Source: Phreatobacter cathodiphilus
GTDB taxonomy: Bacteria > Pseudomonadota > Alphaproteobacteria > Rhizobiales > Phreatobacteraceae
Direction: 5' to 3'
Length of the DNA stretch: 64,000 nt
NCBI RefSeq assembly: GCF_003008515.1
Contig: NZ_CP027668.1
Coordinates: 3,761,001-3,825,000 of the forward strand
Shown here: positions 1 through 64,000 of the stretch, in pieces
Numbering within the stretch: the first letter of the stretch is position 1
Layout: each line of letters begins with the position of its first letter
Translations under genes and position numbers: made by a program
Notes under the pieces: model-generated
Databases searched by the model: none
What the model saw: the letters and a program-made list of their open reading frames with translations, nothing else
Told to the model about the DNA's origin: nothing

Positions 1-462
1 TTCACGCCGCTCTACGGCGATCCGACCGCGATCTCCGGCGGGCGCAACGCCCAGGCGGCGCTGCGCGACCTCGAAATTCCGGAGATTCAGGGCCGCAACG
101 GCGTCATCCTGCGCAACGAGCTGATCTATCTGACCCAGGGCGGTGGCGGCCGGGCCGCCGCGCCGACCCATGTCCTGCGGGTCAGCCTCGTGGTCGACAC
201 CGTGCCGCTGGCGCTCAACACGGCGGCGGGCCGGCCCTCCGCCCAGGCCATCACGGTTGTCGGCTATTACGCCATCGCCCCGGTCGGAGCTCCCGAGGTT
301 CTTCACCGCGGCACGGCCTTCGCCTCCGCCTCCTTCGACCGAACGGCGCAGCGGCTGGCCTCGGACCGGGCCGTCATCGAAGCGCAGGAGCGGGCCACCA
401 AGGCGCTCGCCGAGAACATCGTCACCCAGGTGGCCGGCTGGTACGCGACCCGGCCGCGGTGA
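1..462 (+). CDS. lptE: LPS-assembly lipoprotein LptE, C-terminal part (cut by window start)
   Basis: The first 153 codons of the window form an open frame with no start, so the N-terminus, including the expected lipobox, lies outside. LptE is the outer-membrane lipoprotein that plugs LptD and helps insert lipopolysaccharide. The visible part begins FTPLYG and contains the typical LRNELIYLL-like stretch (here LRNELIYLT), followed by a region rich in ALA/ERA repeats near the end, as in alphaproteobacterial LptE. The stop is 4 nt upstream of the holA GTG start. This lptE-holA arrangement is the usual one in Hyphomicrobiales and supports the call more than sequence similarity alone. Confidence 0.8.
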   Translation, partial: FTPLYGDPTAISGGRNAQAALRDLEIPEIQGRNGVILRNELIYLTQGGGGRAAAPTHVLRVSLVVDTVPLALNTAAGRPSAQAITVVGYYAIAPVGAPEVLHRGTAFASASFDRTAQRLASDRAVIEAQERATKALAENIVTQVAGWYATRPR

Positions 463-466
463 AGGC

Positions 467-1501
467 GTGACCATCCTCAAGGGCGCCGAGATCGACCGTT
501 TCGTCGCCTCCCCCGACCCTGCACGCCCCGTCATCCTCGTCTACGGCCCCGACGGGGGCCTCGTCTCCGAACGAGCCCGGGCGATCGCGGCGAAAATCGC
601 ACCCGATCTCGACGATCCCTTTTCCGTCACCCGTATCGACGGCGACGCGCTCGCCTCCGATCCGGCGCGGCTCGCCGACGAGGCCGGCACCATCCCCATG
701 TTCGGCGGCCGCCGCCTCATCTGGGTGAAGGCCGGCGAGAAGCCCATCGCCGCCGCCGTCGCCCCGCTTCTGACCTCGCCCCCGGAGGGCGCCGCCATCC
801 TCATCGAGGCCGGAGATTTGAAGAAGACCGCGCCGCTGCGCACCGACGCCGAGCGTTCCGGCGCCGCCGCGGTCGTTCCCTGCTATTCGGACGGCGAGGC
901 GGACCTGAAGCGGCTCGTCGCCGAGGAAGCCCGCCAGGCGGGGCTCCAGGTCGACCCGCAGGCCGCCACCCTGCTCGTCCAGATGCTCGGCGGCGACCGC
1001 GCGGCGTCTCGCGCCGAAATCCGCAAGATCTGCCTCTATTGCCACGGTCAGGGCACGATCACCCCCGCCGACGTGGAAGCGGTGGCGGGCGAAAGCCTGA
1101 CCCTCGGCGTCGACGCCATCGTCGATGCCGCGCTCGGCGGCCAGCCCGACGAACTCGACCGGCTGCTGCTGCGGGCGGAGGGCGCCGGCATCGCCATCCC
1201 TCAGATCATCTCGGCGACGACCCGGCACGCCATGAGCCTGCACAAGGCCCGCCTGGCCGTCGAGAACGGCACGCCGGCCCGCAGCGCGGCGGAGCGTTTC
1301 GAGCCGCCGGTCTTCTTTCGCCGGAAGGTGGCCGTGGAACGGCAGATCGGCCTGTGGACCGCGGACCGCCTGCAGAGGATCATCGTGAGGCTGGCCGAGG
1401 CCGGATTCGAGACGCGCGCCCGCGCTTCCGTCGCGCCGACGCTGGCCGGGCGCCTGCTCATGTCCATCGCGACGACCGCGCGCCAGGGCGCGCGCGGCTG
1501 A
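467..1501 (+). CDS. holA: DNA polymerase III subunit delta
   Basis: HolA is the delta subunit of the clamp loader, which opens the beta sliding clamp for replication. The protein is 344 aa, the usual length. The N-terminus has the family pattern ILVYGPDGGLVSERARAIA, followed by an AAA+-like lid region (TLLVQMLGGDRAASRAEIRK) and a helical C-terminal domain. A GTG start is chosen at 467, 4 nt after the lptE stop, with GAAGG close upstream; the frame stays open farther upstream but runs through lptE coding sequence. The gene converges on parB with 13 nt between stop codons. Confidence 0.88.
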   Translation: MTILKGAEIDRFVASPDPARPVILVYGPDGGLVSERARAIAAKIAPDLDDPFSVTRIDGDALASDPARLADEAGTIPMFGGRRLIWVKAGEKPIAAAVAPLLTSPPEGAAILIEAGDLKKTAPLRTDAERSGAAAVVPCYSDGEADLKRLVAEEARQAGLQVDPQAATLLVQMLGGDRAASRAEIRKICLYCHGQGTITPADVEAVAGESLTLGVDAIVDAALGGQPDELDRLLLRAEGAGIAIPQIISATTRHAMSLHKARLAVENGTPARSAAERFEPPVFFRRKVAVERQIGLWTADRLQRIIVRLAEAGFETRARASVAPTLAGRLLMSIATTARQGARG

Positions 1502-1514
1502 TCGGCGAGGTCCG

Positions 1515-2390
1515 TCAGCCCCTGAGGCGCTGGCAGATGTCCTCGAGCTGCTCGAGGGAGCGATAGCGGATGCGCAATTCGCCCCCGGAGCCGCGATGGT
1601 CGATGCTCACCGCCATGCCGAGCGCGTCCGACAGGGTCTTCTCCAGCGCCCGGGTATCGGCGTCCTTCTCGGTTCGCTCGCGCTGCTTGGGGGCACGACC
1701 GGCCTTTTCCGACTGCTCCTGCGTCAAGGCCTCGACCTGACGCACGTTGAGGCCCTGGTCGACGATCTGCGAGGCGAGCTTCGCCGGATCCTCGACCGCG
1801 AGCAGCGCGCGGGCATGGCCGGCGGTGAGCTGGCCCTCGCGCAGCATGCCCTGGACCGGATCGGGAAGCTTCATCAGGCGCAGCGTGTTGGCAACGTGGC
1901 TGCGGCTCTTGCCGATGATCTTGGCGAGATCGGTCTGGCTGTAGCCGAACTGCTCGATCAGCTCGTTGTAGCCCATGGCCTCTTCGAGCGGGTTGAGGTC
2001 GGCGCGCTGCACGTTCTCGATGATGGCGAGTTCCAGCGCCTCGCGATCGCCCACCTCGACGAGGTGGATGGGCACCTCGTGCAGCTCGGCCCGCTGCGCG
2101 GCCCGCCAGCGGCGCTCGCCGGCGACGATCTCGTAGGCATCGACGACGCCCGCCACGGCGCGCACCACGATGGGCTGGATAATGCCGCGCTCCCTGATCG
2201 AATCGGCCAGCTCCTGCAGGTCTTCCTCGCGGAACATGCGCCGCGGGTTGCGCGGATTGGCGCGGATGAACTCGATCGGCACCTTGCGGGCGGCACGGAC
2301 GCGATCGACCGCCGCCGTCTCCTCGCCGACATCGCCGATGAGCGCGGCGAGACCGCGACCGAGCCGCGACCGGTTGGCATCCTCAGCCAT
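1515..2390 (-). CDS. parB: Chromosome-partitioning protein ParB
   Basis: ParB is a CTP-binding clamp that loads at parS sites and spreads to build the centromere complex moved by ParA. The 291-aa protein has an N-terminal RLGRGLAALIGD segment that can contact ParA, the CTPase motif GERRWRAAQRA, the helix-turn-helix stretch YSQTDLAKIIGKSRSHVANT and a C-terminal dimerisation region. The start is the ATG at 2388-2390 (MAEDANRSRLGRG); upstream in-frame sequence overlaps parA and is non-conserved. It lies 74 nt downstream of parA. Two perfect target sites (parS) are 1.5 and 3.5 kb away. Confidence 0.95.
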   Translation of the reverse strand: MAEDANRSRLGRGLAALIGDVGEETAAVDRVRAARKVPIEFIRANPRNPRRMFREEDLQELADSIRERGIIQPIVVRAVAGVVDAYEIVAGERRWRAAQRAELHEVPIHLVEVGDREALELAIIENVQRADLNPLEEAMGYNELIEQFGYSQTDLAKIIGKSRSHVANTLRLMKLPDPVQGMLREGQLTAGHARALLAVEDPAKLASQIVDQGLNVRQVEALTQEQSEKAGRAPKQRERTEKDADTRALEKTLSDALGMAVSIDHRGSGGELRIRYRSLEQLEDICQRLRG

Positions 2391-2464
2391 GTCTTGTCTC
2401 CTTCGGGACGCCAGCGCAACGACCTCGGCCGGCAAATCGGAACGCGGGCGAATCGAATCCATGA

Positions 2465-3271
2465 TCAGGCCGCCCGCAGCACGCGTTCGCGCTGGATGAT
2501 TTCGGAGGCGAGCCGGAGGTAGGCCTGGCTGCCCACGCATTTGAGGTCGTAGAGCAGGACCGGCTTGCCGTAGCTCGGAGCCTCCGACACGCGCACGTTC
2601 CGCGGGATAATGGTCTGGTAGACCTTGTCGCCCATGAACTGGCGCACGTCGTCCACCACCTGGGCCGAGAGATTGTTCCGTGCGTCATACATGGTGAGCA
2701 CGATCCCGTGGATCGTCAGGCGCGGATTGAGCGTCGTCTTCACCTGCTCGACGGTCTTGATGAGCTGCGACAGGCCTTCCAGGGCGAAGAACTCGCACTG
2801 AAGCGGCACCAGGATGGCATCCGCCGCCGTCATGGCGTTGATGGTCAGAAGATTGAGCGAGGGGGGGCAGTCGATCAGCACATAGCTGTAGTCGCCCCCC
2901 AGGCTCTCCACCGCCCGACGCAGACGGTAGGCCCGGTCACGGGCGCTGGCGATCTCCAGCTCCACACCCGAGAGATCCATGGTGGAGGGCGAGATGGAGA
3001 GCCGGGGGACCGAGGTCTCCTGGATCGTTTCGGCGAGAGAATGATCCCCCACCAGCACGCTGTAGGTGGATTTGGCCCGTGCCCGCCGATCGATCCCGAG
3101 GCCCGTGGAGGCGTTGCCCTGTGGATCGAGGTCGAGGATCAGCACCCTCTCGCCGATGGCCGCCAGCGCCGTCCCCAGATTGATGGCGGTGGTGGTCTTG
3201 CCCACCCCGCCCTTCTGGTTGGCCAAGGCGAGCACCCGGGGGGCCGTATGGGAGGCGGGCAGGAGCGACAT
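2465..3271 (-). CDS. parA: Chromosome-partitioning ATPase ParA
   Basis: This Walker-type ATPase forms nucleoid-bound gradients that pull ParB-parS complexes apart. The deviant Walker A motif KGGVGKTT is at residues 20-27, with LILDLDPQGNASTGLG just after it and a DCPPSLNLLTINAM Walker B region. At 268 aa it is a chromosomal (short) ParA without an N-terminal DNA-binding domain. It starts 3 nt after the rsmG stop, so rsmG, parA and parB are probably cotranscribed, as in most alphaproteobacteria. Confidence 0.96.
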   Translation of the reverse strand: MSLLPASHTAPRVLALANQKGGVGKTTTAINLGTALAAIGERVLILDLDPQGNASTGLGIDRRARAKSTYSVLVGDHSLAETIQETSVPRLSISPSTMDLSGVELEIASARDRAYRLRRAVESLGGDYSYVLIDCPPSLNLLTINAMTAADAILVPLQCEFFALEGLSQLIKTVEQVKTTLNPRLTIHGIVLTMYDARNNLSAQVVDDVRQFMGDKVYQTIIPRNVRVSEAPSYGKPVLLYDLKCVGSQAYLRLASEIIQRERVLRAA

Positions 3272-3274
3272 GGG

Positions 3275-3937
3275 TCACGTCCGATCTGGAGGTCTTGCCG
3301 TGCTGGCGGAGAGATCGCCGATCACGAGGATTCGGCCCCGCGTCTCCGTCACGCTCGGGATCGATTGATGCGTGAATCTCCAATATTTAGCGGCCTCCGT
3401 CAATTCGGATACCACATCTTGCCCCTTCGGAAAGATTCCGACAGCGCCAGTTTTCAACAGGGGATTGGCGAGGCGCAGGAGATCCGTCAACGGGGCGAGA
3501 GCGCGGGCGGTGACGACCTCGGCCTGTAAGGGCTCCCGACCCACCACATCCTCGATGCGCTTGGACCAGACCCGCACCGGGACGCGCATCTGCCGCGCCG
3601 CCTCCTGAAGAAAGGCGGCCTTGCCGAGCTTGCTCTCGATGCAATGGATTTCGGCGCCGTCCCGGCCCTTGAGCGCCGCGGCGATCACCAGGGCGGGAAG
3701 CCCGCCGCCAGACCCCATGTCGACCCAGCGAAGCGCGCCCGGCGCCAACCGGACGAGCTGCAGGCTGTCGGCGACGTGCCGTGTCCAGACGGCGTCGAGG
3801 GTGGATGCGGAGACGAGATTCTTCGTCGGATTCCAGCGTCGCAGCAGCGAGACATAGAGCGCGAGAGCTTCGGCTGTTTCACGTGAAACAGGGACGCCGG
3901 CCTGATTCGCCGCTTCCAGCGCCTGCTCGATGCTCAC
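3275..3937 (-). CDS. rsmG: 16S rRNA (guanine-N7) methyltransferase RsmG
   Basis: RsmG (GidB) methylates G527 of 16S rRNA using SAM. The 220-aa protein has the SAM-binding loop [13 protein letters not shown] near residues 72-83. The GTG start at 3935-3937 overlaps the mnmG stop (GTGA), a clear sign of translational coupling. The in-frame sequence upstream belongs to the mnmG coding region. A perfect parS palindrome (3875-3890) lies inside this gene and encodes PVSRET of the protein, so the coding sequence carries a centromere site. Confidence 0.93.
3875..3890. promoter_or_regulatory. parS site 1 (perfect 16-bp palindrome)
   Basis: The sequence TGTTTCACGTGAAACA is the consensus ParB-binding palindrome. 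It sits inside the coding region of rsmG, about 1.5 kb from parB and 6.5 kb from the proposed oriC. Confidence 0.95.
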
Positions 3938-5796
3938 GCCGCGCTCTCCGCCCTGCGTGCCCAGACAGCGATGAGTGTCAGGGCGGCAGGGGTCATACCA
4001 TCCATACGCGCGGCCTGGCCGAGCGTGCGCGGTCGATGGGCCCTGATTTTGGCACGGATCTCGTTGGAGAGGCCGGGAAGAGCATCGAGGTCCAGCCGCT
4101 CCGGGAGGGCCAGGTTCTCGTCTCGCCGCTGCGCGTCGATCTCCGCCTGCTGGCGATCCATATAGACGGAATAATGGGCGTCGATCTCCACCTGCTCGGC
4201 GATGGCGGGCGGCACCTCGGCCAGGGCAGGCCAGACGCGGCAAAGGTCAGCCCAGCCGATATCGGGCCGCGACAGCAATTCGAAGGCGGACCGCCGGATG
4301 CCGTCCTGGTTGATGGCGAGCCCCGCCGCGGTCCCCTGGTTCGGCGTCAGGGTGAGGGAGGCGAGCCGGCTCCGGGCCGCCTCCAGGGCCTCGATTTTGT
4401 GACGGAAGCGAATCGACCGCTCATCTCCCACGCAGCCGAGTTTCAGTCCCACGGGGGTCAGGCGCTGGTCGGCATTGTCGGCCCGCAGGGCCAGGCGGAA
4501 CTCCGCCCGTGAGGTGAACATGCGGTAGGGCTCGGTAATGCCGCGGCTGGTGAGGTCGTCCACCATGACGCCGAGATAACCCTCGTGCCGCGCGATGGTG
4601 ATCCCATTCCCCCCGCCGGCCGACAGCGCCGCATTGAGGCCGGCGAGCAGGCCCTGCGCGGCCGCCTCCTCGTAGCCGGTCGTGCCGTTGATCTGCCCGG
4701 CGAGGAACAGGCCGGGAAGGCGCCGGGTCTCCAGCGTCGGCTCCAGCTCCCGTGGATCGACATGGTCATATTCGATGGCATAGCCGAAGCGCTTGATCGA
4801 CACCCTTTCGAGACCGGGAATCGAGCGCAGGAAGGCGGTCTGCACATCTTCCGGCAGGGAGGTGGAGAGACCATTCGGATAGACGGTGGGATCGTCGAGC
4901 CCTTCGGGCTCGAGAAAGATCTGGTGGCCGTCGCGGTCGCCAAACCGGACGATCTTGTCCTCCACCGAGGGACAATAGCGCGGGCCGACACCCTCGATCC
5001 GCCCCGAATACATGGCCGACCGGCCGAGATTGTCACGGATGATGGCGTGGGTGGCCGGGGTCGTGCGGGTGATGCCGCAGGCGATCTGCCGCGTGGTGAT
5101 CTGGTCGGTCAGGGTGGAGAAAGGTTCCGGATCCGAATCGGCCTCCTGCATCTCGACCGCGGACCAGTCGATCGTCCCGCCATCCAGACGGGCCGGCGTG
5201 CCGGTCTTCAGGCGCCCGAGCGCAAAGCCTGCCGCCTCAAGGCTCCGGGCCAAGCCGATGCTCGGCGCATCGCCGTCGCGCCCGGCCGGCCACTGCCTTT
5301 CCCCGAGGTGAATGACGCCGCGCAAAAAAGTACCCGTGGTGATGACCACGGCACCGGCGACGATGCGCTCCCCCGAGCCGAGGGTGACGCCTGCCACCCG
5401 CCCGTCCTTCAGGATGAGATCGTTGGCCTCCCCCGTGACGAGGGTCAATCCCTGCTGCGCCCGCAGCACCGCCTGCATCGCGGCGGCATAGAGCTTACGA
5501 TCAGCCTGGGTTCTCGGGCCGCGCACGGCGGGACCCTTGCGCCGGTTGAGCATCCGGAACTGGATGCCGGCCTGATCGGCCACCCGGCCCATCAACCCGT
5601 CAAGGGCGTCGATCTCGCGAACGAGATGGCCCTTCCCGAGCCCGCCGATGGCCGGGTTGCAGGACATCGCGCCGATCGTCTCGAATCGCTGGGTGACGAG
5701 GGCGGTGCGCGCGCCGAGGCGGGCTGCCGCCGCTGCCGCCTCGCAGCCGGCATGACCACCGCCGATCACCGCAACGTCAAAGTGCCTGTTGCTCAT
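3934..5796 (-). CDS. mnmG: tRNA uridine-5-carboxymethylaminomethyl synthase subunit MnmG
   Basis: MnmG (GidA) is the FAD- and NADH-dependent partner of MnmE in making cmnm5U at the wobble position of tRNAs. The 620-aa protein shows the Rossmann FAD motif [12 protein letters not shown] at residues 10-21, the [14 protein letters not shown] signature, a second GTFLRG segment and the C-terminal MnmE-binding helical domain ([12 protein letters not shown] region). The start at 5794-5796 ([10 protein letters not shown]) is chosen because the open frame farther upstream only reads through the parS-bearing gap. Its stop overlaps the rsmG start by 4 nt. Confidence 0.96.
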
Positions 5797-5886
5797 CGTC
5801 TCTCGTCCTGTGCCCGTCATACCGGGCCAACAACGGTCGGGCAATGGATCCTTGCTCGGAGGGAAATGTTGCGGAAGCGAATCGAC

Positions 5887-5902
5887 TGTTTCACGTGAAA
5901 CA
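5887..5902. promoter_or_regulatory. parS site 2 (perfect 16-bp palindrome)
   Basis: A second exact TGTTTCACGTGAAACA copy lies in the 122-bp gap between mnmE and mnmG, 2 kb from the first. It lies in the presumed 5' region of mnmG, so ParB spreading here could also affect mnmG expression; that last point is inference. Confidence 0.95.
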
Positions 5903-5918
5903 CCCGCGGCCGCGCCGC

Positions 5919-7232
5919 TCACTTTCCGATGCAGAACGCGGAAAAGAGCCGATCCAGCATGGCCTCTGTACCGACCCGACCCCGCGCACGCCCCAGCGCA
6001 GCCAGGCCCTGGCGCAGGCGCTCAGCCACCAGTTCCGGCTCCGCATCCCAGTCACCGACGGCGAGGGCGCCGCCCAGGGCCTCCGACAGCTCCTCGACGA
6101 TCAGCCGATGGCGCTGGCGGACGATGATCGCGGGCTCTCCGCCGGTACGATCGGCCGCGAAGGACGTCAGGGCCGCCACCAGCCCTGCCATCCCCTCGCC
6201 CGTCACGGCGGAGATGCGATGGACCACCGACGGTAGCGCCGGCGTTTCGCGGTCGATCTGCGTCTGCACCAGCCAGACCGCGCCCGGGCCCGTGGGCGCC
6301 CTATCGACGGGGTCGCCCGCCGTCAGCCAAAGGGTGAGGTCGGCGCCGGCAATCCTCTGCCGGGTGCGCCGGATCCCTTCCGCCTCCACCGGATCGGCCG
6401 TCTCGCGCAGACCGGCCGTGTCGACGAGGACCACCGCGGCTCCGGCGAGATCGAGGTGCACCTCGAGACTGTCGCGGGTCGTCCCCGCCTGAGGCGAGAC
6501 GATGGCGACGTCCCGCCGGGCGAGGGCATTGAGCAGGGTTGACTTGCCCGCGTTGGGCGGACCGGCAATGGCGACAGTCACCCCGTCGCGGACGCGCTCT
6601 CCCCTGTCGGCGGAGGCGAGCAGGGCTGTGACCTCCTCCCGCAGGGCGATCAGCTCGCGGCGCGCCGTGTCGAGCGCCGCACCGGTAACGTCGCCTTCGT
6701 CGGGAAAATCGATCGTCGCTTCCACCTGCGCGAGGATGGGCAGGAGCTTCGCCTGGAGCCGGTCGGCCTCGGAGGTCAGCCGGCCCGCGAAGAGCCCATA
6801 GGCCTGACGCCGCTGCGCCTGGGTTTCGGCCCGGAGCAGGTCTCCGAGCCCCTCGACCTCCGCGAGGTCCAGCCGCCCGTTCTCGAAGGCGCGGCGGGTG
6901 AACTCGCCGGCCTCGGCCGGCCTGACACCCGCAATCGCCAGAGCAGCGTCGAGAACCGCCGCCACCACGGCCCGGCCGCCATGGACCTGAAGCTCGAGTA
7001 CATCTTCGCCTGTAAAGCTGTGCGGGGCGGTAAACCAGAGGAGCAGACCGCGGTCGAGCGGCTCTCCAGACCGGGGATCTGCAAGGGTCGCGAGGGTCGC
7101 GCGGCGAGGTGGAGGAAGCCGCCCGGCCAGACCGGTAGCGACCGAGCCGGCCTCGGGGCCGGATACGCGGATGACCGCGACGCCGGAGAGGCCCGGTGGT
7201 GTCGAGACCGAAGCGATCGTCCGGGGGATCAT
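5919..7232 (-). CDS. mnmE: tRNA-modifying GTPase MnmE
   Basis: MnmE (TrmE) is the potassium-activated GTPase that works with MnmG to modify wobble uridines. The 437-aa protein has the N-terminal formyl-THF-binding domain, the G1 loop GPPNAGKS at residues 224-231, the G3 motif DTAGLRET at 271-278 and the invariant C-terminal FCIGK with the functional cysteine. The start is the first Met ([14 protein letters not shown]), which matches the family's N-terminus. It lies 70 nt downstream of the rho stop and 122 nt upstream of mnmG. Confidence 0.96.
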
Positions 7233-7256
7233 GGCGATGTCCCGCTGTTTCGCAGG

Positions 7257-7284
7257 CGAATCGGACGGGTGCCCATCCGATTCG
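7257..7284 (-). terminator. Hairpin downstream of rho, containing GANTC sites
   Basis: Arms 7257-7269 and 7272-7284 pair over 13 positions with one mismatch and a 2-nt loop, starting 18 nt after the rho stop codon. No T-tract follows on the minus strand, so this is either a Rho-assisted 3' end or an mRNA-stabilising stem. Both arms contain a GANTC (CcrM) site and a third lies at 7295-7299. The hairpin lies only 24 nt from the mnmE start, so an effect on mnmE expression is also possible. Confidence 0.4.
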
Positions 7285-7302
7285 TTTCGCTCGTGAATCG
7301 GA

Positions 7303-8568
7303 TCAGGTGTTCATCGAGTCGAAGAAGTCGCTGTTCACCTTGGTCTGGCGCAGCTTGTCGAGCAGGAACTCGATGGCGTCGACCGTGCCCATCGGATTGA
7401 GGATGCGGCGCAGCACGTACATCTTCTTGAGGATGTCCTGCGGCACCAGCAGCTCTTCCTTGCGGGTGCCCGAGCGGGTGATGTCGATGGCGGGGAAGGT
7501 GCGCTTGTCCGCCACCTTACGGTCGAGAATGATCTCGGAATTGCCCGTGCCCTTGAACTCCTCGAAGATCACCTCGTCCATGCGGCTACCGGTGTCGATC
7601 AGCGCGGTGGCGATGATGGTGAGCGAGCCGCCCTCCTCGATGTTGCGGGCGGCACCGAAGAAGCGCTTCGGCCGCTGCAGGGCATTGGCGTCGACGCCGC
7701 CGGTCAGCACCTTGCCTGAGGACGGCACCACCGTGTTGTAGGCGCGGCCGAGGCGGGTGATCGAATCGAGCAGGATGACGACGTCGCGCCCGTGCTCCAC
7801 CAGGCGCTTGGCCTTTTCGATGACCATTTCCGCCACCTGGACGTGGCGCGTGGCCGGCTCGTCGAAGGTCGAGGAGATGACCTCGCCGTTCACCGAGCGC
7901 TGCATGTCGGTGACCTCTTCCGGCCGCTCGTCGATCAGCAGCACGATGAGGTAGCATTCCGGGTGGTTGCGGGTGATCGACTGGGCGATGTTCTGCAGCA
8001 GCACGGTCTTGCCGGTGCGCGGCGGCGCCACGATCAGGGCGCGCTGGCCTTTGCCGAGCGGCACCACCACGTCCATGATGCGCGCCGAATAGTCCTTCTT
8101 GGTCGGGTCCTCGGCCTCCATCTTCAGCCGCTGGTTCGGATAGAGCGGCGTCAGATTGTCGAAATTGACCTTGTGCCGGGCCTTTTCCGGCTCCTCGAAA
8201 TTGATCCGGTTGACCTTGAGCAGGGCGAAATAGCGCTCGCCTTCCTTCGGCGAGCGGATCTGGCCCTCCACCGTGTCGCCGGTGCGCAGGCCGAAGCGGC
8301 GGATCTGCGAGGGCGAGACGTAGATGTCGTCGGGGCCGGCGAGATAATTGGCGTCCGGCGAGCGGAGGTAGCCGAAACCGTCCTGCAGCACCTCGACGAC
8401 GCCCTCGCCGATGATGTCGGTCTCCTGCGAGGCGAGCTGCTTGAGGCAGGCGAACATCAGCTCCTGCTTGCGCAGGGTCGAGGCGTTCTCGACCTGAAGC
8501 TCCTCGGCGAAGGCAAGGAGCTCCGTCGGGGACTTCGACTTGATGTCCTGGAGTTTGATCTGCTGCAT
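7303..8568 (-). CDS. rho: Transcription termination factor Rho
   Basis: Rho is the hexameric RNA helicase that ends transcription of untranslated RNA. The 421-aa protein has the N-terminal Rho domain, the cold-shock RNA-binding fold ([20 protein letters not shown]), the Walker A loop APPRTGKT at residues 181-188, the Walker B strand [16 protein letters not shown] and the Q/R-loop region [18 protein letters not shown]. The start [14 protein letters not shown] at 8566-8568 matches alphaproteobacterial Rho; the upstream open frame is GC-rich read-through. A 240-bp leader separates it from hemJ. Confidence 0.97.
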
Positions 8569-8808
8569 CGGAACCACAAATGGCTGGAACGGCCGGGGGC
8601 ACGGAACTCGGGACGAAGGTCCGGGCCGGATCGGGGAAGGCGACTGATTGCAGATCTGGGGCCGGGACCTGAGAACGCGGTCGCCGTCCGGGCGCGGGCC
8701 ATGCTCTTCGGGAGAGCCGCCTCGCAAGACCCTGTCTGCGTGAGGAGGGAATTCCGCAATAAGCCCTGATCCCAGCGATTGCAAGTCCCGCCGCCGGACC
8801 GCGCCTCC
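8569..8808 (-). other. rho leader / hemJ-rho intergenic region
   Basis: This 240-bp gap carries the expected promoter and 5' leader of rho. Rho leaders are often targets of autogenous termination in other bacteria. A perfect 6-bp-arm stem or a clear sigma-70 promoter could not be fixed by eye. No open frame with a ribosome site was recognised. Confidence 0.35.
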
Positions 8809-9333
8809 TCAGAAGGGCTTCACGATCACCAGGATGACGATCAGCACCATGAGCGCGGTGGGGACCTCGTTCATCATCCGCCAGAACCTGTGGCCGCGGG
8901 TGTTGCGGTCCTGCTCGAAGCGGCGAACCGACCCGGCGAAGAAGCCGTGGACGCCGGAGAGAAGGACGACGAGGGCGATCTTGCCGTGCAGCCAGCCGCC
9001 CCGGAAGCCGAACACCTGCCAGGCGAGCCAGAGGCCCGCCACCCAGGTCACGATCATGGCGGGGTTGATGATATATTCGAGGAGCTTGCGCTCCATCACC
9101 TTGAACGTCTCGGAGGTCTCCGAGCCCGGCGTCGCCTGGCTGTGATAGACGAACAGTCGGGGCAGGTAGAGCATGCCGGCCATCCAGGAGATCACCGCCA
9201 GCACGTGCAGCGTCTTGATCCAGGCAACGGCCCCGACCGGCGCCAGCGCCCCGAGCAGGACGACGCCGACCAGCGTGATCACCAGGGCGAGTGCGGCCCG
9301 AATCATCCGCCGGCGCGGCGTCATGGCCGACAT
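8809..9333 (-). CDS. hemJ: Protoporphyrinogen IX oxidase HemJ
   Basis: HemJ oxidises protoporphyrinogen IX to protoporphyrin IX, the penultimate haem step in bacteria lacking HemG and HemY. The 174-aa protein is an integral membrane protein with about four hydrophobic segments. The conserved WIKTLHVLAVISWMAGMLYL stretch carries the essential histidine, followed by LPRLFVYH and by FWRMMNEVPT near the end. The start MSAMTPRRRM at 9331-9333 has GGCGG upstream; Met4 is an alternative. It sits 23 nt downstream of hemE, so the two haem steps are probably one transcript. Confidence 0.9.
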   Translation of the reverse strand: MSAMTPRRRMIRAALALVITLVGVVLLGALAPVGAVAWIKTLHVLAVISWMAGMLYLPRLFVYHSQATPGSETSETFKVMERKLLEYIINPAMIVTWVAGLWLAWQVFGFRGGWLHGKIALVVLLSGVHGFFAGSVRRFEQDRNTRGHRFWRMMNEVPTALMVLIVILVIVKPF

Positions 9334-9356
9334 GTCCGAACCGCCCTGTCCAACCG

Positions 9357-10394
9357 TCACCGTGCCGTCCTCCAGGCTCTGACCCGCGCCACCATGCGCT
9401 CGACATGGGCGATCGGCGTCGGCGGCAGAATGCCGTGGCCGAGATTGAAGATCAGCCGCCCCGGCCCATAGGCCTCGAGCGTCGCATCGACGGCCCGGTC
9501 CAGCGCTTCGCCGCCCGCCAGCAGCGCGATGGGATCGACATTGCCCTGCACCGCCACCTGCGGCTGGATCTCCCGGCTGACGAAGGCGGCATCCGCGGTC
9601 CAATCGAGCCCGACCGCATCAGCTCCGGTGCCCGCCACCATCATGGCCAGCCGCGTTCCCGCGCCCTTCGGGAACACGATCACCGGAATGTCGGGTGCCG
9701 CCGCCTTCACGCCGGCGACGATCCGGCCGATCGGCTCCACCGACCAGGCCCTAAACTGCGCCTCCGGCAGAACACCGGCCCAGGTGTCGAAAATCTGCAC
9801 CGTCTCGACACCGGCCCGGATCTGACCGAGGAGATAGGTGATCGAGGCCTCGACGATCAGGTCGATCAGCCGCGAGAAGCCTTGCGGGTCGCGATAGGCG
9901 AAAAGCCGGGCCGCCACCTGGTCGTCGCCGCCCCGGCCCGCCACCATGTAGGTCGCTACCGTCCACGGCGCCCCGCAGAAGCCGATCAGCGTCGTCGCCG
10001 GGGGAAGCTGCTCCCGGATGCGCGCCACCGCCTCGTAGACCTTGCCCACGATGGCTTGGTCCAGCGCATCGGCCAGGCGCGACAGCCCGCCCGCATCCAC
10101 TAGCGGGTCGAGCCGGGGACCCTCGCCGGCCTCGAAGGCCACCGTCTGGCCGAGAGCGTGGGGAACCACCAGAATGTCGGAGAACAGGATGGCGCCGTCG
10201 AAGCCGAAGCGGCGCAGCGGCTGCAGCGTCACCTCTGCCGCCAGCTCGGGATTGAAGCAAAGATCGAGGAATGAACCGGCCTTCTCCCTCACCTCTCGGT
10301 ATTCCGGCAGGTAGCGCCCGGCCTGCCGCATCATCCAGATGGGCGGGGAGGCCGCATGGCCGCCCTTCAGGACGGCGAGAAGAGGCTTGTGCAC
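9357..10394 (-). CDS. hemE: Uroporphyrinogen decarboxylase
   Basis: HemE removes four carboxylates from uroporphyrinogen III to give coproporphyrinogen III in haem synthesis. At 345 aa it has the usual length. The two family signatures are present: [18 protein letters not shown] near the N-terminus and the [16 protein letters not shown] segment. In Caulobacter and several Rhizobiales hemE flanks the chromosomal origin; here too it borders the 378-bp candidate origin and reads away from it. Confidence 0.96.
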
Positions 10395-10772
10395 GGTCGC
10401 TCCCTGATCCCCTCTTTCCCTTCTAACTTGATGAAAGAGAGTCTTCTTCGATTCCTTGACACTGGATTACGAGAAGACAGATCCCTTCACAAGTTGTCCA
10501 CCGATCCTGCCGCGGCCCATCCGCCGCCCCGCCGCCGGCCGCGGCCATACCGGGCCACGCAAGCCGTTGATTTCACCGAGCTAACGCAAAGGCCTCGTAC
10601 CGTGGCGGCCGGCCATCCCGAACTTATCCCCGCCTCCGCCCGGGCGCTCCCCGCCCGGCCATGGCTGGGGACGGCTTTGGGATGAACCTGGTCGGCCCCC
10701 TTGCGGACGGGCGTCTTCCATGGCCTTTTCCCTTCTCGTCCACAGCCCCGACCGACTTCATACAGAGCGCTG
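10395..10772. other. Candidate chromosomal replication origin (oriC)
   Basis: This 378-bp gap between divergent hemE and ppsR is the longest gene-free stretch in the window. Its hemE-proximal part (about 10413-10495) is clearly AT-richer than its surroundings and includes a GANTC site at 10450-10454 and a TTGACA at 10456. Three same-strand 9-mers match the DnaA box TTATCCACA at 7 of 9 positions: TTGTCCACC (10494-10502), TTATCCCCG (10624-10632) and TCGTCCACA (10736-10744). All core genes to the left read left and all to the right read right, as expected around a bidirectional origin. It may also carry the hemE and ppsR promoters. Confidence 0.65.
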
Positions 10773-11624
10773 ATGCCGCATCGTCGCGAGAGCTACTTCC
10801 ATCTCCATCTCGTGTCGGACGCCACCGGCGAGACCCTGATGACGGTCGGTCGCGCAGCGGCTGTCCAGTACTCGACCGTCTCGGCCATAGAACACGTCTA
10901 CCCCCTCGTGCGTTCCCAGAAGCAGCTCGACCGCGTGCTCAGCGAGATCGAATCGAGCCCCGGCATCGTCCTCTACACCCTGGTCGACCAGGAACTGACC
11001 GACCGGCTCAATGCCAAGTGCAAGGAATTCGGCTGTCCCTGCCTCTCGGTTCTCGCGCCCATCCTGTCCATGTTCCAGAACTATCTCGGCGCCGCCTCGA
11101 CCCCCCGCGTCGGCGCCCAGCACGTGCTCAACGCCGAATATTTCCAGCGCATCGACGCGCTGAACTACACGATGATGCACGATGACGGGCAGCTTCCCGA
11201 GAACTGGGAGGAGGCCGACGTCCTCCTCGTCGGCGTGTCGCGCACGTCGAAGACGCCGACCTCCATCTATCTCGCCAATCGCGGGGTGAAGGCTGCGAAC
11301 ATCCCCCTCGTGCCCGGCATTCCCCTGCCCGACGCCATCTGGTCGCTGAAGAAGCCGCTGATCGTCGGCCTCTTCGCCAGCCCCGAGCGGATCGTCCAGA
11401 TCCGCGAAAACCGCATCCTCACCCTCAACGCCCCGCAGGACCGGTCGAGCTATGTCGACCGGGTGGCCGTGGCCGAAGAGATCGCCCAGTCGCGCCGGCT
11501 CTTCGGCACCAACAACTGGCCGATCATCGACGTCACCCGCCGCTCCATCGAGGAAACGGCGGCCGGCATCATTTCGCTCCTCAAGGACCACCGCCGGGCC
11601 CTCGACGACAAGGCGCGGGCATGA
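10773..11624 (+). CDS. Bifunctional kinase/pyrophosphorylase (PEP synthase regulatory protein family)
   Basis: This 283-aa DUF299 protein belongs to the family that phosphorylates and dephosphorylates pyruvate phosphate dikinase or PEP synthase, using ADP and Pi. It has the N-terminal [20 protein letters not shown] signature and the family P-loop [18 protein letters not shown]. The ATG at 10773 is chosen because the family begins just before the FHLHLVSD motif; an earlier in-frame start at 10701 would add 24 non-conserved residues. It is the first gene right of the candidate oriC and overlaps maf by 4 nt. Confidence 0.9.
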
Positions 11625-12217
11625 CGCGCCTCGTCCTCGCCTCGAAATCGGCGGCGCGCGCCGCCATGCTGCGTCAGGCCGGCCTCGCCGTCGATCTCAC
11701 TCCCGCCGACATCGACGAGCGCGCGCTGGACGAGGCGCTCGCCCGCGAGGGGCGCGATCCCGCCGCCATTGCCCGCGCCCTCGGCGAGGCTAAGGCCCTC
11801 GCGGTCAGCCGCGCCCATCCCGAGGCGGTCGTGATCGGCGCCGACCAGACCCTGGCGCTGGGGCCGCGGCGCTTCTCCAAACCCGTCGACCTCCAGGCGG
11901 CCCGCGCCAATCTCCTCGCCCTGCGCGGCCGGACCCATCATCTCCATTCCGGCGTCGCCCTGGCGCGCGGCGGCACCATCCTCTTCTCGGCCGTGGCTTC
12001 CGCCGCCATGACCATGCGGCCCTTCTCGGACGCCTTCCTCGACGCCTATCTCGCGGGAGCCGGCGAGCGCCTGCTCTCCTCCGTCGGCTGCTACCAGCTC
12101 GAGGCCGAGGGCATTCAGCTCTTCGAGCGGATCGAGGGGGACTATTTCACCATCCTCGGCATGCCGCTGCTGCCGCTCCTTGCCGCTCTCCGCACCCTGG
12201 GGATCGCCGCCACATGA
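11621..12217 (+). CDS. maf: Maf-family nucleoside triphosphate pyrophosphatase
   Basis: Maf proteins hydrolyse non-canonical or house-keeping NTPs to NMPs and are linked to septum control. The 198-aa protein has the N-terminal substrate loop [14 protein letters not shown] (a variant of the usual S-x-S-P-R-R), GADQTL with the catalytic aspartate, and [12 protein letters not shown] near the C-terminus. It overlaps ppsR by 4 nt at its start and aroE by 4 nt at its end, so it is translationally coupled in a ppsR-maf-aroE-coaE-dnaQ operon. Confidence 0.9.
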
Positions 12218-13044
12218 TCCGCGCCTGCTGTATCGGGTGGCCGGTCACCCACGTCCGTTCGCCGCTCATCCACGGCTTCTGGCTGAAGCGCTACGGCATC
12301 GACGGCGCCTATGGCCGTGAGGCGGTGGAACCCGGCGGCGTCGCCGCTTTCCTGCACGGCCTGGGGGATCGCGGCCTCGCCGGCTGTAACGTCACCATTC
12401 CCCACAAGGAGGCCGCCTTCGCCACGATGGACGAGGTCGATCCAGGCGCCGTGGCGGTTGGCGCGGTCAATACGGTCTGGCTGGACGGGGGCCGCCTCGT
12501 CGGCATGAACTCGGACGTGATCGGCTTTCTGACGAATCTCGACCAGCAGGCGCCCGGCTGGGACCGCGAGGTCGACCAGGCGCTCGTCCTCGGCGCCGGC
12601 GGCGCCGCCCGCGGCATCGTCCATGGCCTTCTCTCGCGCGGCGTGCCGGTCGTCACGCTGGCGAATCGATCCCTTGGAAAGGCCGAGGCCATCGCCGCTG
12701 GCCATCCCCGCGCCGTCCGGCCGCTCGCCTGGCAGGACCTGCCGAAAGCGCTCGGCGAGGCCGACCTTCTCGTCAACACCACATCCCTCGGCATGGTGGG
12801 CCAGCCGCCGCTCGACCTGCCTCTGGACGGCCTCAAGCCCTCCGCCATCGTCTCCGACATCGTCTACGTGCCGCTGGAGACCGAACTTCTCGCCCGCGCC
12901 GCGGCCCGCGGCCATCGCACCGTCGAGGGGCTCGGCATGCTGCTCCACCAGGCTGTTCCGGGTTTTGCCCGCTGGTTCGGTGTTACGCCGGAGGTGACGC
13001 CGGACCTACACGCCCATCTCGCAGCCAACATCCTGGGGCATTGA
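12214..13044 (+). CDS. aroE: Shikimate dehydrogenase (NADP+)
   Basis: AroE reduces 3-dehydroshikimate to shikimate in aromatic amino-acid synthesis. The 276-aa protein has [13 protein letters not shown] (substrate-binding serines), the catalytic lysine motif [16 protein letters not shown], the Rossmann loop [10 protein letters not shown] and a LANRS NADP-binding patch. The C-terminal [18 protein letters not shown] is standard. Its ATG overlaps the maf stop by 4 nt. Confidence 0.95.
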
Positions 13045-13046
13045 TC

Positions 13047-13643
13047 ATGTTCGTGCTCGGCCTCACGGGCTCCATCGGCATGGGCAAGTCCACCACCTCC
13101 GCTTTCTTCCGGGAGGCCGGCATACCGGTCCACGACGCCGACGCCACCGTCCACCGGCTCTATGCCGGCGCGGCGGTCGGCCCGATCGCAGAGGCCTTCC
13201 CTGGCGTGGTCGTCGACGGCATCGTCGATCGCACCCGGCTCGGGGCCCTCGTGCTTGGGGACGGAGCCGCCATGAAGCGGCTCGAGGCCATCGTCCATCC
13301 GCTCGTTGGCGCAGCCGAAATCGCCTTCCGCGGCCGGATGCGGGCCGCCGGCCATCCTCTCGCCGTGCTGGACATACCGCTCCTCCTGGAAACCGGCGCC
13401 GAGCGGCGGGTCGATGCCGTCGCCGTCATTTCCGCGCCGGCAGACGTGCAGCGCGCCCGCGTGCTGGCCCGCCCCGGTATGACCGCGGAGAAGTTCGCGG
13501 CCATCCTCGCTCGTCAGATGCCGGATGTGGAGAAGCGCCGCCGGGCCCATTTCGTCATCGAATCGGGCTATGGTCTGGACGCCGCGCGTCGCCAGGTCGC
13601 CGATATCGTCCGGGCGCTGGCCGGCAGCCGCAGGAGCCATTGA
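13047..13643 (+). CDS. coaE: Dephospho-CoA kinase
   Basis: CoaE catalyses the last step of coenzyme A synthesis, phosphorylating the 3'-OH of dephospho-CoA. The 198-aa protein opens with the P-loop [13 protein letters not shown], followed by [12 protein letters not shown], the [10 protein letters not shown] segment and the lid [19 protein letters not shown]. The ATG at 13047, 2 nt after the aroE stop, is preferred; a TTG at 13041 in the same frame would add two residues. The stop overlaps the dnaQ ATG by one base. Confidence 0.94.
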
Positions 13644-14371
13644 TGCGCGAGATCATTCTCGACACCGAAACGACCGGCCTCGACCCGCTGCGCGGCGACC
13701 GGCTCGTCGAGATCGGCGGGATCGAGCTCATCAACCATTTCCCGACGGGGCGCACCTACCACGTCTACATCAATCCCGAGCGCGACATGCCGGAGGAGGC
13801 CTTCCGCGTCCACGGCCTGTCGGCGGAGTTCCTGGCCGACAAGCCGCGTTTCGCCGATCTGGTCGCGGATTTCTGGTCCTTCGTCGAAGATGCGACCCTG
13901 GTCATCCACAACGCCTCCTTCGACATGGGCTTCATCAACGCCGAACTGAAGCGCACCGGCCGGCAGCCCTTCCCCATGGACCGGGTGGTCGACACGCTCG
14001 CCATGGCGCGCCGCCGTTTCCCGGGGTCTCCGGCGAGCCTCGACGCCCTCTGCTCCCGCTTCGGCATCGACAATTCACGGCGGACCCGCCACGGCGCTCT
14101 CCTCGACGCGGAGCTCCTGGCGGACGTCTATATCGAGCTCATCGGCGGCCGGCAGGCCTCCTTCGGCCTCGCCGAGGCCGCGAGCGCGACCCGCCGCGCG
14201 GCGCGCGGCCAGGCCATCGCCCTCCAGCGTCCCGTGCCGCTGGCGCCGCGCCTGACGGAGGAGGAGATCCGCGCCCATGCTGCCTTCATCCTCGACTTGG
14301 GTGACAAGGCGATCTGGTATGACCAACTGCCGCGTCCCCCCGCCGAGCCCGCCGCCTTGACCCCCCGGTGA
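13643..14371 (+). CDS. dnaQ: DNA polymerase III epsilon subunit (3'-5' exonuclease)
   Basis: DnaQ is the proofreading subunit of the replicative polymerase. The DEDDh exonuclease motifs are visible: ExoI ILDTETTGLDP, ExoII HNASFDMGFINAEL and ExoIII HGALLDAELLADVY with the catalytic histidine. The 242-aa length fits and the tail carries a possible polymerase-binding segment. The ATG at 13643 (TGATG junction with coaE) is chosen over a TTG 3 nt upstream. It is the last gene of the rightward operon beginning with ppsR. Confidence 0.94.
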   Translation: MREIILDTETTGLDPLRGDRLVEIGGIELINHFPTGRTYHVYINPERDMPEEAFRVHGLSAEFLADKPRFADLVADFWSFVEDATLVIHNASFDMGFINAELKRTGRQPFPMDRVVDTLAMARRRFPGSPASLDALCSRFGIDNSRRTRHGALLDAELLADVYIELIGGRQASFGLAEAASATRRAARGQAIALQRPVPLAPRLTEEEIRAHAAFILDLGDKAIWYDQLPRPPAEPAALTPR

Positions 14372-14433
14372 CATACCGATACCAATGACGCCCTCGTGAC
14401 AGGGCTCGTGGGGAGCTCGTCTTCATCGGGCCG

Positions 14434-15051
14434 ATGATGGTCGACCATACACCCATGAGCCGTGCAGCCGTCCTACGCCGACCCGAACAGCGGCGGGACG
14501 ACGATGCGCGCTTCCTCAAGAACTGGCTGAAAAATCCCCTTCGCATGGGCGCCGTGGCGCCCTCCGGGCCGATCCTCGCCCGCCGCATGGCGAGCTATGT
14601 CGACCCCACGGGCACAGGCCCGGTCATCGAACTCGGACCGGGCACAGGAGCCATCACCGCGGCCCTGGTCGCACGCGGGGTCGATCCCCGCCGCCTCGTC
14701 CTGGTCGAATATTCCATGGAATTCTGCCGTCTGCTGCGGGAGCGCTTTCCCGCCGCGACCGTCGTTCACGGCGATGCCTATACGCTCAGCCGCACCCTCT
14801 CCGGCCGGCTTGCGGAACCTGCCGACGCCCTCGTCTCGGGCCTGCCGCTGATGACGCGGCCCGAGCCCATCCGCCTGAAGCTGCTGAACGATGCCCTGGC
14901 GCTGATGAAGCCGGGCGCCCCCTTCGTCCAGTTCACCTATTCGGTGACCTCGCCCATTCCGATCAAGGGCGGTGCCTTCACGGCCCATCCGTCCGAGCGG
15001 ATCTGGCGCAACATTCCCCCCGCCCGCGTCTGGGTCTATCAGCGCTCCTAA
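14434..15051 (+). CDS. PmtA-like phospholipid N-methyltransferase
   Basis: This 205-aa class I SAM-dependent methyltransferase resembles the rhizobial soluble phosphatidylethanolamine N-methyltransferase PmtA, which converts PE to phosphatidylcholine. Shared features are FLKNWLKNPLRMGAVAPSG, the SAM loop IELGPGTGAITAALV, LVEYSMEFCRLLRERFP, VHGDAY and the C-terminal IPPARVWVYQRS. It could instead be an rRNA-adenine-type methyltransferase homologue, but the C-terminal signature favours PmtA. Start choice is uncertain: ATG at 14434 (used), 14437 or 14455, none with a strong ribosome site. It converges on pdeM with 7 nt between stops. Confidence 0.78.
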   Translation: MMVDHTPMSRAAVLRRPEQRRDDDARFLKNWLKNPLRMGAVAPSGPILARRMASYVDPTGTGPVIELGPGTGAITAALVARGVDPRRLVLVEYSMEFCRLLRERFPAATVVHGDAYTLSRTLSGRLAEPADALVSGLPLMTRPEPIRLKLLNDALALMKPGAPFVQFTYSVTSPIPIKGGAFTAHPSERIWRNIPPARVWVYQRS

Positions 15052-15058
15052 CGGCCGT

Positions 15059-15730
15059 TCAAGCCGCGACCCGGTAGGCGCGCTGCTGGCCCAGCGCGAA
15101 AACCGTCATGCGCCCGGGAAACAGCGACCGGATCGCCGGTGCCCGGATGTCGAGCCCGCCGGTGAAAGCGCCGAAGGCCGGCATCACGATCCGTGTTTCA
15201 CATGAAACGAAGGCCTTGCGGCGCAGGCTGCCGCCGCGCGCCACCACGGTCACGCAGGGGTGGAGATGGCCGGCGATCTCGGGGCCCGCCGGCGCGGCGG
15301 TCGGTTCGTGGGCGAATCGAACGGCACCCTCGACGATTTCCGCGCAGCACTGACCGGGCAAGGCACCGTCGAGCACGGGGTCGTGGTTGCCGGCGATCCA
15401 GATCCAGTCGCGGCCGGCCTGGAGGCTGCGCAGCGCGGCGAGATCGGGCGCCGCCATGCGCGTCGGTCCGGCCCTGTCGTGGAAACTGTCGCCGAGCGAG
15501 ATCACCGCCCTCGGCCGATAGCGGGCGATCACCGCGGCGAGCGTCGCCAGCGTCTGCGCCGTATCGTAAGGCGGGATCAGCGTGCGCCGGGCCGCCAGCG
15601 ACGATCCCTTCTCCAGGTGCAGGTCGGACACGACGAGCAGCCGCGCCGCCGCGCACCACAGCGCCCCCGAGGCATCGGCGACGAAGGGGCGGCCGGCAAG
15701 GCTGATCACGGTCTCGGCGGTCGAGGTCAT
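15059..15730 (-). CDS. pdeM: Ligase-associated DNA damage response phosphoesterase PdeM
   Basis: This is a 223-aa calcineurin-like metallophosphoesterase of the PdeM type, a nuclease encoded beside Lhr-like helicases, ATP-dependent DNA ligase and an MBL exonuclease in DNA-repair clusters. The metal motifs are all present: VVSDLHLEKG, SLGDSFHDRAG, IAGNHD and GHLHP. It follows the helicase gene by 20 nt, so the pair is probably an operon. The expected ligase and exonuclease genes are not adjacent. A degenerate parS-like site lies within the gene at 15194-15209. Confidence 0.88.
   Translation of the reverse strand: MTSTAETVISLAGRPFVADASGALWCAAARLLVVSDLHLEKGSSLAARRTLIPPYDTAQTLATLAAVIARYRPRAVISLGDSFHDRAGPTRMAAPDLAALRSLQAGRDWIWIAGNHDPVLDGALPGQCCAEIVEGAVRFAHEPTAAPAGPEIAGHLHPCVTVVARGGSLRRKAFVSCETRIVMPAFGAFTGGLDIRAPAIRSLFPGRMTVFALGQQRAYRVAA
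15194..15209. promoter_or_regulatory. Degenerate parS-like site
   Basis: TGTTTCACATGAAACG matches the parS consensus at 14 of 16 positions. One mismatch is in the central CG, which breaks perfect symmetry, and one is at the end. It lies inside pdeM, 4.6 kb right of the candidate oriC. ParB proteins tolerate some degenerate sites, so it may be a weak third centromere site on the other side of the origin. Confidence 0.4.
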
Positions 15731-15750
15731 TCCAGATCCGAATCGATTTC

Positions 15751-18330
15751 TCAGTCGTCGCGGGTCAGGCCGGCTTCGGCGAGAAGCGACGCTTCCGCCT
15801 CGGCCAGAAGCGCCTCGCCGGCCTCGCCATAGACCGGCTCTCGGCCGATCTCCAGCATGACCGGCACCGCCAGAGGCGAAACCCGTTCGAGGTCACTGTG
15901 CACGATTCGCCCGCGAATGCGTGACAGCATCTGACCGAGCCGGCCGATGTCGAGGAGGCCGGTCGCCGCGTCCGCCCGTGCCGCCCGCAGCAGCAGGTGG
16001 CCGGGCTCGTGCCGGCGCAGCACGTCGTAGACGAGATCGGTGGAGATGGTGACCTGCCGGCCGGTCTTCTCCTTGCCGGGGTGGCGGCGCTCGATGAGGC
16101 CGGCGATCACCGCGCAGGTGCGGAAGGTCCGCTTCATCATCTGGCTCTCGTCGAGCCAGGCCTCCAGGTCGTCGCCCAGCATGTCCTCGTCGAACAGGGC
16201 GTCGACGGAGAGGTCGCCGCGCCGGATCGCCGCGCCGAGATTGGCCAGGCCCCAGACCGAGAGGGAATAGTCGTTGGCGACGAAGCCCATGGGTCTGAGG
16301 CCCCGCCGCTCCAGGCGCCGCGTCAGCAGCATGCCGAGGGTCTGATGGGCGAGCCTGCCCTCGAACGGATAAGCGACGAGGTGAAAGCGGTCGCCGCGCG
16401 GAAAAGTCTCGACCAGAAGCTGGTCGCGCCCCGGAATGATCGAGACCGCCCGTTGAAGCTCCAGCCATTCGGCGACCTGCGCGGGCAGCTTCCGCCAGTC
16501 CGCAGGTTCCGACAGCATCCGCCTCACACCCTCGGCGAGAAAGGTCGACAGCGGGAACTTGCCGCCGGCATAGGCGGGCACTTTGGGCTCGCGCGATGCC
16601 GAGCGCGCCACATAGACCTCGTTTTCCACCAGCGCCTCGTAGCGCAGCACCTCGCCCGAGAAGACGAAGGTGTCGCCGGGCACGAGGCCTTCGACGAAAT
16701 ATTCTTCCACCTCGCCGAGCACCCGCCCGCCGCGCAGGGGTCCGGTGGGACCGTTCGCGGCCGCGCGGGCGCTGCGCACCAGCCGCACCTTCAGCATGGG
16801 CGACTCGACGATCGTGCCGACATTCATACGGTAGCGCTGGGCGACCGACGGATGGGCGACGCGCCACAGACCCTTCTTGTCCTTCCGGATCTTGGCGAAG
16901 CGCTCGTAGGATTTCAGCGCGTAGCCGCCGGTGGCGACGAAGGCGATGACGTCCCGGAAGGTCGCCTCGTCCAGCCCCGCGTAAGGCGCGGCCGACCGCA
17001 CCTCCTCATAGAGCGCCGTCTCGTCCACGGGCCCGGCGCAGGCCATGCCGAGCACGTGCTGGCAAAGCACGTCGAGGGCGCCGGCGCGCAGCGGCTCGGT
17101 GTCCTGCGCCCCCCGGTCGATCGCCTCCAGCGCGGCGCGGCACTCCATGACCTCGAACCGGTTGGCCGGCACGAGGACGGCCCGGGAGGGTTCGTCCAGC
17201 CGGTGGTTGGCCCGCCCAATCCGCTGCATCAGGCGGCTCGACCCCTTGGGTGCGCCGATGTTGAGCACGAGGTCGACGTCACCCCAGTCGATGCCGAGAT
17301 CGAGCGAGGAGGTGCAGACCACCGCCTTCAGCTTGCCCGCGGCCATGGCGTCCTCCACCCGCCGCCGCTGCGCCACGTCGAGCGAGCCGTGATGCAGGGC
17401 GATGGGCAGGTTCTCCTCGTTGATGGTCCACAGCAGCTGGAACAGCATTTCCGCCTGGCTGCGGGTGTTGACGAAGACCAGCGTCGTCCGGTGCGCCCGG
17501 ATGGCCGCATAGATCTCGCCCGCCGCGTGGCGCGCCGAATGGCCGGCCCAGGGCAGCCGTTCCGCCGTCTCCAGGATCGACACGGCCGGCGCGGCGCCCG
17601 CCGCCGCCATGACCACCGCGGCGTCCGCCACCCCCGGTCGTTGCGACGTCAGGAACCGCGCGAGGTCGGCCGGGTCCTTCACCGTCGCCGACAGGCCGAC
17701 GGTCTGCAGGTCCGGCGCGAGCGTGAAGAGCCGCGCGAGGCCGAGAGAGAGGAGATCGCCGCGCTTCGAGGTGACGAGGGCGTGGAGTTCGTCCAGCACC
17801 ACCCGCTTCAGCGAACCGAACAGAAAAGGCGCGTCGGCGGAGGCGAGCAGCAGCGCGAGCTGCTCCGGCGTCGTCAGCAGGATCTCCGGGGGGTCGGAGC
17901 GCTGGCGCTGGCGTTTGGAGGCGGGCGTGTCGCCGGTGCGGGTCTCGATGCGGATGGCGAGGCCCATATCCTCCGTCGGCGCATAGAGATTGCGGGCAAC
18001 GTCCACCGCCAGCGCTTTCAGCGGCGAGATGTAGAGCGTGTGCAGGCCGCTCCGCCGTGGCGGCGGCGTTCGCCCCACCGGCGTCGCAGCTTCGGCCGCG
18101 GGCCGGCGCGCCGGCTTCTCCGCGAGCTCCACCAGCGAGGGCAGGAACCCCGCCAGGGTCTTGCCGGCTCCGGTGGGCGCCACCAGCAGGGCGGAGCGGC
18201 CCTGCCGGGCCAGCCGCAGCAGGTCGAGCTGATGGGCGCGGGGCGCCCAGCCGCGGGCCGCGAACCAGGCACCGAACCTCTCGGGCAGGAGCAGCGCGTC
18301 GCTCAGGTCGGCATCATCTCGCGCGGACAT
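15751..18330 (-). CDS. Ligase-associated DNA damage response DEXH-box helicase (Lhr-like)
   Basis: The 859-aa protein is a superfamily 2 helicase of the Lhr-like, ligase-associated type. It has motif I APTGAGKTLAG, the DELHAL (DEXH) box, TVGLSATVKDP (motif III), VFVNTRSQAEM, LDLGIDWGDVDLVLNIGAP and the motif VI RLMQRIGRANH. A long C-terminal region with a winged-helix and a WYL-like/beta-barrel part follows. Start: ATG at 18328-18330 (MSARDDADLSDALLL); a TTG 18 nt upstream is also possible. pdeM follows 20 nt downstream. Confidence 0.9.
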   Translation of the reverse strand: MSARDDADLSDALLLPERFGAWFAARGWAPRAHQLDLLRLARQGRSALLVAPTGAGKTLAGFLPSLVELAEKPARRPAAEAATPVGRTPPPRRSGLHTLYISPLKALAVDVARNLYAPTEDMGLAIRIETRTGDTPASKRQRQRSDPPEILLTTPEQLALLLASADAPFLFGSLKRVVLDELHALVTSKRGDLLSLGLARLFTLAPDLQTVGLSATVKDPADLARFLTSQRPGVADAAVVMAAAGAAPAVSILETAERLPWAGHSARHAAGEIYAAIRAHRTTLVFVNTRSQAEMLFQLLWTINEENLPIALHHGSLDVAQRRRVEDAMAAGKLKAVVCTSSLDLGIDWGDVDLVLNIGAPKGSSRLMQRIGRANHRLDEPSRAVLVPANRFEVMECRAALEAIDRGAQDTEPLRAGALDVLCQHVLGMACAGPVDETALYEEVRSAAPYAGLDEATFRDVIAFVATGGYALKSYERFAKIRKDKKGLWRVAHPSVAQRYRMNVGTIVESPMLKVRLVRSARAAANGPTGPLRGGRVLGEVEEYFVEGLVPGDTFVFSGEVLRYEALVENEVYVARSASREPKVPAYAGGKFPLSTFLAEGVRRMLSEPADWRKLPAQVAEWLELQRAVSIIPGRDQLLVETFPRGDRFHLVAYPFEGRLAHQTLGMLLTRRLERRGLRPMGFVANDYSLSVWGLANLGAAIRRGDLSVDALFDEDMLGDDLEAWLDESQMMKRTFRTCAVIAGLIERRHPGKEKTGRQVTISTDLVYDVLRRHEPGHLLLRAARADAATGLLDIGRLGQMLSRIRGRIVHSDLERVSPLAVPVMLEIGREPVYGEAGEALLAEAEASLLAEAGLTRDD

Positions 18331-18380
18331 GCCGACAGAACTAAACAAGAACAGCCCGGAGGGAAAGGGTCGGACACGCC

Positions 18381-18716
18381 TCAGGGGCAGGCCCAGGGCA
18401 GGAAGGTGCTGGCCATGCCGGCATTCATCGCCCGGACGGTGAGGACGTTTGAGAGGTCGATCTCCCGCTGCGAGCGCGGGCAGATCCGCTCCGGGCCGGT
18501 GCAGCCGCCGGCGATGAACCGCTCATGGGCCGCCAGGAAGTCCGCGGACAGACCCTCGCGCCCCTGCCGCCTCAACGCGTCCTCGGACGCCTGGCGATAG
18601 CGATGGCATTTCTCCTCTCCCCAGCTCCGCGTCGGCGCGGATCGGGCGAGGGCTCCGCCGGCGAAGACGACGAGAACGAGGGCGGCGAGGGCCGGCAGAC
18701 GGACGGAAGCGGTCAT
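18381..18716 (-). CDS. Small secreted protein of unknown function
   Basis: This 111-aa protein is not recognised. It has a clear signal peptide (residues 1-24, hydrophobic core LPALAALVLVVFAGG, then ALA-R), so the mature part is about 87 aa and periplasmic. The mature chain has four cysteines (in EKCHRYR, GGCTGPERICP and the final WACP), consistent with two disulfides. It lies between radC and the helicase gene on the same strand but shares no obvious function with either. Start at 18716 gives the signal peptide. Confidence 0.65.
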   Translation of the reverse strand: MTASVRLPALAALVLVVFAGGALARSAPTRSWGEEKCHRYRQASEDALRRQGREGLSADFLAAHERFIAGGCTGPERICPRSQREIDLSNVLTVRAMNAGMASTFLPWACP

Positions 18717-18758
18717 GCCGCTCCTCTGCCGCTGCCCTGCGGCGGGATCAAGGCCGTC

Positions 18759-19487
18759 TCACGCAATCAGTTTCAGCGCCCGGAAACTCGCATGGCCGTC
18801 CCGCCCGACGATGATGTGGTCGTGCACGGCGATCCCCAGGGGACGGGCGATGTCGACGATCTGCTGGGTCATGAGGATGTCGGGTCGCGACGGCGTCGGA
18901 TCGCCCGAGGGATGATTGTGCACGAGGATGACCGCCGTCGAGGACAGTTCCAGCGCCCGTTTCACCACCTCGCGCGGATAGACCGGCGTGTGATCGACCG
19001 TCCCTTCGCCCTGCACCTCGTCGGCCAGCAGCGCGTTCTTGCGGTCGAGATAGAGCACGCGGAACTGCTCGCGCTCGGAGAAGGCCATGGCCGTGCGGCA
19101 ATAATCGATCAGGGCCGTCCAGGACGAGAGGACGGGCCGGCGGGCGATCTCGGCCCGCCCCATGCGCAGCGCGGCCGCATGGACGAGTTTCAGCTCCGTC
19201 GTCACCGTCGCGGTCACGCCCTCCACCTCCGACAGACGCACTTCGGGCGCCGCCACGACGTCGGCGAAGGAGCCGAACCGCTTGAGGAGCGCCTTGGCGA
19301 GGGGCTTCACGTCGCGCCGCGGAATGGCGCGGAACAGCACGAGTTCCAGGAGCTCGTAATCCGCCAGGGCGTCGGCCCCGGCCTCGCGGAACCGGTTGCG
19401 CAGGCGTTCGCGATGGCCGTGGAAATGCGGCGCCTCGGAAAATCCCTGAGGGTCGTCGGCCGCAGGCGCGGTGCTGTCGATGGCCAT
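18759..19487 (-). CDS. radC: RadC-family JAB/MPN protein
   Basis: The 242-aa protein has an N-terminal helix-hairpin-helix-like region ([24 protein letters not shown]) and a C-terminal JAMM metalloprotease-like domain with E-x(n)[14 protein letters not shown], the complete zinc-binding motif. RadC was once linked to DNA repair, but its cellular role is still not established. A second in-frame start a few codons on is less likely because residues 1-20 match the usual variable N-terminus. The gene is divergent from acuI with a 158-bp gap that carries both promoters. Confidence 0.93.
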
Positions 19488-19645
19488 GGCTCCATTCCCT
19501 CAGGCGACGGTAGCCGACAATGGCCGGCGGCAGCCCTCCGGTTGTTTCCGGATGCGATGCCATCGGTCCTTCGACGGATCGGCACCCGCTTGCCCTCGGC
19601 GGCCCGGCGGTGGACTGTCGCCGCCGCGAATAAGGAGAGAATGCG

Positions 19646-20632
19646 ATGGGTACGTTCAGGGCGGTCGTCGTCACCAAGACCGAAACCGGCACACAGGCGG
19701 AACTGACCCGCTTCGACGAGGCCGACCTGATGGAGGGCGACGTGACGGTGCGGGTCTCGCATTCCACGCTGAACTACAAGGACGGCCTGGCGCTGACCGG
19801 CAAGGCGCCCGTCGTGCGCCGTTTCCCGATGATCCCCGGCATCGACTTCGCCGGCATCGTCGAATCCTCCTCCCATGCCGATTTCAAGCCCGGCGACGCG
19901 GTCATCCTCAACGGCTGGGGCACGGGCGAGACCCATCTCGGCGCCTATGCCGAGAAGACCCGGGTCAAGGGTGACTGGCTGGTGCCGCTGCCCGCCGGCC
20001 TCACCGCCGCCGAGGCCATGGCCGTCGGCACCGCCGGTTATACCGCCATGCTCTGCGTCATGGCCCTCGAACGCCACGGCATCACCCCGGAGCGCGGCCC
20101 CCTGGTGGTCACCGGCGCCGCCGGCGGCGTCGGCTCCGTCGCCACCGCCCTTCTCGCCCGCCGCGGCTACCATGTCGTCGCCTCCACCGGCCGCCCGCAG
20201 GAGGCGGACTACCTGAAGTCGCTCGGCGCCGCCGAGATCATCGACCGCGCCGAGCTCTCCGGCCCCGGCCGGGCTCTCGGCAAGGAGCGCTGGGCCGGCG
20301 GCATCGACTCGGTCGGCTCGCACACTCTCGCCAACGTCCTGTCGATGACACGCTACGGCGGTGCGGTGGCCGCCTGCGGCCTCGCCCAGGGCATGGACCT
20401 GCCGACCACCGTCGCGCCCTTCATCCTGCGCGGCGTCTCTCTGCTGGGCGTCGATTCGGTGATGGCGCCGAAGGCTCTGCGGCTCGAGGCCTGGTCGCGG
20501 CTCGCCGCCGAACTCGACCGCGAGAGCCTGGCGCGCCTCACCTCCACCATCCCCCTCGAAGGGGTGATCGAGGCGGGGAGCGCCATTCTCGAAGGCCGCA
20601 TCCGTGGCCGCGTGGTGGTCACGATCGACTGA
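19646..20632 (+). CDS. acuI: Acryloyl-CoA reductase-type MDR oxidoreductase (AcuI/YhdH family)
   Basis: This 328-aa zinc-free medium-chain dehydrogenase/reductase belongs to the AcuI/YhdH family, which reduces acryloyl-CoA to propanoyl-CoA with NADPH, removing toxic acrylyl intermediates. Seen: [31 protein letters not shown], the cofactor loop [12 protein letters not shown] and the family's [18 protein letters not shown] and [10 protein letters not shown] stretches. The ATG is preceded by AAGGAGAG at optimal spacing. Substrate is inferred from family; other alpha/beta-unsaturated carbonyl substrates remain possible. Confidence 0.88.
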
Positions 20633-20692
20633 CACGGTGTCCGGAACGGGGACCGCGCCGCGGCGTTGACCCGGTCAGGACAGGAACGACCG

Positions 20693-21163
20693 ATGCCGCT
20701 CACGCGCCGGGCCGCCATGGCCCTCCTTCTCGGCATGGCCGCCCTCGCAGGGCGGCCACAGCCCCTGCTCGCCCAGGCTGGCTATCCCCCGCCGGCACCG
20801 GGCATGGCGCCTCCGTCCTTCGGAGAGCCTACGCGCCAGCATTTCGAGATCCTGCGCCAGCAGGAGAACGACCGGCGATCCTTCGACACCTTCCAGCGCG
20901 GCCAGCAGCGCGAGACCGACCGCAACCTCGAGATCCTGCGGCGCCAGCAGCGCGACCAGCAACGGATTCGCGACGCCGACAGGGCCCAGGGCCGCGCCGC
21001 CGACGAGGCGCGCACCGCGCCGGGCCGGCAGGTCCAGGGCCGGCCCGCCCGCAGGACGCTCAGCGAGGCCGAGCGCGAGCGCATCAACCGCGCGGCGCGA
21101 CGATCGGGCTCCCTCGGCACGCCCTCGATCATGATCGAGGATCCGCCCCGCCGCCGTCGTTGA
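20693..21163 (+). CDS. Secreted Arg/Gln-rich protein of unknown function
   Basis: This 156-aa protein has an N-terminal export signal (MPLTRRAAMALLLGMAALAG... ending LLAQA; the twin arginine could suit Tat). The mature part is highly charged and rich in Arg, Gln and Asp, with repeated ILRQQENDRR / ILRRQQRDQQR segments predicted to form a coiled coil, and a basic C-terminus (PPRRRR). No known domain was recognised. The ATG at 20693 is chosen because it directly begins the signal; an upstream start at 20666 would precede it with charged residues. Confidence 0.65.
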   Translation: MPLTRRAAMALLLGMAALAGRPQPLLAQAGYPPPAPGMAPPSFGEPTRQHFEILRQQENDRRSFDTFQRGQQRETDRNLEILRRQQRDQQRIRDADRAQGRAADEARTAPGRQVQGRPARRTLSEAERERINRAARRSGSLGTPSIMIEDPPRRRR

Positions 21164-21252
21164 CGACGGTCGGGCAGCAGCATCGGGGGCGGCCCGCAAC
21201 GGTAGATTTCGCACCGCAAAAGAGCCATGATCGCTGCGGAACCTGACACTCC

Positions 21253-22605
21253 ATGTCCCGCACCCGCCTCGCCGCCCTCTCGATCCTCTGCGCCCTGATC
21301 GGCTGCGCCGCTCTGGTGACGTTCTGGTACAACCGCCCGACGACGGTCACCATCGCGGTCGGGCCCTCGGGATCGGAAGCGGCGCGGCTGATCGATGGCT
21401 TCCGTCTCGCCCTGCAGCGCGAGCGTTCCAGCGTGCGCCTGCGGCTCGTATCCTCCGATTCGCCATCCGACAGCGCCGCCCGGCTGGAACGCGAGGATGT
21501 CGATTTCGCCATCGTCCGGGCCGACATCTCCATGCCGCCCTCGGCCATGGTGGTCGCCGTCTGGCAGCGCAATCCGGTGATCCTATCCGCTCCCGCCACG
21601 GCCGGCATCGAGCGCTGGACCGATCTCGGCGGCAAGACCATCGGGGTCATGGGGCGCGGTGTCGGCTACAACATCCGGCTGATCCAGACGATCCTGCGCG
21701 AGCACGGCGTCCAGCCTTCCACGGTGCGCATGGTCGAGGTCCTGCCATGGGAGACCGCGGACATCTTCCGCAAGAAGCAGATCGAGGCGCTGGTCACCGT
21801 CGGCCCGCCCTCCTCCAAGCCGGTGGCCGACGCCCTGTCCGGCCTGGTGCGCGAGACGCCGGACGGCAAGGTGATCCTCGTGCCCGTCCGCGAGGCCGAG
21901 GCGGTGGCCGACCGCGTCGCCTACCTCGAATCCATGGACGTCATCGCCGGGTCCTTCGGCTCCAACCCGCCGCGGCCGGCCGAGAACTTCCCGACCCTCG
22001 GCGTCGTCCATTATCTCGTGGCGCGCCGCGGGGTTGATGATGCGGTCGCCTCCGAATTCACCCAACAGCTCTTCACGCTGCGCCCGGCGCTCGCCGCCCA
22101 GCACCCGGCCGCCAACCGCCTGGAGGTGCCGGACACGGAGAAGGGCTCCTCCGTCCAGGTCCATCCCGGGGCGCTCGCCTATCTCACGGGCGAGCAGAAG
22201 ACCTTCGTCGAGAAATACAGCGACTATCTCTATCTCGCCATTTTCGGCCTCTCACTCGGCGGCTCGGCCGTTGCCGCCGTCCTCGGCTATTTCGGCCTCG
22301 GCCGCCGCGACAAGGACCCCGGGCACCTGCCCGAGGTTCTGATGATGCTGCGCCAGGTGCGGGCCACCGACGACAACGACGTGCTCGACGAGATCGCCCA
22401 CCGCGCCGACGACATCTTCGTCGAATCGATCGAGGCCTCGAAGCGCCCGGATTTCGATTCCAGCCAGTTCGCCACGCTCACCCTCGCCCTCGACCGTCTC
22501 AACGCCTCCATCGCCGACCGGCGCCGCACCATCGCGATGATGGAGGATGTCGAGGAGGAGGAACAGCCTCCGGCACCCGTGGCGGTGACCATCGCCCGGG
22601 GGTGA
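21253..22605 (+). CDS. TAXI-family TRAP solute-binding protein, membrane-anchored with cytosolic tail
   Basis: The 450-aa protein has an N-terminal membrane segment (residues 4-26), a TAXI-type periplasmic binding domain (about 30-315; IAVGPSGSEAARLIDGFRLAL, DFAIVRADIS, GGKTIGVMGRGVGYNIRLIQ), then a second membrane segment (about 325-348) and a 100-residue charged tail that should be cytosolic. Ordinary TAXI proteins are about 320 aa, soluble and paired with a TRAP permease; no permease gene is nearby. The layout suggests a receptor that signals or feeds an unlinked permease. Function is inferred. Confidence 0.8.
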   Translation: MSRTRLAALSILCALIGCAALVTFWYNRPTTVTIAVGPSGSEAARLIDGFRLALQRERSSVRLRLVSSDSPSDSAARLEREDVDFAIVRADISMPPSAMVVAVWQRNPVILSAPATAGIERWTDLGGKTIGVMGRGVGYNIRLIQTILREHGVQPSTVRMVEVLPWETADIFRKKQIEALVTVGPPSSKPVADALSGLVRETPDGKVILVPVREAEAVADRVAYLESMDVIAGSFGSNPPRPAENFPTLGVVHYLVARRGVDDAVASEFTQQLFTLRPALAAQHPAANRLEVPDTEKGSSVQVHPGALAYLTGEQKTFVEKYSDYLYLAIFGLSLGGSAVAAVLGYFGLGRRDKDPGHLPEVLMMLRQVRATDDNDVLDEIAHRADDIFVESIEASKRPDFDSSQFATLTLALDRLNASIADRRRTIAMMEDVEEEEQPPAPVAVTIARG

Positions 22606-22657
22606 CGAGGCGGGCCGGCAAAGCTATAGGATCGGTCCGTCGCCGCTGAGGAGGACC

Positions 22658-23101
22658 GTGGTGGTAGCGCCCCGGATGGAAAGCCGGACCAGTTCGATCG
22701 AGGAGGCCTGCATCGCCAAGGGGATGCGGATGACCGATCAGCGCCGCGTCATCGCCAGGGTCATCGAGGCGGCGGCCGACCATCCCGACGTGGAGGAGCT
22801 GCACCGCCGGGCGGCCTCGGTCGATTCGAACATCTCGCTGTCCACCGTCTATCGTACGGTGAAGCTGTTCGAGGATTCCGGCATCATCACCCGCCATGCC
22901 TTCGGCGACGGCCGGGCCCGCTACGAGACCATTCCGGAGGCCCATCACGACCACCTGATCGACCTGCGGTCGGGCCGGGTGGTCGAGTTCCAGTCCGAGG
23001 AGATCGAACGCCTGCAGGCCGAGGTCGCCCGCAAGCTCGGCTATCGGCTGGTCGACCATCGCCTCGAACTCTATTGCGTGCCGCTCGATGAAGAATCCTG
23101 A
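22658..23101 (+). CDS. Fur/Mur-family metal-responsive repressor
   Basis: This 147-aa Fur-family regulator has the winged helix (SLSTVYRTVKLFEDSGII) and the metal motif HHDHLIDLRSGRVVEF. The CxxC zinc pair found in enterobacterial Fur is absent (DLRSGR in its place), as in many alphaproteobacterial Fur/Mur proteins, which often respond to manganese. It lacks the haem-binding features of Irr. The start is one of two adjacent GTGs (22658 or 22661) after a strong GAGGAGGA ribosome site; the second has better spacing. It overlaps plsC by 14 nt. Confidence 0.85.
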   Translation: MVVAPRMESRTSSIEEACIAKGMRMTDQRRVIARVIEAAADHPDVEELHRRAASVDSNISLSTVYRTVKLFEDSGIITRHAFGDGRARYETIPEAHHDHLIDLRSGRVVEFQSEEIERLQAEVARKLGYRLVDHRLELYCVPLDEES

Positions 23102-23954
23102 CAGGCCGGGCACCGAGTTCGGGCGCGGAGGCCCCAGCGTCTTCGATACGATCCGCGCCCTGGTCTGGCTCGCGCTGATCATCGCCGCCGCTCTGGTGCT
23201 GCTGCCGGCGCAGATGATCGCCCACGGTCTCGGCCTCTCTGCCCGGCGCACCATCCCGATCCTCTTCCACCGCATCGTGCTCAGGGCGCTCGGCGCCAGG
23301 ATCACCGTGCGCGGCGAGCCGACCTCCCACCGCCCCGCCCTCTTCGTGCCCAACCACGTCTCGTGGATGGACATCATGGTGCTGGGCGCCTTCGCCCCCC
23401 TCTCCTTCGTCGCCAAGTCCGAGATCGCGACATGGCCGCTCTTCGGCTATCTCGCGCGTCTGCAGCGCTCGATCTTCGTCGACCGCGACCGCCGCCACAC
23501 CACCTCCCGCACGGCGGAGGAGATGATCGCGCGCATGCGCGAGGGCGAGCCCGTGGTCCTCTTCGCCGAGGGCACCTCTTCCGACGGCAACCGTGTCCTG
23601 CGCTTCCGGCCCGCCCTGGTGGGAGCCGCCGAGAGCCTGGCGCGCGCCACCGGCGAGACGGTCTGGATCCAGCCCATCGCCCTCGCCTACCGCCGCATCA
23701 ACGGCCTGCCCGCGGGCCGCCAGCATCGCCCCCGCATCTCCTGGGTCGGCGACATCGAGCTGGTGCCCCATGCCTGGGCGCTGCTCAAGGACGGTGCCGT
23801 CGACGTCGATCTCATCTTCGGCAATCCCGTGCCCTTCGATCCCAGCGCCGACCGCAAGGCCATCGCTCATTTCCTCGAACAGCGCGTGCGCGGCCTGCAT
23901 GCCTCCGCCCTCACCGGCAAGGAGGAGAACCTGCCGCCGCTCGCCGCTCTCTGA
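23088..23954 (+). CDS. plsC: 1-acyl-sn-glycerol-3-phosphate acyltransferase
   Basis: This 288-aa PlsC-type enzyme would acylate lysophosphatidic acid to phosphatidic acid at the inner membrane. It has an N-terminal hydrophobic segment (TIRALVWLALIIAAALVLL), the catalytic HX4D box NHVSWMD, the IFVDRDRR motif and FAEGTSSDG. The gene starts within fur (14-nt overlap) and ends 15 nt from the addA stop on the other strand. Pairing with fur is positional; a functional link is not shown. It could use ornithine-lipid or other lyso-lipids instead. Confidence 0.85.
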   Translation: MKNPDRPGTEFGRGGPSVFDTIRALVWLALIIAAALVLLPAQMIAHGLGLSARRTIPILFHRIVLRALGARITVRGEPTSHRPALFVPNHVSWMDIMVLGAFAPLSFVAKSEIATWPLFGYLARLQRSIFVDRDRRHTTSRTAEEMIARMREGEPVVLFAEGTSSDGNRVLRFRPALVGAAESLARATGETVWIQPIALAYRRINGLPAGRQHRPRISWVGDIELVPHAWALLKDGAVDVDLIFGNPVPFDPSADRKAIAHFLEQRVRGLHASALTGKEENLPPLAAL

Positions 23955-23969
23955 CGGCTGCTGTCCGGC

Positions 23970-26900
23970 TCAGGCGAGGCCGAGCTGCGCGAGCATCGCG
24001 TCGAGACTTTCGGCGGGGACCGCCATCACGTCCGGCAGCGTCGTCCAGATCAACCAGGCCTCGACCGGCCGGCCCGGCACGATGCCGGCGAGCAGCGCCC
24101 GGTAGATGGCGAGCTGCGCGAGATAGGCCTCGGGCACGTCGTCGAGGCGGACGGGCGCCGGGACGTTGGTCTTGAAATCGGCGATGATCACCCGCTCCGG
24201 CGTCACCAGGAGCCGATCGATCTGGCCGGAGACCGGCTTGCCGCCGAGCCGCCCGGCGACCGGCACCTCCGCCCGGCTTCCCGGGCCGAACAGGCCCGCC
24301 ACGCGCGGATCGGTCATCACCCGCATCGCCTCCTCGGCGAGACGCGCCGCCTGCTCGTCCTCGATGTCGCTTTGCGCCGCGAGGAAGCGGCCGGCGGCTT
24401 CCGCCCGCCTGTCGAAGGGCAGGTCGGGCAGGGACTGCAGCAGCCGGTGGACGATGGTGCCGCGGCGCATCGCCGCCTCGCGGCTCGTCGAGGCCTCGCG
24501 CGAGCGGGCCGGACCCGCCTCGCCGCCGAAGCCCGACGGCGTGAGCGCCCGCGGTGGAACGGCGACCGCGGGAGCCGGCCGGACGAGCCAGTCCGGCAGC
24601 GCCGTACGGCCCGCCGGCGTCGCTGCGGAGACGGCAGGCGCGTCCGCGGCGGCGGCGACCGGCCCGTTGCGCCAGCGTTTCACCACGCCGTCGCCGTCGT
24701 CGGCCGGCTCCTCCACCGCCTCGCTGCCGATGGTCCGGTCGATGATGTCGTACCAGACGTCCGGGCTCGGCTTTTTCGGCCGGGCGCCGCAGACGATCAG
24801 CCGGTCCGCCGCCCGCGTCATCGCCACGTAGAGCAGGCGACGGTATTCCTCCGCCTGCGCGTCGCGGCTCATCCGGCGCGCTTCCGCCACCAGCGGCGTA
24901 TCGGCCTTGGAGGCCGGCGACCAGACGAGGCGCGGCGGCGAATCGGCCGGCGCATTGGCCGGGCGGATGGCGAAAATCTTCGGGTCGTGGCTGCCGCCCG
25001 GCTTTCCCATCGTGTCGGCGAGAAAGACGATGTCGGCCTCGAGGCCCTTGGCGCCGTGGACGGTCATGACGCGCACCTCGTCGCGGCCGAGCTCCATGTC
25101 GCGCTTCACGTTGACCTCGCTCGCGCGCATGGCGGCGAGGAAGCCGCGCAGCGTCGGGATGTCCGTCGATTCGAAGGCCAGCGCCATGGACATGAATTCG
25201 TCGAGGGCGTCGGCCGCCTCCGATCCGAGCCGCGCCAGCATGGCCCGCCTGCCGCCGTCGCGCGCCAGAACCCGGCCGTAGAAGGCAGCCGGCGACAGCG
25301 CCAGGGCTTCGTCGCGCCAGCCGGCGAGGCGGGTGGCGGCGGGGTGCGCGTCTTCGGCCAGGGCGTCCCAGAGCGAGCCGGTGCGCCCCGCGGCGATCTC
25401 CAGCAACTCCTCCTCGCCCATGCCGACGAGCGGGCTCTTCAGCACGGCGGCGAGCGACAGATCGTCGTCGGGCGTCAGCAGGCAGTCGCCCAGCGCCAAG
25501 AGATCCATCACCGCTATATGCTCGCCGAGCACCAGCCGGTCGGCACCGGCCACCGGCACCCCGGCATTCTTCAGCGCGCGGATGATGCTCTCGAAGATCG
25601 GCCCGCGCCGCCGCACCAGAACGAGGATGTCCCCCGCCCGGATCGGCCGGTCGCGGTCCGGCAGGCGGTGTCCCTGGTCGAGCCAGAGCCGGACATGGCG
25701 GGCGATCCGCGCCGCCAGCCGCTCGGCGGCGTCGCCGAGGGTCGGCGCGTCGACCGGCGCGGTCCAGGGCGAGCGGTCCTCGGCGCTCTCCGGCTCGGTG
25801 GCGGGCCAGAGTTCCACGAGGCCCGGCGCCGCCTGGCGCGCCGCCTCGTGCGGCGTCAGCGGTCCCGGCGTGAAGGACAGGCCCTTGCGCGCCTCCTCGT
25901 CGGCGAAGACCCGGTCGACGGCGCTGAGCACGGCGCGGGTCGAGCGGAACGAGAAGTTGAGTCGGATCTGCCGTTCGAAGGGCCGTTCGGCCGCGGCGAA
26001 CCTGCGGGCGAAGTCGTCGCGCAGGCTGCTGAAGTTCTGCGGCACCGCGCCCTGGAACGAATAGATCGATTGCTTCTCATCGCCCACGACGAAGAGCGTG
26101 CGCGGCATGCCGCGCGCGCCCTCGCCCGCCGTGAACTCCTCGATCAGGGCGCCGACGATCTCCCACTGGTCGGGGCTGGTGTCCTGAGCTTCGTCCACCA
26201 GCACGTGGTCGATGCCCTGGTCCAGCTTGTAGAGGATCCACGGCGCCGAGCCGTTGCGCAGCAGATCGCGCGTGCGCACGATGAGGTCGGCGAAGTCGAG
26301 CGCCCCGCGCGCCGCCTTTTCCGTCTCCACGCGCTCGCAGATCGCTTGCGCCAGGGTGAGCAGCGCCGCCGTGCCGTCGCGAAGCTGCGCCGCCTTGCGC
26401 TTCTGCCGCAGCTCCGCGAGCCGCGCCCTTTCTCGCTCGAGGAGGGCGCAGAGGGCCGGCTCGCGCGTCGCCACCGCCTTGGTGACGAGCCTTTGCCTGG
26501 GGTCGCCATCGGCCTTGAGGAAGATGCGCTCGTAGAGCTCCGCCCGCCGTTCCGGCATCCGCTCTGCCTCGCGCAGCGCCGCCGCCACGCCGGTGTCGGA
26601 GGCGGCGGTGGAGAGGTGCAGCAGCGTTTCGGCGACGCCGGCCCATTCGGACGGCGGCAGCTCCGCCTCGGCGACGATGGCCGCGGCCAGCGCCGCCTCG
26701 GTCTCGCCGGGCAGCAGGCCGAACAGGTCTCCGAGCGTGCCGATGGTCCGCTCGAGGCCGCCGCGGGCCGCGATGTCCGCCTCCATGGCGTGGCGGGCGG
26801 CCAGGGCCTCTCCGAGCAGGTCGTCCACCGTCGAATCGGCGGCGACCGTGGAGAGATAGGCGAGCGCCTGCCCGGTCCGCCCGTCGGGTTCGGCAGCGGC

Positions 26901-27410
26901 CTCCAGCAGGATGGCGAGCTTGGCCCGCCGCACCATCTCCTCGTGCTCGCGCTCGTCCAGGACGGTGAACTGCGAGGCGACGTTTGCCTCGAAGGGGAAT
27001 TGGTGCAGCACGCGTTCGCAGAAGGCGTGGATCGTCTGCACCTTGAGGCCGCCGGGCGTCTCCAGCGCCTCGGCGAAGAGCCGGCGCGCCCGGCGCAGCG
27101 TCGCGGCGTCGTGGTTCTCGCCGTCGAGGGCATGGAGGGCGTCGCGCAGCGTTGCGTCGTCCATCACTGCCCATTGCCCGAGCAGCTCGAAGACGCGGTT
27201 GGCCATGGTCGCCGCCGCCGCCTTGGTGAAGGTCAGGCACAGGATGGCGCCCGGCGGCGTGCCGGCCAGCATGAGCCTGACGACACGGCGCGCCAGCACA
27301 TAGGTCTTGCCCGACCCGGCATTGGCCGAAACCCAGGCGGAATGGGCGGGATCCGAGGCCCGCCGCTGGGCGAGGACGGCTTCGGGCGGGGCTGAGAGGT
27401 TGCGGCTCAT
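23970..27410 (-). CDS. addA: Double-strand break repair helicase-nuclease AddA
   Basis: AddA is the UvrD-like helicase and one of the two nucleases of AddAB, the RecBCD equivalent that resects DNA ends for recombination. The 1146-aa protein has Walker A SANAGSGKTYVLARR, VDEAQDTSPDQW (motif II), GDEKQSIYSFQGA, VMTVHGAKGLEADIV and LLYVAMTRAADRLIV helicase motifs, and a C-terminal RecB-type nuclease with RVIIADFKTN. The ATG at 27408-27410 overlaps the addB stop (ATGA). Confidence 0.95.
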   Translation of the reverse strand: MSRNLSAPPEAVLAQRRASDPAHSAWVSANAGSGKTYVLARRVVRLMLAGTPPGAILCLTFTKAAAATMANRVFELLGQWAVMDDATLRDALHALDGENHDAATLRRARRLFAEALETPGGLKVQTIHAFCERVLHQFPFEANVASQFTVLDEREHEEMVRRAKLAILLEAAAEPDGRTGQALAYLSTVAADSTVDDLLGEALAARHAMEADIAARGGLERTIGTLGDLFGLLPGETEAALAAAIVAEAELPPSEWAGVAETLLHLSTAASDTGVAAALREAERMPERRAELYERIFLKADGDPRQRLVTKAVATREPALCALLERERARLAELRQKRKAAQLRDGTAALLTLAQAICERVETEKAARGALDFADLIVRTRDLLRNGSAPWILYKLDQGIDHVLVDEAQDTSPDQWEIVGALIEEFTAGEGARGMPRTLFVVGDEKQSIYSFQGAVPQNFSSLRDDFARRFAAAERPFERQIRLNFSFRSTRAVLSAVDRVFADEEARKGLSFTPGPLTPHEAARQAAPGLVELWPATEPESAEDRSPWTAPVDAPTLGDAAERLAARIARHVRLWLDQGHRLPDRDRPIRAGDILVLVRRRGPIFESIIRALKNAGVPVAGADRLVLGEHIAVMDLLALGDCLLTPDDDLSLAAVLKSPLVGMGEEELLEIAAGRTGSLWDALAEDAHPAATRLAGWRDEALALSPAAFYGRVLARDGGRRAMLARLGSEAADALDEFMSMALAFESTDIPTLRGFLAAMRASEVNVKRDMELGRDEVRVMTVHGAKGLEADIVFLADTMGKPGGSHDPKIFAIRPANAPADSPPRLVWSPASKADTPLVAEARRMSRDAQAEEYRRLLYVAMTRAADRLIVCGARPKKPSPDVWYDIIDRTIGSEAVEEPADDGDGVVKRWRNGPVAAAADAPAVSAATPAGRTALPDWLVRPAPAVAVPPRALTPSGFGGEAGPARSREASTSREAAMRRGTIVHRLLQSLPDLPFDRRAEAAGRFLAAQSDIEDEQAARLAEEAMRVMTDPRVAGLFGPGSRAEVPVAGRLGGKPVSGQIDRLLVTPERVIIADFKTNVPAPVRLDDVPEAYLAQLAIYRALLAGIVPGRPVEAWLIWTTLPDVMAVPAESLDAMLAQLGLA

Positions 27411-30400
27411 TCGCCCTCTCCCGTCCCGGTGGACCATTCCTTGACGCGGGCGAGATGGGCGTAGTCGTTCGACCGTCCGCCGACATATTGCGGCATGGCC
27501 CAGGAGAGATAGCCGCGCCGCTCGTCCTCATAGGCGGCGACGAGCTGTTTCAGCCCGGCCAGGGTCTCGGCCACGAGGCCCTCCACGTCGCCGCCCGTGA
27601 CCTTGACGGGAGAGAACTCGCCGGCCGGGTCGCGGCCGCCGAGCTTGGCATAGACCAGGGCGGAGACGATGAGGTCGGGGTGCAGCTCGGCGAACCCGCC
27701 GGCCTTCAGCACGGCCGCTTCCAGCGCCAGCTGCGGTGCCAGGCCGGCATTGACCTGCGGATTGCTCGGCACGCTGCCGGTCTTGTAGTCGACGATCTCG
27801 GCCCGTCCGTCCTCCGTCACGTCGATGCGGTCCGCCTTGGTCGTCAGCCGGAACACCCGGCCCGCCGGCGTCTCGAAGTCGAGGTGGCCGGATCGCTCCG
27901 CATGGGCGGCGGCGAAGAGCTTGCGCCGGTCGGCGTCGGCACCGGCGAACCAGGCGGCGATGCGCAGGTAGCGCGGCCACCACACGGCCCTCACCGAGGG
28001 ATCGTCCCAATAGGGCCGGAAGGCGTCGCGGCCGAGGGCGACGAGGCGGGCGACGGGATCGGCCACCGGGCCTGCCGAAGCCTCGCGGGTATAGGCGTCC
28101 AGCGCGCCGTGGATGACGATGCCGCGCTCCACCGCGCCGGGCACCTGGTCCAGCGCCTCCAGCGCCCTGAGCTTCAGCACGTGGCGGGCATAGACGGCAT
28201 AGGGGTCGCGCTGCAGCGTCTCGATCTCGGTGACCGAAAGCCGCGTCGGCCGGAGCGCCAGGGGCGGCGCCGGGTTCGGCCGCGCGATCGGCCGCGGCCG
28301 CTCCACCGCGTCGAGCGCCTGCGCGAGCGCGAGGACCTCGTCGCCGCGGGCGCGAAGCCCCGTCCAGACTTCTTCCCCGAGCACCACGGCGAGACGCTGC
28401 ATCCAGCGCGAGGGCACGGTCGGCACCCCGCCCGCCTTGGTCGCCCGCGTCAGCACCACCTGCCGCTGGCCGAGGAGCTGGCAGAAGTCGTGGGCGGCGA
28501 GGCCGACCCGGCGCTCCGGCGGATCGATGCCGAAACTCGCCCGCATCGCCCGGTTGAGCCAGGGATCGAGCCGCGTCTGGCCCGGCCACGAGCCCTCCAC
28601 CAGGCCGGCCAGCACGACGCAGTCGACGTGGAGGAGGCGGGCCTCGACGAGGCCGAGGATGCGGATCCGCGCCCCCGGATTGGCCGGTAGGCGGATGGTC
28701 TCGGTCTGCATCAGCGCGTCGAGGGCGGCGGGATAGTCGTCGCGCGTCAGGGCGAAACCGGCCGCGGGCGGCGAGGCCGCGAGATCGTCGAGCAGGGCGA
28801 GAACGGCCTCGGCGCCGACCGCCGCATCGTCGAGGACGAGGCGCCGCATCACGTCCCGATGTGCTTCGGCGAAGGCGGCGATGGGCGCCCGGCGGTCGAG
28901 GCCGGCCAGCGGCTCCAGCGCCGCGATGGTGCGGTCGAGCAGCTCCCGCCCCGCGGCGAGGCCTTCCGCGGTGACCCGGCTCGCCGCGTCCTCGGGCCGG
29001 GGCCGTCCGTTCGGCAGGGCCTCGTCGAGCAGCCGGGCGAAGCCGGAGAGCCCGCCGGTCGGCCTCAGGCCCCGGAGCGCCCTGAGCTCAATCGCGGCGA
29101 TGGCCGCGTCGCGCCCCGCGGGGTCGTCGCAGGCGAGCGCCGGATGGGCGAGGAGCGCCAGGAGGTCGGGCGGCGCGGGCTCGCCGAGGGCGAGCGCCGC
29201 CGAGAGCCGCGCCACCGTCGCCGCCGGGGTGCCGGAGAGCGGCTGGCCGCCGGAATCGTCCACCGCCACGTTCCAGCGGGCGAGTTCGGCGACCACGCGC
29301 CTGGCCAGCGCCCGGTCCGGCGTCACCAGGGCGGCGTCGCGGGTGGGATTTTCCGCCAACTCGCGCAACACCACGGCGATGGCGAGCGCCTCCTCGCGCT
29401 CGTTGGCCGCCTCGATCACGTTCAGCCCCGCCAGCGCCTCCTCGGCGACGGCGGGCCGGGCCTGCGCCCACAGGTCCGTGGTCGCCGCCGGTCGCATGGC
29501 GGCGGAGACCAGCGCCTCCCGGCCGAAGGCGGCGGGCGGCGCCAGCGCCTCCACCGCCTCGCGGTCGATGCCGACATGGGCGACGAGGCGCTTCAGACCG
29601 AATTGCGGGTGGGCGTGGCCGGCCGCGCCCGGCGTGCCGCCGATCGCCTCCCACGAGGCCCTGTCGAGGTCGGTGTCGAGGCCGGGCAGGACCAGGGCCC
29701 CGCGCGGATGCTGCGCCACCATGCGCAGGAGGTCGCGCGTCGCCGGGATCGAGCCCGTCGAGCCCGCCGCCACCAGCGGGCCGGGCGTCGCGGCGAGGCG
29801 GATCGTCTCGGCGGCGATGATCCGGTCGCGGCGGATCGCCGGCTCCTCCTGGCCGAGTGCGGCGAGGTGGGCCGGCCAGTGGTCGCGGGCGATGGCGAGG
29901 AAGGCGCGCGTGATCTGCCAGAACTCGTCGAGCCCGGCATCGACGATGCCGTCGAGGTTTGACCAGGGCACCCGCTCGGTCGCTACCTGGTCCATCAGCC
30001 GCATCAGGTCGGCGGCGAGCGACAGGGCGTCGGACGTGGCGGTGGAGACGATCAGCGGGTCGTCGCCCTTGAGCCGCATCACCGCCCGGTCGACGCTCTC
30101 CGCCCAACGCCTGACGAGCGTCGCCAGCGTCAGTCGCCGGTCGAGCCCGGGCATGGCCGGGCCGATGGCGGCGAGGCCGAGGACGTCGAGCGGCATCGGG
30201 TCGGCGAAGGCCCATTCGTCCTCGTCGACGTCGCCGATGGGCGTGATCCGCGGCAGCAGCACCGCGCCGCCGGGCGTCAGCTCTGCGAAGATGTCGCGCA
30301 TGGTCCGGCAGGCGCGCCGGTTCGGCAGGAGAACGGTGCCGGCCGCGAGCGACAGGGGATCGGCGGGGTCCGGCCAGCCGGGCACGACCCGGCCGGCCAG

Positions 30401-30472
30401 GATCGCCTCCGCCAGCGTCCGCAGATGCGGACGCGAGGCGGGAATCGTCAGCACGCGCGGATGAATCGCCAT
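27407..30472 (-). CDS. addB: Double-strand break repair protein AddB
   Basis: AddB is the partner of AddA, carrying the second RecB-like nuclease and the Chi-recognition scaffold. The 1021-aa alphaproteobacterial form has a degenerate helicase region (LLPNRRACRTMRDIF, SVTEIETLQRDPYAVYARHVL) and a C-terminal nuclease with AEIVDYKTGSVPSNPQ plus the downstream QLALEAAVLKAGG helix. The start MAIHPRVLTIPASRPHLR at 30470-30472 fits the family; the open frame farther upstream is Cys/Trp-rich and non-conserved. The overlap with addA indicates coupled translation. Confidence 0.93.
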   Translation of the reverse strand: MAIHPRVLTIPASRPHLRTLAEAILAGRVVPGWPDPADPLSLAAGTVLLPNRRACRTMRDIFAELTPGGAVLLPRITPIGDVDEDEWAFADPMPLDVLGLAAIGPAMPGLDRRLTLATLVRRWAESVDRAVMRLKGDDPLIVSTATSDALSLAADLMRLMDQVATERVPWSNLDGIVDAGLDEFWQITRAFLAIARDHWPAHLAALGQEEPAIRRDRIIAAETIRLAATPGPLVAAGSTGSIPATRDLLRMVAQHPRGALVLPGLDTDLDRASWEAIGGTPGAAGHAHPQFGLKRLVAHVGIDREAVEALAPPAAFGREALVSAAMRPAATTDLWAQARPAVAEEALAGLNVIEAANEREEALAIAVVLRELAENPTRDAALVTPDRALARRVVAELARWNVAVDDSGGQPLSGTPAATVARLSAALALGEPAPPDLLALLAHPALACDDPAGRDAAIAAIELRALRGLRPTGGLSGFARLLDEALPNGRPRPEDAASRVTAEGLAAGRELLDRTIAALEPLAGLDRRAPIAAFAEAHRDVMRRLVLDDAAVGAEAVLALLDDLAASPPAAGFALTRDDYPAALDALMQTETIRLPANPGARIRILGLVEARLLHVDCVVLAGLVEGSWPGQTRLDPWLNRAMRASFGIDPPERRVGLAAHDFCQLLGQRQVVLTRATKAGGVPTVPSRWMQRLAVVLGEEVWTGLRARGDEVLALAQALDAVERPRPIARPNPAPPLALRPTRLSVTEIETLQRDPYAVYARHVLKLRALEALDQVPGAVERGIVIHGALDAYTREASAGPVADPVARLVALGRDAFRPYWDDPSVRAVWWPRYLRIAAWFAGADADRRKLFAAAHAERSGHLDFETPAGRVFRLTTKADRIDVTEDGRAEIVDYKTGSVPSNPQVNAGLAPQLALEAAVLKAGGFAELHPDLIVSALVYAKLGGRDPAGEFSPVKVTGGDVEGLVAETLAGLKQLVAAYEDERRGYLSWAMPQYVGGRSNDYAHLARVKEWSTGTGEGE

Positions 30473-30616
30473 GTCGCAGTGGTGCCCCGCCGCGCCGGTC
30501 CCGGCAAGGTTGCCCTGCCCAGAAACATGGCACTGCTGCCATTTGTATGGGTGTTGATACCACGGTTCCTGCCCAGGGCCTGACCAACCGCAGCGCACAA
30601 CTTCATCTCGACAGAT

Positions 30617-30629
30617 GTTGCACTGCAAC
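30617..30629. promoter_or_regulatory. Palindromic operator candidate upstream of ABC binding-protein gene
   Basis: GTTGCACTGCAAC is a perfect 6-bp-arm palindrome around a single central base, 36 bp upstream of the start at 30666. A second perfect palindrome, ATGGCA-N4-TGCCAT, lies at 30527-30542 in the same 193-bp gap. Either could bind a repressor or activator for the binding-protein gene or for divergent addBA. No regulator gene is adjacent. Confidence 0.35.
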
Positions 30630-30665
30630 TAGCCTCTGCGGGTCCTTCAGCCCCGGAGAGTGTCC

Positions 30666-32282
30666 ATGAGCCTCGATCGTCTCGACCGCCGCGACCTGAT
30701 GAAGGGTCTCGCCGCCGCCTCGGGCCTGGCCCTGCTCCCGGCCGGTGCCGCCCAGGCCCAGGAGAAGGTGATCCGCTACGGGATTTCCATGGCCGACATT
30801 CCGCAGACGACCGGCCAGCCGGACCGCGGCGCCGGCGGCTACCAGTTCACCGGCCATACGCTCTACGACCCGCTCGTCGCCTGGGAGATGAACGTCGCCG
30901 ACCGGCCCGGCAAGCTCGCGCCGGGCCTCGCCACCAGCTGGGCGACCGATCCCGCCGACAAGACCAAGTGGGTCTTCAGGCTGCGCGACGGCGTCAAGTT
31001 CCACGACGGATCGGCCTTCGATGCCGACGCGGTGGTGTGGAACCTCGAGAAGGTCCTCAACCCGCAGGCGCCGCATTTCGACCAGCGCCAGTCCTCGCAG
31101 GTGCGGGCCCGCCTTCCCTCCGTTGCGAGCTGGCGCAAGGTCGACGCCATGGCGGTGGAGATCACCACCAAGACGGTCGATTCCTTCTTCCCCTACCAGA
31201 TGCTCTGGTTCCTGATCTCCAGCCCCGCCCAGTTCGAGAAGGTCGGCCGCGACTGGCAAAAATTCGCCCTCCAGCCCTCGGGCACCGGCCCCTTCCGCCT
31301 CGGCCGCCTGCAGCCGCGCGAATTCGCCGAACTGGTGCGCAATCCCGACTACTGGGACAAGACCCGGCTCGCCAAGGCGGACCGCATCATCCTGTCCTGC
31401 CTGCCCGAGACCATCACCCGCACCAACGCCCTGCTCGCCGGAACGGTGGACTTCATCGAATCGCCCGCCCCGGACGTCATGCCGCGGCTGAAGCAGGCGG
31501 GCTTCCGCCTCATCGACAACGTCACCCCGCATGTGTGGAACTACCACCTCTCGACCCTGCCGGGCTCGCCCTGGACGGATGTCCGCACCCGCAAGGCGGC
31601 GAACCTCGCCATCGACCGCGCTTCGGTGGTGGAGCTCATGGGCGGCCTGGCCAAGCCCGCCTACGGCCAGGTCGACCGGTCGAACCCCTGGTTCGGCAAG
31701 CCGATCTTCGAGATCAAGTACGACGTCGACGGCGCCCGCAAGCTGATGCGCGAGGCCGGCTATTCCGCGTCCAACCCGTTGAAGACGCAGTTCATCATCG
31801 CCTCCTCCGGTTCGGGCCAGATGCTGTCGCTGCCGATCAACGAGCTCTGCCAGCAGATGTTCAAGGAGGCCTTCATCGAGATCGACTTCAAGGTCGTCGA
31901 GCTCGAGCCGCTCTATCAGGCCTGGCGCCAGGGCGCGGCGCACGAATCGCTGCGCGGCATCACCGCCAACAACGTCGCCTATCTCACCTCGGACCCGCTC
32001 TACGCCTTCATCCGCTTCTTCCATTCGGGCCAGGTCGCCCCGGTGGGCGTCAACTGGGGGCACTACAAGAACGCCGAGGTCGACCGGCTGATCGACCAGG
32101 CCCTCGCCACCACGGCGGAAGCCGAACAGAACGCCCTGATGGCGAGGGTCCACGAGAAGGTGGTGGACGATGCCCTGCTGGTCTGGGTCGTGCACGACAC
32201 CAACCCGCACGTCGCCACGCCGAAGGTCTCAAGCTACGTCCAGGCCCAGCACTGGTTCCAGGACCTGACGACGCTGGGGTGA
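30666..32282 (+). CDS. ABC transporter substrate-binding protein, family 5 (peptide/nickel type)
   Basis: This 538-aa periplasmic receptor belongs to the SBP_bac_5 family, which usually serves dipeptide, oligopeptide, nickel or glutathione importers. It has a Tat-like signal (RRDLMKGLAAASGLALLPAG, cleavage after AQA), followed by GLATSWATDP, WVFRLRDGVKFHDGSAFDADAVVWN and TGPFRLG, the family hallmarks. No permease or ATPase genes are adjacent, so it is an orphan receptor here. The ATG at 30666 follows GGAGAG; an upstream GTG adds two residues. A palindromic operator candidate precedes it. Confidence 0.85.
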   Translation: MSLDRLDRRDLMKGLAAASGLALLPAGAAQAQEKVIRYGISMADIPQTTGQPDRGAGGYQFTGHTLYDPLVAWEMNVADRPGKLAPGLATSWATDPADKTKWVFRLRDGVKFHDGSAFDADAVVWNLEKVLNPQAPHFDQRQSSQVRARLPSVASWRKVDAMAVEITTKTVDSFFPYQMLWFLISSPAQFEKVGRDWQKFALQPSGTGPFRLGRLQPREFAELVRNPDYWDKTRLAKADRIILSCLPETITRTNALLAGTVDFIESPAPDVMPRLKQAGFRLIDNVTPHVWNYHLSTLPGSPWTDVRTRKAANLAIDRASVVELMGGLAKPAYGQVDRSNPWFGKPIFEIKYDVDGARKLMREAGYSASNPLKTQFIIASSGSGQMLSLPINELCQQMFKEAFIEIDFKVVELEPLYQAWRQGAAHESLRGITANNVAYLTSDPLYAFIRFFHSGQVAPVGVNWGHYKNAEVDRLIDQALATTAEAEQNALMARVHEKVVDDALLVWVVHDTNPHVATPKVSSYVQAQHWFQDLTTLG

Positions 32283-32348
32283 GGCGCGGTCGGACCCGAC
32301 GGCGCCGACCGTCACCCCCTGCGGGGCCGAAGGCGCGCGTTGGTCATC

Positions 32349-32438
32349 GTCATGGCCGGGCTTGGCCCGGCCATCCACGACTTGAGCACTACGGTTTGAA
32401 GCGAATGCGTGGATGCCCGGGCCAAGCCCGGCCATGAC
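32349..32438. repeat. 31-bp inverted repeat (palindromic intergenic element) between convergent genes
   Basis: Arms 32349-32379 and 32408-32438 are reverse complements with a single mismatch, separated by 28 bp. The arms contain the ATGGCCGGGCTTGGCCCGGCCAT core, itself palindromic, so several folds are possible. It lies in the 217-bp gap between the converging binding-protein and reductase genes, where it could act as a bidirectional transcript end. The remaining gap shows no coding signal. Confidence 0.85.
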
Positions 32439-32499
32439 GGGTTGAGGTTCAGGAGGCAACGAACGGCCTTGGCGCGCCTCCTTGTGCCCGCGAGGACCC

Positions 32500-33411
32500 T
32501 CACGCAGGCGGGGTGTAGCCCTTCGGCAGGCGGGCGCGCTCGATCTGCGAGAGGTCGCAGGCGACGTCGACCATGGCGGAGAAATCGTTCTGCCCGTAGC
32601 CCCGGGCCCGCGCCTGGGAGAAGGCCTCCCTTGCCGCCGCCGCCACCGGAACCGGCACGCGGGCGGCGTTGGCCGCCTGGACGATGAGGGTCAGGTCCTT
32701 GTGGGCGAGGTCGATGGAGAAGCCCGGCTCGGTGTCGCCCGCCAGCACCTTGTTCGGCCAGTTGACCTTGAGCTGCCCGTTGGTCGCCGTCGTGCCGTAG
32801 AGCACGTCCAGCGTCTTCACGAGGTCGAGGCCGAAGCGCTGCGACAGGGCCAGCGCCTCCGCATTGAGCTGGCAGAGGATGATGGCGAGGTAGTTGTTGA
32901 CGAGCTTCATCCGCGTGCCGGCGCCGGGGCCGCCGGAATGGTGGATCGTCGTGCCCATGGCGTTGAGGAGCGGCAGCACGCGCTGGAAGTCCGCGTCTTC
33001 GGCGCCGACCATGAACAGGCTCTGGCCACGGTCGGCGTGCCAGGCGAGGCGGCCGATGGGCGCATCCACGGCGGTCATGCCGCGCCGCCGGGCCTCCTCG
33101 TGCAGCCGGTCGGTGGTGTCGGGATCGATGGTGGAGAGGTCGAGGACGAGCGTGCCGGGCTTGGCGTGATCGAGCACGCCGCCGGGCGCCAGGATTACCT
33201 CGCCCACCTCCTTGCCGGTGGGCAGCACGGTGACGACGATGTCGCAGGCGGCGGCGATCTCGGCCGGCGTGCCGCGCTTGGCGCCGAGCGCTTCGAGCGC
33301 GGCCATCGGCGCCTCGACGACGTCGTGGACCATGAGCGAAAAGCCCTTGGTCTGCAGGTTCGAGGCCATGCCCCGCCCCATCTTGCCCAGTCCGATGAAT
33401 CCGATGGTCAT
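32500..33411 (-). CDS. Beta-hydroxyacid dehydrogenase, sulfolactaldehyde-reductase-like
   Basis: This 303-aa NAD(P)-dependent enzyme of the 3-hydroxyisobutyrate dehydrogenase family has the Rossmann loop IGFIGLGKMGRGMA, VDAPIGRLAWHA, the catalytic-lysine segment GPGAGTRMKLVNNY and WPNKVLAGDTEPGFSIDLAHKDL. The last two segments resemble E. coli YihU, the sulfolactaldehyde reductase, more than generic family members. It faces a sulfopyruvate-decarboxylase-like pair across an 87-bp divergent gap, which suggests a C3-sulfonate or related hydroxyacid pathway. Ribosome site GGGAGGA supports the ATG at 33409-33411. Substrate is not proven. Confidence 0.75.
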   Translation of the reverse strand: MTIGFIGLGKMGRGMASNLQTKGFSLMVHDVVEAPMAALEALGAKRGTPAEIAAACDIVVTVLPTGKEVGEVILAPGGVLDHAKPGTLVLDLSTIDPDTTDRLHEEARRRGMTAVDAPIGRLAWHADRGQSLFMVGAEDADFQRVLPLLNAMGTTIHHSGGPGAGTRMKLVNNYLAIILCQLNAEALALSQRFGLDLVKTLDVLYGTTATNGQLKVNWPNKVLAGDTEPGFSIDLAHKDLTLIVQAANAARVPVPVAAAAREAFSQARARGYGQNDFSAMVDVACDLSQIERARLPKGYTPPA

Positions 33412-33498
33412 GCCTGTCCTCCCGATTGTCGTCTTGTGTCGCTGCGGGAGCGGCGTCATGGTCCGCCCCTCGCGAAGGACGCGGAGCCTAGCCAGCGG

Positions 33499-34047
33499 AT
33501 GAACGCCTTGCACCCTCAAGCTTTGCATGCCTCGCCCGCCGGATGGCCCGGCGACATCTTTTCGGCGCTGAAGACGGCCGGCGTCCGCCAGGTCGCCTAT
33601 GTGCCGGACGGTGGCCACGCCGAGCTCATCCGCGCCGTCCATGCGGACCCGGCGATGGTCGCCATTCCGCTGACCACGGAAGAGGAGGGCGTCGCCCTCG
33701 TCTCCGGCGCCTGGCTCGGCGGCGACCGCGCCTGCCTGCTCATGCAGTCCTCCGGCGTCGGCAACTGCATCAACATGCTCTCGCTGGTCCGCAACATGGG
33801 CGGGCCCTTCCTCACCTTCGTGACGATGCGGGGCGAATGGGGCGAGTTCAATCCGTGGCAGGTGCCCATGGGCACCGGCACGCCCGACGCCTTCCGCCTG
33901 ATGGGCGTGCACGTGCTGCGCGCCGACCGGCCCGAGGAGGTTGGCCCCGCCACCGCCGCCGGCATCCGCATGGCCTATGAGGGCGGCAGCGCCGTCGCCG
34001 TGCTCCTCGCTCAGCAGCTCATCGGCGCCAAGGTCTTCGTGAAATGA
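33499..34047 (+). CDS. Sulfopyruvate decarboxylase alpha-like (TPP-binding, PYR half)
   Basis: This 182-aa protein corresponds to the N-terminal half of a thiamine-diphosphate decarboxylase, like ComD of sulfopyruvate decarboxylase. It has the conserved glutamate region TTEEEGVALVSGAWLGG, needed to activate the cofactor, and LLMQSSGVGNCINMLSL. It overlaps the beta subunit by 4 nt (ATGA), so the two form one coupled enzyme. Related split enzymes also act on phosphonopyruvate, so the substrate is inferred from family and from the reductase next door. Confidence 0.75.
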   Translation: MNALHPQALHASPAGWPGDIFSALKTAGVRQVAYVPDGGHAELIRAVHADPAMVAIPLTTEEEGVALVSGAWLGGDRACLLMQSSGVGNCINMLSLVRNMGGPFLTFVTMRGEWGEFNPWQVPMGTGTPDAFRLMGVHVLRADRPEEVGPATAAGIRMAYEGGSAVAVLLAQQLIGAKVFVK

Positions 34048-34634
34048 GCACGCCCGTGAACCGCCTCGACCGCCGCGCCGTCGTCGCCCGCCTCTTGAAG
34101 GACCGCGGCGAGGCCATCGTCGTCACCGGCCTCGGATCGCCGACCTACGACGTCGCCGCCGCCGGCGACCACGACCGCAACGTCTATCTCTGGGGCGCCA
34201 TGGGCGGCTGTGCCGTGATGGCGCTGGGCATCGCGCTCGCCCGGCCGGACACGCCCGTCATCGCGGTGACCGGCGACGGCGAGATGCTGATGGGGATCGG
34301 CTCCTTCGCCACCATCGCCATGCAGGCGCCGAAGAACCTCACCGTCGTCGTCCTCGACAACGGCCTCTACGGCGAGACCGGCGGCCAGGCGAGCCATTCG
34401 GTGGTGGCCGACCTCGCCGCCATCGCCGGCGCCTCCGGTATCGCCGATGCCCGGGCCATCGACGCCATGGGCGATGTCGAGACGCTCGCCGGGCGGGCGA
34501 CCGCGCTCGGCAACGGCCCCTGCGTCGCCGTGGTCAGGATCGAACAGGCGGAGCTCGAGCGGGTGCTCCCGACCCGCGACGGCCACGCCATCCGCGCCCG
34601 CGTGCGCCAGTCCCTGGGGCTCTCGATCGACTGA
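34044..34634 (+). CDS. Sulfopyruvate decarboxylase beta-like (TPP-binding, PP half)
   Basis: This 196-aa protein corresponds to the C-terminal, pyrophosphate-binding half of the TPP enzyme (ComE-like). The TPP motif begins VTGDGEMLMGIG and closes with VLDNGLYGETGG, the expected GDG-x25-N spacing. LWGAMGGCAVMALGIALA precedes it, as in the family. It overlaps the alpha subunit by 4 nt and the moeB-like gene by 1 nt, so all three are probably one transcript. Confidence 0.76.
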   Translation: MSTPVNRLDRRAVVARLLKDRGEAIVVTGLGSPTYDVAAAGDHDRNVYLWGAMGGCAVMALGIALARPDTPVIAVTGDGEMLMGIGSFATIAMQAPKNLTVVVLDNGLYGETGGQASHSVVADLAAIAGASGIADARAIDAMGDVETLAGRATALGNGPCVAVVRIEQAELERVLPTRDGHAIRARVRQSLGLSID

Positions 34635-35407
34635 TGTTCTCACCCGAGGAACTCGAGCGCTACGCCCGCCACATCGTCCTGCGCGAGGTCGGCGGGCCCG
34701 GCCAGCAGAAGCTGAAGGCATCGCGGGTCCTGGTGATCGGCGCCGGCGGCCTCGGCGCGCCGCTCCTCCTCTATCTCGCCGCGGCCGGCGTCGGCACGAT
34801 CGGCATCGTCGACGACGACGGCGTGGCGCTGTCGAACCTGCAGCGGCAGGTCATCCACCGCACCGAGGACGTCGACGTCCTCAAGACCGAAAGCGCCGCC
34901 AACGCCATCCGGCGGCTCAACCCCCATGTCGAGGTCGTCTCCCACGTCACCCGCCTGACCGCGGCGAACGCCCGCGACCTCGTCCGCGGCTACGACATCG
35001 TCGCCGACGGCTCCGACAATTTCGCCACCCGCTATGCGGTCTCCGACGCCTGCTTCCACGAGGGCCGGCCGCTGGTGACGGCGGCGGTGGGCACCTTCGA
35101 CGCGACGCTCACGACACTCCGCCCGCACGAGAAGGCGGCCGACGGCACGCCGAACCCGACCTACCGCTGCCTCTTCCCCGACGCGCCGCCGCCGGGGACC
35201 GTGCCTTCCTGCCAGGAGGCCGGCATCCTCGGCGCGCTCACCGGCATCGTCGGATCCATGATGGCGCTCGAGGTCGTGCGCGAGATCGTCGGCTTCGGCG
35301 AAGGGCTCGTCGGCCGCCTGCTGATGATCGACACCCGCGCCATGCGCTTCGAGACGGTGCGCTACCGCTGGGACCCGGACAACCCGCTGAGCGGGACAGC
35401 TCGCTGA
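34634..35407 (+). CDS. moeB: MoeB/ThiF-family sulfur-carrier adenylyltransferase
   Basis: This 257-aa E1-like enzyme adenylates the C-terminal glycine of a sulfur-carrier protein such as MoaD or ThiS. It has RHIVLREVGGPGQQKL, the ATP loop VIGAGGLGAPLLLYLAAAG, DDGVALSNLQRQVIH and DGSDNF, plus PSCQEAGILGALTGIVGSMM with the catalytic-Cys region. The four zinc-binding cysteines of E. coli MoeB are missing: the first pair has only YRCLF and the C-terminal CxxC is absent. The 1-nt overlap with the decarboxylase beta gene indicates cotranscription. Confidence 0.85.
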   Translation: MFSPEELERYARHIVLREVGGPGQQKLKASRVLVIGAGGLGAPLLLYLAAAGVGTIGIVDDDGVALSNLQRQVIHRTEDVDVLKTESAANAIRRLNPHVEVVSHVTRLTAANARDLVRGYDIVADGSDNFATRYAVSDACFHEGRPLVTAAVGTFDATLTTLRPHEKAADGTPNPTYRCLFPDAPPPGTVPSCQEAGILGALTGIVGSMMALEVVREIVGFGEGLVGRLLMIDTRAMRFETVRYRWDPDNPLSGTAR

Positions 35408-35449
35408 CGCCGTGTTGATGACATCCGGCGGTTTCGCTACGCTTCTTCT

Positions 35450-35746
35450 ATGGACAAGGCCGAAATCCTCGATGTCCTGAAGCGGAATGAGGGCGAGCTC
35501 CGCCGCCGTGGCGTTCGCCACGCCGCGCTGTTCGGCTCCGCCGCCAAGGCTTCAGCCGCGCCGTCGTCCGATATCGACATCCTCCTCGACATCGACGCCA
35601 CCTTCCCCATGGACGTATTCGCCTATGCCGGCGTGGTCGGCTTCGTACGCGACCTCTTTCCCGCTCCCGTAGACGTGGCCAACCGACAGGCGTTGAAGCC
35701 ACACCTGCGTGCCGAGGTCGAGCGCGACGCGCTCTATGCCTTCTGA
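35450..35746 (+). CDS. MNT-type nucleotidyltransferase antitoxin
   Basis: This 98-aa minimal nucleotidyltransferase resembles MntA, the antitoxin that transfers AMP to the active-site tyrosine of HEPN toxins. The catalytic signature FGSAAKASAAPSSDIDILLD contains the GS loop and the D-x-D metal pair. The gene overlaps the downstream HEPN reading frame by 11 nt, the normal arrangement for this toxin-antitoxin type. The antitoxin looks intact although its toxin partner is broken. Confidence 0.85.
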   Translation: MDKAEILDVLKRNEGELRRRGVRHAALFGSAAKASAAPSSDIDILLDIDATFPMDVFAYAGVVGFVRDLFPAPVDVANRQALKPHLRAEVERDALYAF

Positions 35747-36084
35747 CCGCAGCCTGGCGGCGCTCTGCGATATCCGCGACAGCATCCTGTTCGCGATGGA
35801 ATGGACGATCGACGCGACGGAGGAGTCCCTCGCGGCCGACACACGGACGCTCTACGCCGTCGTCCGTTGTCTCGAAATCATTTCTGAGGCGGCCCGTCGC
35901 CTGGACGACGGCGTGCGGGCCCGCCATCCCGGCCAGCCTTGGCGCAACATCATGGGCTCCCAACATCTACCGCCACGACTACGACGACGTGGCCAGCCGC
36001 TTCGTCTTCGCGACCGTGCGGGACCATCTGCCCGGGTTGCTGACCGTCGTCGAAGGCGAAATCGAGCGCCTGGCCGAGGGGTGA
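35736..36084 (+). pseudogene. HEPN (DUF86, HepT-like) toxin, frameshifted at the active site
   Basis: Frame 1 gives MPSDRSLAALCDIRDSILFA... through ARHPGQPWRNIMGS, matching the first two-thirds of HEPN RNase toxins. The continuation NIYRHDYDDVASRFVF...EIERLAEG lies in another frame, from about 35962 to the stop at 36082-36084. The family motif is R-x4-H-x-Y. Here the codon before AAC should encode Arg, but only one C remains, so two bases appear to have been lost from that codon. The unshifted frame runs into an unrelated tail ending at 36113. A sequencing error or, less likely, programmed frameshifting could also explain it. Confidence 0.75.
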
Positions 36085-36097
36085 GACTGCGAAGGCC

Positions 36098-36490
36098 TCA
36101 ATATTCCGCGTAGATCTCGATGATGTTGTCTTCCGGGTCGCGGAAGAACAGCGTGCGGTGGCGCCAGTTCGGCAGGTCGGTCGGCCCGCGCAGGATCTCG
36201 ATGCCCCTGGCGATGAGCTCGGCATGGCAGGCATCGACCGCCGGCGGCGGCACGCGGAAGGCGAGCTGGACGGCCGCCGAGCCCTTCGGCATGGGGCCGT
36301 CGTCGCAGACCGACCAGGGTCCGCGCGGCCGCAGCGACAGGAGCGCCGAGCCGACGCGGAAGCTGACCCAGGTCGGCAGGTCCGTCTCGATGGGAAAGCC
36401 CATCACGTCGCGATAGAAGGCGCGCGTCTCGGCAAGCCGGGTGCAAAGCAGGACCGTGTGGTCGAGATTGCGGATAGCGGAGAGGCTCAT
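36098..36490 (-). CDS. VOC-family (glyoxalase/bleomycin-resistance) protein
   Basis: This 130-aa protein has the paired beta-alpha-beta-beta-beta modules of the vicinal-oxygen-chelate fold: LDHTVLLCTRLAETRAFYRDVMGFP in the first half and a second module ending FFRDPEDNIIEIYAEY. Likely metal ligands are the first His and the final Glu of IEIY. Members act as dioxygenases, epimerases, glyoxalases or resistance proteins, so no reaction can be assigned. It is 6 nt downstream of the D-2-hydroxyacid dehydrogenase gene, so the two are probably cotranscribed. Confidence 0.8.
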   Translation of the reverse strand: MSLSAIRNLDHTVLLCTRLAETRAFYRDVMGFPIETDLPTWVSFRVGSALLSLRPRGPWSVCDDGPMPKGSAAVQLAFRVPPPAVDACHAELIARGIEILRGPTDLPNWRHRTLFFRDPEDNIIEIYAEY

Positions 36491-36496
36491 CGCCCC

Positions 36497-37495
36497 TCAC
36501 AGCATCGACGGCAGTACGCGGTCCGGCGGCTTGTGGCCGTCCATGAAGGCCTTGATGTTGACGATCACCTTGTCGCCCATGTCGATGCGACCCTCGATGG
36601 TGGCCGACCCCATATGCGGCAGCAGCACCACCTTGCCGGCCTTCGCCAGCTTGATCAGCCGCGGGTTCACCGCCGGCTCGCTCTCGAACACGTCGAGGCC
36701 GGCGCCGGCGAGGTCGCCCGCCTCGATCATCCGGGTCAGAGCCACCTCGTCGATGATCTCGCCGCGGGCGGTGTTGACGACGAAGGCCTCCTTCTTGAGG
36801 AGCTTCAGCCGGCGCGCCGACAGCAGGTGGTAGGTCGCCGGCGTGTGCGGGCAGTTCACCGAGACGATGTCCATGCGGGCGAGCATCTGGTCGAGGCTCT
36901 CCCAATAGGTGGCGTCCAGCGCCTGCTCCACCTTCTCGGGCAGGCGGCGGCGGTTGTGGTAGTGGATCTGCATGCCGAAGGCGGCGGCGCGGCGGGCCAG
37001 CGCCTGGCCGATCCGGCCCATGCCGACGATGCCGAGGCGCTTGCCGTGGATGCGCTTGCCCAGCATCCAGGTCGGCGTCCAGCCGGTCCACTCGCCATGC
37101 TCCAGCACTTCCAGGCCCTCGGCGAGGCGGCGCGGCACGGCGAGGATGAGCGCCATGGTCATGTCGGCGGTGTCCTCGGTGAGGACGCCCGGCGTGTTGG
37201 TCACGGTGATGCCGCGCTGGATGGCGGTGGCGACGTCGATATTGTCGACGCCGTTGCCGAACTGGGCGATGAGGCGGAGCTGGGGCCCGGCCTGCGACAG
37301 GAGCGCCGCGTCGATCCGGTCGGTGACGGTCGGCACCAGCACCTCGGCCGTCTTCACCGCGGCGACAAGATCGGCCTGGCTCATCGGCGTATCGTCGACG
37401 TTGAGGCGCGTCTCGAAGAGCTCGCGCATCCGCGTCTCGACCGTATCCGGCAGTTTCCTCGTCACGACGACGAGCGGCTTCTTGCGGTTCGCCAT
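36497..37495 (-). CDS. D-2-hydroxyacid dehydrogenase (glyoxylate/hydroxypyruvate reductase type)
   Basis: This 332-aa NAD(P)-dependent dehydrogenase has QFGNGVDNIDVATAIQRGI, the Rossmann loop LGIVGMGRIGQALARRA, the arginine motif VVNTARGEIIDE, the glutamate region AGAGLDVFESEP and the catalytic histidine in VVLLPHMGSAT. It matches alphaproteobacterial glyoxylate reductases in length and motif spacing, though 2-ketogluconate or other 2-oxoacids are possible. The ATG at 37493-37495 (MANRKKPLVVVTRK) is chosen; an upstream start adds 15 arginine-rich residues. Confidence 0.87.
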   Translation of the reverse strand: MANRKKPLVVVTRKLPDTVETRMRELFETRLNVDDTPMSQADLVAAVKTAEVLVPTVTDRIDAALLSQAGPQLRLIAQFGNGVDNIDVATAIQRGITVTNTPGVLTEDTADMTMALILAVPRRLAEGLEVLEHGEWTGWTPTWMLGKRIHGKRLGIVGMGRIGQALARRAAAFGMQIHYHNRRRLPEKVEQALDATYWESLDQMLARMDIVSVNCPHTPATYHLLSARRLKLLKKEAFVVNTARGEIIDEVALTRMIEAGDLAGAGLDVFESEPAVNPRLIKLAKAGKVVLLPHMGSATIEGRIDMGDKVIVNIKAFMDGHKPPDRVLPSML

Positions 37496-37721
37496 GCCCC
37501 AACCTCTGGAATTCGCGCGGTCCGCCCCGGAACGGACCACTTGGCCGGTTGATTCCGGCCGGCCATCAAGCCTGTCTTAACCCTGAACGGCGACACTGGC
37601 CCCCGGCGCGACCTCTCTACCAGAAGGGTTGCGCCAGACAAAGCCGTCGGTTTCCCTCTCGCGACCCGTCTTTCGAAGGGTCCGGCGTCTGTCAGTCGCG
37701 TATTCGGGCGGTGGGTTGCGT

Positions 37722-38249
37722 ATGAGTGCTTTTCGCGTGAGTGCGGCTCTGGCCGCCGGGATCGCCGTTCTCTCGGGCGCACCGGCCGTTGCCGCCGAGA
37801 TCACCGGCTCGCTGGGCTCGCAGACCCGCCTTCCGGTCCCCCGTTTCGTCAGCCTCAAGTCCGAGCGGGTCAATGCCCGCATGGGGCCGACCCGCGACCA
37901 TCAGGTCATCTGGATCTACCAGCGCGCCGGCCTGCCCGTGGAGGTCACCGCGGAGTTCGACAACTGGCGCCGCATCCGCGACCACGACGGCACCGAGACC
38001 TGGGTCTTCCACTCCATGCTGTCGGGACGGCGCACCGGCGTCGTCATGCCGCGCGGCAATCCCGGCGAGCTCGTGCCGCTGATGAACCGGGCCGGCGGTG
38101 ACCGCATCGTCGCCAGGCTCGAGCCGAAGGTCCAGGGCACGGTCAGGAGCTGCAACGGCACCTGGTGCCGCATCACCGGCCAGGGTTTCGACGGCTGGAT
38201 CGAGCAGACCCGCCTCTGGGGCGTCTACCCCAACGAAAAGGTGGAGTGA
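37722..38249 (+). CDS. Periplasmic SH3-domain protein
   Basis: This 175-aa protein has a signal peptide (residues 1-24, VSAALAAGIAVLSGAPAVAA) and two bacterial SH3-like segments: one begins FVSLKSERVNARMGPTRDH and the other ends SCNGTWCRITGQGFDGWI. Such proteins bind peptidoglycan or act as envelope scaffolds. It is common in Rhizobiales as a single gene. The start at 37722 directly begins the signal peptide; the longer open frame upstream is arginine-rich and unlikely. Confidence 0.82.
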   Translation: MSAFRVSAALAAGIAVLSGAPAVAAEITGSLGSQTRLPVPRFVSLKSERVNARMGPTRDHQVIWIYQRAGLPVEVTAEFDNWRRIRDHDGTETWVFHSMLSGRRTGVVMPRGNPGELVPLMNRAGGDRIVARLEPKVQGTVRSCNGTWCRITGQGFDGWIEQTRLWGVYPNEKVE

Positions 38250-38277
38250 GCCGGCCGTCGGTCCTAGGCTGCCTGGC

Positions 38278-38793
38278 ATGACCGACGCCGACCGCCCCAG
38301 CCGCCTCGACCGCGCCGCCTTCGTCGCCCGTTTCGGCGGCGTCTTCGAACATTCGCCCTGGATCGCCGAGGGTGTCCACGACCGCGGCCTGACCTCGAAA
38401 CACGACGTGGCCGAGGAGCTCCATGCCGCGATGGTGGCGGTGATGCGGGCAGCCGGTGACGGGGCCAAGCTCGCCCTCATCCGCGCCCATCCGGACCTTG
38501 CCGGAAGGCTCGCCGCCGCCGGTCGTCTCACCGCCGAATCGACCGGCGAACAGGCATCCGCCGGTCTCGACCGCCTGACCGATGAGGAGCGGGCGGAGTT
38601 CATGCGGCTGAACGAGGCCTATCAGGCGCGCTTCGGCTTTCCCTTCATCATCGCCGTCAGGGGCCGGACGAAGGACGAGATCCGGGAGGCTTTCGTCTCC
38701 CGGCTGGAGAACGACGCGCCTGCCGAATTCGCCGAGGCGCTGCGCCAGGTCGAGCGCATCGCGCTCTTGCGGCTGAAGGATCTGCTGCCGTAG
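38278..38793 (+). CDS. uraD: OHCU decarboxylase (ureide pathway)
   Basis: This 171-aa protein belongs to the 2-oxo-4-hydroxy-4-carboxy-5-ureidoimidazoline decarboxylase family, which gives S-allantoin in uric-acid breakdown. Seen: FGGVFEHSPWIAEGV, IRAHPDLAGRLA with the catalytic histidine, LTAESTGEQASAGLDRL and FGFPFIIAVRGRTKDEI. No other purine-catabolism gene is adjacent in the window. A palindromic repeat lies immediately downstream (38801-38994). Confidence 0.9.
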   Translation: MTDADRPSRLDRAAFVARFGGVFEHSPWIAEGVHDRGLTSKHDVAEELHAAMVAVMRAAGDGAKLALIRAHPDLAGRLAAAGRLTAESTGEQASAGLDRLTDEERAEFMRLNEAYQARFGFPFIIAVRGRTKDEIREAFVSRLENDAPAEFAEALRQVERIALLRLKDLLP

Positions 38794-38800
38794 CGGCGGG

Positions 38801-38994
38801 TTGCACGACGGGAGTGCGTCCTTCGAGGCTCGTTCGGAGTGATGCTCTGCATCTCACCGGCCTCGCACCTCAGGATGAGGAAGGGTGTTTCTGGCAAAAC
38901 GGGCGTTGCCGCGACGCCGGCCCTGCCACTCTCCCCCTCCTCATCCTGAGGTGCGAGCGCAGCGAGCCTCGAGGGACGCAGTTGCGTCGTGCAA
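38801..38994. repeat. Palindromic intergenic repeat, copy A (nested inverted repeats)
   Basis: Two nested inverted repeats form a cruciform-like element of about 194 bp. The outer arms (38815-38832 and 38963-38980) pair over 18 bp with one mismatch, and 10 further bp at each end (TTGCACGACG / CGTCGTGCAA) also pair. The inner arms (38862-38880 and 38939-38957) are perfect 19-bp complements. A second copy with the same arms is at 50964-51157. It fills the gap between uraD and hutF, which converge. Confidence 0.92.
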
Positions 38995-39020
38995 AACGCC
39001 GTCACGCGGAGCCGAGCGCT

Positions 39021-40394
39021 TTACCCCCCGATCACCCGCTCCAGCACCGCCCGCGCCCGGACCTCGACGGCGGAGCGCGCCACGTGCCGGCCGCCGTCCA
39101 CCACCCGCCGGCCCGACACCCAGACCTCGCTGACGGCACCCGCCGAAGGCCCGAAGATCCAGGAATCGAGCACCGCATCGCCGCCGCGCCCGGCGAAGGC
39201 CATGTGCCCGGCATCGAGCACGACCACATCCGCTGGCGCGCCGACGGCGAGGCCGATGGTTCCGAGCCCCAGCGCCTGCGCGCCTCCGCAAAGGCACGCC
39301 TCCAGCACCGTGCGGCCCGTCGAGCGGCCGCGATCCGCCAGCGCGGTGCGGCGGCGCGTCGCGAAGCGCTGCGCATAGTCGAGCATGGCGAGTTCGCCGG
39401 ACGCCGAGATGGCGACGTTCGAATCCGTTCCGACCCCGAATCGACCGCCCCGCGCCTTGAAGTCCACCCCGGCGAAGAGCCCGTCGCCGAGATTGGCCTC
39501 CGTCACCGGGCAGAGCCCGACCACGGCGCCGGCCGACGCCATCTGCCGGACCTCGAAAGGATCCGCGTGGGTGGCGTGGATGAGGCACCAGCGCTCCGAC
39601 AGCGCCGCCCAGTCCCCGAGCAGGGCGATGGGCCGCATGCCATGGGCGGAGAGGCAGTCCTCCACCTCCTTCACCTGTTCGGAGACGTGGATGTGGACCG
39701 GACCGGCGGGGAAGGCCGCGAGCAGGGCCGTGAGTTCGTCACGCGTCACCGCCCTGAGCGAATGCGGCGCGATACCGAAGCCGCCGCGACCATAGGCCTT
39801 CGCCGCCGCCCGCGCGCCCGCCGCCACCCGGCCGAACAGGTCGAGGTCGCAGATGAAGCGCCGCTGTCCCTCGGAGGGCGGCAGGCCGCCGAAGCCGGAA
39901 TGGGCATAGAAGACCGGCAGGATGGCGATGCCGAGGCCCGTGGTCTCAGCCGCGGCGATGCAGCGCCTGGCGAGTTCGGCGGGATCGGCATAGGGCCGCC
40001 CGTCGCGGCCGTGGTGCAGGTAGTGGAACTCGCCCACCGTGGTGAAGCCTGCCTCCAGCATCTCGACATAGGCCAGCGCCGCGATGGCCTCCACGTCGTC
40101 CGGCTCGAGGGCGAGGGCGAAGCGGTACATCCAGTCGCGCCAGGTCCAGAACGAATCGTCCCCCTCGCCCGCGACCTCGGCGAGGCCGGCCATGCCCCGC
40201 TGGAAGGCGTGGGAGTGGAGGTTCGGCAGGCCGGGAATGGCGATGCCGCGGATGCGCGTCGCATCGGGCGGCGCGGCTCCGGTGGTGATCGCGGCGATAC
40301 GCCCGTCCGGGCCGACCGACAGGGTCACGTCGTCGCGCCAGCCCTCGGGGGTCAGCGCCTTGTCCAGATGGAGCTTGTCCATCGCCGTCTCCAT
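39021..40394 (-). CDS. hutF: Formimidoylglutamate deiminase HutF
   Basis: HutF hydrolyses N-formimidoyl-L-glutamate to N-formyl-L-glutamate and ammonia, the fourth step of the five-step histidine pathway. The 457-aa amidohydrolase has the metal motif PNLHSHAFQRGMAG, HIHVSEQVKEVEDC, the LIHATHA segment and VGTDSNVAISASGELAMLDYAQR. It is divergent from hutI across 58 bp, so a shared regulatory region is likely. An in-frame Met at codon 5 is an alternative start. Confidence 0.94.
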   Translation of the reverse strand: METAMDKLHLDKALTPEGWRDDVTLSVGPDGRIAAITTGAAPPDATRIRGIAIPGLPNLHSHAFQRGMAGLAEVAGEGDDSFWTWRDWMYRFALALEPDDVEAIAALAYVEMLEAGFTTVGEFHYLHHGRDGRPYADPAELARRCIAAAETTGLGIAILPVFYAHSGFGGLPPSEGQRRFICDLDLFGRVAAGARAAAKAYGRGGFGIAPHSLRAVTRDELTALLAAFPAGPVHIHVSEQVKEVEDCLSAHGMRPIALLGDWAALSERWCLIHATHADPFEVRQMASAGAVVGLCPVTEANLGDGLFAGVDFKARGGRFGVGTDSNVAISASGELAMLDYAQRFATRRRTALADRGRSTGRTVLEACLCGGAQALGLGTIGLAVGAPADVVVLDAGHMAFAGRGGDAVLDSWIFGPSAGAVSEVWVSGRRVVDGGRHVARSAVEVRARAVLERVIGG

Positions 40395-40452
40395 GCTACG
40401 GTTTTTCGCCTAGCACTGTTGGGCGAGGAATACGACGTGCCGAGACATTCCC

Positions 40453-41658
40453 ATGCGCGTTGACCGTCTCTTTCGCGACGCGCGGCTGGCCACCATGGCC
40501 GGCACCGGCGCGGATCACGGCCTCGGCCTCATCGAGGACGGCCTCATTGCGACCGAGGGCGGGCGCATCGTCTATGTCGGCGCACGCGCCGACGCGCCGC
40601 GGCTCGATCCGGTCGAGACCATCCGCTGCGAGGGCCGCTGGATCACCCCGGGCCTCGTCGACTGCCACACCCACCTCGTCTATGCCGGCAACCGCGCCCA
40701 CGAGTTCGAGCTGCGCCTGAAGGGCGCGAGCTACGAGGAGATCGCCCGCGCCGGCGGCGGCATCGTCTCCACGGTGAAGGCGACACGTGCGGCCAAGCCC
40801 CGCGACCTCTGCGACGAGAGCCTCCCGCGGCTCGACGCCCTGATCGCCGAGGGCGTCACCACGGTCGAGATCAAGTCCGGCTACGGCCTCGACCTCGACA
40901 CCGAGGAAAAGCAGCTCCGCGTCGCCCGGTCGCTCGCCGAGAAGCGCGACGTCGGCGTCGTCACCACCTTCCTCGGCGCCCACGCGCTTCCGCCCGAGGC
41001 GAACGGCGACAAGACCGCCTATCTCGACCTCGTCTGCCACAAGATGATCCCCGCCATGGCCCATCATGGGCTCGCCGACGCGGTCGACGCCTTCTGCGAG
41101 GGCATCGCCTTCTCCCCCGAGGAAACGGCGCGGGTCTTCGCCGCCGCGGCGAAGCACGGACTGCCGGTGAAGCTGCACGCCGACCAGCTCTCCAACCTCC
41201 ACGGGGCGAAGCTCGCCGCCGACCACGGGGCGCTCTCGGCCGACCATCTCGAATTTACCGATGAGGAGGGCGCGGCCGCCATGGCGAAGGCCGGGACGGT
41301 GGCGGTGCTGCTGCCAGGCGCCTTCTATTTCATCCGCGAGACGCAGGCGCCCCCGGTCGAGTCCTTCCGCCGCCACGGCACGGCCATGGCGCTGGCCACC
41401 GATTCCAATCCCGGCTCCTCGCCGCTGACCTCGCCGCTCCTCGCCATGAACATGGGCGCGACGCTGTTCCGCCTGACCGTGGCCGAATGCCTCCTCGGAT
41501 TCACTGGGAACGCGGCGAAGGCCCTCGGCCGCGACGACATCGGGGTGCTTGAGCCGGGACGGCGGGCCGATCTCTGCCTCTGGTCGGTGGAGCGCCTCGC
41601 CGAACTCGTCTATCGCATCGGCTTCAATCCGCTCTTCGCCCGCTACAGAGGCGCCTGA
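40453..41658 (+). CDS. hutI: Imidazolonepropionase
   Basis: HutI opens the imidazolone ring of 4-imidazolone-5-propanoate to give formimidoylglutamate. The 401-aa amidohydrolase has the metal-binding [55 protein letters not shown] and [12 protein letters not shown]. It is the first gene of the rightward hutIHGU group; its stop overlaps the hutH ATG by one base. Confidence 0.96.
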
Positions 41659-43193
41659 TGTCCGGTCTCATCCGCGCCGGGGGCAATGCCCTCGGTCTCT
41701 GGCGTCAGGTCGCCGCCGGCGCCACGCCTGCCCTCGATCCTGCGACCCGCGGCGCCATCGCCCGCGGCCACGAGCTGCTGATGGCCAAGGCGCGCGGCAA
41801 CGACGCGGTCTATGGCGTCAATACCGGCTTCGGCAAGCTCGCCAGCGTCCGCATTCCCGCCGAGAAGCTGGCGGAGCTTCAGGTCAACATCGTCCGCTCC
41901 CACCAGGCCGGCATGGGCGAGCCGCTGGAGGAGCCGATCGTGCGGCTGGTCCTGGCGCTGAAGGCGGCGAGCCTCGCCCACGGCGCCTCCGGCGTGCAGC
42001 CGGCGACCGTCGACCTCCTGGTGGCGATGCTGCGCGAGGGCGTGCTGCCGGTGATCCCGGCGCAGGGGTCCGTCGGCGCCTCCGGCGACCTCGCCCCGCT
42101 CGCCCACTTGGCTGCGGTGCTCATCGGCGAGGGCGAGGCGGTCTGGTGCGGTACGCGCATGGCCGGCGACGAGGCGTTGGCGAAGGCGGGCCTGACGCCG
42201 GTCGTCCTTGGCCCGAAGGAGGGCCTGGCCCTGCTCAACGGCACGCAGGTTTCGACGGCGCTGGCCCTGCACGGGCTGTTCCTCATCGAGAACGCCTTCG
42301 CCGCCGCGCTCGTCACAGGGGCGCTGTCGACCGACGCCATCGCCGGCTCCGACACGCCCTTCGACGCGCGTATCCACACCCTGCGAGGCCAGCCCGGGCA
42401 GATCGCGGTGGCGGCCGTCCTGCGGGCCCTGATGGAGGGCAGCGCGATCCGCCGCTCGCATCTCGCCGACGATCCGCGGGTGCAGGACCCCTATTCCATC
42501 CGTTGCCAGCCGCAGGTGATGGGCGCCGCCCTCGACGTCATCCGCTCGGCTCAAGCCATGCTGCTGGCCGAGGCGAACGGCGTCACCGACAATCCGCTGG
42601 TGATGGCCGACGACGGCGACGTGCTCTCCGGCGGCAATTTCCACGCCGAGCCCGTCGCCTTCGCCGCCGACATGCTGGCTCTCGCGGCCTGCGAGATCGG
42701 CAACCTCGCCCAGCGCCGCTGCGCCATGCTGGTGGATCCGGTGCTCTCGGGGCTCCCGGCCTTCCTGGTGCGGGAGCCGGGGCTGAACTCCGGCTTCATG
42801 ATTGCCGAGGTGGCGAGCGCCGCACTCGCCTCCGAAAACCGCCAGAAGGCGGCGCCCGCGGTCACCGACACGATCCCCACCTCCGCCAACCAGGAGGACC
42901 ACGTCTCCATGGCGACCCACGGCGCCCGCCGGCTCGGTCCCATGGCGGAGAACCTCTGTCGCATCATCGGCATCGAGGCGCTGATGGCGGCGCAGGGCAT
43001 CGACATGCGCGCGCCGCTCTCCACCAGTCCGCTGCTGGAGAAAGCCCATGCGGCGATCCGCGCCGTCGCGCCCGTGCTCGACCGCGACCGGCCCCTTGCC
43101 GCCGAAATGGCGCGCGTCGCCGCCCTCGTCGCCTCCGGCGGCCTGACGACGCCCTTCGGCCATGTGGTCGAGCGGCTGTTCGGGGAGAGTTGA
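41658..43193 (+). CDS. hutH: Histidine ammonia-lyase
   Basis: HutH removes ammonia from histidine to give urocanate, the first step of the pathway. The 511-aa protein has the self-processing A-S-G triad that forms the MIO cofactor at residues 141-143 ([16 protein letters not shown]), the [11 protein letters not shown] loop near residue 52, [12 protein letters not shown] and the tail [18 protein letters not shown]. Its ATG overlaps the hutI stop by one base; hutG follows after 103 bp. Confidence 0.97.
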
Positions 43194-43296
43194 TGATGGT
43201 GGTCGGCGTGCCCCAAATCCCGGACTCAGGTTCCGGAACCTCCCCTTCACCGCCACCTGTTCGAGACCTCTGTCCCTTGCCTCGCGTGAATCTCCC

Positions 43297-44103
43297 ATGA
43301 CCCCCGTCACCGTCATTCCGGGCGATGGCCCGCTCGTCCTCGGCCAGCCCCATGTCGGCACCATGATCCCGCCGGAGGTCTCTGTGGAGCTGAACGACCT
43401 CGGCCGCTCGGTGCCCGACACCGACTGGTGGATCGACCGGCTCTACGAGGGCATCGCCGCCCGGACCGGCGCTACCGTCGTGCGCCAGAATCTCTCGCGC
43501 TTCGTCATCGACGTGAACCGCGACCCCTCCGGCATTTCGCTCTATCCGGGCCAGAACACCACCACGCTCTGCCCCACCACCACCTTCGACGCCGAGCCCA
43601 TCTACCGCGAGGGCCGCGCTCCCGACCCGGCGGAGATCGACCGCCGCCGGGGCCTCTATTTCGCGCCCTTCCATGCCGCCATGGCGGCCGCCATCGAGAC
43701 CGCCCGCATCCGCCACGGCTATTGCGTGCTCTACGACTGCCACTCGATCCGGTCGCAGGTGCCGAACCTCTTCCCCGGCACGCTCCCCGTGTTCAACATC
43801 GGCACCAATGGCGGCGCCTCCTGCGCCCCGGCCATCCGCGAGGCCGCCGTGCGCGCGGCCGAGGCCTCGGGCATGAGCTTCGTCGCCGACGGCCGCTTCA
43901 AGGGCGGCTGGATCACCCGCCACTACGGCGCGCCGGAGCGGAACGTCCACGCCGTGCAGATGGAGCTGGCGCAGTCCGCCTACATGGCGGAGGCGCCGCC
44001 CTGGACCTATGACGAGACCGTCGCGGCGAAGACCGAGGCCGTGCTCGACCGCATCGTCGCCGCCATCCTCGCCGCCGCTGCCACCCTGGAGGCCCGCCCA
44101 TGA
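43297..44103 (+). CDS. hutG: N-formylglutamate deformylase HutG
   Basis: This 268-aa enzyme is the zinc-type N-formylglutamate amidohydrolase, which completes histidine breakdown to glutamate and formate. It has [46 protein letters not shown] with a zinc ligand histidine, and [13 protein letters not shown]. It is distinct from the arginase-type HutG (formiminoglutamase); its presence with HutF fixes the five-step route. The ATG at 43297 begins the conserved region. The hutU ATG overlaps its stop by 4 nt. Confidence 0.93.
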
Positions 44104-45773
44104 CCACCCGTCTCGACAATTCGCGCCTCATCCGGGCGCCGCGCGGCCGCGAGATGACGGCGAAGACCTGGGGCGCCGAGGCGGCGCTCCGCATGCTGAT
44201 GAACAATCTCGACCCGGAGGTCGCCGAGCGCCCGAACGAGCTCGTCGTCTATGGCGGCATCGGCCGCGCCGCGCGCGACTGGGAGAGCTTCGACCGCATC
44301 GTCGCATCCCTGCGTTCGCTCGAGCCGGACGAGACGCTGCTCATTCAGTCCGGCAAGCCGGTCGGCATCTTCCGCACCCACACGGATGCGCCGCGCGTGC
44401 TGCTGGCCAATTCGAACCTGGTGCCGGGCTGGGCCACCTGGGACCATTTTCACCACCTCGATAAGCTCGGCCTGATGATGTACGGCCAGATGACGGCCGG
44501 CTCCTGGATCTACATCGGCAGCCAGGGCATCGTTCAGGGCACCTACGAAACCTTCGCGGAAGTTGCGCGCCGGCATTTCGGCGGCTCGCTCAAGGGCAAG
44601 TGGATCCTCACCGGCGGACTCGGCGGCATGGGCGGCGCCCAGCCGCTCGCCGCCACCATGGCGGGTGCTTCCATGATCGCCGTGGAGTGCCAGCCGAGCC
44701 GCATCGAGATGCGGCTGAAGACCCGCTATCTCGACGCCGAGGCGAAGACCATCGAGGAGGCGCTGGAGATCGTCGAGCGCTCGCACAAGGCGGGCAGGCC
44801 GATCTCGGTCGGCCTCCTCGGCAACGCCGCTGAGGTCTTCCCCGAGATGGTCGCCCGCGGCATCCGCCCGGATGTCGTCACCGACCAGACCTCGGCCCAC
44901 GATCCGCTCAACGGCTACCTGCCGGCGGGCTGGAGCCTCGCCCGCTGGGAGGAGGCGCGCGAGCGCGACCCCAAAGCGGTGGAGGCCGCCGCCAAGCAGT
45001 CCATGGCGACCCACGTGCGCGCCATGCTCGACTTCCACCGCATGGGGGTGCCGACCCTCGACTACGGCAACAACATCCGCCAGATGGCGAAGGACATGGG
45101 GGTCGCCGACGCCTTCGACTTCCCCGGTTTCGTGCCGGCCTATATCCGCCCGCTGTTCTGCCGCGGCATCGGCCCCTTCCGCTGGGCTTCGCTCACCGGC
45201 GATCCCGAGGACATCGCGAAGACCGACGCCAAGGTGAAGGAGCTGATCCCCGACGATCCGCACCTCCACAACTGGCTCGACATGGCGCAGGAGCGCATCC
45301 AGTTCCAGGGCCTGCCGGCCCGCATCTGCTGGGTCGGCCTCGGCGACCGCCACCGCCTCGGCCTCGCCTTCAACGAGATGGTGGCGAGAGGCGAGATCGG
45401 CCCCATCGTCATCGGCCGCGACCATCTCGATTCCGGCTCCGTCGCCTCCCCCAACCGCGAGACCGAGGCGATGAAGGACGGGTCCGATGCCGTGTCGGAC
45501 TGGCCGCTGCTCAATGCCCTGCTCAACACCGCGTCGGGCGCCACCTGGGTGTCGCTGCACCACGGCGGCGGCGTCGGCATGGGCTATTCGCAGCATGCCG
45601 GCGTCGTCATCGTCGCCGACGGCACGCCGGAGGCCGCGGCGCGGCTCGGCCGTGTCCTGTGGAACGATCCCGGCACCGGCGTCATGCGCCATGCCGATGC
45701 CGGCTACGACATCGCGGTGGATTGCGCCCGGGAGAAGGGCTTGAAGTTGCCCGCGCTCGGCATCGGGGTGTGA
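44100..45773 (+). CDS. hutU: Urocanate hydratase
   Basis: HutU adds water to urocanate to make imidazolonepropionate, using tightly bound NAD+. The 557-aa protein has the NAD-binding loop [35 protein letters not shown]-like (here [13 protein letters not shown]), [32 protein letters not shown] and [15 protein letters not shown] near the C-terminus. It closes the hutIHGU operon; a palindromic repeat follows the stop. Confidence 0.97.
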
Positions 45774-45790
45774 GGGGTCTCGCCCTGCCT

Positions 45791-45896
45791 GTCGTTCCCG
45801 GCCGAGCGAAGCGAGGGGAAGGGAATCCAGGGGCCTCGGCTCCGCGCTTGATTCCTGGACCCCCTTCCCTCGGCCTTCGGCCTCGCCGGGGGTGAC
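45791..45896. repeat. Palindromic intergenic repeat of a third family
   Basis: Between hutU and the converging thiolase gene, 45791-45831 and 45854-45896 form imperfect inverted arms: the left arm includes GAAGGGAATCCAGG and the right CCTGGACCCCCTTCC. The centre (about 45823-45858) can also fold as GGAATCCAGG / CTGGA-type stems. Its position just after hutU and before the opposing stop suggests a transcript boundary. The rest of the 214-bp gap shows no gene. Confidence 0.65.
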
Positions 45897-45987
45897 GGAC
45901 TGGCGAAGTCTTCGCAGCGAATCGACCACTCCCCACTGGGGAGTGGTGAGAGGTCGAGCCTCTCTATGACCTGAGGCTGTCTTCGGC

Positions 45988-47193
45988 TCACCCCTCGTAG
46001 CGCCCGACGATGGAGATCGAGCAGACGTTCTGGTGCGGGAAGCCGCCGAGATTGTGGGTCAGCCCCAGCCGCGGCATGTCCTGGCGCTGCCGCTCGCCGG
46101 CGCGGCCCTGCATCTGCAGGTACATCTCGTAGATCATCCGGAGGCCCGAGGCGCCGATCGGATGGCCGAAGCACTTGAGGCCGCCGTCGATCTGGCAGGG
46201 GATCGTGCCGTCCGCGTCGTAGAAGCCGTCGAGGATGTCGTGGATCGCCCGGCCCTCGGCGGAGATGTGCAGGTCCTCCATGGTGACGAGCTCGGTCACC
46301 GAGAAGCAGTCGTGCACCTCGATCAGGCTGATCTCGTCGCGCGGCCTCTCGATTCCCGCCTCCTGATAGGCGCGGGTGGCGGCGATGCGGGTGGTGGCGA
46401 AATAGCTGCCGTCCCAGGAATTGTGCTGGGCCTCCGTGCCGTTCGACACCGAGACCTGCAGCGCCTTGACCGAGACGAGGTCGCGCTTGCCGAGGCTGCG
46501 GGCGATCTCCGGCGTCGTCACGATGGCGCAGGCCGCCCCGTCCGAGACGCCGCAGCAATCGTAGAGCCCGAGCGGCTCGGCGATCATCGGCGAATTCAGC
46601 ACCGTGCCGATGGTGATCTTGTTCCTCAGGTGCGCCTTGGCGTTGCGACCGCCATTGTCGTGGCTCTTCACCGAGACATGCGCCATGGCGCGCTTCAGGT
46701 CCTCCGGCGCCGAGCCGTGCTTGGCGCGATAGGCGGCGGCGAGCTGGGCGAAATAGCCCGGCGCCGAGGCGTTGGGCCAGGTCATGTTCGGCAGGGTGCC
46801 GCGGCCGCGCTGCGGCAGGCCGCCATAGCCGGTGTCCTTCAGCTTCTCGACGCCGAGGGCGAGCGCGATGTCGGCGGCTCCCGACGCCACCGCATAGACC
46901 GCGCCGCGGAAGGCCTCTGTACCGGTGGCGCAGAAGTTCTCGACGCGCGTCACCGGGATGTAGGGCAGGCGCAGCGCCACAGCGAGCGGCACGGCCGACT
47001 TGCCGACATGCTGCTCCTCGATGGCGGTGCCGAGCCAGGCGGCGTCGATCTGCTTGGTCTCAATGCCGGCGTCGCCGAGCGCCTCCGTATAGGCCTCGAC
47101 CATCAGGTCTTCGGCGTTCATGTCCCAGCGCTCGCCGAACTTCGAGCAGCCCATGCCGAGAATGGCGACCTTGTCGCGAATGCCCTTGGCCAT
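45988..47193 (-). CDS. SCP2-type thiolase / acetyl-CoA acetyltransferase family protein
   Basis: This 401-aa thiolase-superfamily protein has the nucleophile in VENFCATGTEAFRGA (Cys88), VHDCFSVTEL, and the catalytic-histidine loop CFGHPIGASG (His344), so the core residues are intact. It resembles SCP2/lipid-transfer thiolases that cleave branched or bulky 3-oxoacyl-CoAs, and the Ltp-type aldolases. It sits 3 nt after the fused HMGCS-like/DUF35 gene, so the two products probably form a complex, as thiolase, HMG-CoA synthase and DUF35 proteins do in archaea. A thiolytic versus aldolytic reaction cannot be decided from sequence. Confidence 0.82.
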   Translation of the reverse strand: MAKGIRDKVAILGMGCSKFGERWDMNAEDLMVEAYTEALGDAGIETKQIDAAWLGTAIEEQHVGKSAVPLAVALRLPYIPVTRVENFCATGTEAFRGAVYAVASGAADIALALGVEKLKDTGYGGLPQRGRGTLPNMTWPNASAPGYFAQLAAAYRAKHGSAPEDLKRAMAHVSVKSHDNGGRNAKAHLRNKITIGTVLNSPMIAEPLGLYDCCGVSDGAACAIVTTPEIARSLGKRDLVSVKALQVSVSNGTEAQHNSWDGSYFATTRIAATRAYQEAGIERPRDEISLIEVHDCFSVTELVTMEDLHISAEGRAIHDILDGFYDADGTIPCQIDGGLKCFGHPIGASGLRMIYEMYLQMQGRAGERQRQDMPRLGLTHNLGGFPHQNVCSISIVGRYEG

Positions 47194-47196
47194 GGA

Positions 47197-48657
47197 TCAG
47201 GCCCTCCCAGAGGTTTCGGTCTGCGCGGCCGGGGCCGCCTTCCAGAAATAGCGACGGAAGCCGCGCTGGCTGTCGATGTCCTTCACCCGGAACATCATCC
47301 GCATGGGATGGCCGACGGCGAGATCCTTCTCGTCCACGTCGGTAAAGTCCATCATCCAGCGGCCGCCCTCCTCGAACTGGATCATGCCGTAGCAGGCCGG
47401 CGGATCGGGCGAATAGGTCAGGCGGTCGGCGGTGTAGGAGTTGATCTTGCCGGTCTTGCCGGCGAAGGGCTCCGGCACCTGCGTGTCGATGGCGGTGCAG
47501 TTCGGATTGACGCAGACCCGCGTCTTCGGGAACTGCAGCGTGCCGCACTGGGTGCATTTGCCGCCGACGAAGGAGGTCACCGTCGCCCGGTTGCGCCACA
47601 GGGCCGAGAGGGCGGTCTGCTTGTCGGCCTCGGCGCGCATGCCGCGCTCCAGTTCGATCGTGTCGTTGAAGGCGAGGAACTTCGAATAGTTCGCCTCCTC
47701 CTTGCGGCGGGCGAGATGCCCCTTCACGCCCAGGCGGGCCGGCAGGTCGGCGATGGCGTCGGTCACCTCGAAGAGCAGGACGTCGGCGCCCTGGCCGAAG
47801 CCGACCACCATGATCTTCTCGCCGGGCTTCGCCGCCTCCAGCGCCGCCACCAGCATGACGAGCGGGTGGGCGGCGCCCGTCTCGCCGCAGACGGCGTGGA
47901 GATTGTCGGCCACCGCCGCGTCGGCGATGCCGGCGGCCTTGGCGACGGAATTGGCGACCTTGGCGAGGACCGCCGGCATGCAGAAGCGCGTCACCGCCTC
48001 CGGGCCGAGGCCGGCCTTGGCGAGGCAGGCCTTGATGGCGGGGGGCACCAGCGGCATGTAGCCGGCGTCGCGGATCCAGCGCTCCTCCCACTGGTAGTCG
48101 AATTCCGATTCCGGCGTCCGGTAATGGTCGACGAAATCGGCCGTGCGGGTGGCCGAGGCGAGCAGCGTCGCGACCGGTTTGCCCTCGCCGACGAGGAGGG
48201 CGGCGGCGCCGTCTCCCGCCGTCATCTCCAGCGGGCTCGCCGCCTTCACCGGGCGCTTCTCGGCCGCGAGGACGAGCGTCGCGGGGCCGCCGCGCAGCGC
48301 CGTCATCAGGGCGGAGGTCGCGGCGCGCTGGGTCTGGCCGGCGTCGCTGGTGGCGAGATCCTGTCCGAGGTTCAGCGCCTCGGAGACGACCCCGGAATTC
48401 AGCCGGTCGAGGAAGGGGAAGGTGGTCGAGGCCATTTGCACCGCCTCGACGCGGGTCGCGTCCTGCCCCGTCAGGCAGTCGCGCGCCGCCTCCACCGCCA
48501 TGGTGACCGCGTCCTCGTCCCAGTTGGCGATGGCCCGCTCGCCTTTTCCCTGGCCCTTGAGGGCGGCGTTGAACCAGCCATGGGCGTCGGCGATGGCTTT
48601 GCGCTGCAGGCGCAGGCGCGGGATATAGGCGCCGAAGGCGAGAATTCCGAAAGTCAT
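47197..48657 (-). CDS. HMG-CoA-synthase-like domain fused to a DUF35 Zn-ribbon/OB domain
   Basis: The 486-aa protein combines an N-terminal KAS III/HMG-CoA-synthase fold (residues 1-305; GILAFGAYIPRLRL, VVGFGQGADVLLFEV) with a C-terminal DUF35 module: a zinc ribbon with Cys368, 371, 382 and 387, then an OB fold. The region aligning with the nucleophile loop reads LATSDAGQTQRAATSAL and has no cysteine (none between 62 and 210), and the usual F-H-x-P is FCMP. It may thus be a scaffold or use different chemistry. Start MTFGILAFGAYIPRL at 48655-48657 fits the fold. Confidence 0.78.
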   Translation of the reverse strand: MTFGILAFGAYIPRLRLQRKAIADAHGWFNAALKGQGKGERAIANWDEDAVTMAVEAARDCLTGQDATRVEAVQMASTTFPFLDRLNSGVVSEALNLGQDLATSDAGQTQRAATSALMTALRGGPATLVLAAEKRPVKAASPLEMTAGDGAAALLVGEGKPVATLLASATRTADFVDHYRTPESEFDYQWEERWIRDAGYMPLVPPAIKACLAKAGLGPEAVTRFCMPAVLAKVANSVAKAAGIADAAVADNLHAVCGETGAAHPLVMLVAALEAAKPGEKIMVVGFGQGADVLLFEVTDAIADLPARLGVKGHLARRKEEANYSKFLAFNDTIELERGMRAEADKQTALSALWRNRATVTSFVGGKCTQCGTLQFPKTRVCVNPNCTAIDTQVPEPFAGKTGKINSYTADRLTYSPDPPACYGMIQFEEGGRWMMDFTDVDEKDLAVGHPMRMMFRVKDIDSQRGFRRYFWKAAPAAQTETSGRA

Positions 48658-48723
48658 GCTGGAAACCTCTGCGTCATGCCCGGCCTGGTGGCGGGCATCC
48701 ACGAATTTCTGTTCGCCCGGTGT

Positions 48724-49656
48724 TCACACCGGATCCCACGAGAAGATGTCGGCGGAGCGGTCGAGCGGATAGAAGGACGACTTCAGCGCCGGCATGCCGT
48801 GGCTGGCGAGACTGTCGCAGGTCCAGCCCCCGTCCCGATGGATGGAGCGGATCGGCCGCGACTGGCCCATCAGGAAAATCTCGTTCATGCGCACGGCGAA
48901 GATCTGGCCGGTGACGTCCTTCGCCCGGTCGGAGGCGAGGAAGGCCGAGAGCGGCGCGATCTTTTCCGGCCCCATGGCCTGCATGCGGGCGACGCGCGCC
49001 TTCTCGGCCTCGGTCTCCGTCGGGATCGTGCCGATGAGGCGGCTCCAGGCGAAGGGCGAGACGCAGTTGGAGCGCACGTTGAAGCGGGCCATGTCCAGGG
49101 CGATGGACTTCGACAGGCCGACGATGCCGAGCTTGGCGGCGGCATAGTTCGCCTGACCGTAATTGCCGATGAGGCCGGAGGTCGAGGTGAAGTGGACGAA
49201 GGCGCCGCTCGCCTGCTCGCGGAAGATGCGGGCCGCGGCGTGGGAGACGTAGAAGGTCCCCATCAGGTGCACCTTGATGACGAGCTCGAAGTCCGCGACG
49301 CTCATCTTGTGGAAGATGGCGTCGCGCAGGATGCCGGCATTGTTGATCACCGCGTCGAGGCCGCCGAAGGCGTCCACCGCGGTCTTGACGATGGCGTTGG
49401 CGGAAGCGGGCTCGGCGACGCTGTCGAAATTGGCGACGGCCTGGCCGCCCTTGGCACGGATCTCCTCGGCAACCTCCTCGGCCGGCGCGGCACTGGCGCC
49501 CGAGCCGTCGGCGGCGCCGCCGAGATCGTTGACGACGACCTTCGCCCCCTCGGCGGCGGCGGTCAGCGCGATCTCGCGGCCGATACCGCGCCCGGCTCCC
49601 GTCACGATGACGACCTTGCCCTCCAGAGCGCCCGTGCCCGCCATGCTGTTCCCCAT
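48724..49656 (-). CDS. SDR dehydrogenase, (3R)-hydroxyacyl-CoA dehydrogenase type
   Basis: This 310-aa short-chain dehydrogenase has VIVTGAGRGIGREIA, VVNDLGGAADGSGAS (typical of the peroxisomal multifunctional-enzyme type), VINNAGILRD and the active-site GNYGQANYAAAKLGIVG. The family oxidises (3R)-hydroxyacyl-CoAs to 3-oxoacyl-CoAs, which fits with the MaoC-type hydratase encoded nearby. A C-terminal extension of about 60 residues with a DGGWTCDS motif is present. Starts at 49656 or Met5 are possible. A GTTTC-N7-GAAAC operator candidate lies 76 bp upstream. Confidence 0.85.
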   Translation of the reverse strand: MGNSMAGTGALEGKVVIVTGAGRGIGREIALTAAAEGAKVVVNDLGGAADGSGASAAPAEEVAEEIRAKGGQAVANFDSVAEPASANAIVKTAVDAFGGLDAVINNAGILRDAIFHKMSVADFELVIKVHLMGTFYVSHAAARIFREQASGAFVHFTSTSGLIGNYGQANYAAAKLGIVGLSKSIALDMARFNVRSNCVSPFAWSRLIGTIPTETEAEKARVARMQAMGPEKIAPLSAFLASDRAKDVTGQIFAVRMNEIFLMGQSRPIRSIHRDGGWTCDSLASHGMPALKSSFYPLDRSADIFSWDPV

Positions 49657-49731
49657 GTCCTCGATGCGTCGTTATCGCCTGAATGGCGACCGTGGCCGAA
49701 CCATAGTCCGATCGTCAATTGAACGAAATCC

Positions 49732-49750
49732 CGTTTCATTCGCCGAAACG
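49732..49750. promoter_or_regulatory. IclR-type operator candidate, box 1
   Basis: CGTTTC-N7-GAAACG is a perfect 6-bp-arm inverted repeat in the 160-bp gap between the divergent SDR and acyl-CoA dehydrogenase genes. The 17-mer GTTTCATTCGCCGAAAC within it closely matches boxes at 54259 and 56939. Confidence 0.55.
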
Positions 49751-49816
49751 CCTGTCTTAGGATAGAGGCGGGCGCCGGGCCTCGAGCCTCCGCGCCGGGA
49801 TCAGGAGATGCGCGCC

Positions 49817-50956
49817 ATGACCGCCACCGCCGCCTATTACAAGGAGGAGCATCATCTCTTCCGCGAGGCCTGCCGCCGCTTCATCGCCGACGAGATCGCG
49901 CCCCACCACGCCCGCTGGGAGAAGGAGGGCGTGGTCGACCGCGAGGCCTGGCGGAAGGCGGGCGCCGCCGGCATGCTCCTGACCAACATTCCCGAGGCCT
50001 ATGGCGGCGGCGGGGCGGACTTCCTCACCAGCGCCATCATGATCGAGGAGATGATGGGCCACGTCTTCACCGGCCCGGGCTTCCGCCTGCACTCCGACAT
50101 CGTCGCCCCCTACATCCTCAACAACGCCTCCGAGGACCTGAAGCGCCACTGGCTGCCGAAGATGGCCTCCGGCGAGGCCATCGGGGCGCTGGCCATGACG
50201 GAGCCGGGGGCCGGCTCCGACGTCCAGGCGATCCGCACCACGGCGATCCGCGACGGCAACCACTATGTCGTCAACGGCCAGAAGACCTTCATCACCAACG
50301 GCCAGCTCGCCGACTTCATCCTCGTCGCCGCCAAGACCGATCCGAAGGAGGGCGCCAAGGGCGTCAGCCTCATCCTGGTGGAAGCCGACCGCGAGGGCTT
50401 CAAGCGCGGCCGCAACCTCGAGAAGATCGGCCTCAAGGCGCAGGACACCTCCGAGCTCTTCTTCGACAACGTCCGCGTGCCCCTGACCAACATCATCGGC
50501 GAGGAGGGGCGCGGCTTCGCCTATATGATGAACGAGCTGCCGCGCGAGCGCCTGCTGGTCGCCATCTCCGCCGTCGCGGTGATGGAATCGGCGCTGCGCT
50601 GGACCATTGACTACACCCGCGAGCGCAAGGCCTTCGGCAAGTCCATCGCCGAGTTCCAGAACACCCGGTTCAAGCTCGCCGAGGTGAAGACGGAGGTGAC
50701 GGTGGCCCGCGTCTTCCTCGACGACTGCATCGCCAAGTTCCTGCGCGGTGAGTTCGACGTCGCCACCGCCGCCATGGCCAAGTGGTGGCTGACCGAGCTG
50801 CAGGGCCGCATCGTCGACACCTGCTTGCAGCTCCACGGCGGCTACGGCTTCATGTGGGAGTATCCCATCGCCCGCGCCTATGCGGACAGCCGCATCCAGC
50901 GCATCTATGCCGGCACCACCGAGATCATGAAGGAGATCGTCGCCCGGTCTTTGTGA
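49817..50956 (+). CDS. Acyl-CoA dehydrogenase
   Basis: This 379-aa FAD enzyme introduces a trans-2,3 double bond into an acyl-CoA. It has IPEAYGGGGADFLTSAIMIEE, LAMTEPGAGSDVQAIRT (FAD/substrate), YTRERKAFGKSIAEFQ and LHGGYGFMWEYPIARAYADSRIQRIYAG, ending AGTTEIMKEIVARSL with a probable catalytic Glu in TTEIMKE, like long-chain types. The ATG at 49817 has AGGAG at good spacing; an ATG at 49808 abuts the ribosome site. It is the only rightward gene besides maoC in this island. Confidence 0.92.
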   Translation: MTATAAYYKEEHHLFREACRRFIADEIAPHHARWEKEGVVDREAWRKAGAAGMLLTNIPEAYGGGGADFLTSAIMIEEMMGHVFTGPGFRLHSDIVAPYILNNASEDLKRHWLPKMASGEAIGALAMTEPGAGSDVQAIRTTAIRDGNHYVVNGQKTFITNGQLADFILVAAKTDPKEGAKGVSLILVEADREGFKRGRNLEKIGLKAQDTSELFFDNVRVPLTNIIGEEGRGFAYMMNELPRERLLVAISAVAVMESALRWTIDYTRERKAFGKSIAEFQNTRFKLAEVKTEVTVARVFLDDCIAKFLRGEFDVATAAMAKWWLTELQGRIVDTCLQLHGGYGFMWEYPIARAYADSRIQRIYAGTTEIMKEIVARSL

Positions 50957-50963
50957 GTGGCGC

Positions 50964-51157
50964 TGCATGACGGCCAGTGCGTCCTTCGAGGCTCGCCACC
51001 GAACGATGCCGAGGCATCGCCGGGGCTCGCACCTCAGGATGAGGAGGGACTGAAACCTGCAAGCCGCGTCCGCACCTGATGCCGCGCACCCCCCCCTTCC
51101 TCATCCTGAGGTGCGAGCCTGACAGGCGAGCCTCGAAGGACGCACTTGCCCGATGCA
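50964..51157. repeat. Palindromic intergenic repeat, copy B
   Basis: This is a second copy of the element at 38801-38994: the same outer arms (TGCGTCCTTCGAGGCTCG and its complement) and inner arms (CTCGCACCTCAGGATGAGG and complement), with different spacer sequences. Total length is again about 194 bp. It sits between the acyl-CoA dehydrogenase stop and the maoC start, both rightward, so it may separate two transcripts or modulate read-through. Confidence 0.9.
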
Positions 51158-51196
51158 GGCGGAAGACCTGCGACTGGTTCCCGAGGACACCCCCCA

Positions 51197-52054
51197 ATGC
51201 CCATCGACTACGACAAGCTGAAGAACTGGCACTTCCCCGACCTCGAGCACCGCTACGAGGCGAAGGACACCATCCTCTACGCCCTCGGTGTCGGCTGCGG
51301 CGCCGATCCCGTGGACCGCACGGAGCTCCCCTTCGTCTACGAGGACGGCCTGAAGGCGCTGCCCACCATGGCCGTGGTGCTCGGCTATCCCGGCTTCTGG
51401 CTGAAGGACCCGAATACGGGCGTCGACTGGCGCAAGGTCCTGCATGGCGAGCAGGGTCTCGTCATCCACAAGCCGCTGCCCGCCACCGGCACGGTGATCG
51501 GCCGCACCCGCGTCACCGAGATCGTCGACAAGGGGCCGGGCAAGGGCGCGCTGCTCCTCTCCGAGCGCGACGTGGTCGACAAGGCCTCCGGCGACCTGCT
51601 GGCGACGCTCACCTCCACCACCTTCATCCGCGGCGAGGGCGGCTTCGGTGGCCCCTCGGGACCGACGCCCGAGCCCCATCCCCTGCCCGAGCGGGCTCCC
51701 GACGAGGCCGTCGACCTGAAGACCCTGCCCCAGGCGGCGCTGATCTATCGTCTGTCCGGGGACTACAATCCCCTCCACGCCGATCCGGACGTCGCCCGCG
51801 GCGCCGGTTTCGAGCGGCCGATCCTCCACGGCCTGTGCACCTATGCGGTGGCCGGCCGGGCGATCCTCAAGGCCTGCTGCGGCAACGACCCTGCGCGGCT
51901 GAGGCGCCTCGACGTGCGCTTCTCCGCCCCGGTCATGCCGGGCGAGACGATCCGCACCGAGATCTGGCGCGACGGCGGGGTGATCTCGTTCCGCGCCCGG
52001 GTGGTGGAGCGCGACGTCGTCGTGCTCACCAACGGCCTCGCCGAGGTCGGCTGA
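51197..52054 (+). CDS. MaoC-family 2-enoyl-CoA hydratase (hydratase 2 type)
   Basis: This 285-aa double hot-dog protein resembles the R-specific hydratase-2 part of multifunctional enzyme 2. The hydratase motif is present: LSGDYNPLHADPDVARGAGFERPILHGL carries the Asp-His pair (in pieces, SGDYNPLHADP and GFERPILHGL). The N-terminal half is a degenerate hot-dog (ILYALGVGCGADPVD). It would hydrate trans-2-enoyl-CoA to (3R)-hydroxyacyl-CoA for the SDR nearby. Start at 51197 follows a weak site; farther upstream is repeat sequence. Confidence 0.88.
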   Translation: MPIDYDKLKNWHFPDLEHRYEAKDTILYALGVGCGADPVDRTELPFVYEDGLKALPTMAVVLGYPGFWLKDPNTGVDWRKVLHGEQGLVIHKPLPATGTVIGRTRVTEIVDKGPGKGALLLSERDVVDKASGDLLATLTSTTFIRGEGGFGGPSGPTPEPHPLPERAPDEAVDLKTLPQAALIYRLSGDYNPLHADPDVARGAGFERPILHGLCTYAVAGRAILKACCGNDPARLRRLDVRFSAPVMPGETIRTEIWRDGGVISFRARVVERDVVVLTNGLAEVG

Positions 52055-52075
52055 CCCCGGCGCGGCGGCTTAGGG

Positions 52076-53065
52076 TCAGGCGGGAGTCAGCCCGAGCTTG
52101 CGCACGTTGTCGATCCAGACCGGGCCTTCCGCGTCGTAGACCTTCTTGAAGTCGGCATGGCCGAGGACCGGCTCCTCGATGCCGAAGGTCTCGTTCAGTT
52201 TGCGGATGCGCTCGGTCTGTGCGGCCTCCAGCATCAGGGTGGAGACGGTCTCGACCATCGCCTGCGGCATGGAGGACTGGCCGAGAAAGCCGACCCAGCT
52301 CAGCAGCCGGAACACCGGGTTGTCGAGGCCCTGTTCGACGAAGGTCGCCGTGTTCGGCAGCGCCTTCATGCGCCGGGTCGAGGGAATGGCGATGGCCGTG
52401 CCGGCATTGGCGTCCAGCACCGCCTTGGCCGCCGTAAAGCTGCCCATGGCCACCTGGCTGTTGCCGGTCAGCACGTCCTGCCACATCGGCGCCTCGCCGC
52501 GATAGTTCACCACGGTCATGTCGAGCCCGAACTGCTGGTTCAGGGCGTTGCAGACGATATGGGCCATGGACCCCGCCGCATAGGAGCCGAAACTGACCCG
52601 GTTCTTGCGGGCGAAGTCGACGAATTGCGCGATGGTTGTCGCCCCCGTCGCCTTGGCGGCGACCAGCGGCAGGCTTCCGGTGGGCAGCAGAGCCAGCAGC
52701 GCGAAATCCCTGTCCGGATCGTAGGCGAGGTTCTTGAACATGACGCGGTTGCCGAACAGCGTCGTCGAGATGGTGATCATGATGGTGTGGCCGTCGTCAG
52801 GCGCGGTCTTCATCGCCTGGGCGGCGATGCCGCCGCCGGCGCCGGGCCGGTTTTCCACCACGACGGTCTGGCCGCTCTTCTGGCTGAAATACTCGCCATA
52901 GGCGCGCGCGAAGGCGTCGGTGATGCCCCCGGCCGGGAAGGCGCAGATGATCTTGAGCGGCTTGGTCGGCCAGGCGGCACCTTGGGCCCGCACCAGGGCG
53001 GGCGAGGCGAGGGGCAGGAGGGCGCCGGCGGCGACCAGCCGGCGGCGGGAGAGCGGGAAGGGCAT
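52076..53065 (-). CDS. Tripartite tricarboxylate transporter (Bug) substrate-binding protein, paralogue 1
   Basis: This 329-aa periplasmic TTT receptor has a Tat-like signal (SRRRLVAAGALLPLASPALVRA), the ligand loop ICAFPAGGITDAFARAYGEYF, VVVENRPGAGGGIAAQAMK and FGSYAAGSMAHIV. Bug receptors bind carboxylates via two beta-strand hairpins. No TctA or TctB permease is present, so the transporter must be elsewhere or the protein senses ligand. It is highly similar to its upstream neighbour along its whole length, indicating tandem duplication. A half-site like the island's operators (GTTTCAGTC, 53117-53125) lies about 52 bp upstream. Confidence 0.9.
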   Translation of the reverse strand: MPFPLSRRRLVAAGALLPLASPALVRAQGAAWPTKPLKIICAFPAGGITDAFARAYGEYFSQKSGQTVVVENRPGAGGGIAAQAMKTAPDDGHTIMITISTTLFGNRVMFKNLAYDPDRDFALLALLPTGSLPLVAAKATGATTIAQFVDFARKNRVSFGSYAAGSMAHIVCNALNQQFGLDMTVVNYRGEAPMWQDVLTGNSQVAMGSFTAAKAVLDANAGTAIAIPSTRRMKALPNTATFVEQGLDNPVFRLLSWVGFLGQSSMPQAMVETVSTLMLEAAQTERIRKLNETFGIEEPVLGHADFKKVYDAEGPVWIDNVRKLGLTPA

Positions 53066-53170
53066 GGGCGGTCCTCGGGATTGAACTGCGGGCTTCTGTG
53101 TCCCGTCGTGAATCGCGTTTCAGTCTAGGGCCGTCCCCGTCGAAACGGGGCTGCGACCGATCGTCAGGGC

Positions 53171-54154
53171 TCAGCTGGGCGTGACGCCGAGCCGGTTGAG
53201 GTGATCGAGCCAGATCGGCCCCTGGGTCTCGTAGATGTGGCGGAAGAAGCGGTGGTCCTGCGCCGTGTCGTCGATGCCGAACGTGGCGGTGAGATTGCGG
53301 ATGCGTTCGGTCTTGCCGGCCTCCACCATCATGTCCGAGATCTGCTGCACCATCTCGGCGGGCATCGAGGCCTTGCCGAAGAAGCCGGCCCAGCTCATCA
53401 GGTCGAAGACGGGGTCCTTCAGGCCCTGTTCGGCATAGGTGGCGACATCCGGCAGGGTGGACATGCGCTTGCCCGTGGGCACGGCGATCGCCACGCCTGC
53501 GCCGGTGTCGAGTACGCCCTTGGCGGCGGTGTAACTGCCCATGGCCACCTGGCTGCTGCCGGTCAGCAGGTCCTGCCACATGGGCGCCTCGCCCCGGTAG
53601 TGGACGATGGTCATGTCGAGGCCGAAGCGGCGGTTCAGTTCGGCGCCGACGATATGGGCGAAGGAGCCGGCGGCATAGGAGCCGAAGCTGGTGCGGTTCT
53701 TCTTCGCGAACTCGACGAACTCGGCGATGGTCTTCGCCCCCGTCGATTTCTGCGCCACCAGCGGCAGGTGCCCGGTGGACATGATCGCGAGGAAGGAGAA
53801 GTCCTTGTCCGGGTCGTAGGGCAGGTTCTTGAACATCACCCGGTTGCCCAGCATGGTCGAGGAGATGGTGATCATCAGCGTGTGCCCGTCGTCGGGCGCC
53901 GCCTTCAGCGCCTGGGCGGCGATGCCGCCGCCGGCCCCGACGCGGTTCTCCACCACCACGGTCTGCCCGCTCTTCTGCTGGATGTAGTCGCCATAGGCGC
54001 GGGCATAGCCGTCGGTGATGCCGCCGGCCGGGAAGGCGCAGAGGATGCGCACCGGCCGGTTCGGCCAGGCCCCCTGGGCGCGCAGCAGGGGGGGCGCCGC
54101 CACGCTGGCGGCTGCGGCCAGCATGAGGCCGCGGCGGGAGAATCGATGACGCAT
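53171..54154 (-). CDS. Tripartite tricarboxylate transporter (Bug) substrate-binding protein, paralogue 2
   Basis: This 327-aa protein is the paralogue of the gene downstream, with the same order of motifs: signal SRRGLMLAAAASVAAPPLLRA, ILCAFPAGGITDGYARAYGDY, VVVENRVGAGGGIAAQALK and FGSYAAGSFAHIV. The differing residues are spread through the ligand-contact loops, so the two may bind different acids. Start: ATG at 54152-54154 (MRHRFSRRGL), just before the signal; the longer frame upstream is not conserved. It lies between paralogue 1 and the IclR gene, with an operator candidate about 105 bp upstream. Confidence 0.9.
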   Translation of the reverse strand: MRHRFSRRGLMLAAAASVAAPPLLRAQGAWPNRPVRILCAFPAGGITDGYARAYGDYIQQKSGQTVVVENRVGAGGGIAAQALKAAPDDGHTLMITISSTMLGNRVMFKNLPYDPDKDFSFLAIMSTGHLPLVAQKSTGAKTIAEFVEFAKKNRTSFGSYAAGSFAHIVGAELNRRFGLDMTIVHYRGEAPMWQDLLTGSSQVAMGSYTAAKGVLDTGAGVAIAVPTGKRMSTLPDVATYAEQGLKDPVFDLMSWAGFFGKASMPAEMVQQISDMMVEAGKTERIRNLTATFGIDDTAQDHRFFRHIYETQGPIWLDHLNRLGVTPS

Positions 54155-54258
54155 GGTGTTCCCTCCGGATCGTTCTTGTCGGGCTTTGCCCTTGGGGCCC
54201 TCCGGGCCCGTACGAATCCTCTCACGCCTGTGGGTCAGGGTCAAATCGCCGAAACACC

Positions 54259-54275
54259 ATTTCGGACAATGAAAC
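54259..54275. promoter_or_regulatory. IclR-type operator candidate, box 2
   Basis: On the minus strand this reads GTTTCATTGTCCGAAAT, a GTTTC-N7-GAAAT site upstream of the TTT receptor paralogue 2. It overlaps a perfect palindrome CCGAAA-N5-TTTCGG at 54249-54265. Both lie in the 130-bp gap after the iclR stop. Confidence 0.55.
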
Positions 54276-54284
54276 AAGCGGAAA

Positions 54285-55106
54285 CTAGTCCGCCTTGGCC
54301 CCGCCGGGTGCCCAGAGGGTCGCGCGGAACTTGTCGGTCAGCGCCCGGGCGATCTGGGTCGCTGTCTCCTGCAGCGGCGCGAGAAAGTTCCTCACCGCGT
54401 CCTCCACCGAGATGACCCCGTGCAGCATCATGATGTTGATGCTGGCGAAGACCTCGTCGCCGTCGCGCACCGGCACGCCCATGGCCCAGACGCGCCCGTC
54501 GAAGACGTGCTGGCTATAGGCCTCGTCCATCAGCGCGTAGCCCTTCTCGCGCACCTCGGCGAGGAGCGGGGCGAGCTTCTTCGGCTGGCGGGCGAGCTCG
54601 GTCGACTTGCCCGGGATGGCGGCGAGCAGGGTGATGATCCGCTCCTGCTGCTCCTCGGGGCAGAAGGCGAGATAGGCCCGGCCCATGGAGGTGGAGAGAA
54701 GCGGAAACCGGAAGCCGGGCCGCCGCGAGAACAGCATGGAGCCCGGCTCGCGCGTCGTTTGCGCCACGATCATCGCGTCGCGGTCGAAGATGGCGATGTC
54801 GGAGGGCCAGCCGATCTGCTTGCGGAACTCGTGCATGATCGGTTCGGCGACGCCGCCGATCCACAGGTGCTGGTCGTAGCCGTGGGAGAGCAGCAGGCAG
54901 CGCCCCGTTGGCAGGTACTCGGTCCGCTCCGCGTCCCGCATCACGTAGCCCTCGTGCTCCAGCGTCTCGAGCATGCGCACGATGGTCGCCTTGTTCAGGC
55001 CCGTCGCCTTGTGCAGCGAACCCACCGTCGACCGCCGCTCGGCGTTCAGCACGCGCAGGATTTCCAGGCCGCGCGACAGCGCAATGACGGGCTCGAAGGA
55101 AGGCAT
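54285..55106 (-). CDS. IclR-family transcriptional regulator
   Basis: This 273-aa regulator has the N-terminal winged helix (RSTVGSLHKATGLNKATIVRMLETLEHEGYV) and a C-terminal GAF-like ligand domain (about 85-265) with SMGRAYLAFCPEEQ, as in MhpR-like members. IclR proteins act as repressors or activators of catabolic genes and bind short inverted repeats. Three matching 17-bp boxes in the surrounding island make it the likely regulator of those genes. Its ligand is unknown, plausibly an acyl-CoA or carboxylate imported via the TTT receptors. Confidence 0.88.
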   Translation of the reverse strand: MPSFEPVIALSRGLEILRVLNAERRSTVGSLHKATGLNKATIVRMLETLEHEGYVMRDAERTEYLPTGRCLLLSHGYDQHLWIGGVAEPIMHEFRKQIGWPSDIAIFDRDAMIVAQTTREPGSMLFSRRPGFRFPLLSTSMGRAYLAFCPEEQQERIITLLAAIPGKSTELARQPKKLAPLLAEVREKGYALMDEAYSQHVFDGRVWAMGVPVRDGDEVFASINIMMLHGVISVEDAVRNFLAPLQETATQIARALTDKFRATLWAPGGAKAD

Positions 55107-55193
55107 CTCGGGTTCCTGATCGTCCCGCCGGGCGGTGCCCGGCGGGATTCGCCAAGGATATCATCACAAACCGTATTGGATGTCCCGTTCGTC

Positions 55194-56081
55194 TCAGGCC
55201 GTGCGGCTGGCGCGGTCCTTCTCGTTCGCGGCGCGGATCATCTCGCTCATCGCCTGCCATTCCGCGTCCGACATCTTCGACAGACCGTAGAAATTGCCGC
55301 CCGAGGCGTTGTAGCGCGCCCCATCGATGGCGATGGTCTGGCCGGTGAGGTACTCGCAGCCGTCCGCCATCAGGAAGGTGGCGAGGTTCTTCAGCTCCTG
55401 CATCTCGCCGTTGCGCCCCATCGGGCTGCCCTCGCGGCCCTTGTCCTCCTCGGCCGCGAGGCCGGGATTGAGCCGCTCCCAGGCGCCCTTGGTGGGGAAG
55501 GGGCCGGGCGCGATGGCGTTGAGGCGGATGCCGTAGCGGCCCCATTCGGCCGCCAGCGACTGGGTCATGACGTTGATGCCGGCCTTCGACATGGCGGAGG
55601 GCACGGTGAAGGGCCCGCCGTTCCACACCCAGGTGGTGAGGATGGAGATGACCGAGGCCTTGTGGCCGCCGGCGATCCAGCGCTTGCCGCAGGCGAGCGT
55701 CACGTAGAACGAGCCGTGGAAGACGATGCCGGCGATGGCGTCGAAGCCGCGCGGCGACAGGTCCTTGGTCGGGCTGATGAAGTTGCCCGCGGCATTGTTG
55801 ACGAGGCCGGTCAGGGGGCCCGCGGCAAAGATCTCCTCGATCATCTCCTCCACTGCCTGGGCGACGCGGATATCGACCGAATGGGTGATGACCTTACCGC
55901 CGTGGCGGTCCATCAGCTCGCGCGCCGTATCGTCCAGCACGCCCTTGCGGCGGCCGCAGATATGCACCGTCGCGCCGAGGCGCAGATAGTCCTCGGCCAT
56001 CTCGCGGCCGAGCCCCGTGCCGCCGCCCGTCACCAGGATGCGCTTGCCGGCGAGCAGGCCGTCCTTGAACATGGTCTCCAT
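55194..56081 (-). CDS. SDR reductase, 2,4-dienoyl-CoA-reductase-like
   Basis: This 295-aa short-chain dehydrogenase has ILVTGGGTGLGREMAEDYLRLGA, VNNAAGNFISPTKDLSP and an unusual active-site region SAMSKAGINVMTQSLAAEWG followed by LNAIAPGPFPTKGAWERL, closely like animal peroxisomal/mitochondrial DECR. DECR enzymes reduce 2,4-dienoyl-CoA with NADPH during oxidation of unsaturated acyl chains; note that the SDR tyrosine is missing here (SAMSKAG), as in DECR. The likely product then enters via the crotonase encoded 20 nt upstream. Confidence 0.83.
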   Translation of the reverse strand: METMFKDGLLAGKRILVTGGGTGLGREMAEDYLRLGATVHICGRRKGVLDDTARELMDRHGGKVITHSVDIRVAQAVEEMIEEIFAAGPLTGLVNNAAGNFISPTKDLSPRGFDAIAGIVFHGSFYVTLACGKRWIAGGHKASVISILTTWVWNGGPFTVPSAMSKAGINVMTQSLAAEWGRYGIRLNAIAPGPFPTKGAWERLNPGLAAEEDKGREGSPMGRNGEMQELKNLATFLMADGCEYLTGQTIAIDGARYNASGGNFYGLSKMSDAEWQAMSEMIRAANEKDRASRTA

Positions 56082-56101
56082 GCGAAATCCTCCCGTCGGC
56101 C

Positions 56102-56893
56102 TCAGCGGCCCTTGAAATCCGGCCGGCGCTTGCCCCTGAAGGCCGCGACGCCCTCGCCGAAATCGTCGCTGCCGAAGGCGACCACCTGCGCCATGGCCTC
56201 GAATTCGAGGAAGCCCTCGATCGGCAGTTCATAGGCGCGGCGCATCAGCCGCTTGGTGAGCCCCAGCGACACCGTGGGCCCGGCGGCGAGCGCCTGCGCC
56301 GTCTCCATCGCCGCCGCCATCAGCGCCTCGGGCTCCGCGAGTCGCGCCACGAGCCCCATCTGGTGGGCCTCCTCCGCCGAAACCTCCCGGTTGGTGAGCA
56401 GGATGTCGCTGGCGCGCTGGTAGCCGACGGCGCGCGGCAGCGTATAGGCGAGGCCGAGATCGGCCGCCGCCCCGAGACCGGGAAAGCCCGCCTTGAATCG
56501 CGCCTCCCGCGAGGCGAGGATGATGTCGCCGGTCAGCGCCAGCGACAGGCCGGCGCCGGCCGCCGCTCCGTTCACCGCGCAGACGATGGGCTTGTCGGCG
56601 GTGAGCAGCGGGATCAGCCACCTGTAGGTGCGCGTCATCCGGGTCTTCACCGAGAGGGTGCCGCGGTCGTCCATGGAGCGGATGTCGCCGCCGGCGCAGA
56701 AGGCGCGGCCCGTGCCGGTGATGACGACGGCCCTGACCTCCGGATCGGCGAGGAGCCCCGGCAGGGTCTCTTCGATCCCCGCCTTGATGCCGCCGGACAT
56801 GGCGTTCATCGATTTCGGCTCGTTCAGCACGAGGGTGGCGACGGCGCCGTCCCGCCTCACCAGCACCGAAGCTTCTGTCGTCGCGTCTGTCAT
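56102..56893 (-). CDS. Enoyl-CoA hydratase/isomerase (crotonase family, PaaG-like)
   Basis: This 263-aa crotonase has the oxyanion-hole segment FCAGGDIRSM and GAAAGAGLSLALTGDIILAS, followed by FKAGFPGLGAAADLGLAYTLPR. The first glutamate of typical hydratases is kept (SREARF), but the second is absent and an aspartate occupies the DLG position, as in isomerase-type PaaG. It may therefore isomerise rather than hydrate. It is 20 nt upstream of the DECR-like gene and has an operator candidate 46 bp upstream. Confidence 0.85.
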   Translation of the reverse strand: MTDATTEASVLVRRDGAVATLVLNEPKSMNAMSGGIKAGIEETLPGLLADPEVRAVVITGTGRAFCAGGDIRSMDDRGTLSVKTRMTRTYRWLIPLLTADKPIVCAVNGAAAGAGLSLALTGDIILASREARFKAGFPGLGAAADLGLAYTLPRAVGYQRASDILLTNREVSAEEAHQMGLVARLAEPEALMAAAMETAQALAAGPTVSLGLTKRLMRRAYELPIEGFLEFEAMAQVVAFGSDDFGEGVAAFRGKRRPDFKGR

Positions 56894-56938
56894 GCCATGT
56901 CCTCCGGCGGTCGTCCGGGCAACCGCGGACGAACCGTC

Positions 56939-56955
56939 GTTTCAGTGGACGAAAT
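56939..56955. promoter_or_regulatory. IclR-type operator candidate, box 3
   Basis: GTTTCAGTGGACGAAAT is the third copy of the GTTTC-N7-GAAAY pattern. It lies 46 bp upstream of the crotonase gene, in its presumed promoter. Confidence 0.55.
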
Positions 56956-56994
56956 AGTGGCACGAAACGCCAGTCCCCAATTCGGGCGGTGCCG

Positions 56995-57711
56995 TCAGGG
57001 CCGGGAGAGCACCAGCGGGCGGTTGTCGGCCGGGGTCTTGCTCCAGCGCCCGTCCTCCTCGCGCTTGAAGGAGAGCGTCCCCGTCCGGCCGCCGAAGACC
57101 AGGAGCTCACGCTCGAGCCGCCAGTGGCTGAGCCCGAGGGCGGCCACCGAGCGCTCGCAGCCCGTCGCCACCTCCACCGCGAAGCGTTGCTCGAGGGCGC
57201 TGGCGCCCGCCGCCAGCTCCTGCTTCAGCAGCAGGGCGCAGAGGCTGCGTCCCGAGGGCTGACCGAGGGTCCAGGCGCCGGCGATCTCGTCGGCGGTGGG
57301 CAGCGTCTTGCCTGCCAGCGCCAGGCTGGTGAGGAAATAGACGTTGGGATCGCCCTGGCGCAGGGATTCGAAGATGCCGACCTCGGTCTCCTCGAAGTCG
57401 AAGGCGGGTTGGCCGGCCCCGTCGATCCAGCGGATGGAGCCCGACGGCGCGACCGACCAGGCGACGACGGCGGCCACGGCCGGAAAGGCCCCGACGCAGC
57501 CCTCGCCGAAGGCCACCGCCCGTCCCGCTCCCGCGCGGTCGGCTTTCAGCGTCACGGCGCATTTGCGGCTGCCCGCGGGGTTGGAGAGCTCCCAGGCGCC
57601 GATCACCCGTTCGGTCAGCGCCGCATCGGGGGTGGTGGTTGCAGGAGTCTGGGCGCGCGCCGCACCGCAGGGTGCCAGACACATGACCAGCAGGGCGAAG
57701 GCGCGCAGCAT
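56995..57711 (-). CDS. Secreted protein with two AprI/Inh-type inhibitor domains
   Basis: This 238-aa protein has a signal peptide (residues 1-20, AFALLVMCLAPCGAARA) and two tandem AprI/Inh domains: the first around GAWELSNPAGSRKCAVTL (residues 38-55), the second around GAWTLGQPSGRSLCALLL (146-163), each with the usual Cys pair and central Trp. AprI/Inh inhibits secreted serralysin metalloproteases. No metalloprotease gene is adjacent. An upstream ATG at 57763-57765 overlaps the mtgA stop and would add 18 residues before the signal; the shorter start gives a better signal peptide. Confidence 0.8.
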   Translation of the reverse strand: MLRAFALLVMCLAPCGAARAQTPATTTPDAALTERVIGAWELSNPAGSRKCAVTLKADRAGAGRAVAFGEGCVGAFPAVAAVVAWSVAPSGSIRWIDGAGQPAFDFEETEVGIFESLRQGDPNVYFLTSLALAGKTLPTADEIAGAWTLGQPSGRSLCALLLKQELAAGASALEQRFAVEVATGCERSVAALGLSHWRLERELLVFGGRTGTLSFKREEDGRWSKTPADNRPLVLSRP

Positions 57712-57761
57712 GGACCGATTAGAAGCGCGATTTGTGCCGCGCGTCCACCGGCTGGCGCCGA

Positions 57762-58448
57762 TCATGACGCCGCGAGCCTGAGGCAGCCCGTATCCGCGGA
57801 TCCGGCCCGGCGCGAGATGATCGCCGCCTTGCGCCGCACGCCCCCGGACGGTGCCCGCGCGTCGCGCCGCACCGGGTTCGGCAGGATGGAGACGAGCAGC
57901 GCCGCCTCGCCGAGGCTGAGCCGCGCCGCCGGCTTGCCGAAGGCGCGCTGCGCGCCCGCCTCGATGCCGAACTCGCCGCCCGGCCCCCATTCTGCGATGT
58001 TGAGATAGATCTCCATCATCCGCCGCTTCGACCAGACGAGGTCGATCATCAGGGCGAGCGGGATTTCCAGTCCCTTGCGCACCATGGCGGTGAATCCCGT
58101 GTCGCCCTGCCAGAGGAAGAGGTTGCGCGCCACCTGCATCGGCAGGGTCGAGGCGCCGCGCGAGGGCCCGTCCTCGTCCTCGATGACGGCCATCAGCTCG
58201 CGCCAGTCGACGCCGCGGTGGCGGCAGAACTGCCCGTCCTCCGAGGCGATCAGCACCGCCGGGACCGTGCGCGCCACCGCCTCCAGCGGCACGACGCTGC
58301 GCTCGTAGCCCTTCAGCGTCACCATGCGCCAGACCATCCGTGTCGAGACCGGCGTCACCACCGTATAGAGGAGCGTCAGCACCAGCGGCGTTAGCGCGAC
58401 GATCACGGCGGCGAGGACGAAACGGCGCAGGAGGCGGAGCATGTCCAT
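57762..58448 (-). CDS. mtgA: Monofunctional peptidoglycan glycosyltransferase MtgA
   Basis: MtgA polymerises lipid II into glycan chains without transpeptidation. The 228-aa protein has an N-terminal membrane anchor (residues 4-30), then the GT51 motifs: EDGQFCRHRGVDW with the catalytic Glu, RGASTLPMQVARNLFLWQ, and RRMMEIYLNIAEWGPGGEFGIEAGAQRAFGK. Start is uncertain: Met codons at 58448 and 58442 lead straight into the anchor, and a longer frame reaches into the divergent DUF429 gene. The inhibitor-type gene follows it and may share its transcript. Confidence 0.9.
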   Translation of the reverse strand: MDMLRLLRRFVLAAVIVALTPLVLTLLYTVVTPVSTRMVWRMVTLKGYERSVVPLEAVARTVPAVLIASEDGQFCRHRGVDWRELMAVIEDEDGPSRGASTLPMQVARNLFLWQGDTGFTAMVRKGLEIPLALMIDLVWSKRRMMEIYLNIAEWGPGGEFGIEAGAQRAFGKPAARLSLGEAALLVSILPNPVRRDARAPSGGVRRKAAIISRRAGSADTGCLRLAAS

Positions 58449-58488
58449 CCGGAACGAGGTGACGCCCATCCCCGGCGGGGAGCGGCCG

Positions 58489-59199
58489 ATGGTGCGTGGC
58501 GTCGACGGCTGTCCCGCCGGCTGGATCGCGGTGACCATCGCAGCGGAGGGACCCCTGACGCCATGCGTCACGATAACGCGCAATTTCGCCGATCTGACCA
58601 CCGGGGTCGAAAAAATCGCCGTGGACATGCCCATCGGACTTCCCGAGACGGCCGGGCCGGGTGGCAGGGGCCCGGAGACGCTGGTGCGCCCGCTGCTGGG
58701 AGAGCGCCAGTCCTCGGTCTTCTCCGTGCCGTCGCGGGCCGCCGTCTTCGCCGCCGACTACGGCGAGGCCTGCCGCATCGCCCTCGCCACCTCCGATCCG
58801 CCGCGCAAGGTCTCCAAACAGGCCTTCTTCCTCTTTCCCAAGATCCGCGAGCTCGATGCGCTCCTGCAGGCGGAACCCGCGCTGGTCGGCCGCGTCCACG
58901 AGGTCCATCCCGAGCTCGCCTTCTGGCGGCTGAACGGCGAGCGGCCGGTGCCCCTGCCGAAGAAGGTCTCGTCCCGCGGCCACCCGCCGGGGCTCGCCCT
59001 GCGCCGGGACATGCTGGTCGGCGCGGGCTTCCCCCAATCCTTCCTCGCCGATCCTCCGCGCGGCGCCGGCCTCGACGATCTGCTCGACGCGGCGGTGAAC
59101 GCCCTCGTCGCGCGCCGCCTCCACGCCGGCACGGCGCAGCCCTTTCCCGATCCGCCGCGCCGCGACGCGCATGGCCTGCCCGTCGCCATCTGGGCTTGA
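58489..59199 (+). CDS. DUF429-family protein
   Basis: This 236-aa protein belongs to DUF429, a family of predicted RNase H-like nucleases of unknown role. It has VRGVDGCPAGWIAV near the start, IAVDMPIGLPE and KQAFFLFPKIRELD, which carry the conserved acidic residues, and VHEVHPELAFWRLNG. The ATG at 58489 follows GCGGGGAG and is preferred; an upstream ATG at 58441 would overlap the mtgA promoter region. It is divergent from mtgA with a 40-bp gap. Confidence 0.8.
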   Translation: MVRGVDGCPAGWIAVTIAAEGPLTPCVTITRNFADLTTGVEKIAVDMPIGLPETAGPGGRGPETLVRPLLGERQSSVFSVPSRAAVFAADYGEACRIALATSDPPRKVSKQAFFLFPKIRELDALLQAEPALVGRVHEVHPELAFWRLNGERPVPLPKKVSSRGHPPGLALRRDMLVGAGFPQSFLADPPRGAGLDDLLDAAVNALVARRLHAGTAQPFPDPPRRDAHGLPVAIWA

Positions 59200-59247
59200 C
59201 CACACCGGCCGAACCGGGTCCCGTGCCGGGCTCGCGAGGACCTGCCC

Positions 59248-60192
59248 ATGATCACGCCCGACGACATCCGCGCCGCCCATGCCCGCATCGCCGGCCGGGT
59301 GCGCCGCACGCCGACCATGACGCTCGCCCCCGAGACCTTCGGCACCCCCGTGCCGGTCGCCATGAAGCTCGAATTCCTGCAGGTGACCGGCACCTTCAAG
59401 GCGCGCGGTGCCTTCAACACCCTGCTCGGCTCACCCATGCCGGCGGCCGGCGTCTGCGCCGCCTCTGGCGGCAATCACGGCATCGCGGTGGCCCATGCCG
59501 CGACGAGTCTCGGTATTCCCGCCCGAATCTTCGTCCCCGAAATCTCCTCGCCCGCCAAGATCGCCCGCATCCGCGAGACCGGCGCCGAGCTGGTGGTCGG
59601 CGGCGCCCGCTATTCCGATGCGCTGGCCGCCTGCGAGGCCCATGCGGCGGCGACCGGCGCCCTCTCCGTCCACGCCTACGACGCCTGGCCCACCATGGCC
59701 GGCCAGGGTACGGTGGGCATCGAATGGGAGGAGGATGCCGGCGGCCTCGACACCGTGCTGGTGGCGGTGGGCGGCGGCGGCCTCATTTCAGGCATCGCCC
59801 GCTGGTTCGACCGGCGGGTGAAGGTGGTCGGCGTCGAGCCCGAGGGATCCTGTGCGCTGCACGCCGCGCTCGCCGCCGGTGGCCCCGTCGACGTCGACGT
59901 GCAGTCCATCGCCGCCGATTCGCTCGGCGCCCGCAACGTCTTTGCCCGCGTCCACGCGACGGCCGCCGCCTATGTCGATCAGGTCGTGCTGGTGCCGGAC
60001 GCGGCCATTCGCGAGGCGCAGAAGCGGCTCTGGCTCGGCCTGCGGGCGGCGAGCGAGCCGGGCGGCGCGGCGGCCCTCGCGGCCCTCCTCTGCGGCGCCT
60101 ACCGGCCCTCTCCCGGAGAGCGGGTGGGGGTTCTCGCCTGCGGCGCCAACGTCGATCTCGCCGCCCTCGCGGCGGCCGTCGACGCGTCCTGA
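59248..60192 (+). CDS. PLP-dependent threonine/serine dehydratase-like protein
   Basis: This 314-aa fold-type II PLP enzyme has the Schiff-base lysine in LQVTGTFKARGAFN, the asparagine loop ASGGNHGIAVAHAA and the phosphate-binding glycine loop VAVGGGGLISGIAR, followed by CGANVD at the C-terminus. It lacks a regulatory ACT domain, so it is the short catabolic type. Related enzymes are threonine dehydratase, serine racemase and hydroxyaspartate dehydratase, which cannot be separated by eye. It is 48 nt downstream of the DUF429 gene. Confidence 0.83.
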   Translation: MITPDDIRAAHARIAGRVRRTPTMTLAPETFGTPVPVAMKLEFLQVTGTFKARGAFNTLLGSPMPAAGVCAASGGNHGIAVAHAATSLGIPARIFVPEISSPAKIARIRETGAELVVGGARYSDALAACEAHAAATGALSVHAYDAWPTMAGQGTVGIEWEEDAGGLDTVLVAVGGGGLISGIARWFDRRVKVVGVEPEGSCALHAALAAGGPVDVDVQSIAADSLGARNVFARVHATAAAYVDQVVLVPDAAIREAQKRLWLGLRAASEPGGAAALAALLCGAYRPSPGERVGVLACGANVDLAALAAAVDAS

Positions 60193-60294
60193 GCGCTGAC
60201 CGATCCGTGATCGGATCTCCGCCATGAAAAGGTGGTTTTTGGGACCTAGCGTGCTAGCCTGAAAGTTGCAGGAGACCTCGAACCGGAGCGGATC

Positions 60295-62985
60295 TTGAGC
60301 GACGGCATGGACAGGGAACGGCCTCCGGCCCCCAACGAGCATCACCTCGCTCTCGGTCACGCGATCGACCGCGCCAAACTCGTCATCCTCTGGGAGCGGG
60401 TCTGGCCGCGCCTGGTGCTCTTCCTCGGCATTTTCGGCGGCGTCCTCGCCGTCTCCTGGCTCGGCTTCTGGCAGGTCGTGCCCTATTGGGCCCGTTTCGG
60501 CGGCGTCCTCTTCGTCCTCGCCCTGCTGCTGGGCGCAGCCTGGCCGCTCCTGACGATTCGGCGTCCCTCCGACCAGGAGGCGCTGCGCCGCATCGACCGC
60601 GCGACGGAGGGCGGCCACCGTCCCGCCACCGCGCTCGCCGACGGCCTCGCCACATCCGACGACCCCTTCGCCAAGGCCCTGTGGGAGGAACACCGCGCCC
60701 GCGTCGCCGCCGCGGCCGGCCGGCTGCGCACCGGCATCCCGACCCCGCGGATGCCGAGCCTCGACCGCTACGCCATCCGCGCCCTCGCCCTTCTCCTCAT
60801 CGTCCCCGCCTTCTTCCTCGCCGGCGAGGAGCGCACCCAGCGCCTCCTGACCGCCTTCGACTGGCGCGCCCCGCCGGTGCCGATCAACTACCGCATCGAC
60901 GCCTGGGTAACGCCGCCGGCCTATACCGCCCGCCCCCCGGTGATCCTGCCGACGCGCCGCGTGAGCGACGGCGCGCCCGCCGCCCATGCCGCCGCCGAGC
61001 CCGAAATCTTCCGCGTGCCGGCCGGTTCCGTCGTCACCCTGCGCGTTGCCGGCCTCGCCGATGTCGCGGTGAAGCCGGAGGGCGGCATCGCCGCCGCGCC
61101 GGTCCCGGAACGCGCCGAGGGCGCTCCCCCGGCCACGGCGCAGACGTCCCCCTCGGCCCTCGCCGAATCCCGCTGGACCGTGACGCAGAACGGCAGCCTT
61201 TCGGTCAGCGGGTCCGGCGCCCAGCCGCTCGCCTGGCGCTTCGAGGCCATTCCGGACGGGGCTCCCACCATCGCCTTCGAGCGCGCCCCGCAGACCGACC
61301 AGCGCAACCAGTTCGTGCTCTCCTACAAGGTCGAGGACGACTACGGCGTGAAGGAAGCCGAGGCGACCCTGTCTCTGGCGCCCTCGGCCCTCGCCCTGCA
61401 GCGCGAGGCCGCCCGCCCGCTCGCCGACCTGCCGCCCCTGCCGCTCAGCCTTCCCCAGGCCCGCACCCGCCAGGGCAGCGGCCAGACGGCGCGCGATTTC
61501 GTCGCCCATCCCTTCGCCGGCCTGCAGGTGGCGGTGAAGCTCCGGGCGAAGGACGATGCCGGCAACGAGGGCTTCTCCGAAACCGTCTACGGCACCCTGC
61601 CGGCGCGCGTCTTCTCCAAGCCCCTGCCGCGCGCCCTCGTCGAGCAGCGCCGCATCCTCGCCCTCGATGCCAATGCGGCCCCGCGCGTCGCCCGGGCGCT
61701 GGAGGCGCTGACCACGGCGCCCGATCGCTTCGGCATGGAGACGCCGGTCTATCTCGGCCTCAGGACCGCCTATTTCCGCCTCGTCCGCGCCCGCGACGAC
61801 GCCGCCCTCGTCGAGGTGATGGACTATCTCTGGGACATCGCCGTGCGCATGGAGGACGGCGACGTTTCCGAGGCCGAGCGCGCCGTCTCCCAGGCCGCCG
61901 AGCGCCTGCGCCAGGCCATCGAGCGCGGCGCCTCCGAGGAGGAGATCCGCCGCCTGTCGCAGGACCTGCGCCAGGCCATGGACCGGCTGATGCGCGAACT
62001 CGCCGAACAGGCCATGCGCAACCGCCAGGACGGCAACCAGCAGCAGGCGCAGCGCGATCCCAACGCGCGGCAGGTCCGTCCGCAGGACCTGCGCGACATG
62101 CTCAACCGCATCGAGAACCTCGCCCGCAATGGCGCCCGCGACCAGGCCCAGCGCCTGATGCAGGAGCTGCAGCAGATGCTGCAGGGCCTGCAGGCCGGCC
62201 GCCAGCAGCAACAGCAGCAGGGCGAGAACGGCGAGCAGGGCGAACAGGGCGAGAGCCCGCTCGACCGCCTGGCCGACATGATCCGCCGCCAGCAGCAGCT
62301 GCGCGACGACACCTTCCGCCGCAACCAGGAGCAGCGCCGCGCCCAGCGTGGCCAGCAGCGCCCCGGCCAGCGCGGCCAGCAGGGCCAGCAGCAGCAACCG
62401 GGACAGCAGGGCCAACAGGGCGAGGGCGAGCAGGGCTACGACCAGCTCGGCGACGCCCAGCGCCAGCTCCGCGAACTCCTCGACCAGCTTCGCGAGCAAC
62501 TCGGACAGCAGGGCGAGGGCGAAGGCCAGGGGCAGGGCCAGTCGGAGGGCGGCCGTCAGGCGCAGGAGGGCATGGGTAATGCCGGCCGGGCCATGCGCGA
62601 GGCGGAGGAAGCTCTCGGCCGCGGCAACGGCCAGGGCGCCACCGACGCCCAGGGCCGCGCCCTGCGCAGCCTACAGCAGGGGGCCCAGGGCCTCGCCCAG
62701 CAGATGCAGGAAGGTCAGGGCCAGGGTCAGCAGGGCCAGCCCGGCCAGCCGGGGGGCCGCCAGGGCCAGGCCGGCAACCAGGATTACGATCCGCTGGGAC
62801 GGCCGACGCGCGGCCGCGAGGCCAACGAGAACTCGGACGTGCGCATTCCCAATGCCGGCGAGGGCGCGGCCCAGCGGGCCCAGCGCGTGCTGGAGGAGCT
62901 GCGCCGCCGCCTCTCGGACCAGGATCGGCCGCAGATCGAGATGGAGTATATCGAGCGCCTGCTGCGCGGCCTGCAGATCCAGTAG
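60295..62985 (+). CDS. DUF4175 (TIGR02302) membrane protein with Gln-rich region
   Basis: This 896-aa protein has two hydrophobic segments near the N-terminus (about 43-60 and 68-85) and one around residue 160, then a large region containing DAWVTPPAYTARPPVILP. The C-terminal third is low-complexity and very Gln/Gly/Arg-rich (about residues 540-850), with many QQ pairs. It belongs to the alphaproteobacterial TIGR02302 family of unknown function, usually next to envelope or cell-division genes. A TTG start at 60295 follows CGGAG at good spacing; an ATG 12 nt on is the alternative. Confidence 0.8.
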   Translation: MSDGMDRERPPAPNEHHLALGHAIDRAKLVILWERVWPRLVLFLGIFGGVLAVSWLGFWQVVPYWARFGGVLFVLALLLGAAWPLLTIRRPSDQEALRRIDRATEGGHRPATALADGLATSDDPFAKALWEEHRARVAAAAGRLRTGIPTPRMPSLDRYAIRALALLLIVPAFFLAGEERTQRLLTAFDWRAPPVPINYRIDAWVTPPAYTARPPVILPTRRVSDGAPAAHAAAEPEIFRVPAGSVVTLRVAGLADVAVKPEGGIAAAPVPERAEGAPPATAQTSPSALAESRWTVTQNGSLSVSGSGAQPLAWRFEAIPDGAPTIAFERAPQTDQRNQFVLSYKVEDDYGVKEAEATLSLAPSALALQREAARPLADLPPLPLSLPQARTRQGSGQTARDFVAHPFAGLQVAVKLRAKDDAGNEGFSETVYGTLPARVFSKPLPRALVEQRRILALDANAAPRVARALEALTTAPDRFGMETPVYLGLRTAYFRLVRARDDAALVEVMDYLWDIAVRMEDGDVSEAERAVSQAAERLRQAIERGASEEEIRRLSQDLRQAMDRLMRELAEQAMRNRQDGNQQQAQRDPNARQVRPQDLRDMLNRIENLARNGARDQAQRLMQELQQMLQGLQAGRQQQQQQGENGEQGEQGESPLDRLADMIRRQQQLRDDTFRRNQEQRRAQRGQQRPGQRGQQGQQQQPGQQGQQGEGEQGYDQLGDAQRQLRELLDQLREQLGQQGEGEGQGQGQSEGGRQAQEGMGNAGRAMREAEEALGRGNGQGATDAQGRALRSLQQGAQGLAQQMQEGQGQGQQGQPGQPGGRQGQAGNQDYDPLGRPTRGREANENSDVRIPNAGEGAAQRAQRVLEELRRRLSDQDRPQIEMEYIERLLRGLQIQ

Positions 62986-62989
62986 CCGC

Positions 62990-64000
62990 TCAGGCCTCCG
63001 CCGCCGGCAGCTCCCAGACCTCGCCGGGGCGGATGGCGCGGAACAGGTCGGGCGCGATGGCGCGCTCGGCGAGGGCCGCATGCAGCGCCAGGCGCGGCTC
63101 CTCGATCGCCTCGTTGGTGAGCTGCACCGTGCCCCAGTGGTGGGCGAGCGCCCGGCGCGCGCCGCAATCGATCATCACCTGCACCGCCTCGGCCGGGTTC
63201 ATGTGCTGGTCGCGCATGAACCAGCGCGGCTCATAGGCGCCGATCGGCAGGATGGCGAGGCGGAAGCCGCCGAACCGCCGCTTCGCCTCGCGGAAGTGGT
63301 GGCCGTCGCCATAGCCGGTATCGCCGATGTGGTAGACGAGGCCGCCCGGCGCCTCGATGACGAAGGCCGCCCACAGCGCCTTGTTGCGGTCGAACAAGCC
63401 CCGCGCCGTCCAGTGCCGCATCGCGGCGAGATGCACGGCCATGCCGTTGCCGATCTCGATGCGGTCGCCCCAGTCGTGGGCCTCGGCACGGATGGCGGGA
63501 TCATGGGCCTTCATGATGGCGTCCTGGCCGAGCGGCGTGATCACCCTCGGCTGGTGGACGGCCTGAAGCCGCGACAACGTCTCCACGTCGAGATGGTCGT
63601 AGTGCCCGTGGCTGACGAGGACGAGGTCGATCTTCGGCAGGGCGTCGAAGGCGATGCCCGGGGCGTTGACCCGCTTCGGCCCTGCAAAGGAGACCGGCGA
63701 CACCCGCTCGGACCAGACCGGATCGAAGAGGATGTTCAGGCCGCGCGTCTGCATCAGGATCGTGGCGTGGCCGACATAGGAGAGGCGGACGGCGTCGCCA
63801 TCGACCCGCGGCGGCGGTACGTCCGCATGGTCCGAGGGCCAGCTCTCCGGCCAGCGCGCCCTTTCGTCGCCGCCGAACTGCCAGCGCAGCAGGTCGGTGA
63901 AGGCCTTGGGCGGCGAGCCGTGCGGGTCGAAGAAGCGGGTGCCGTCGAAATGGTCGCTGACCGGGCCGGAATAATAGGGCTGGCTGCGATAGGCGAAGGC
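62990..64000 (-). CDS. MBL-fold hydrolase, NAPE-PLD-like (N-terminus beyond window end)
   Basis: The frame stays open from 62990 to the window edge, so the start lies outside. The visible 336 residues begin AFAYRSQPYYSGPVSDHFDG and later GDAVRLSYVGHATILMQTRG, the opening of N-acylphosphatidylethanolamine-hydrolysing phospholipase D-like enzymes. The metal site LVLVSHGHYDHLDVETL (HxHxDH), HIGDTGYGDG with the bridging Asp, and LAHHWGTVQ are all present. The substrate in bacteria is unknown; family members hydrolyse phosphodiester or lactone bonds. Confidence 0.85.
   Translation of the reverse strand, partial: AFAYRSQPYYSGPVSDHFDGTRFFDPHGSPPKAFTDLLRWQFGGDERARWPESWPSDHADVPPPRVDGDAVRLSYVGHATILMQTRGLNILFDPVWSERVSPVSFAGPKRVNAPGIAFDALPKIDLVLVSHGHYDHLDVETLSRLQAVHQPRVITPLGQDAIMKAHDPAIRAEAHDWGDRIEIGNGMAVHLAAMRHWTARGLFDRNKALWAAFVIEAPGGLVYHIGDTGYGDGHHFREAKRRFGGFRLAILPIGAYEPRWFMRDQHMNPAEAVQVMIDCGARRALAHHWGTVQLTNEAIEEPRLALHAALAERAIAPDLFRAIRPGEVWELPAAEA

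Follow-up and report, generated by a model that had tools for sequence, protein, structure and literature searches.

The 64,000-nucleotide stretch of the Phreatobacter cathodiphilus genome analysed here (the window) carries a catabolic island with an IclR-family regulator gene in its middle, and the question it raises is whether the 17-bp GTTTC-N7-GAAAY boxes found between its genes make the island a regulon of that regulator, as the initial annotation proposed. These boxes are very probably, as predicted from the sequence, where the neighbouring IclR-type regulator binds, and this protein appears to control an entire pathway of acid uptake and breakdown in Phreatobacter. The gene map places the boxes where that annotation had put them, upstream of the SDR/acyl-CoA dehydrogenase pair, TTT receptor 2 and the crotonase, and likewise has the regulator gene mid-island. 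The genes concerned are as follows.

45988-47193, minus strand: thiolase family protein, last gene of the SDR1 run (NF004810, above cut-off)
47197-48702, minus strand: HMG-CoA-synthase-like protein fused to a ChsH2-type zinc-ribbon/OB part, after SDR1 (profile search)
48724-49656, minus strand: SDR1 reductase, divergent from ACAD (PF13561/PF00106)
49808-50956, plus strand: acyl-CoA dehydrogenase, ACAD (PF02771/PF02770/PF00441)
51146-52054, plus strand: MaoC-type hydratase, next after ACAD (PF22622/PF01575)
52076-53065, minus strand: TTT-type solute receptor 1, TctC (PF03401)
53171-54154, minus strand: TTT-type solute receptor 2, TctC, just downstream of iclR (PF03401)
54285-55106, minus strand: IclR-family transcription regulator of 273 aa, the proposed cognate regulator (HTH_IclR and IclR_C)
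55194-56081, minus strand: SDR2 (best NCBIfam match 2,4-dienoyl-CoA reductase, below cut-off)
56102-56893, minus strand: crotonase/enoyl-CoA hydratase, ECH, first gene after operator O3 (PF00378)

The 54285-55106 protein is assigned to the IclR family by its scores of 46.7 bits with PF09339 (cut-off 22) and 64.9 bits with PF01614 (cut-off 24). For TTT receptor 2, the start ATG at 54154 was preferred because the longer open reading frame, with its start at 54277, would place operator O2 inside the gene. The solved relatives nearest in sequence to the 47197-48702 fusion include PhlA (5m3k) and HMG-CoA synthase (6esq).

All three 17-bp boxes were recovered, namely GTTTCATTCGCCGAAAC at 49733-49749 (plus strand), GTTTCATTGTCCGAAAT at 54259-54275 (minus strand) and GTTTCAGTGGACGAAAT at 56939-56955 (plus strand). 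The 17-mer pattern gave 4 strand-matches in the window, the first site (49733-49749) matching both strands, compared with a mean of 0.08 in 100 dinucleotide shuffles, none of which reached 4. A scan of the 4.49 Mb genome returned 9 strand-matches at 7 places (reversed control 0), and a first-order Markov simulation about 4 strand-matches per genome, so that the genome-wide enrichment is mild. The clustering of the three places within 7.2 kb has a P of about 5e-8. The tighter consensus GTTTCAKTSKMCGAAAY of the initial annotation matched only these three places in the genome at zero or one mismatch, in a scan that is partly circular because the consensus was derived from the same three sites.

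The 17-bp definition was found to describe a real signal but only two thirds of the element, since it missed a third box 3 bp away. The full element is 26 bp long with three boxes, CGAAAY-N3-RTTTC-N7-GAAAY, and starts at 49724, 54250 and 56930 in the window:

49724-49749, plus strand: operator O1, CGAAAT-ccc-GTTTC-attcgcc-GAAAC, between the divergent SDR1 and ACAD (0 mismatches to the 26-mer)
54250-54275, plus strand: operator O2, CGAAAC-acc-ATTTC-ggacaat-GAAAC, between iclR and TTT receptor 2 (0 mismatches)
56930-56955, plus strand: operator O3, CGAACC-gtc-GTTTC-agtggac-GAAAT, upstream of the crotonase-SDR2-iclR run (1 mismatch)

Boxes 1 and 2 would form one inverted pair and boxes 2 and 3 the other, with boxes 1 and 3 as direct repeats 20 bp apart, which is two helical turns and would put them on the same face. 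Our operator alignment was made from pattern-selected sites and its information at the pattern positions is therefore circular, the only independent positions being the ATT after box 2 and the C before it. Tandem palindromes 18-22 nt apart were looked for, and the group-weighted operator profile showed no fourth box. The O4 operators are the exception, with a GCTTC-like fourth box in 6 of the 7 aligned; G006 and G010 match in this fourth-box register on the other strand.

Conservation was followed across the 12 genomes of the genus. At up to one mismatch the 26-mer gave 46 sites in 11 of them (reversed control 0), and 41 of the 46 were read from the gene maps as lying at promoters of the regulon gene set. 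Exact matches were present in 10 of the 12 genus genomes versus 7 of the 385 other genomes of the order (reversed control 5 of 397); six of these seven outside matches had no recognised iclR or regulon gene within 6-6.5 kb, as background predicts. A close iclR was defined as one with at least 77% identity to the window regulator. O1 was observed without mismatch at the same promoter in all ten genus genomes with a close iclR, and also in Rhodovulum sp. PH10 (iclR 61% identity), and was absent from both genus genomes without one (G003 and G008). These two keep SDR1 (83-84%) and the thiolase (82%), and their best IclR is 44-46% identical and located elsewhere. At up to two mismatches O2 and O3 were each found in 8 of the 10 genomes with a close iclR, O2 being absent at that threshold from G006 and G010 and present in G298 at 1 mismatch. 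O5 is missing in G007, and no O6-like site was seen for G002.

Sites at up to one mismatch also lie at iclR, or before the run that holds it, where the regulator identity is 62% (G298), 46% (G113), 39% (G003-C15 and L045) and 37% (G039); G113 has two further 1-mismatch sites within called open reading frames, away from iclR. The presumed recognition helix NKATIVRMLETLEHEGYV, placed according to the HTH fold, is shared unchanged by the window protein, its counterparts in 8 other genus genomes and that of G298; in G007 and in PH10 a single residue is different. In G391, with a 46% identical IclR and a near-identical helix, 18 kb held no site at up to two mismatches, and one 3-mismatch site was located within 500 bp by iclR. 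Furthermore, the SDR1/ACAD and ligase genes keep their sites when they are away from iclR, either 213 kb off on the same contig (G005) or on another contig (G011), and in G007 one divergent site is common to the ligase and Liv operons. The proposal of an IclR regulon is thus supported in that the motif follows iclR across genomes, stays with distant targets and fits the box sequence and geometry of the family, and we hold with high confidence that the boxes are predicted operators of the regulator at 54285-55106.

The pattern at two mismatches is unreliable alone, as it gave 136 strand-matches in the 12 genus genomes, of which 20 were in G003 and 13 in G008, both without a close iclR, versus 14 for the reversed control. 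O5 and O6 of the window genome have 2 mismatches each and were accepted on their cross-genome conservation. BLAST showed no match to the regulon set beside three 2-mismatch places of the same genome (272103, 797332 and 4353081). The simple open-reading-frame picker put some genes in the wrong place or left them out (SDR1 in G007, TTT2 in G001) and gave over-long starts over sites; a tblastn check covered 9 loci.

The view of the island as one regulated system was upheld as a regulon and revised in its details: there are three boxes per operator, some members lie outside the window, and the half-site reported before TTT receptor 1 was dropped. Already the closest relative (G001, L081) has this half-site disrupted, and it was not seen at the same position in the remaining aligned rows, one of them (L058) spanning only a small part of the region; we attribute it to chance. 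No operator was found before TTT receptor 1, which is perhaps transcribed by read-through from TTT2. The predicted regulon extends beyond the window to two acyl-CoA ligases, the first of them at 3832948-3834567 of the genome, a split acyl-CoA dehydrogenase pair and a Liv-type ABC transporter. An unnamed catabolic island thereby becomes a defined and testable regulon with at least six promoters, three of them outside the window. In the genus the regulator would control one dispersed pathway, with uptake by the TTT receptors and the Liv-type ABC transporter, activation by the two ligases and CoA-dependent beta-oxidation by ACAD, the split ACAD pair, the MaoC hydratase, the crotonase, the two SDRs, the HMGCS-DUF35 fusion and the thiolase. 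It would probably also control itself through the ECH-SDR2-iclR run behind O3, and may bind cooperatively as more than one dimer, with a carboxylic acid or its CoA ester as the putative effector. The in silico basis covers the motif, its conservation, the iclR linkage and the regulon members; the operon structure and the substrate are deductions from sequence. On the substrate, the family and PDB searches indicated no more than CoA-dependent acid catabolism in which one component is PhlA-like or HMGCS-like, and among the papers listed by literature search none was recognised as describing this gene set. Tying transporters, ligases and beta-oxidation enzymes together by one operator narrows the field of candidate substrates.

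The type of control system is already known, and the Phreatobacter regulon is a new, well-conserved example of it. COG3181, COG2030 and COG1545 are, we presume, TctC, MaoC and DUF35 respectively. These three COGs are associated with three-box IclR regulons in Suvorova and Gelfand 2021 (PMC8222616, a study of 181 orthologous groups), where three-box operators were predicted for 32 orthologous groups and 199 regulators. The architecture seen here matches those operators, with the same alternating box direction and an IclR-family regulator; our boxes also alternate and stay together as one conserved element at orthologous promoters, although the aligned sites were pattern-chosen. The RTTTC-N7-GAAAY pair fits the group 1 consensus GKTYCRYW3-4RYGRAMC in box bases and spacing and partly in the inner seven bases, and agreement of the YGAAAY-N3-RTTTC pair with the group 2 consensus TGRAACAN1-2TGTTYCA extends to O1, O2 and O3 (the last at one mismatch) and across the genus, the inner A/T not being kept (PMC8222616). 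Among other known systems, the PcaU, PobR and HmgR operators of the same regulator family combine a palindrome with an external direct-repeat half-site, and this third box beside the palindrome is needed for PcaU binding, but the PcaU box is GTTCG-like (Table 1, PMC8222616) whereas that of Phreatobacter is GTTTC/GAAAY. The genes at our sites serve CoA-dependent acid catabolism, none of the identified ones being for ring cleavage, and the regulator scored 124.2 bits with the PcaR/PcaU/PobR model TIGR02431 (cut-off 284.75). The enterobacterial KdgR and IclR operators, RWWGAAACGNCGTTTCAKKA and TGGAAATNATTTCCA (Table 1, PMC8222616), have GAAAY/RTTTC boxes that face as our boxes 1 and 2 do; they differ in having two boxes, another spacing and pectin or glyoxylate genes. 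The window regulator scored far below the cut-offs with the KdgR model (52.5 of 275 bits) and the IclR model (46.7 of 380), and below the cut-off with the PRK09834-type model (NF007341, PRK09834.1-3), at 185.8 bits against 269. The PRK09834-type regulators are presumably MhpR-like. In the paper library searched, nothing was found on Phreatobacter together with IclR or with a regulon.

That the boxes are AT-rich words grouped by chance, in a genome with 70% GC, is hardly conceivable. Half-sites are indeed common, GTTTC or GAAAC occurring 69 times in the window, and on chance frequency, which the initial annotation had named as grounds for rejection, the outcome is divided, the 17-mer alone being about twofold over simulation genome-wide and the 26-mer far over it. 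The 17-mer places at 1254164 and 3005174 of the genome are without a 26-mer match at up to two mismatches in the surrounding stretches. However, the window expectation is 0.08, the exact 26-mer occurs 3 times in the genome versus 0 in 12 simulated genomes, and the operators are kept at the same promoters genus-wide, a conservation across species that refutes this reading. Nor is it probable that the sites are operators of another regulator, such as an IclR paralogue or a beta-oxidation TetR-type repressor, with the neighbouring IclR binding elsewhere. In its favour, at least 19 HTH_IclR matches were counted in the genome, the window regulator being among at least 7 strong ones, so that a second IclR protein could act at the same sites. 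In G003 and G008 the SDR1/ACAD promoter carries another element, CGGAAATCAATTCCGCCTTACGGAAT, and two TetR proteins are encoded near it in G008, so that control of this promoter by different factors is possible. On the other side, the GAAAY motif tracks a close iclR rather than the target genes, distant IclR relatives have it at or near their own genes, and the box sequences agree with the IclR consensuses of PMC8222616.

If the neighbouring IclR protein is the regulator, its mode of action may be read from two TTGAC elements, which, like the other promoter elements, were identified by eye from the alignments:

49714-49718, minus strand: TTGAC (-35-like) for SDR1, 5 bp from box 1 of O1
54240-54244, minus strand: TTGAC (-35-like) for TTT2, 5 bp from box 1 of O2

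The operator positions suggest activation at SDR1 and TTT2, where the regulator, bound just upstream of TTGAC, could recruit polymerase, and repression at the split ACAD pair, where it would block transcription at the start site. That the protein is instead a plain repressor at all promoters, the -35-like elements beside O1 and O2 being no promoters, is a serious possibility to which we give somewhat less than even credence. In all 7 alignments O5 follows closely downstream of TTGAC, at the expected position of a start site, and the family has repressors, activators and dual regulators (PMC8222616), PheR being a recent example of a repressor (PMC13273656). Yet in all 9 O2 sites TTGAC stands 4-7 bp past box 1, and in 9 of 11 O1 sites at a distance of 5 bp, which is the place expected for an activator, and the best NCBIfam models were PRK09834 and PcaR/PcaU/PobR (all below cut-off), PcaU being an activator cited in PMC12285266.

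Dual use of three-box IclR operators by dimers is offered as an assumption for validation in PMC8222616, and the Phreatobacter operators are defined DNA targets for it. A rather unlikely proposal, which we put forward tentatively, is that the same operator is read two ways, as an activator site 5 bp upstream of TTGAC (SDR1, TTT2) and as a repressor site at the split ACAD start, possibly by switching between box pairs (group 2 versus group 1 dimer), and that G003 and G008 carry the three-box element with GAAA changed to GGAA. Their element at this promoter, as read from the sequence, seems to have three boxes of equal geometry, each with this change, and could equally be a TetR palindrome. If the proposal is true, operator and regulator would here have drifted in step in nature. 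In a scan of G003 and G008 the GGAA-type element was observed at 1 mismatch in 4 of 14 loci, all of them SDR1/ACAD, as two overlapping loci per genome.

The three 17-bp GTTTC-N7-GAAAY boxes which the initial annotation took to define a probable IclR regulon were found as exact matches at 49733-49749, 54259-54275 and 56939-56955. The window holds 4 strand-matches to this pattern against a mean of 0.08 in dinucleotide shuffles of the window. The genome is one contig of 4,494,445 bases, in which the window occupies 3761001-3825000. Genome-wide, 9 strand-matches were observed at 7 places while the reversed pattern had none in the whole genome; simulation leads to an expectation of ~4 strand-matches per genome and therefore the 17-mer alone is just mildly enriched at this scale. 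The clustering at three places has a P of ~5e-8 for 7.2 kb and ~3e-5 for 64 kb. This grouping of the boxes in the island is not due to chance.

Reading of the flanks showed an additional box 3 bases away from the 17-mer at all three window sites, and the true element is the 26-mer CGAAAY-N3-RTTTC-N7-GAAAY (boxes 1 to 3). At ≤1 mismatch it occurs at four places in the genome, namely the three window sites and 3834611-3834636, located 9.6 kb past the window end; the exact 26-mer was absent from 12 simulated genomes. Among 12 genomes that we infer to belong to the genus (G000-G011), 11 carry a total of 46 sites at ≤1 mismatch and the reversed control has no matches. By hand assignment on gene maps, 41 of the 46 are located at promoters of the same gene set; three of the other five are in G007 and two in G003, where one precedes a gene run ending in a 39% IclR. 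One of the three G007 places (locus L065:3019-3044, 1 mismatch) separates an ACAD-like from a divergently oriented MaoC-like gene in a different cluster and is perhaps a further regulon member. At ≤2 mismatches the 12 genomes gave 136 strand-matches vs 14 for the reversed control, many of them away from regulon genes, and two-mismatch sites were therefore counted only where conserved. Order-wide, the exact 26-mer was found in 10/12 genus genomes and 7/385 others (reversed control, 5/397), so exact matches beyond the genus are near background.

Predicted operators and their occurrence at ≤2 mismatches in the 10 genomes of the genus whose iclR shows ≥77% identity (G000, G001, G002, G004-G007, G009-G011)
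O1, promoter of SDR1 (reductase) and ACAD (acyl-CoA dehydrogenase): 10/10 genomes
O2, between iclR and TTT2 (TctC solute receptor): 8/10, missing from G006 and G010
O3, promoter of ECH (crotonase): 8/10, with a site upstream of iclR instead in G005 and G011
O4, acyl-CoA ligase pair, 3834611 in the window genome: 9/9 testable genomes
O5, split ACAD pair, 3477074 in the window genome: 7/8 genomes in which a close homologue is present, G007 being the exception
O6, Liv-type ABC transporter, 2343016 in the window genome: sites in 8 genomes

The gene places were verified in 9 loci. The O4 count omits G001, where the contig apparently ends inside the ligase gene, and the O5 count omits G005 and G011, which have no split-ACAD match at E 1e-80. 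A pattern scan of G002 gave no O6-like site at ≤2 mismatches. O5 and O6 have 2 mismatches each in the window genome and their acceptance rests on conservation. G007 has both the ECH-promoter site and a site upstream of iclR. Extra regulon members confined to single lineages are a CoA-transferase (G005 and G011), TTT receptor-like genes (G005, G006 and G011) and a second Liv operon (G007). One operator in G007 (L064:3023-3048) is common to divergent ligase and Liv ABC operons, which are separate in the window genome.

The operator was compared with the iclR gene across genomes. G003 and G008 keep the SDR1-HMGCS-thiolase/ACAD block (HMGCS, HMG-CoA-synthase-like; SDR1 83-84%, thiolase 82%). Their best IclR is 44-46% identical and encoded elsewhere, its presumed recognition helix is altered (NAATAIR vs NKATIVR), and no GAAAY operator was found at their SDR1/ACAD promoter. 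In Rhodovulum sp. PH10 (IclR 61%) the ACAD/SDR1 promoter carries an exact match and iclR is preceded by a two-mismatch site, and G298 (62%) has a site between iclR and TTT2. In G113 (46%) sites accompany iclR and the beginning of that genome's own split ACAD-ECH run, with two more within ORFs elsewhere, while in G039 (37%) a site precedes a TRAP-transporter run in which iclR is last. Only one three-mismatch site was found by iclR in G391 (46%), which counts against linkage.

The SDR1/ACAD promoter of G008 (L139:13323-13348) and G003 (L140:11554-11579) carries CGGAAATCAATTCCGCCTTACGGAAT, which has the three-box geometry of the GAAAY operator but with GAAA changed to GGAA; this element could instead be a TetR palindrome. 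Upstream of the 44-46% IclR in these two genomes there is a conserved AT-rich element, TGAAYTATAATTTCACTAGATGAAA (L060:9443-9467, minus strand; L061:10177-10201, plus strand; Y is the base differing between them), whose spacing resembles the three-box arrangement.

The IclR-regulon claim is sound and stronger than first stated, with the half-site before TTT receptor 1 as the sole exception, and the system represents IclR regulation of an ordinary sort, if in an unusually clean form. Two types of IclR motif, termed group 1 and group 2, were described by Suvorova and Gelfand (2021, PMC8222616), who also predicted operators with three boxes in 32 out of 181 orthologous groups and cited PcaU as requiring the third box. 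Equal geometry and near-identical box sequences place the Phreatobacter operator with the three-box kind presented there, among which it is new unless already listed with that paper. A literature search found no paper combining Phreatobacter with IclR or with regulon.

TTGAC lies exactly 5 bp past box 1 on the SDR1 side at O1 (9/11 sites) and 4-7 bp past it on the TTT2 side at O2 (9/9), which would put the predicted operator just upstream of a putative -35 element. At O5, TTGAC is found 25-33 bp before box 1 in 7/7 sites and a TATCNT -10 within a few bases of it in 3/7, which would put the operator at the likely start site. This difference in placement favours, at modest odds, IclR being a dual regulator. 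As the third gene behind O3, iclR may also be under its own control, and the ligases, transporters and beta-oxidation enzymes of the regulon point to a carboxylic acid as the probable substrate or effector class.

The HMGCS-like protein at 47197-48702 is fused to a ChsH2-type zinc-ribbon/OB domain and adjoins the thiolase (45988-47193); PhlA and 6esq are among its four PDB matches. Fusion and thiolase are presumably parts of the kind found in the PhlACB acyltransferase and the archaeal thiolase/HMGCS/DUF35 complex, and here they sit within a bacterial catabolic run.
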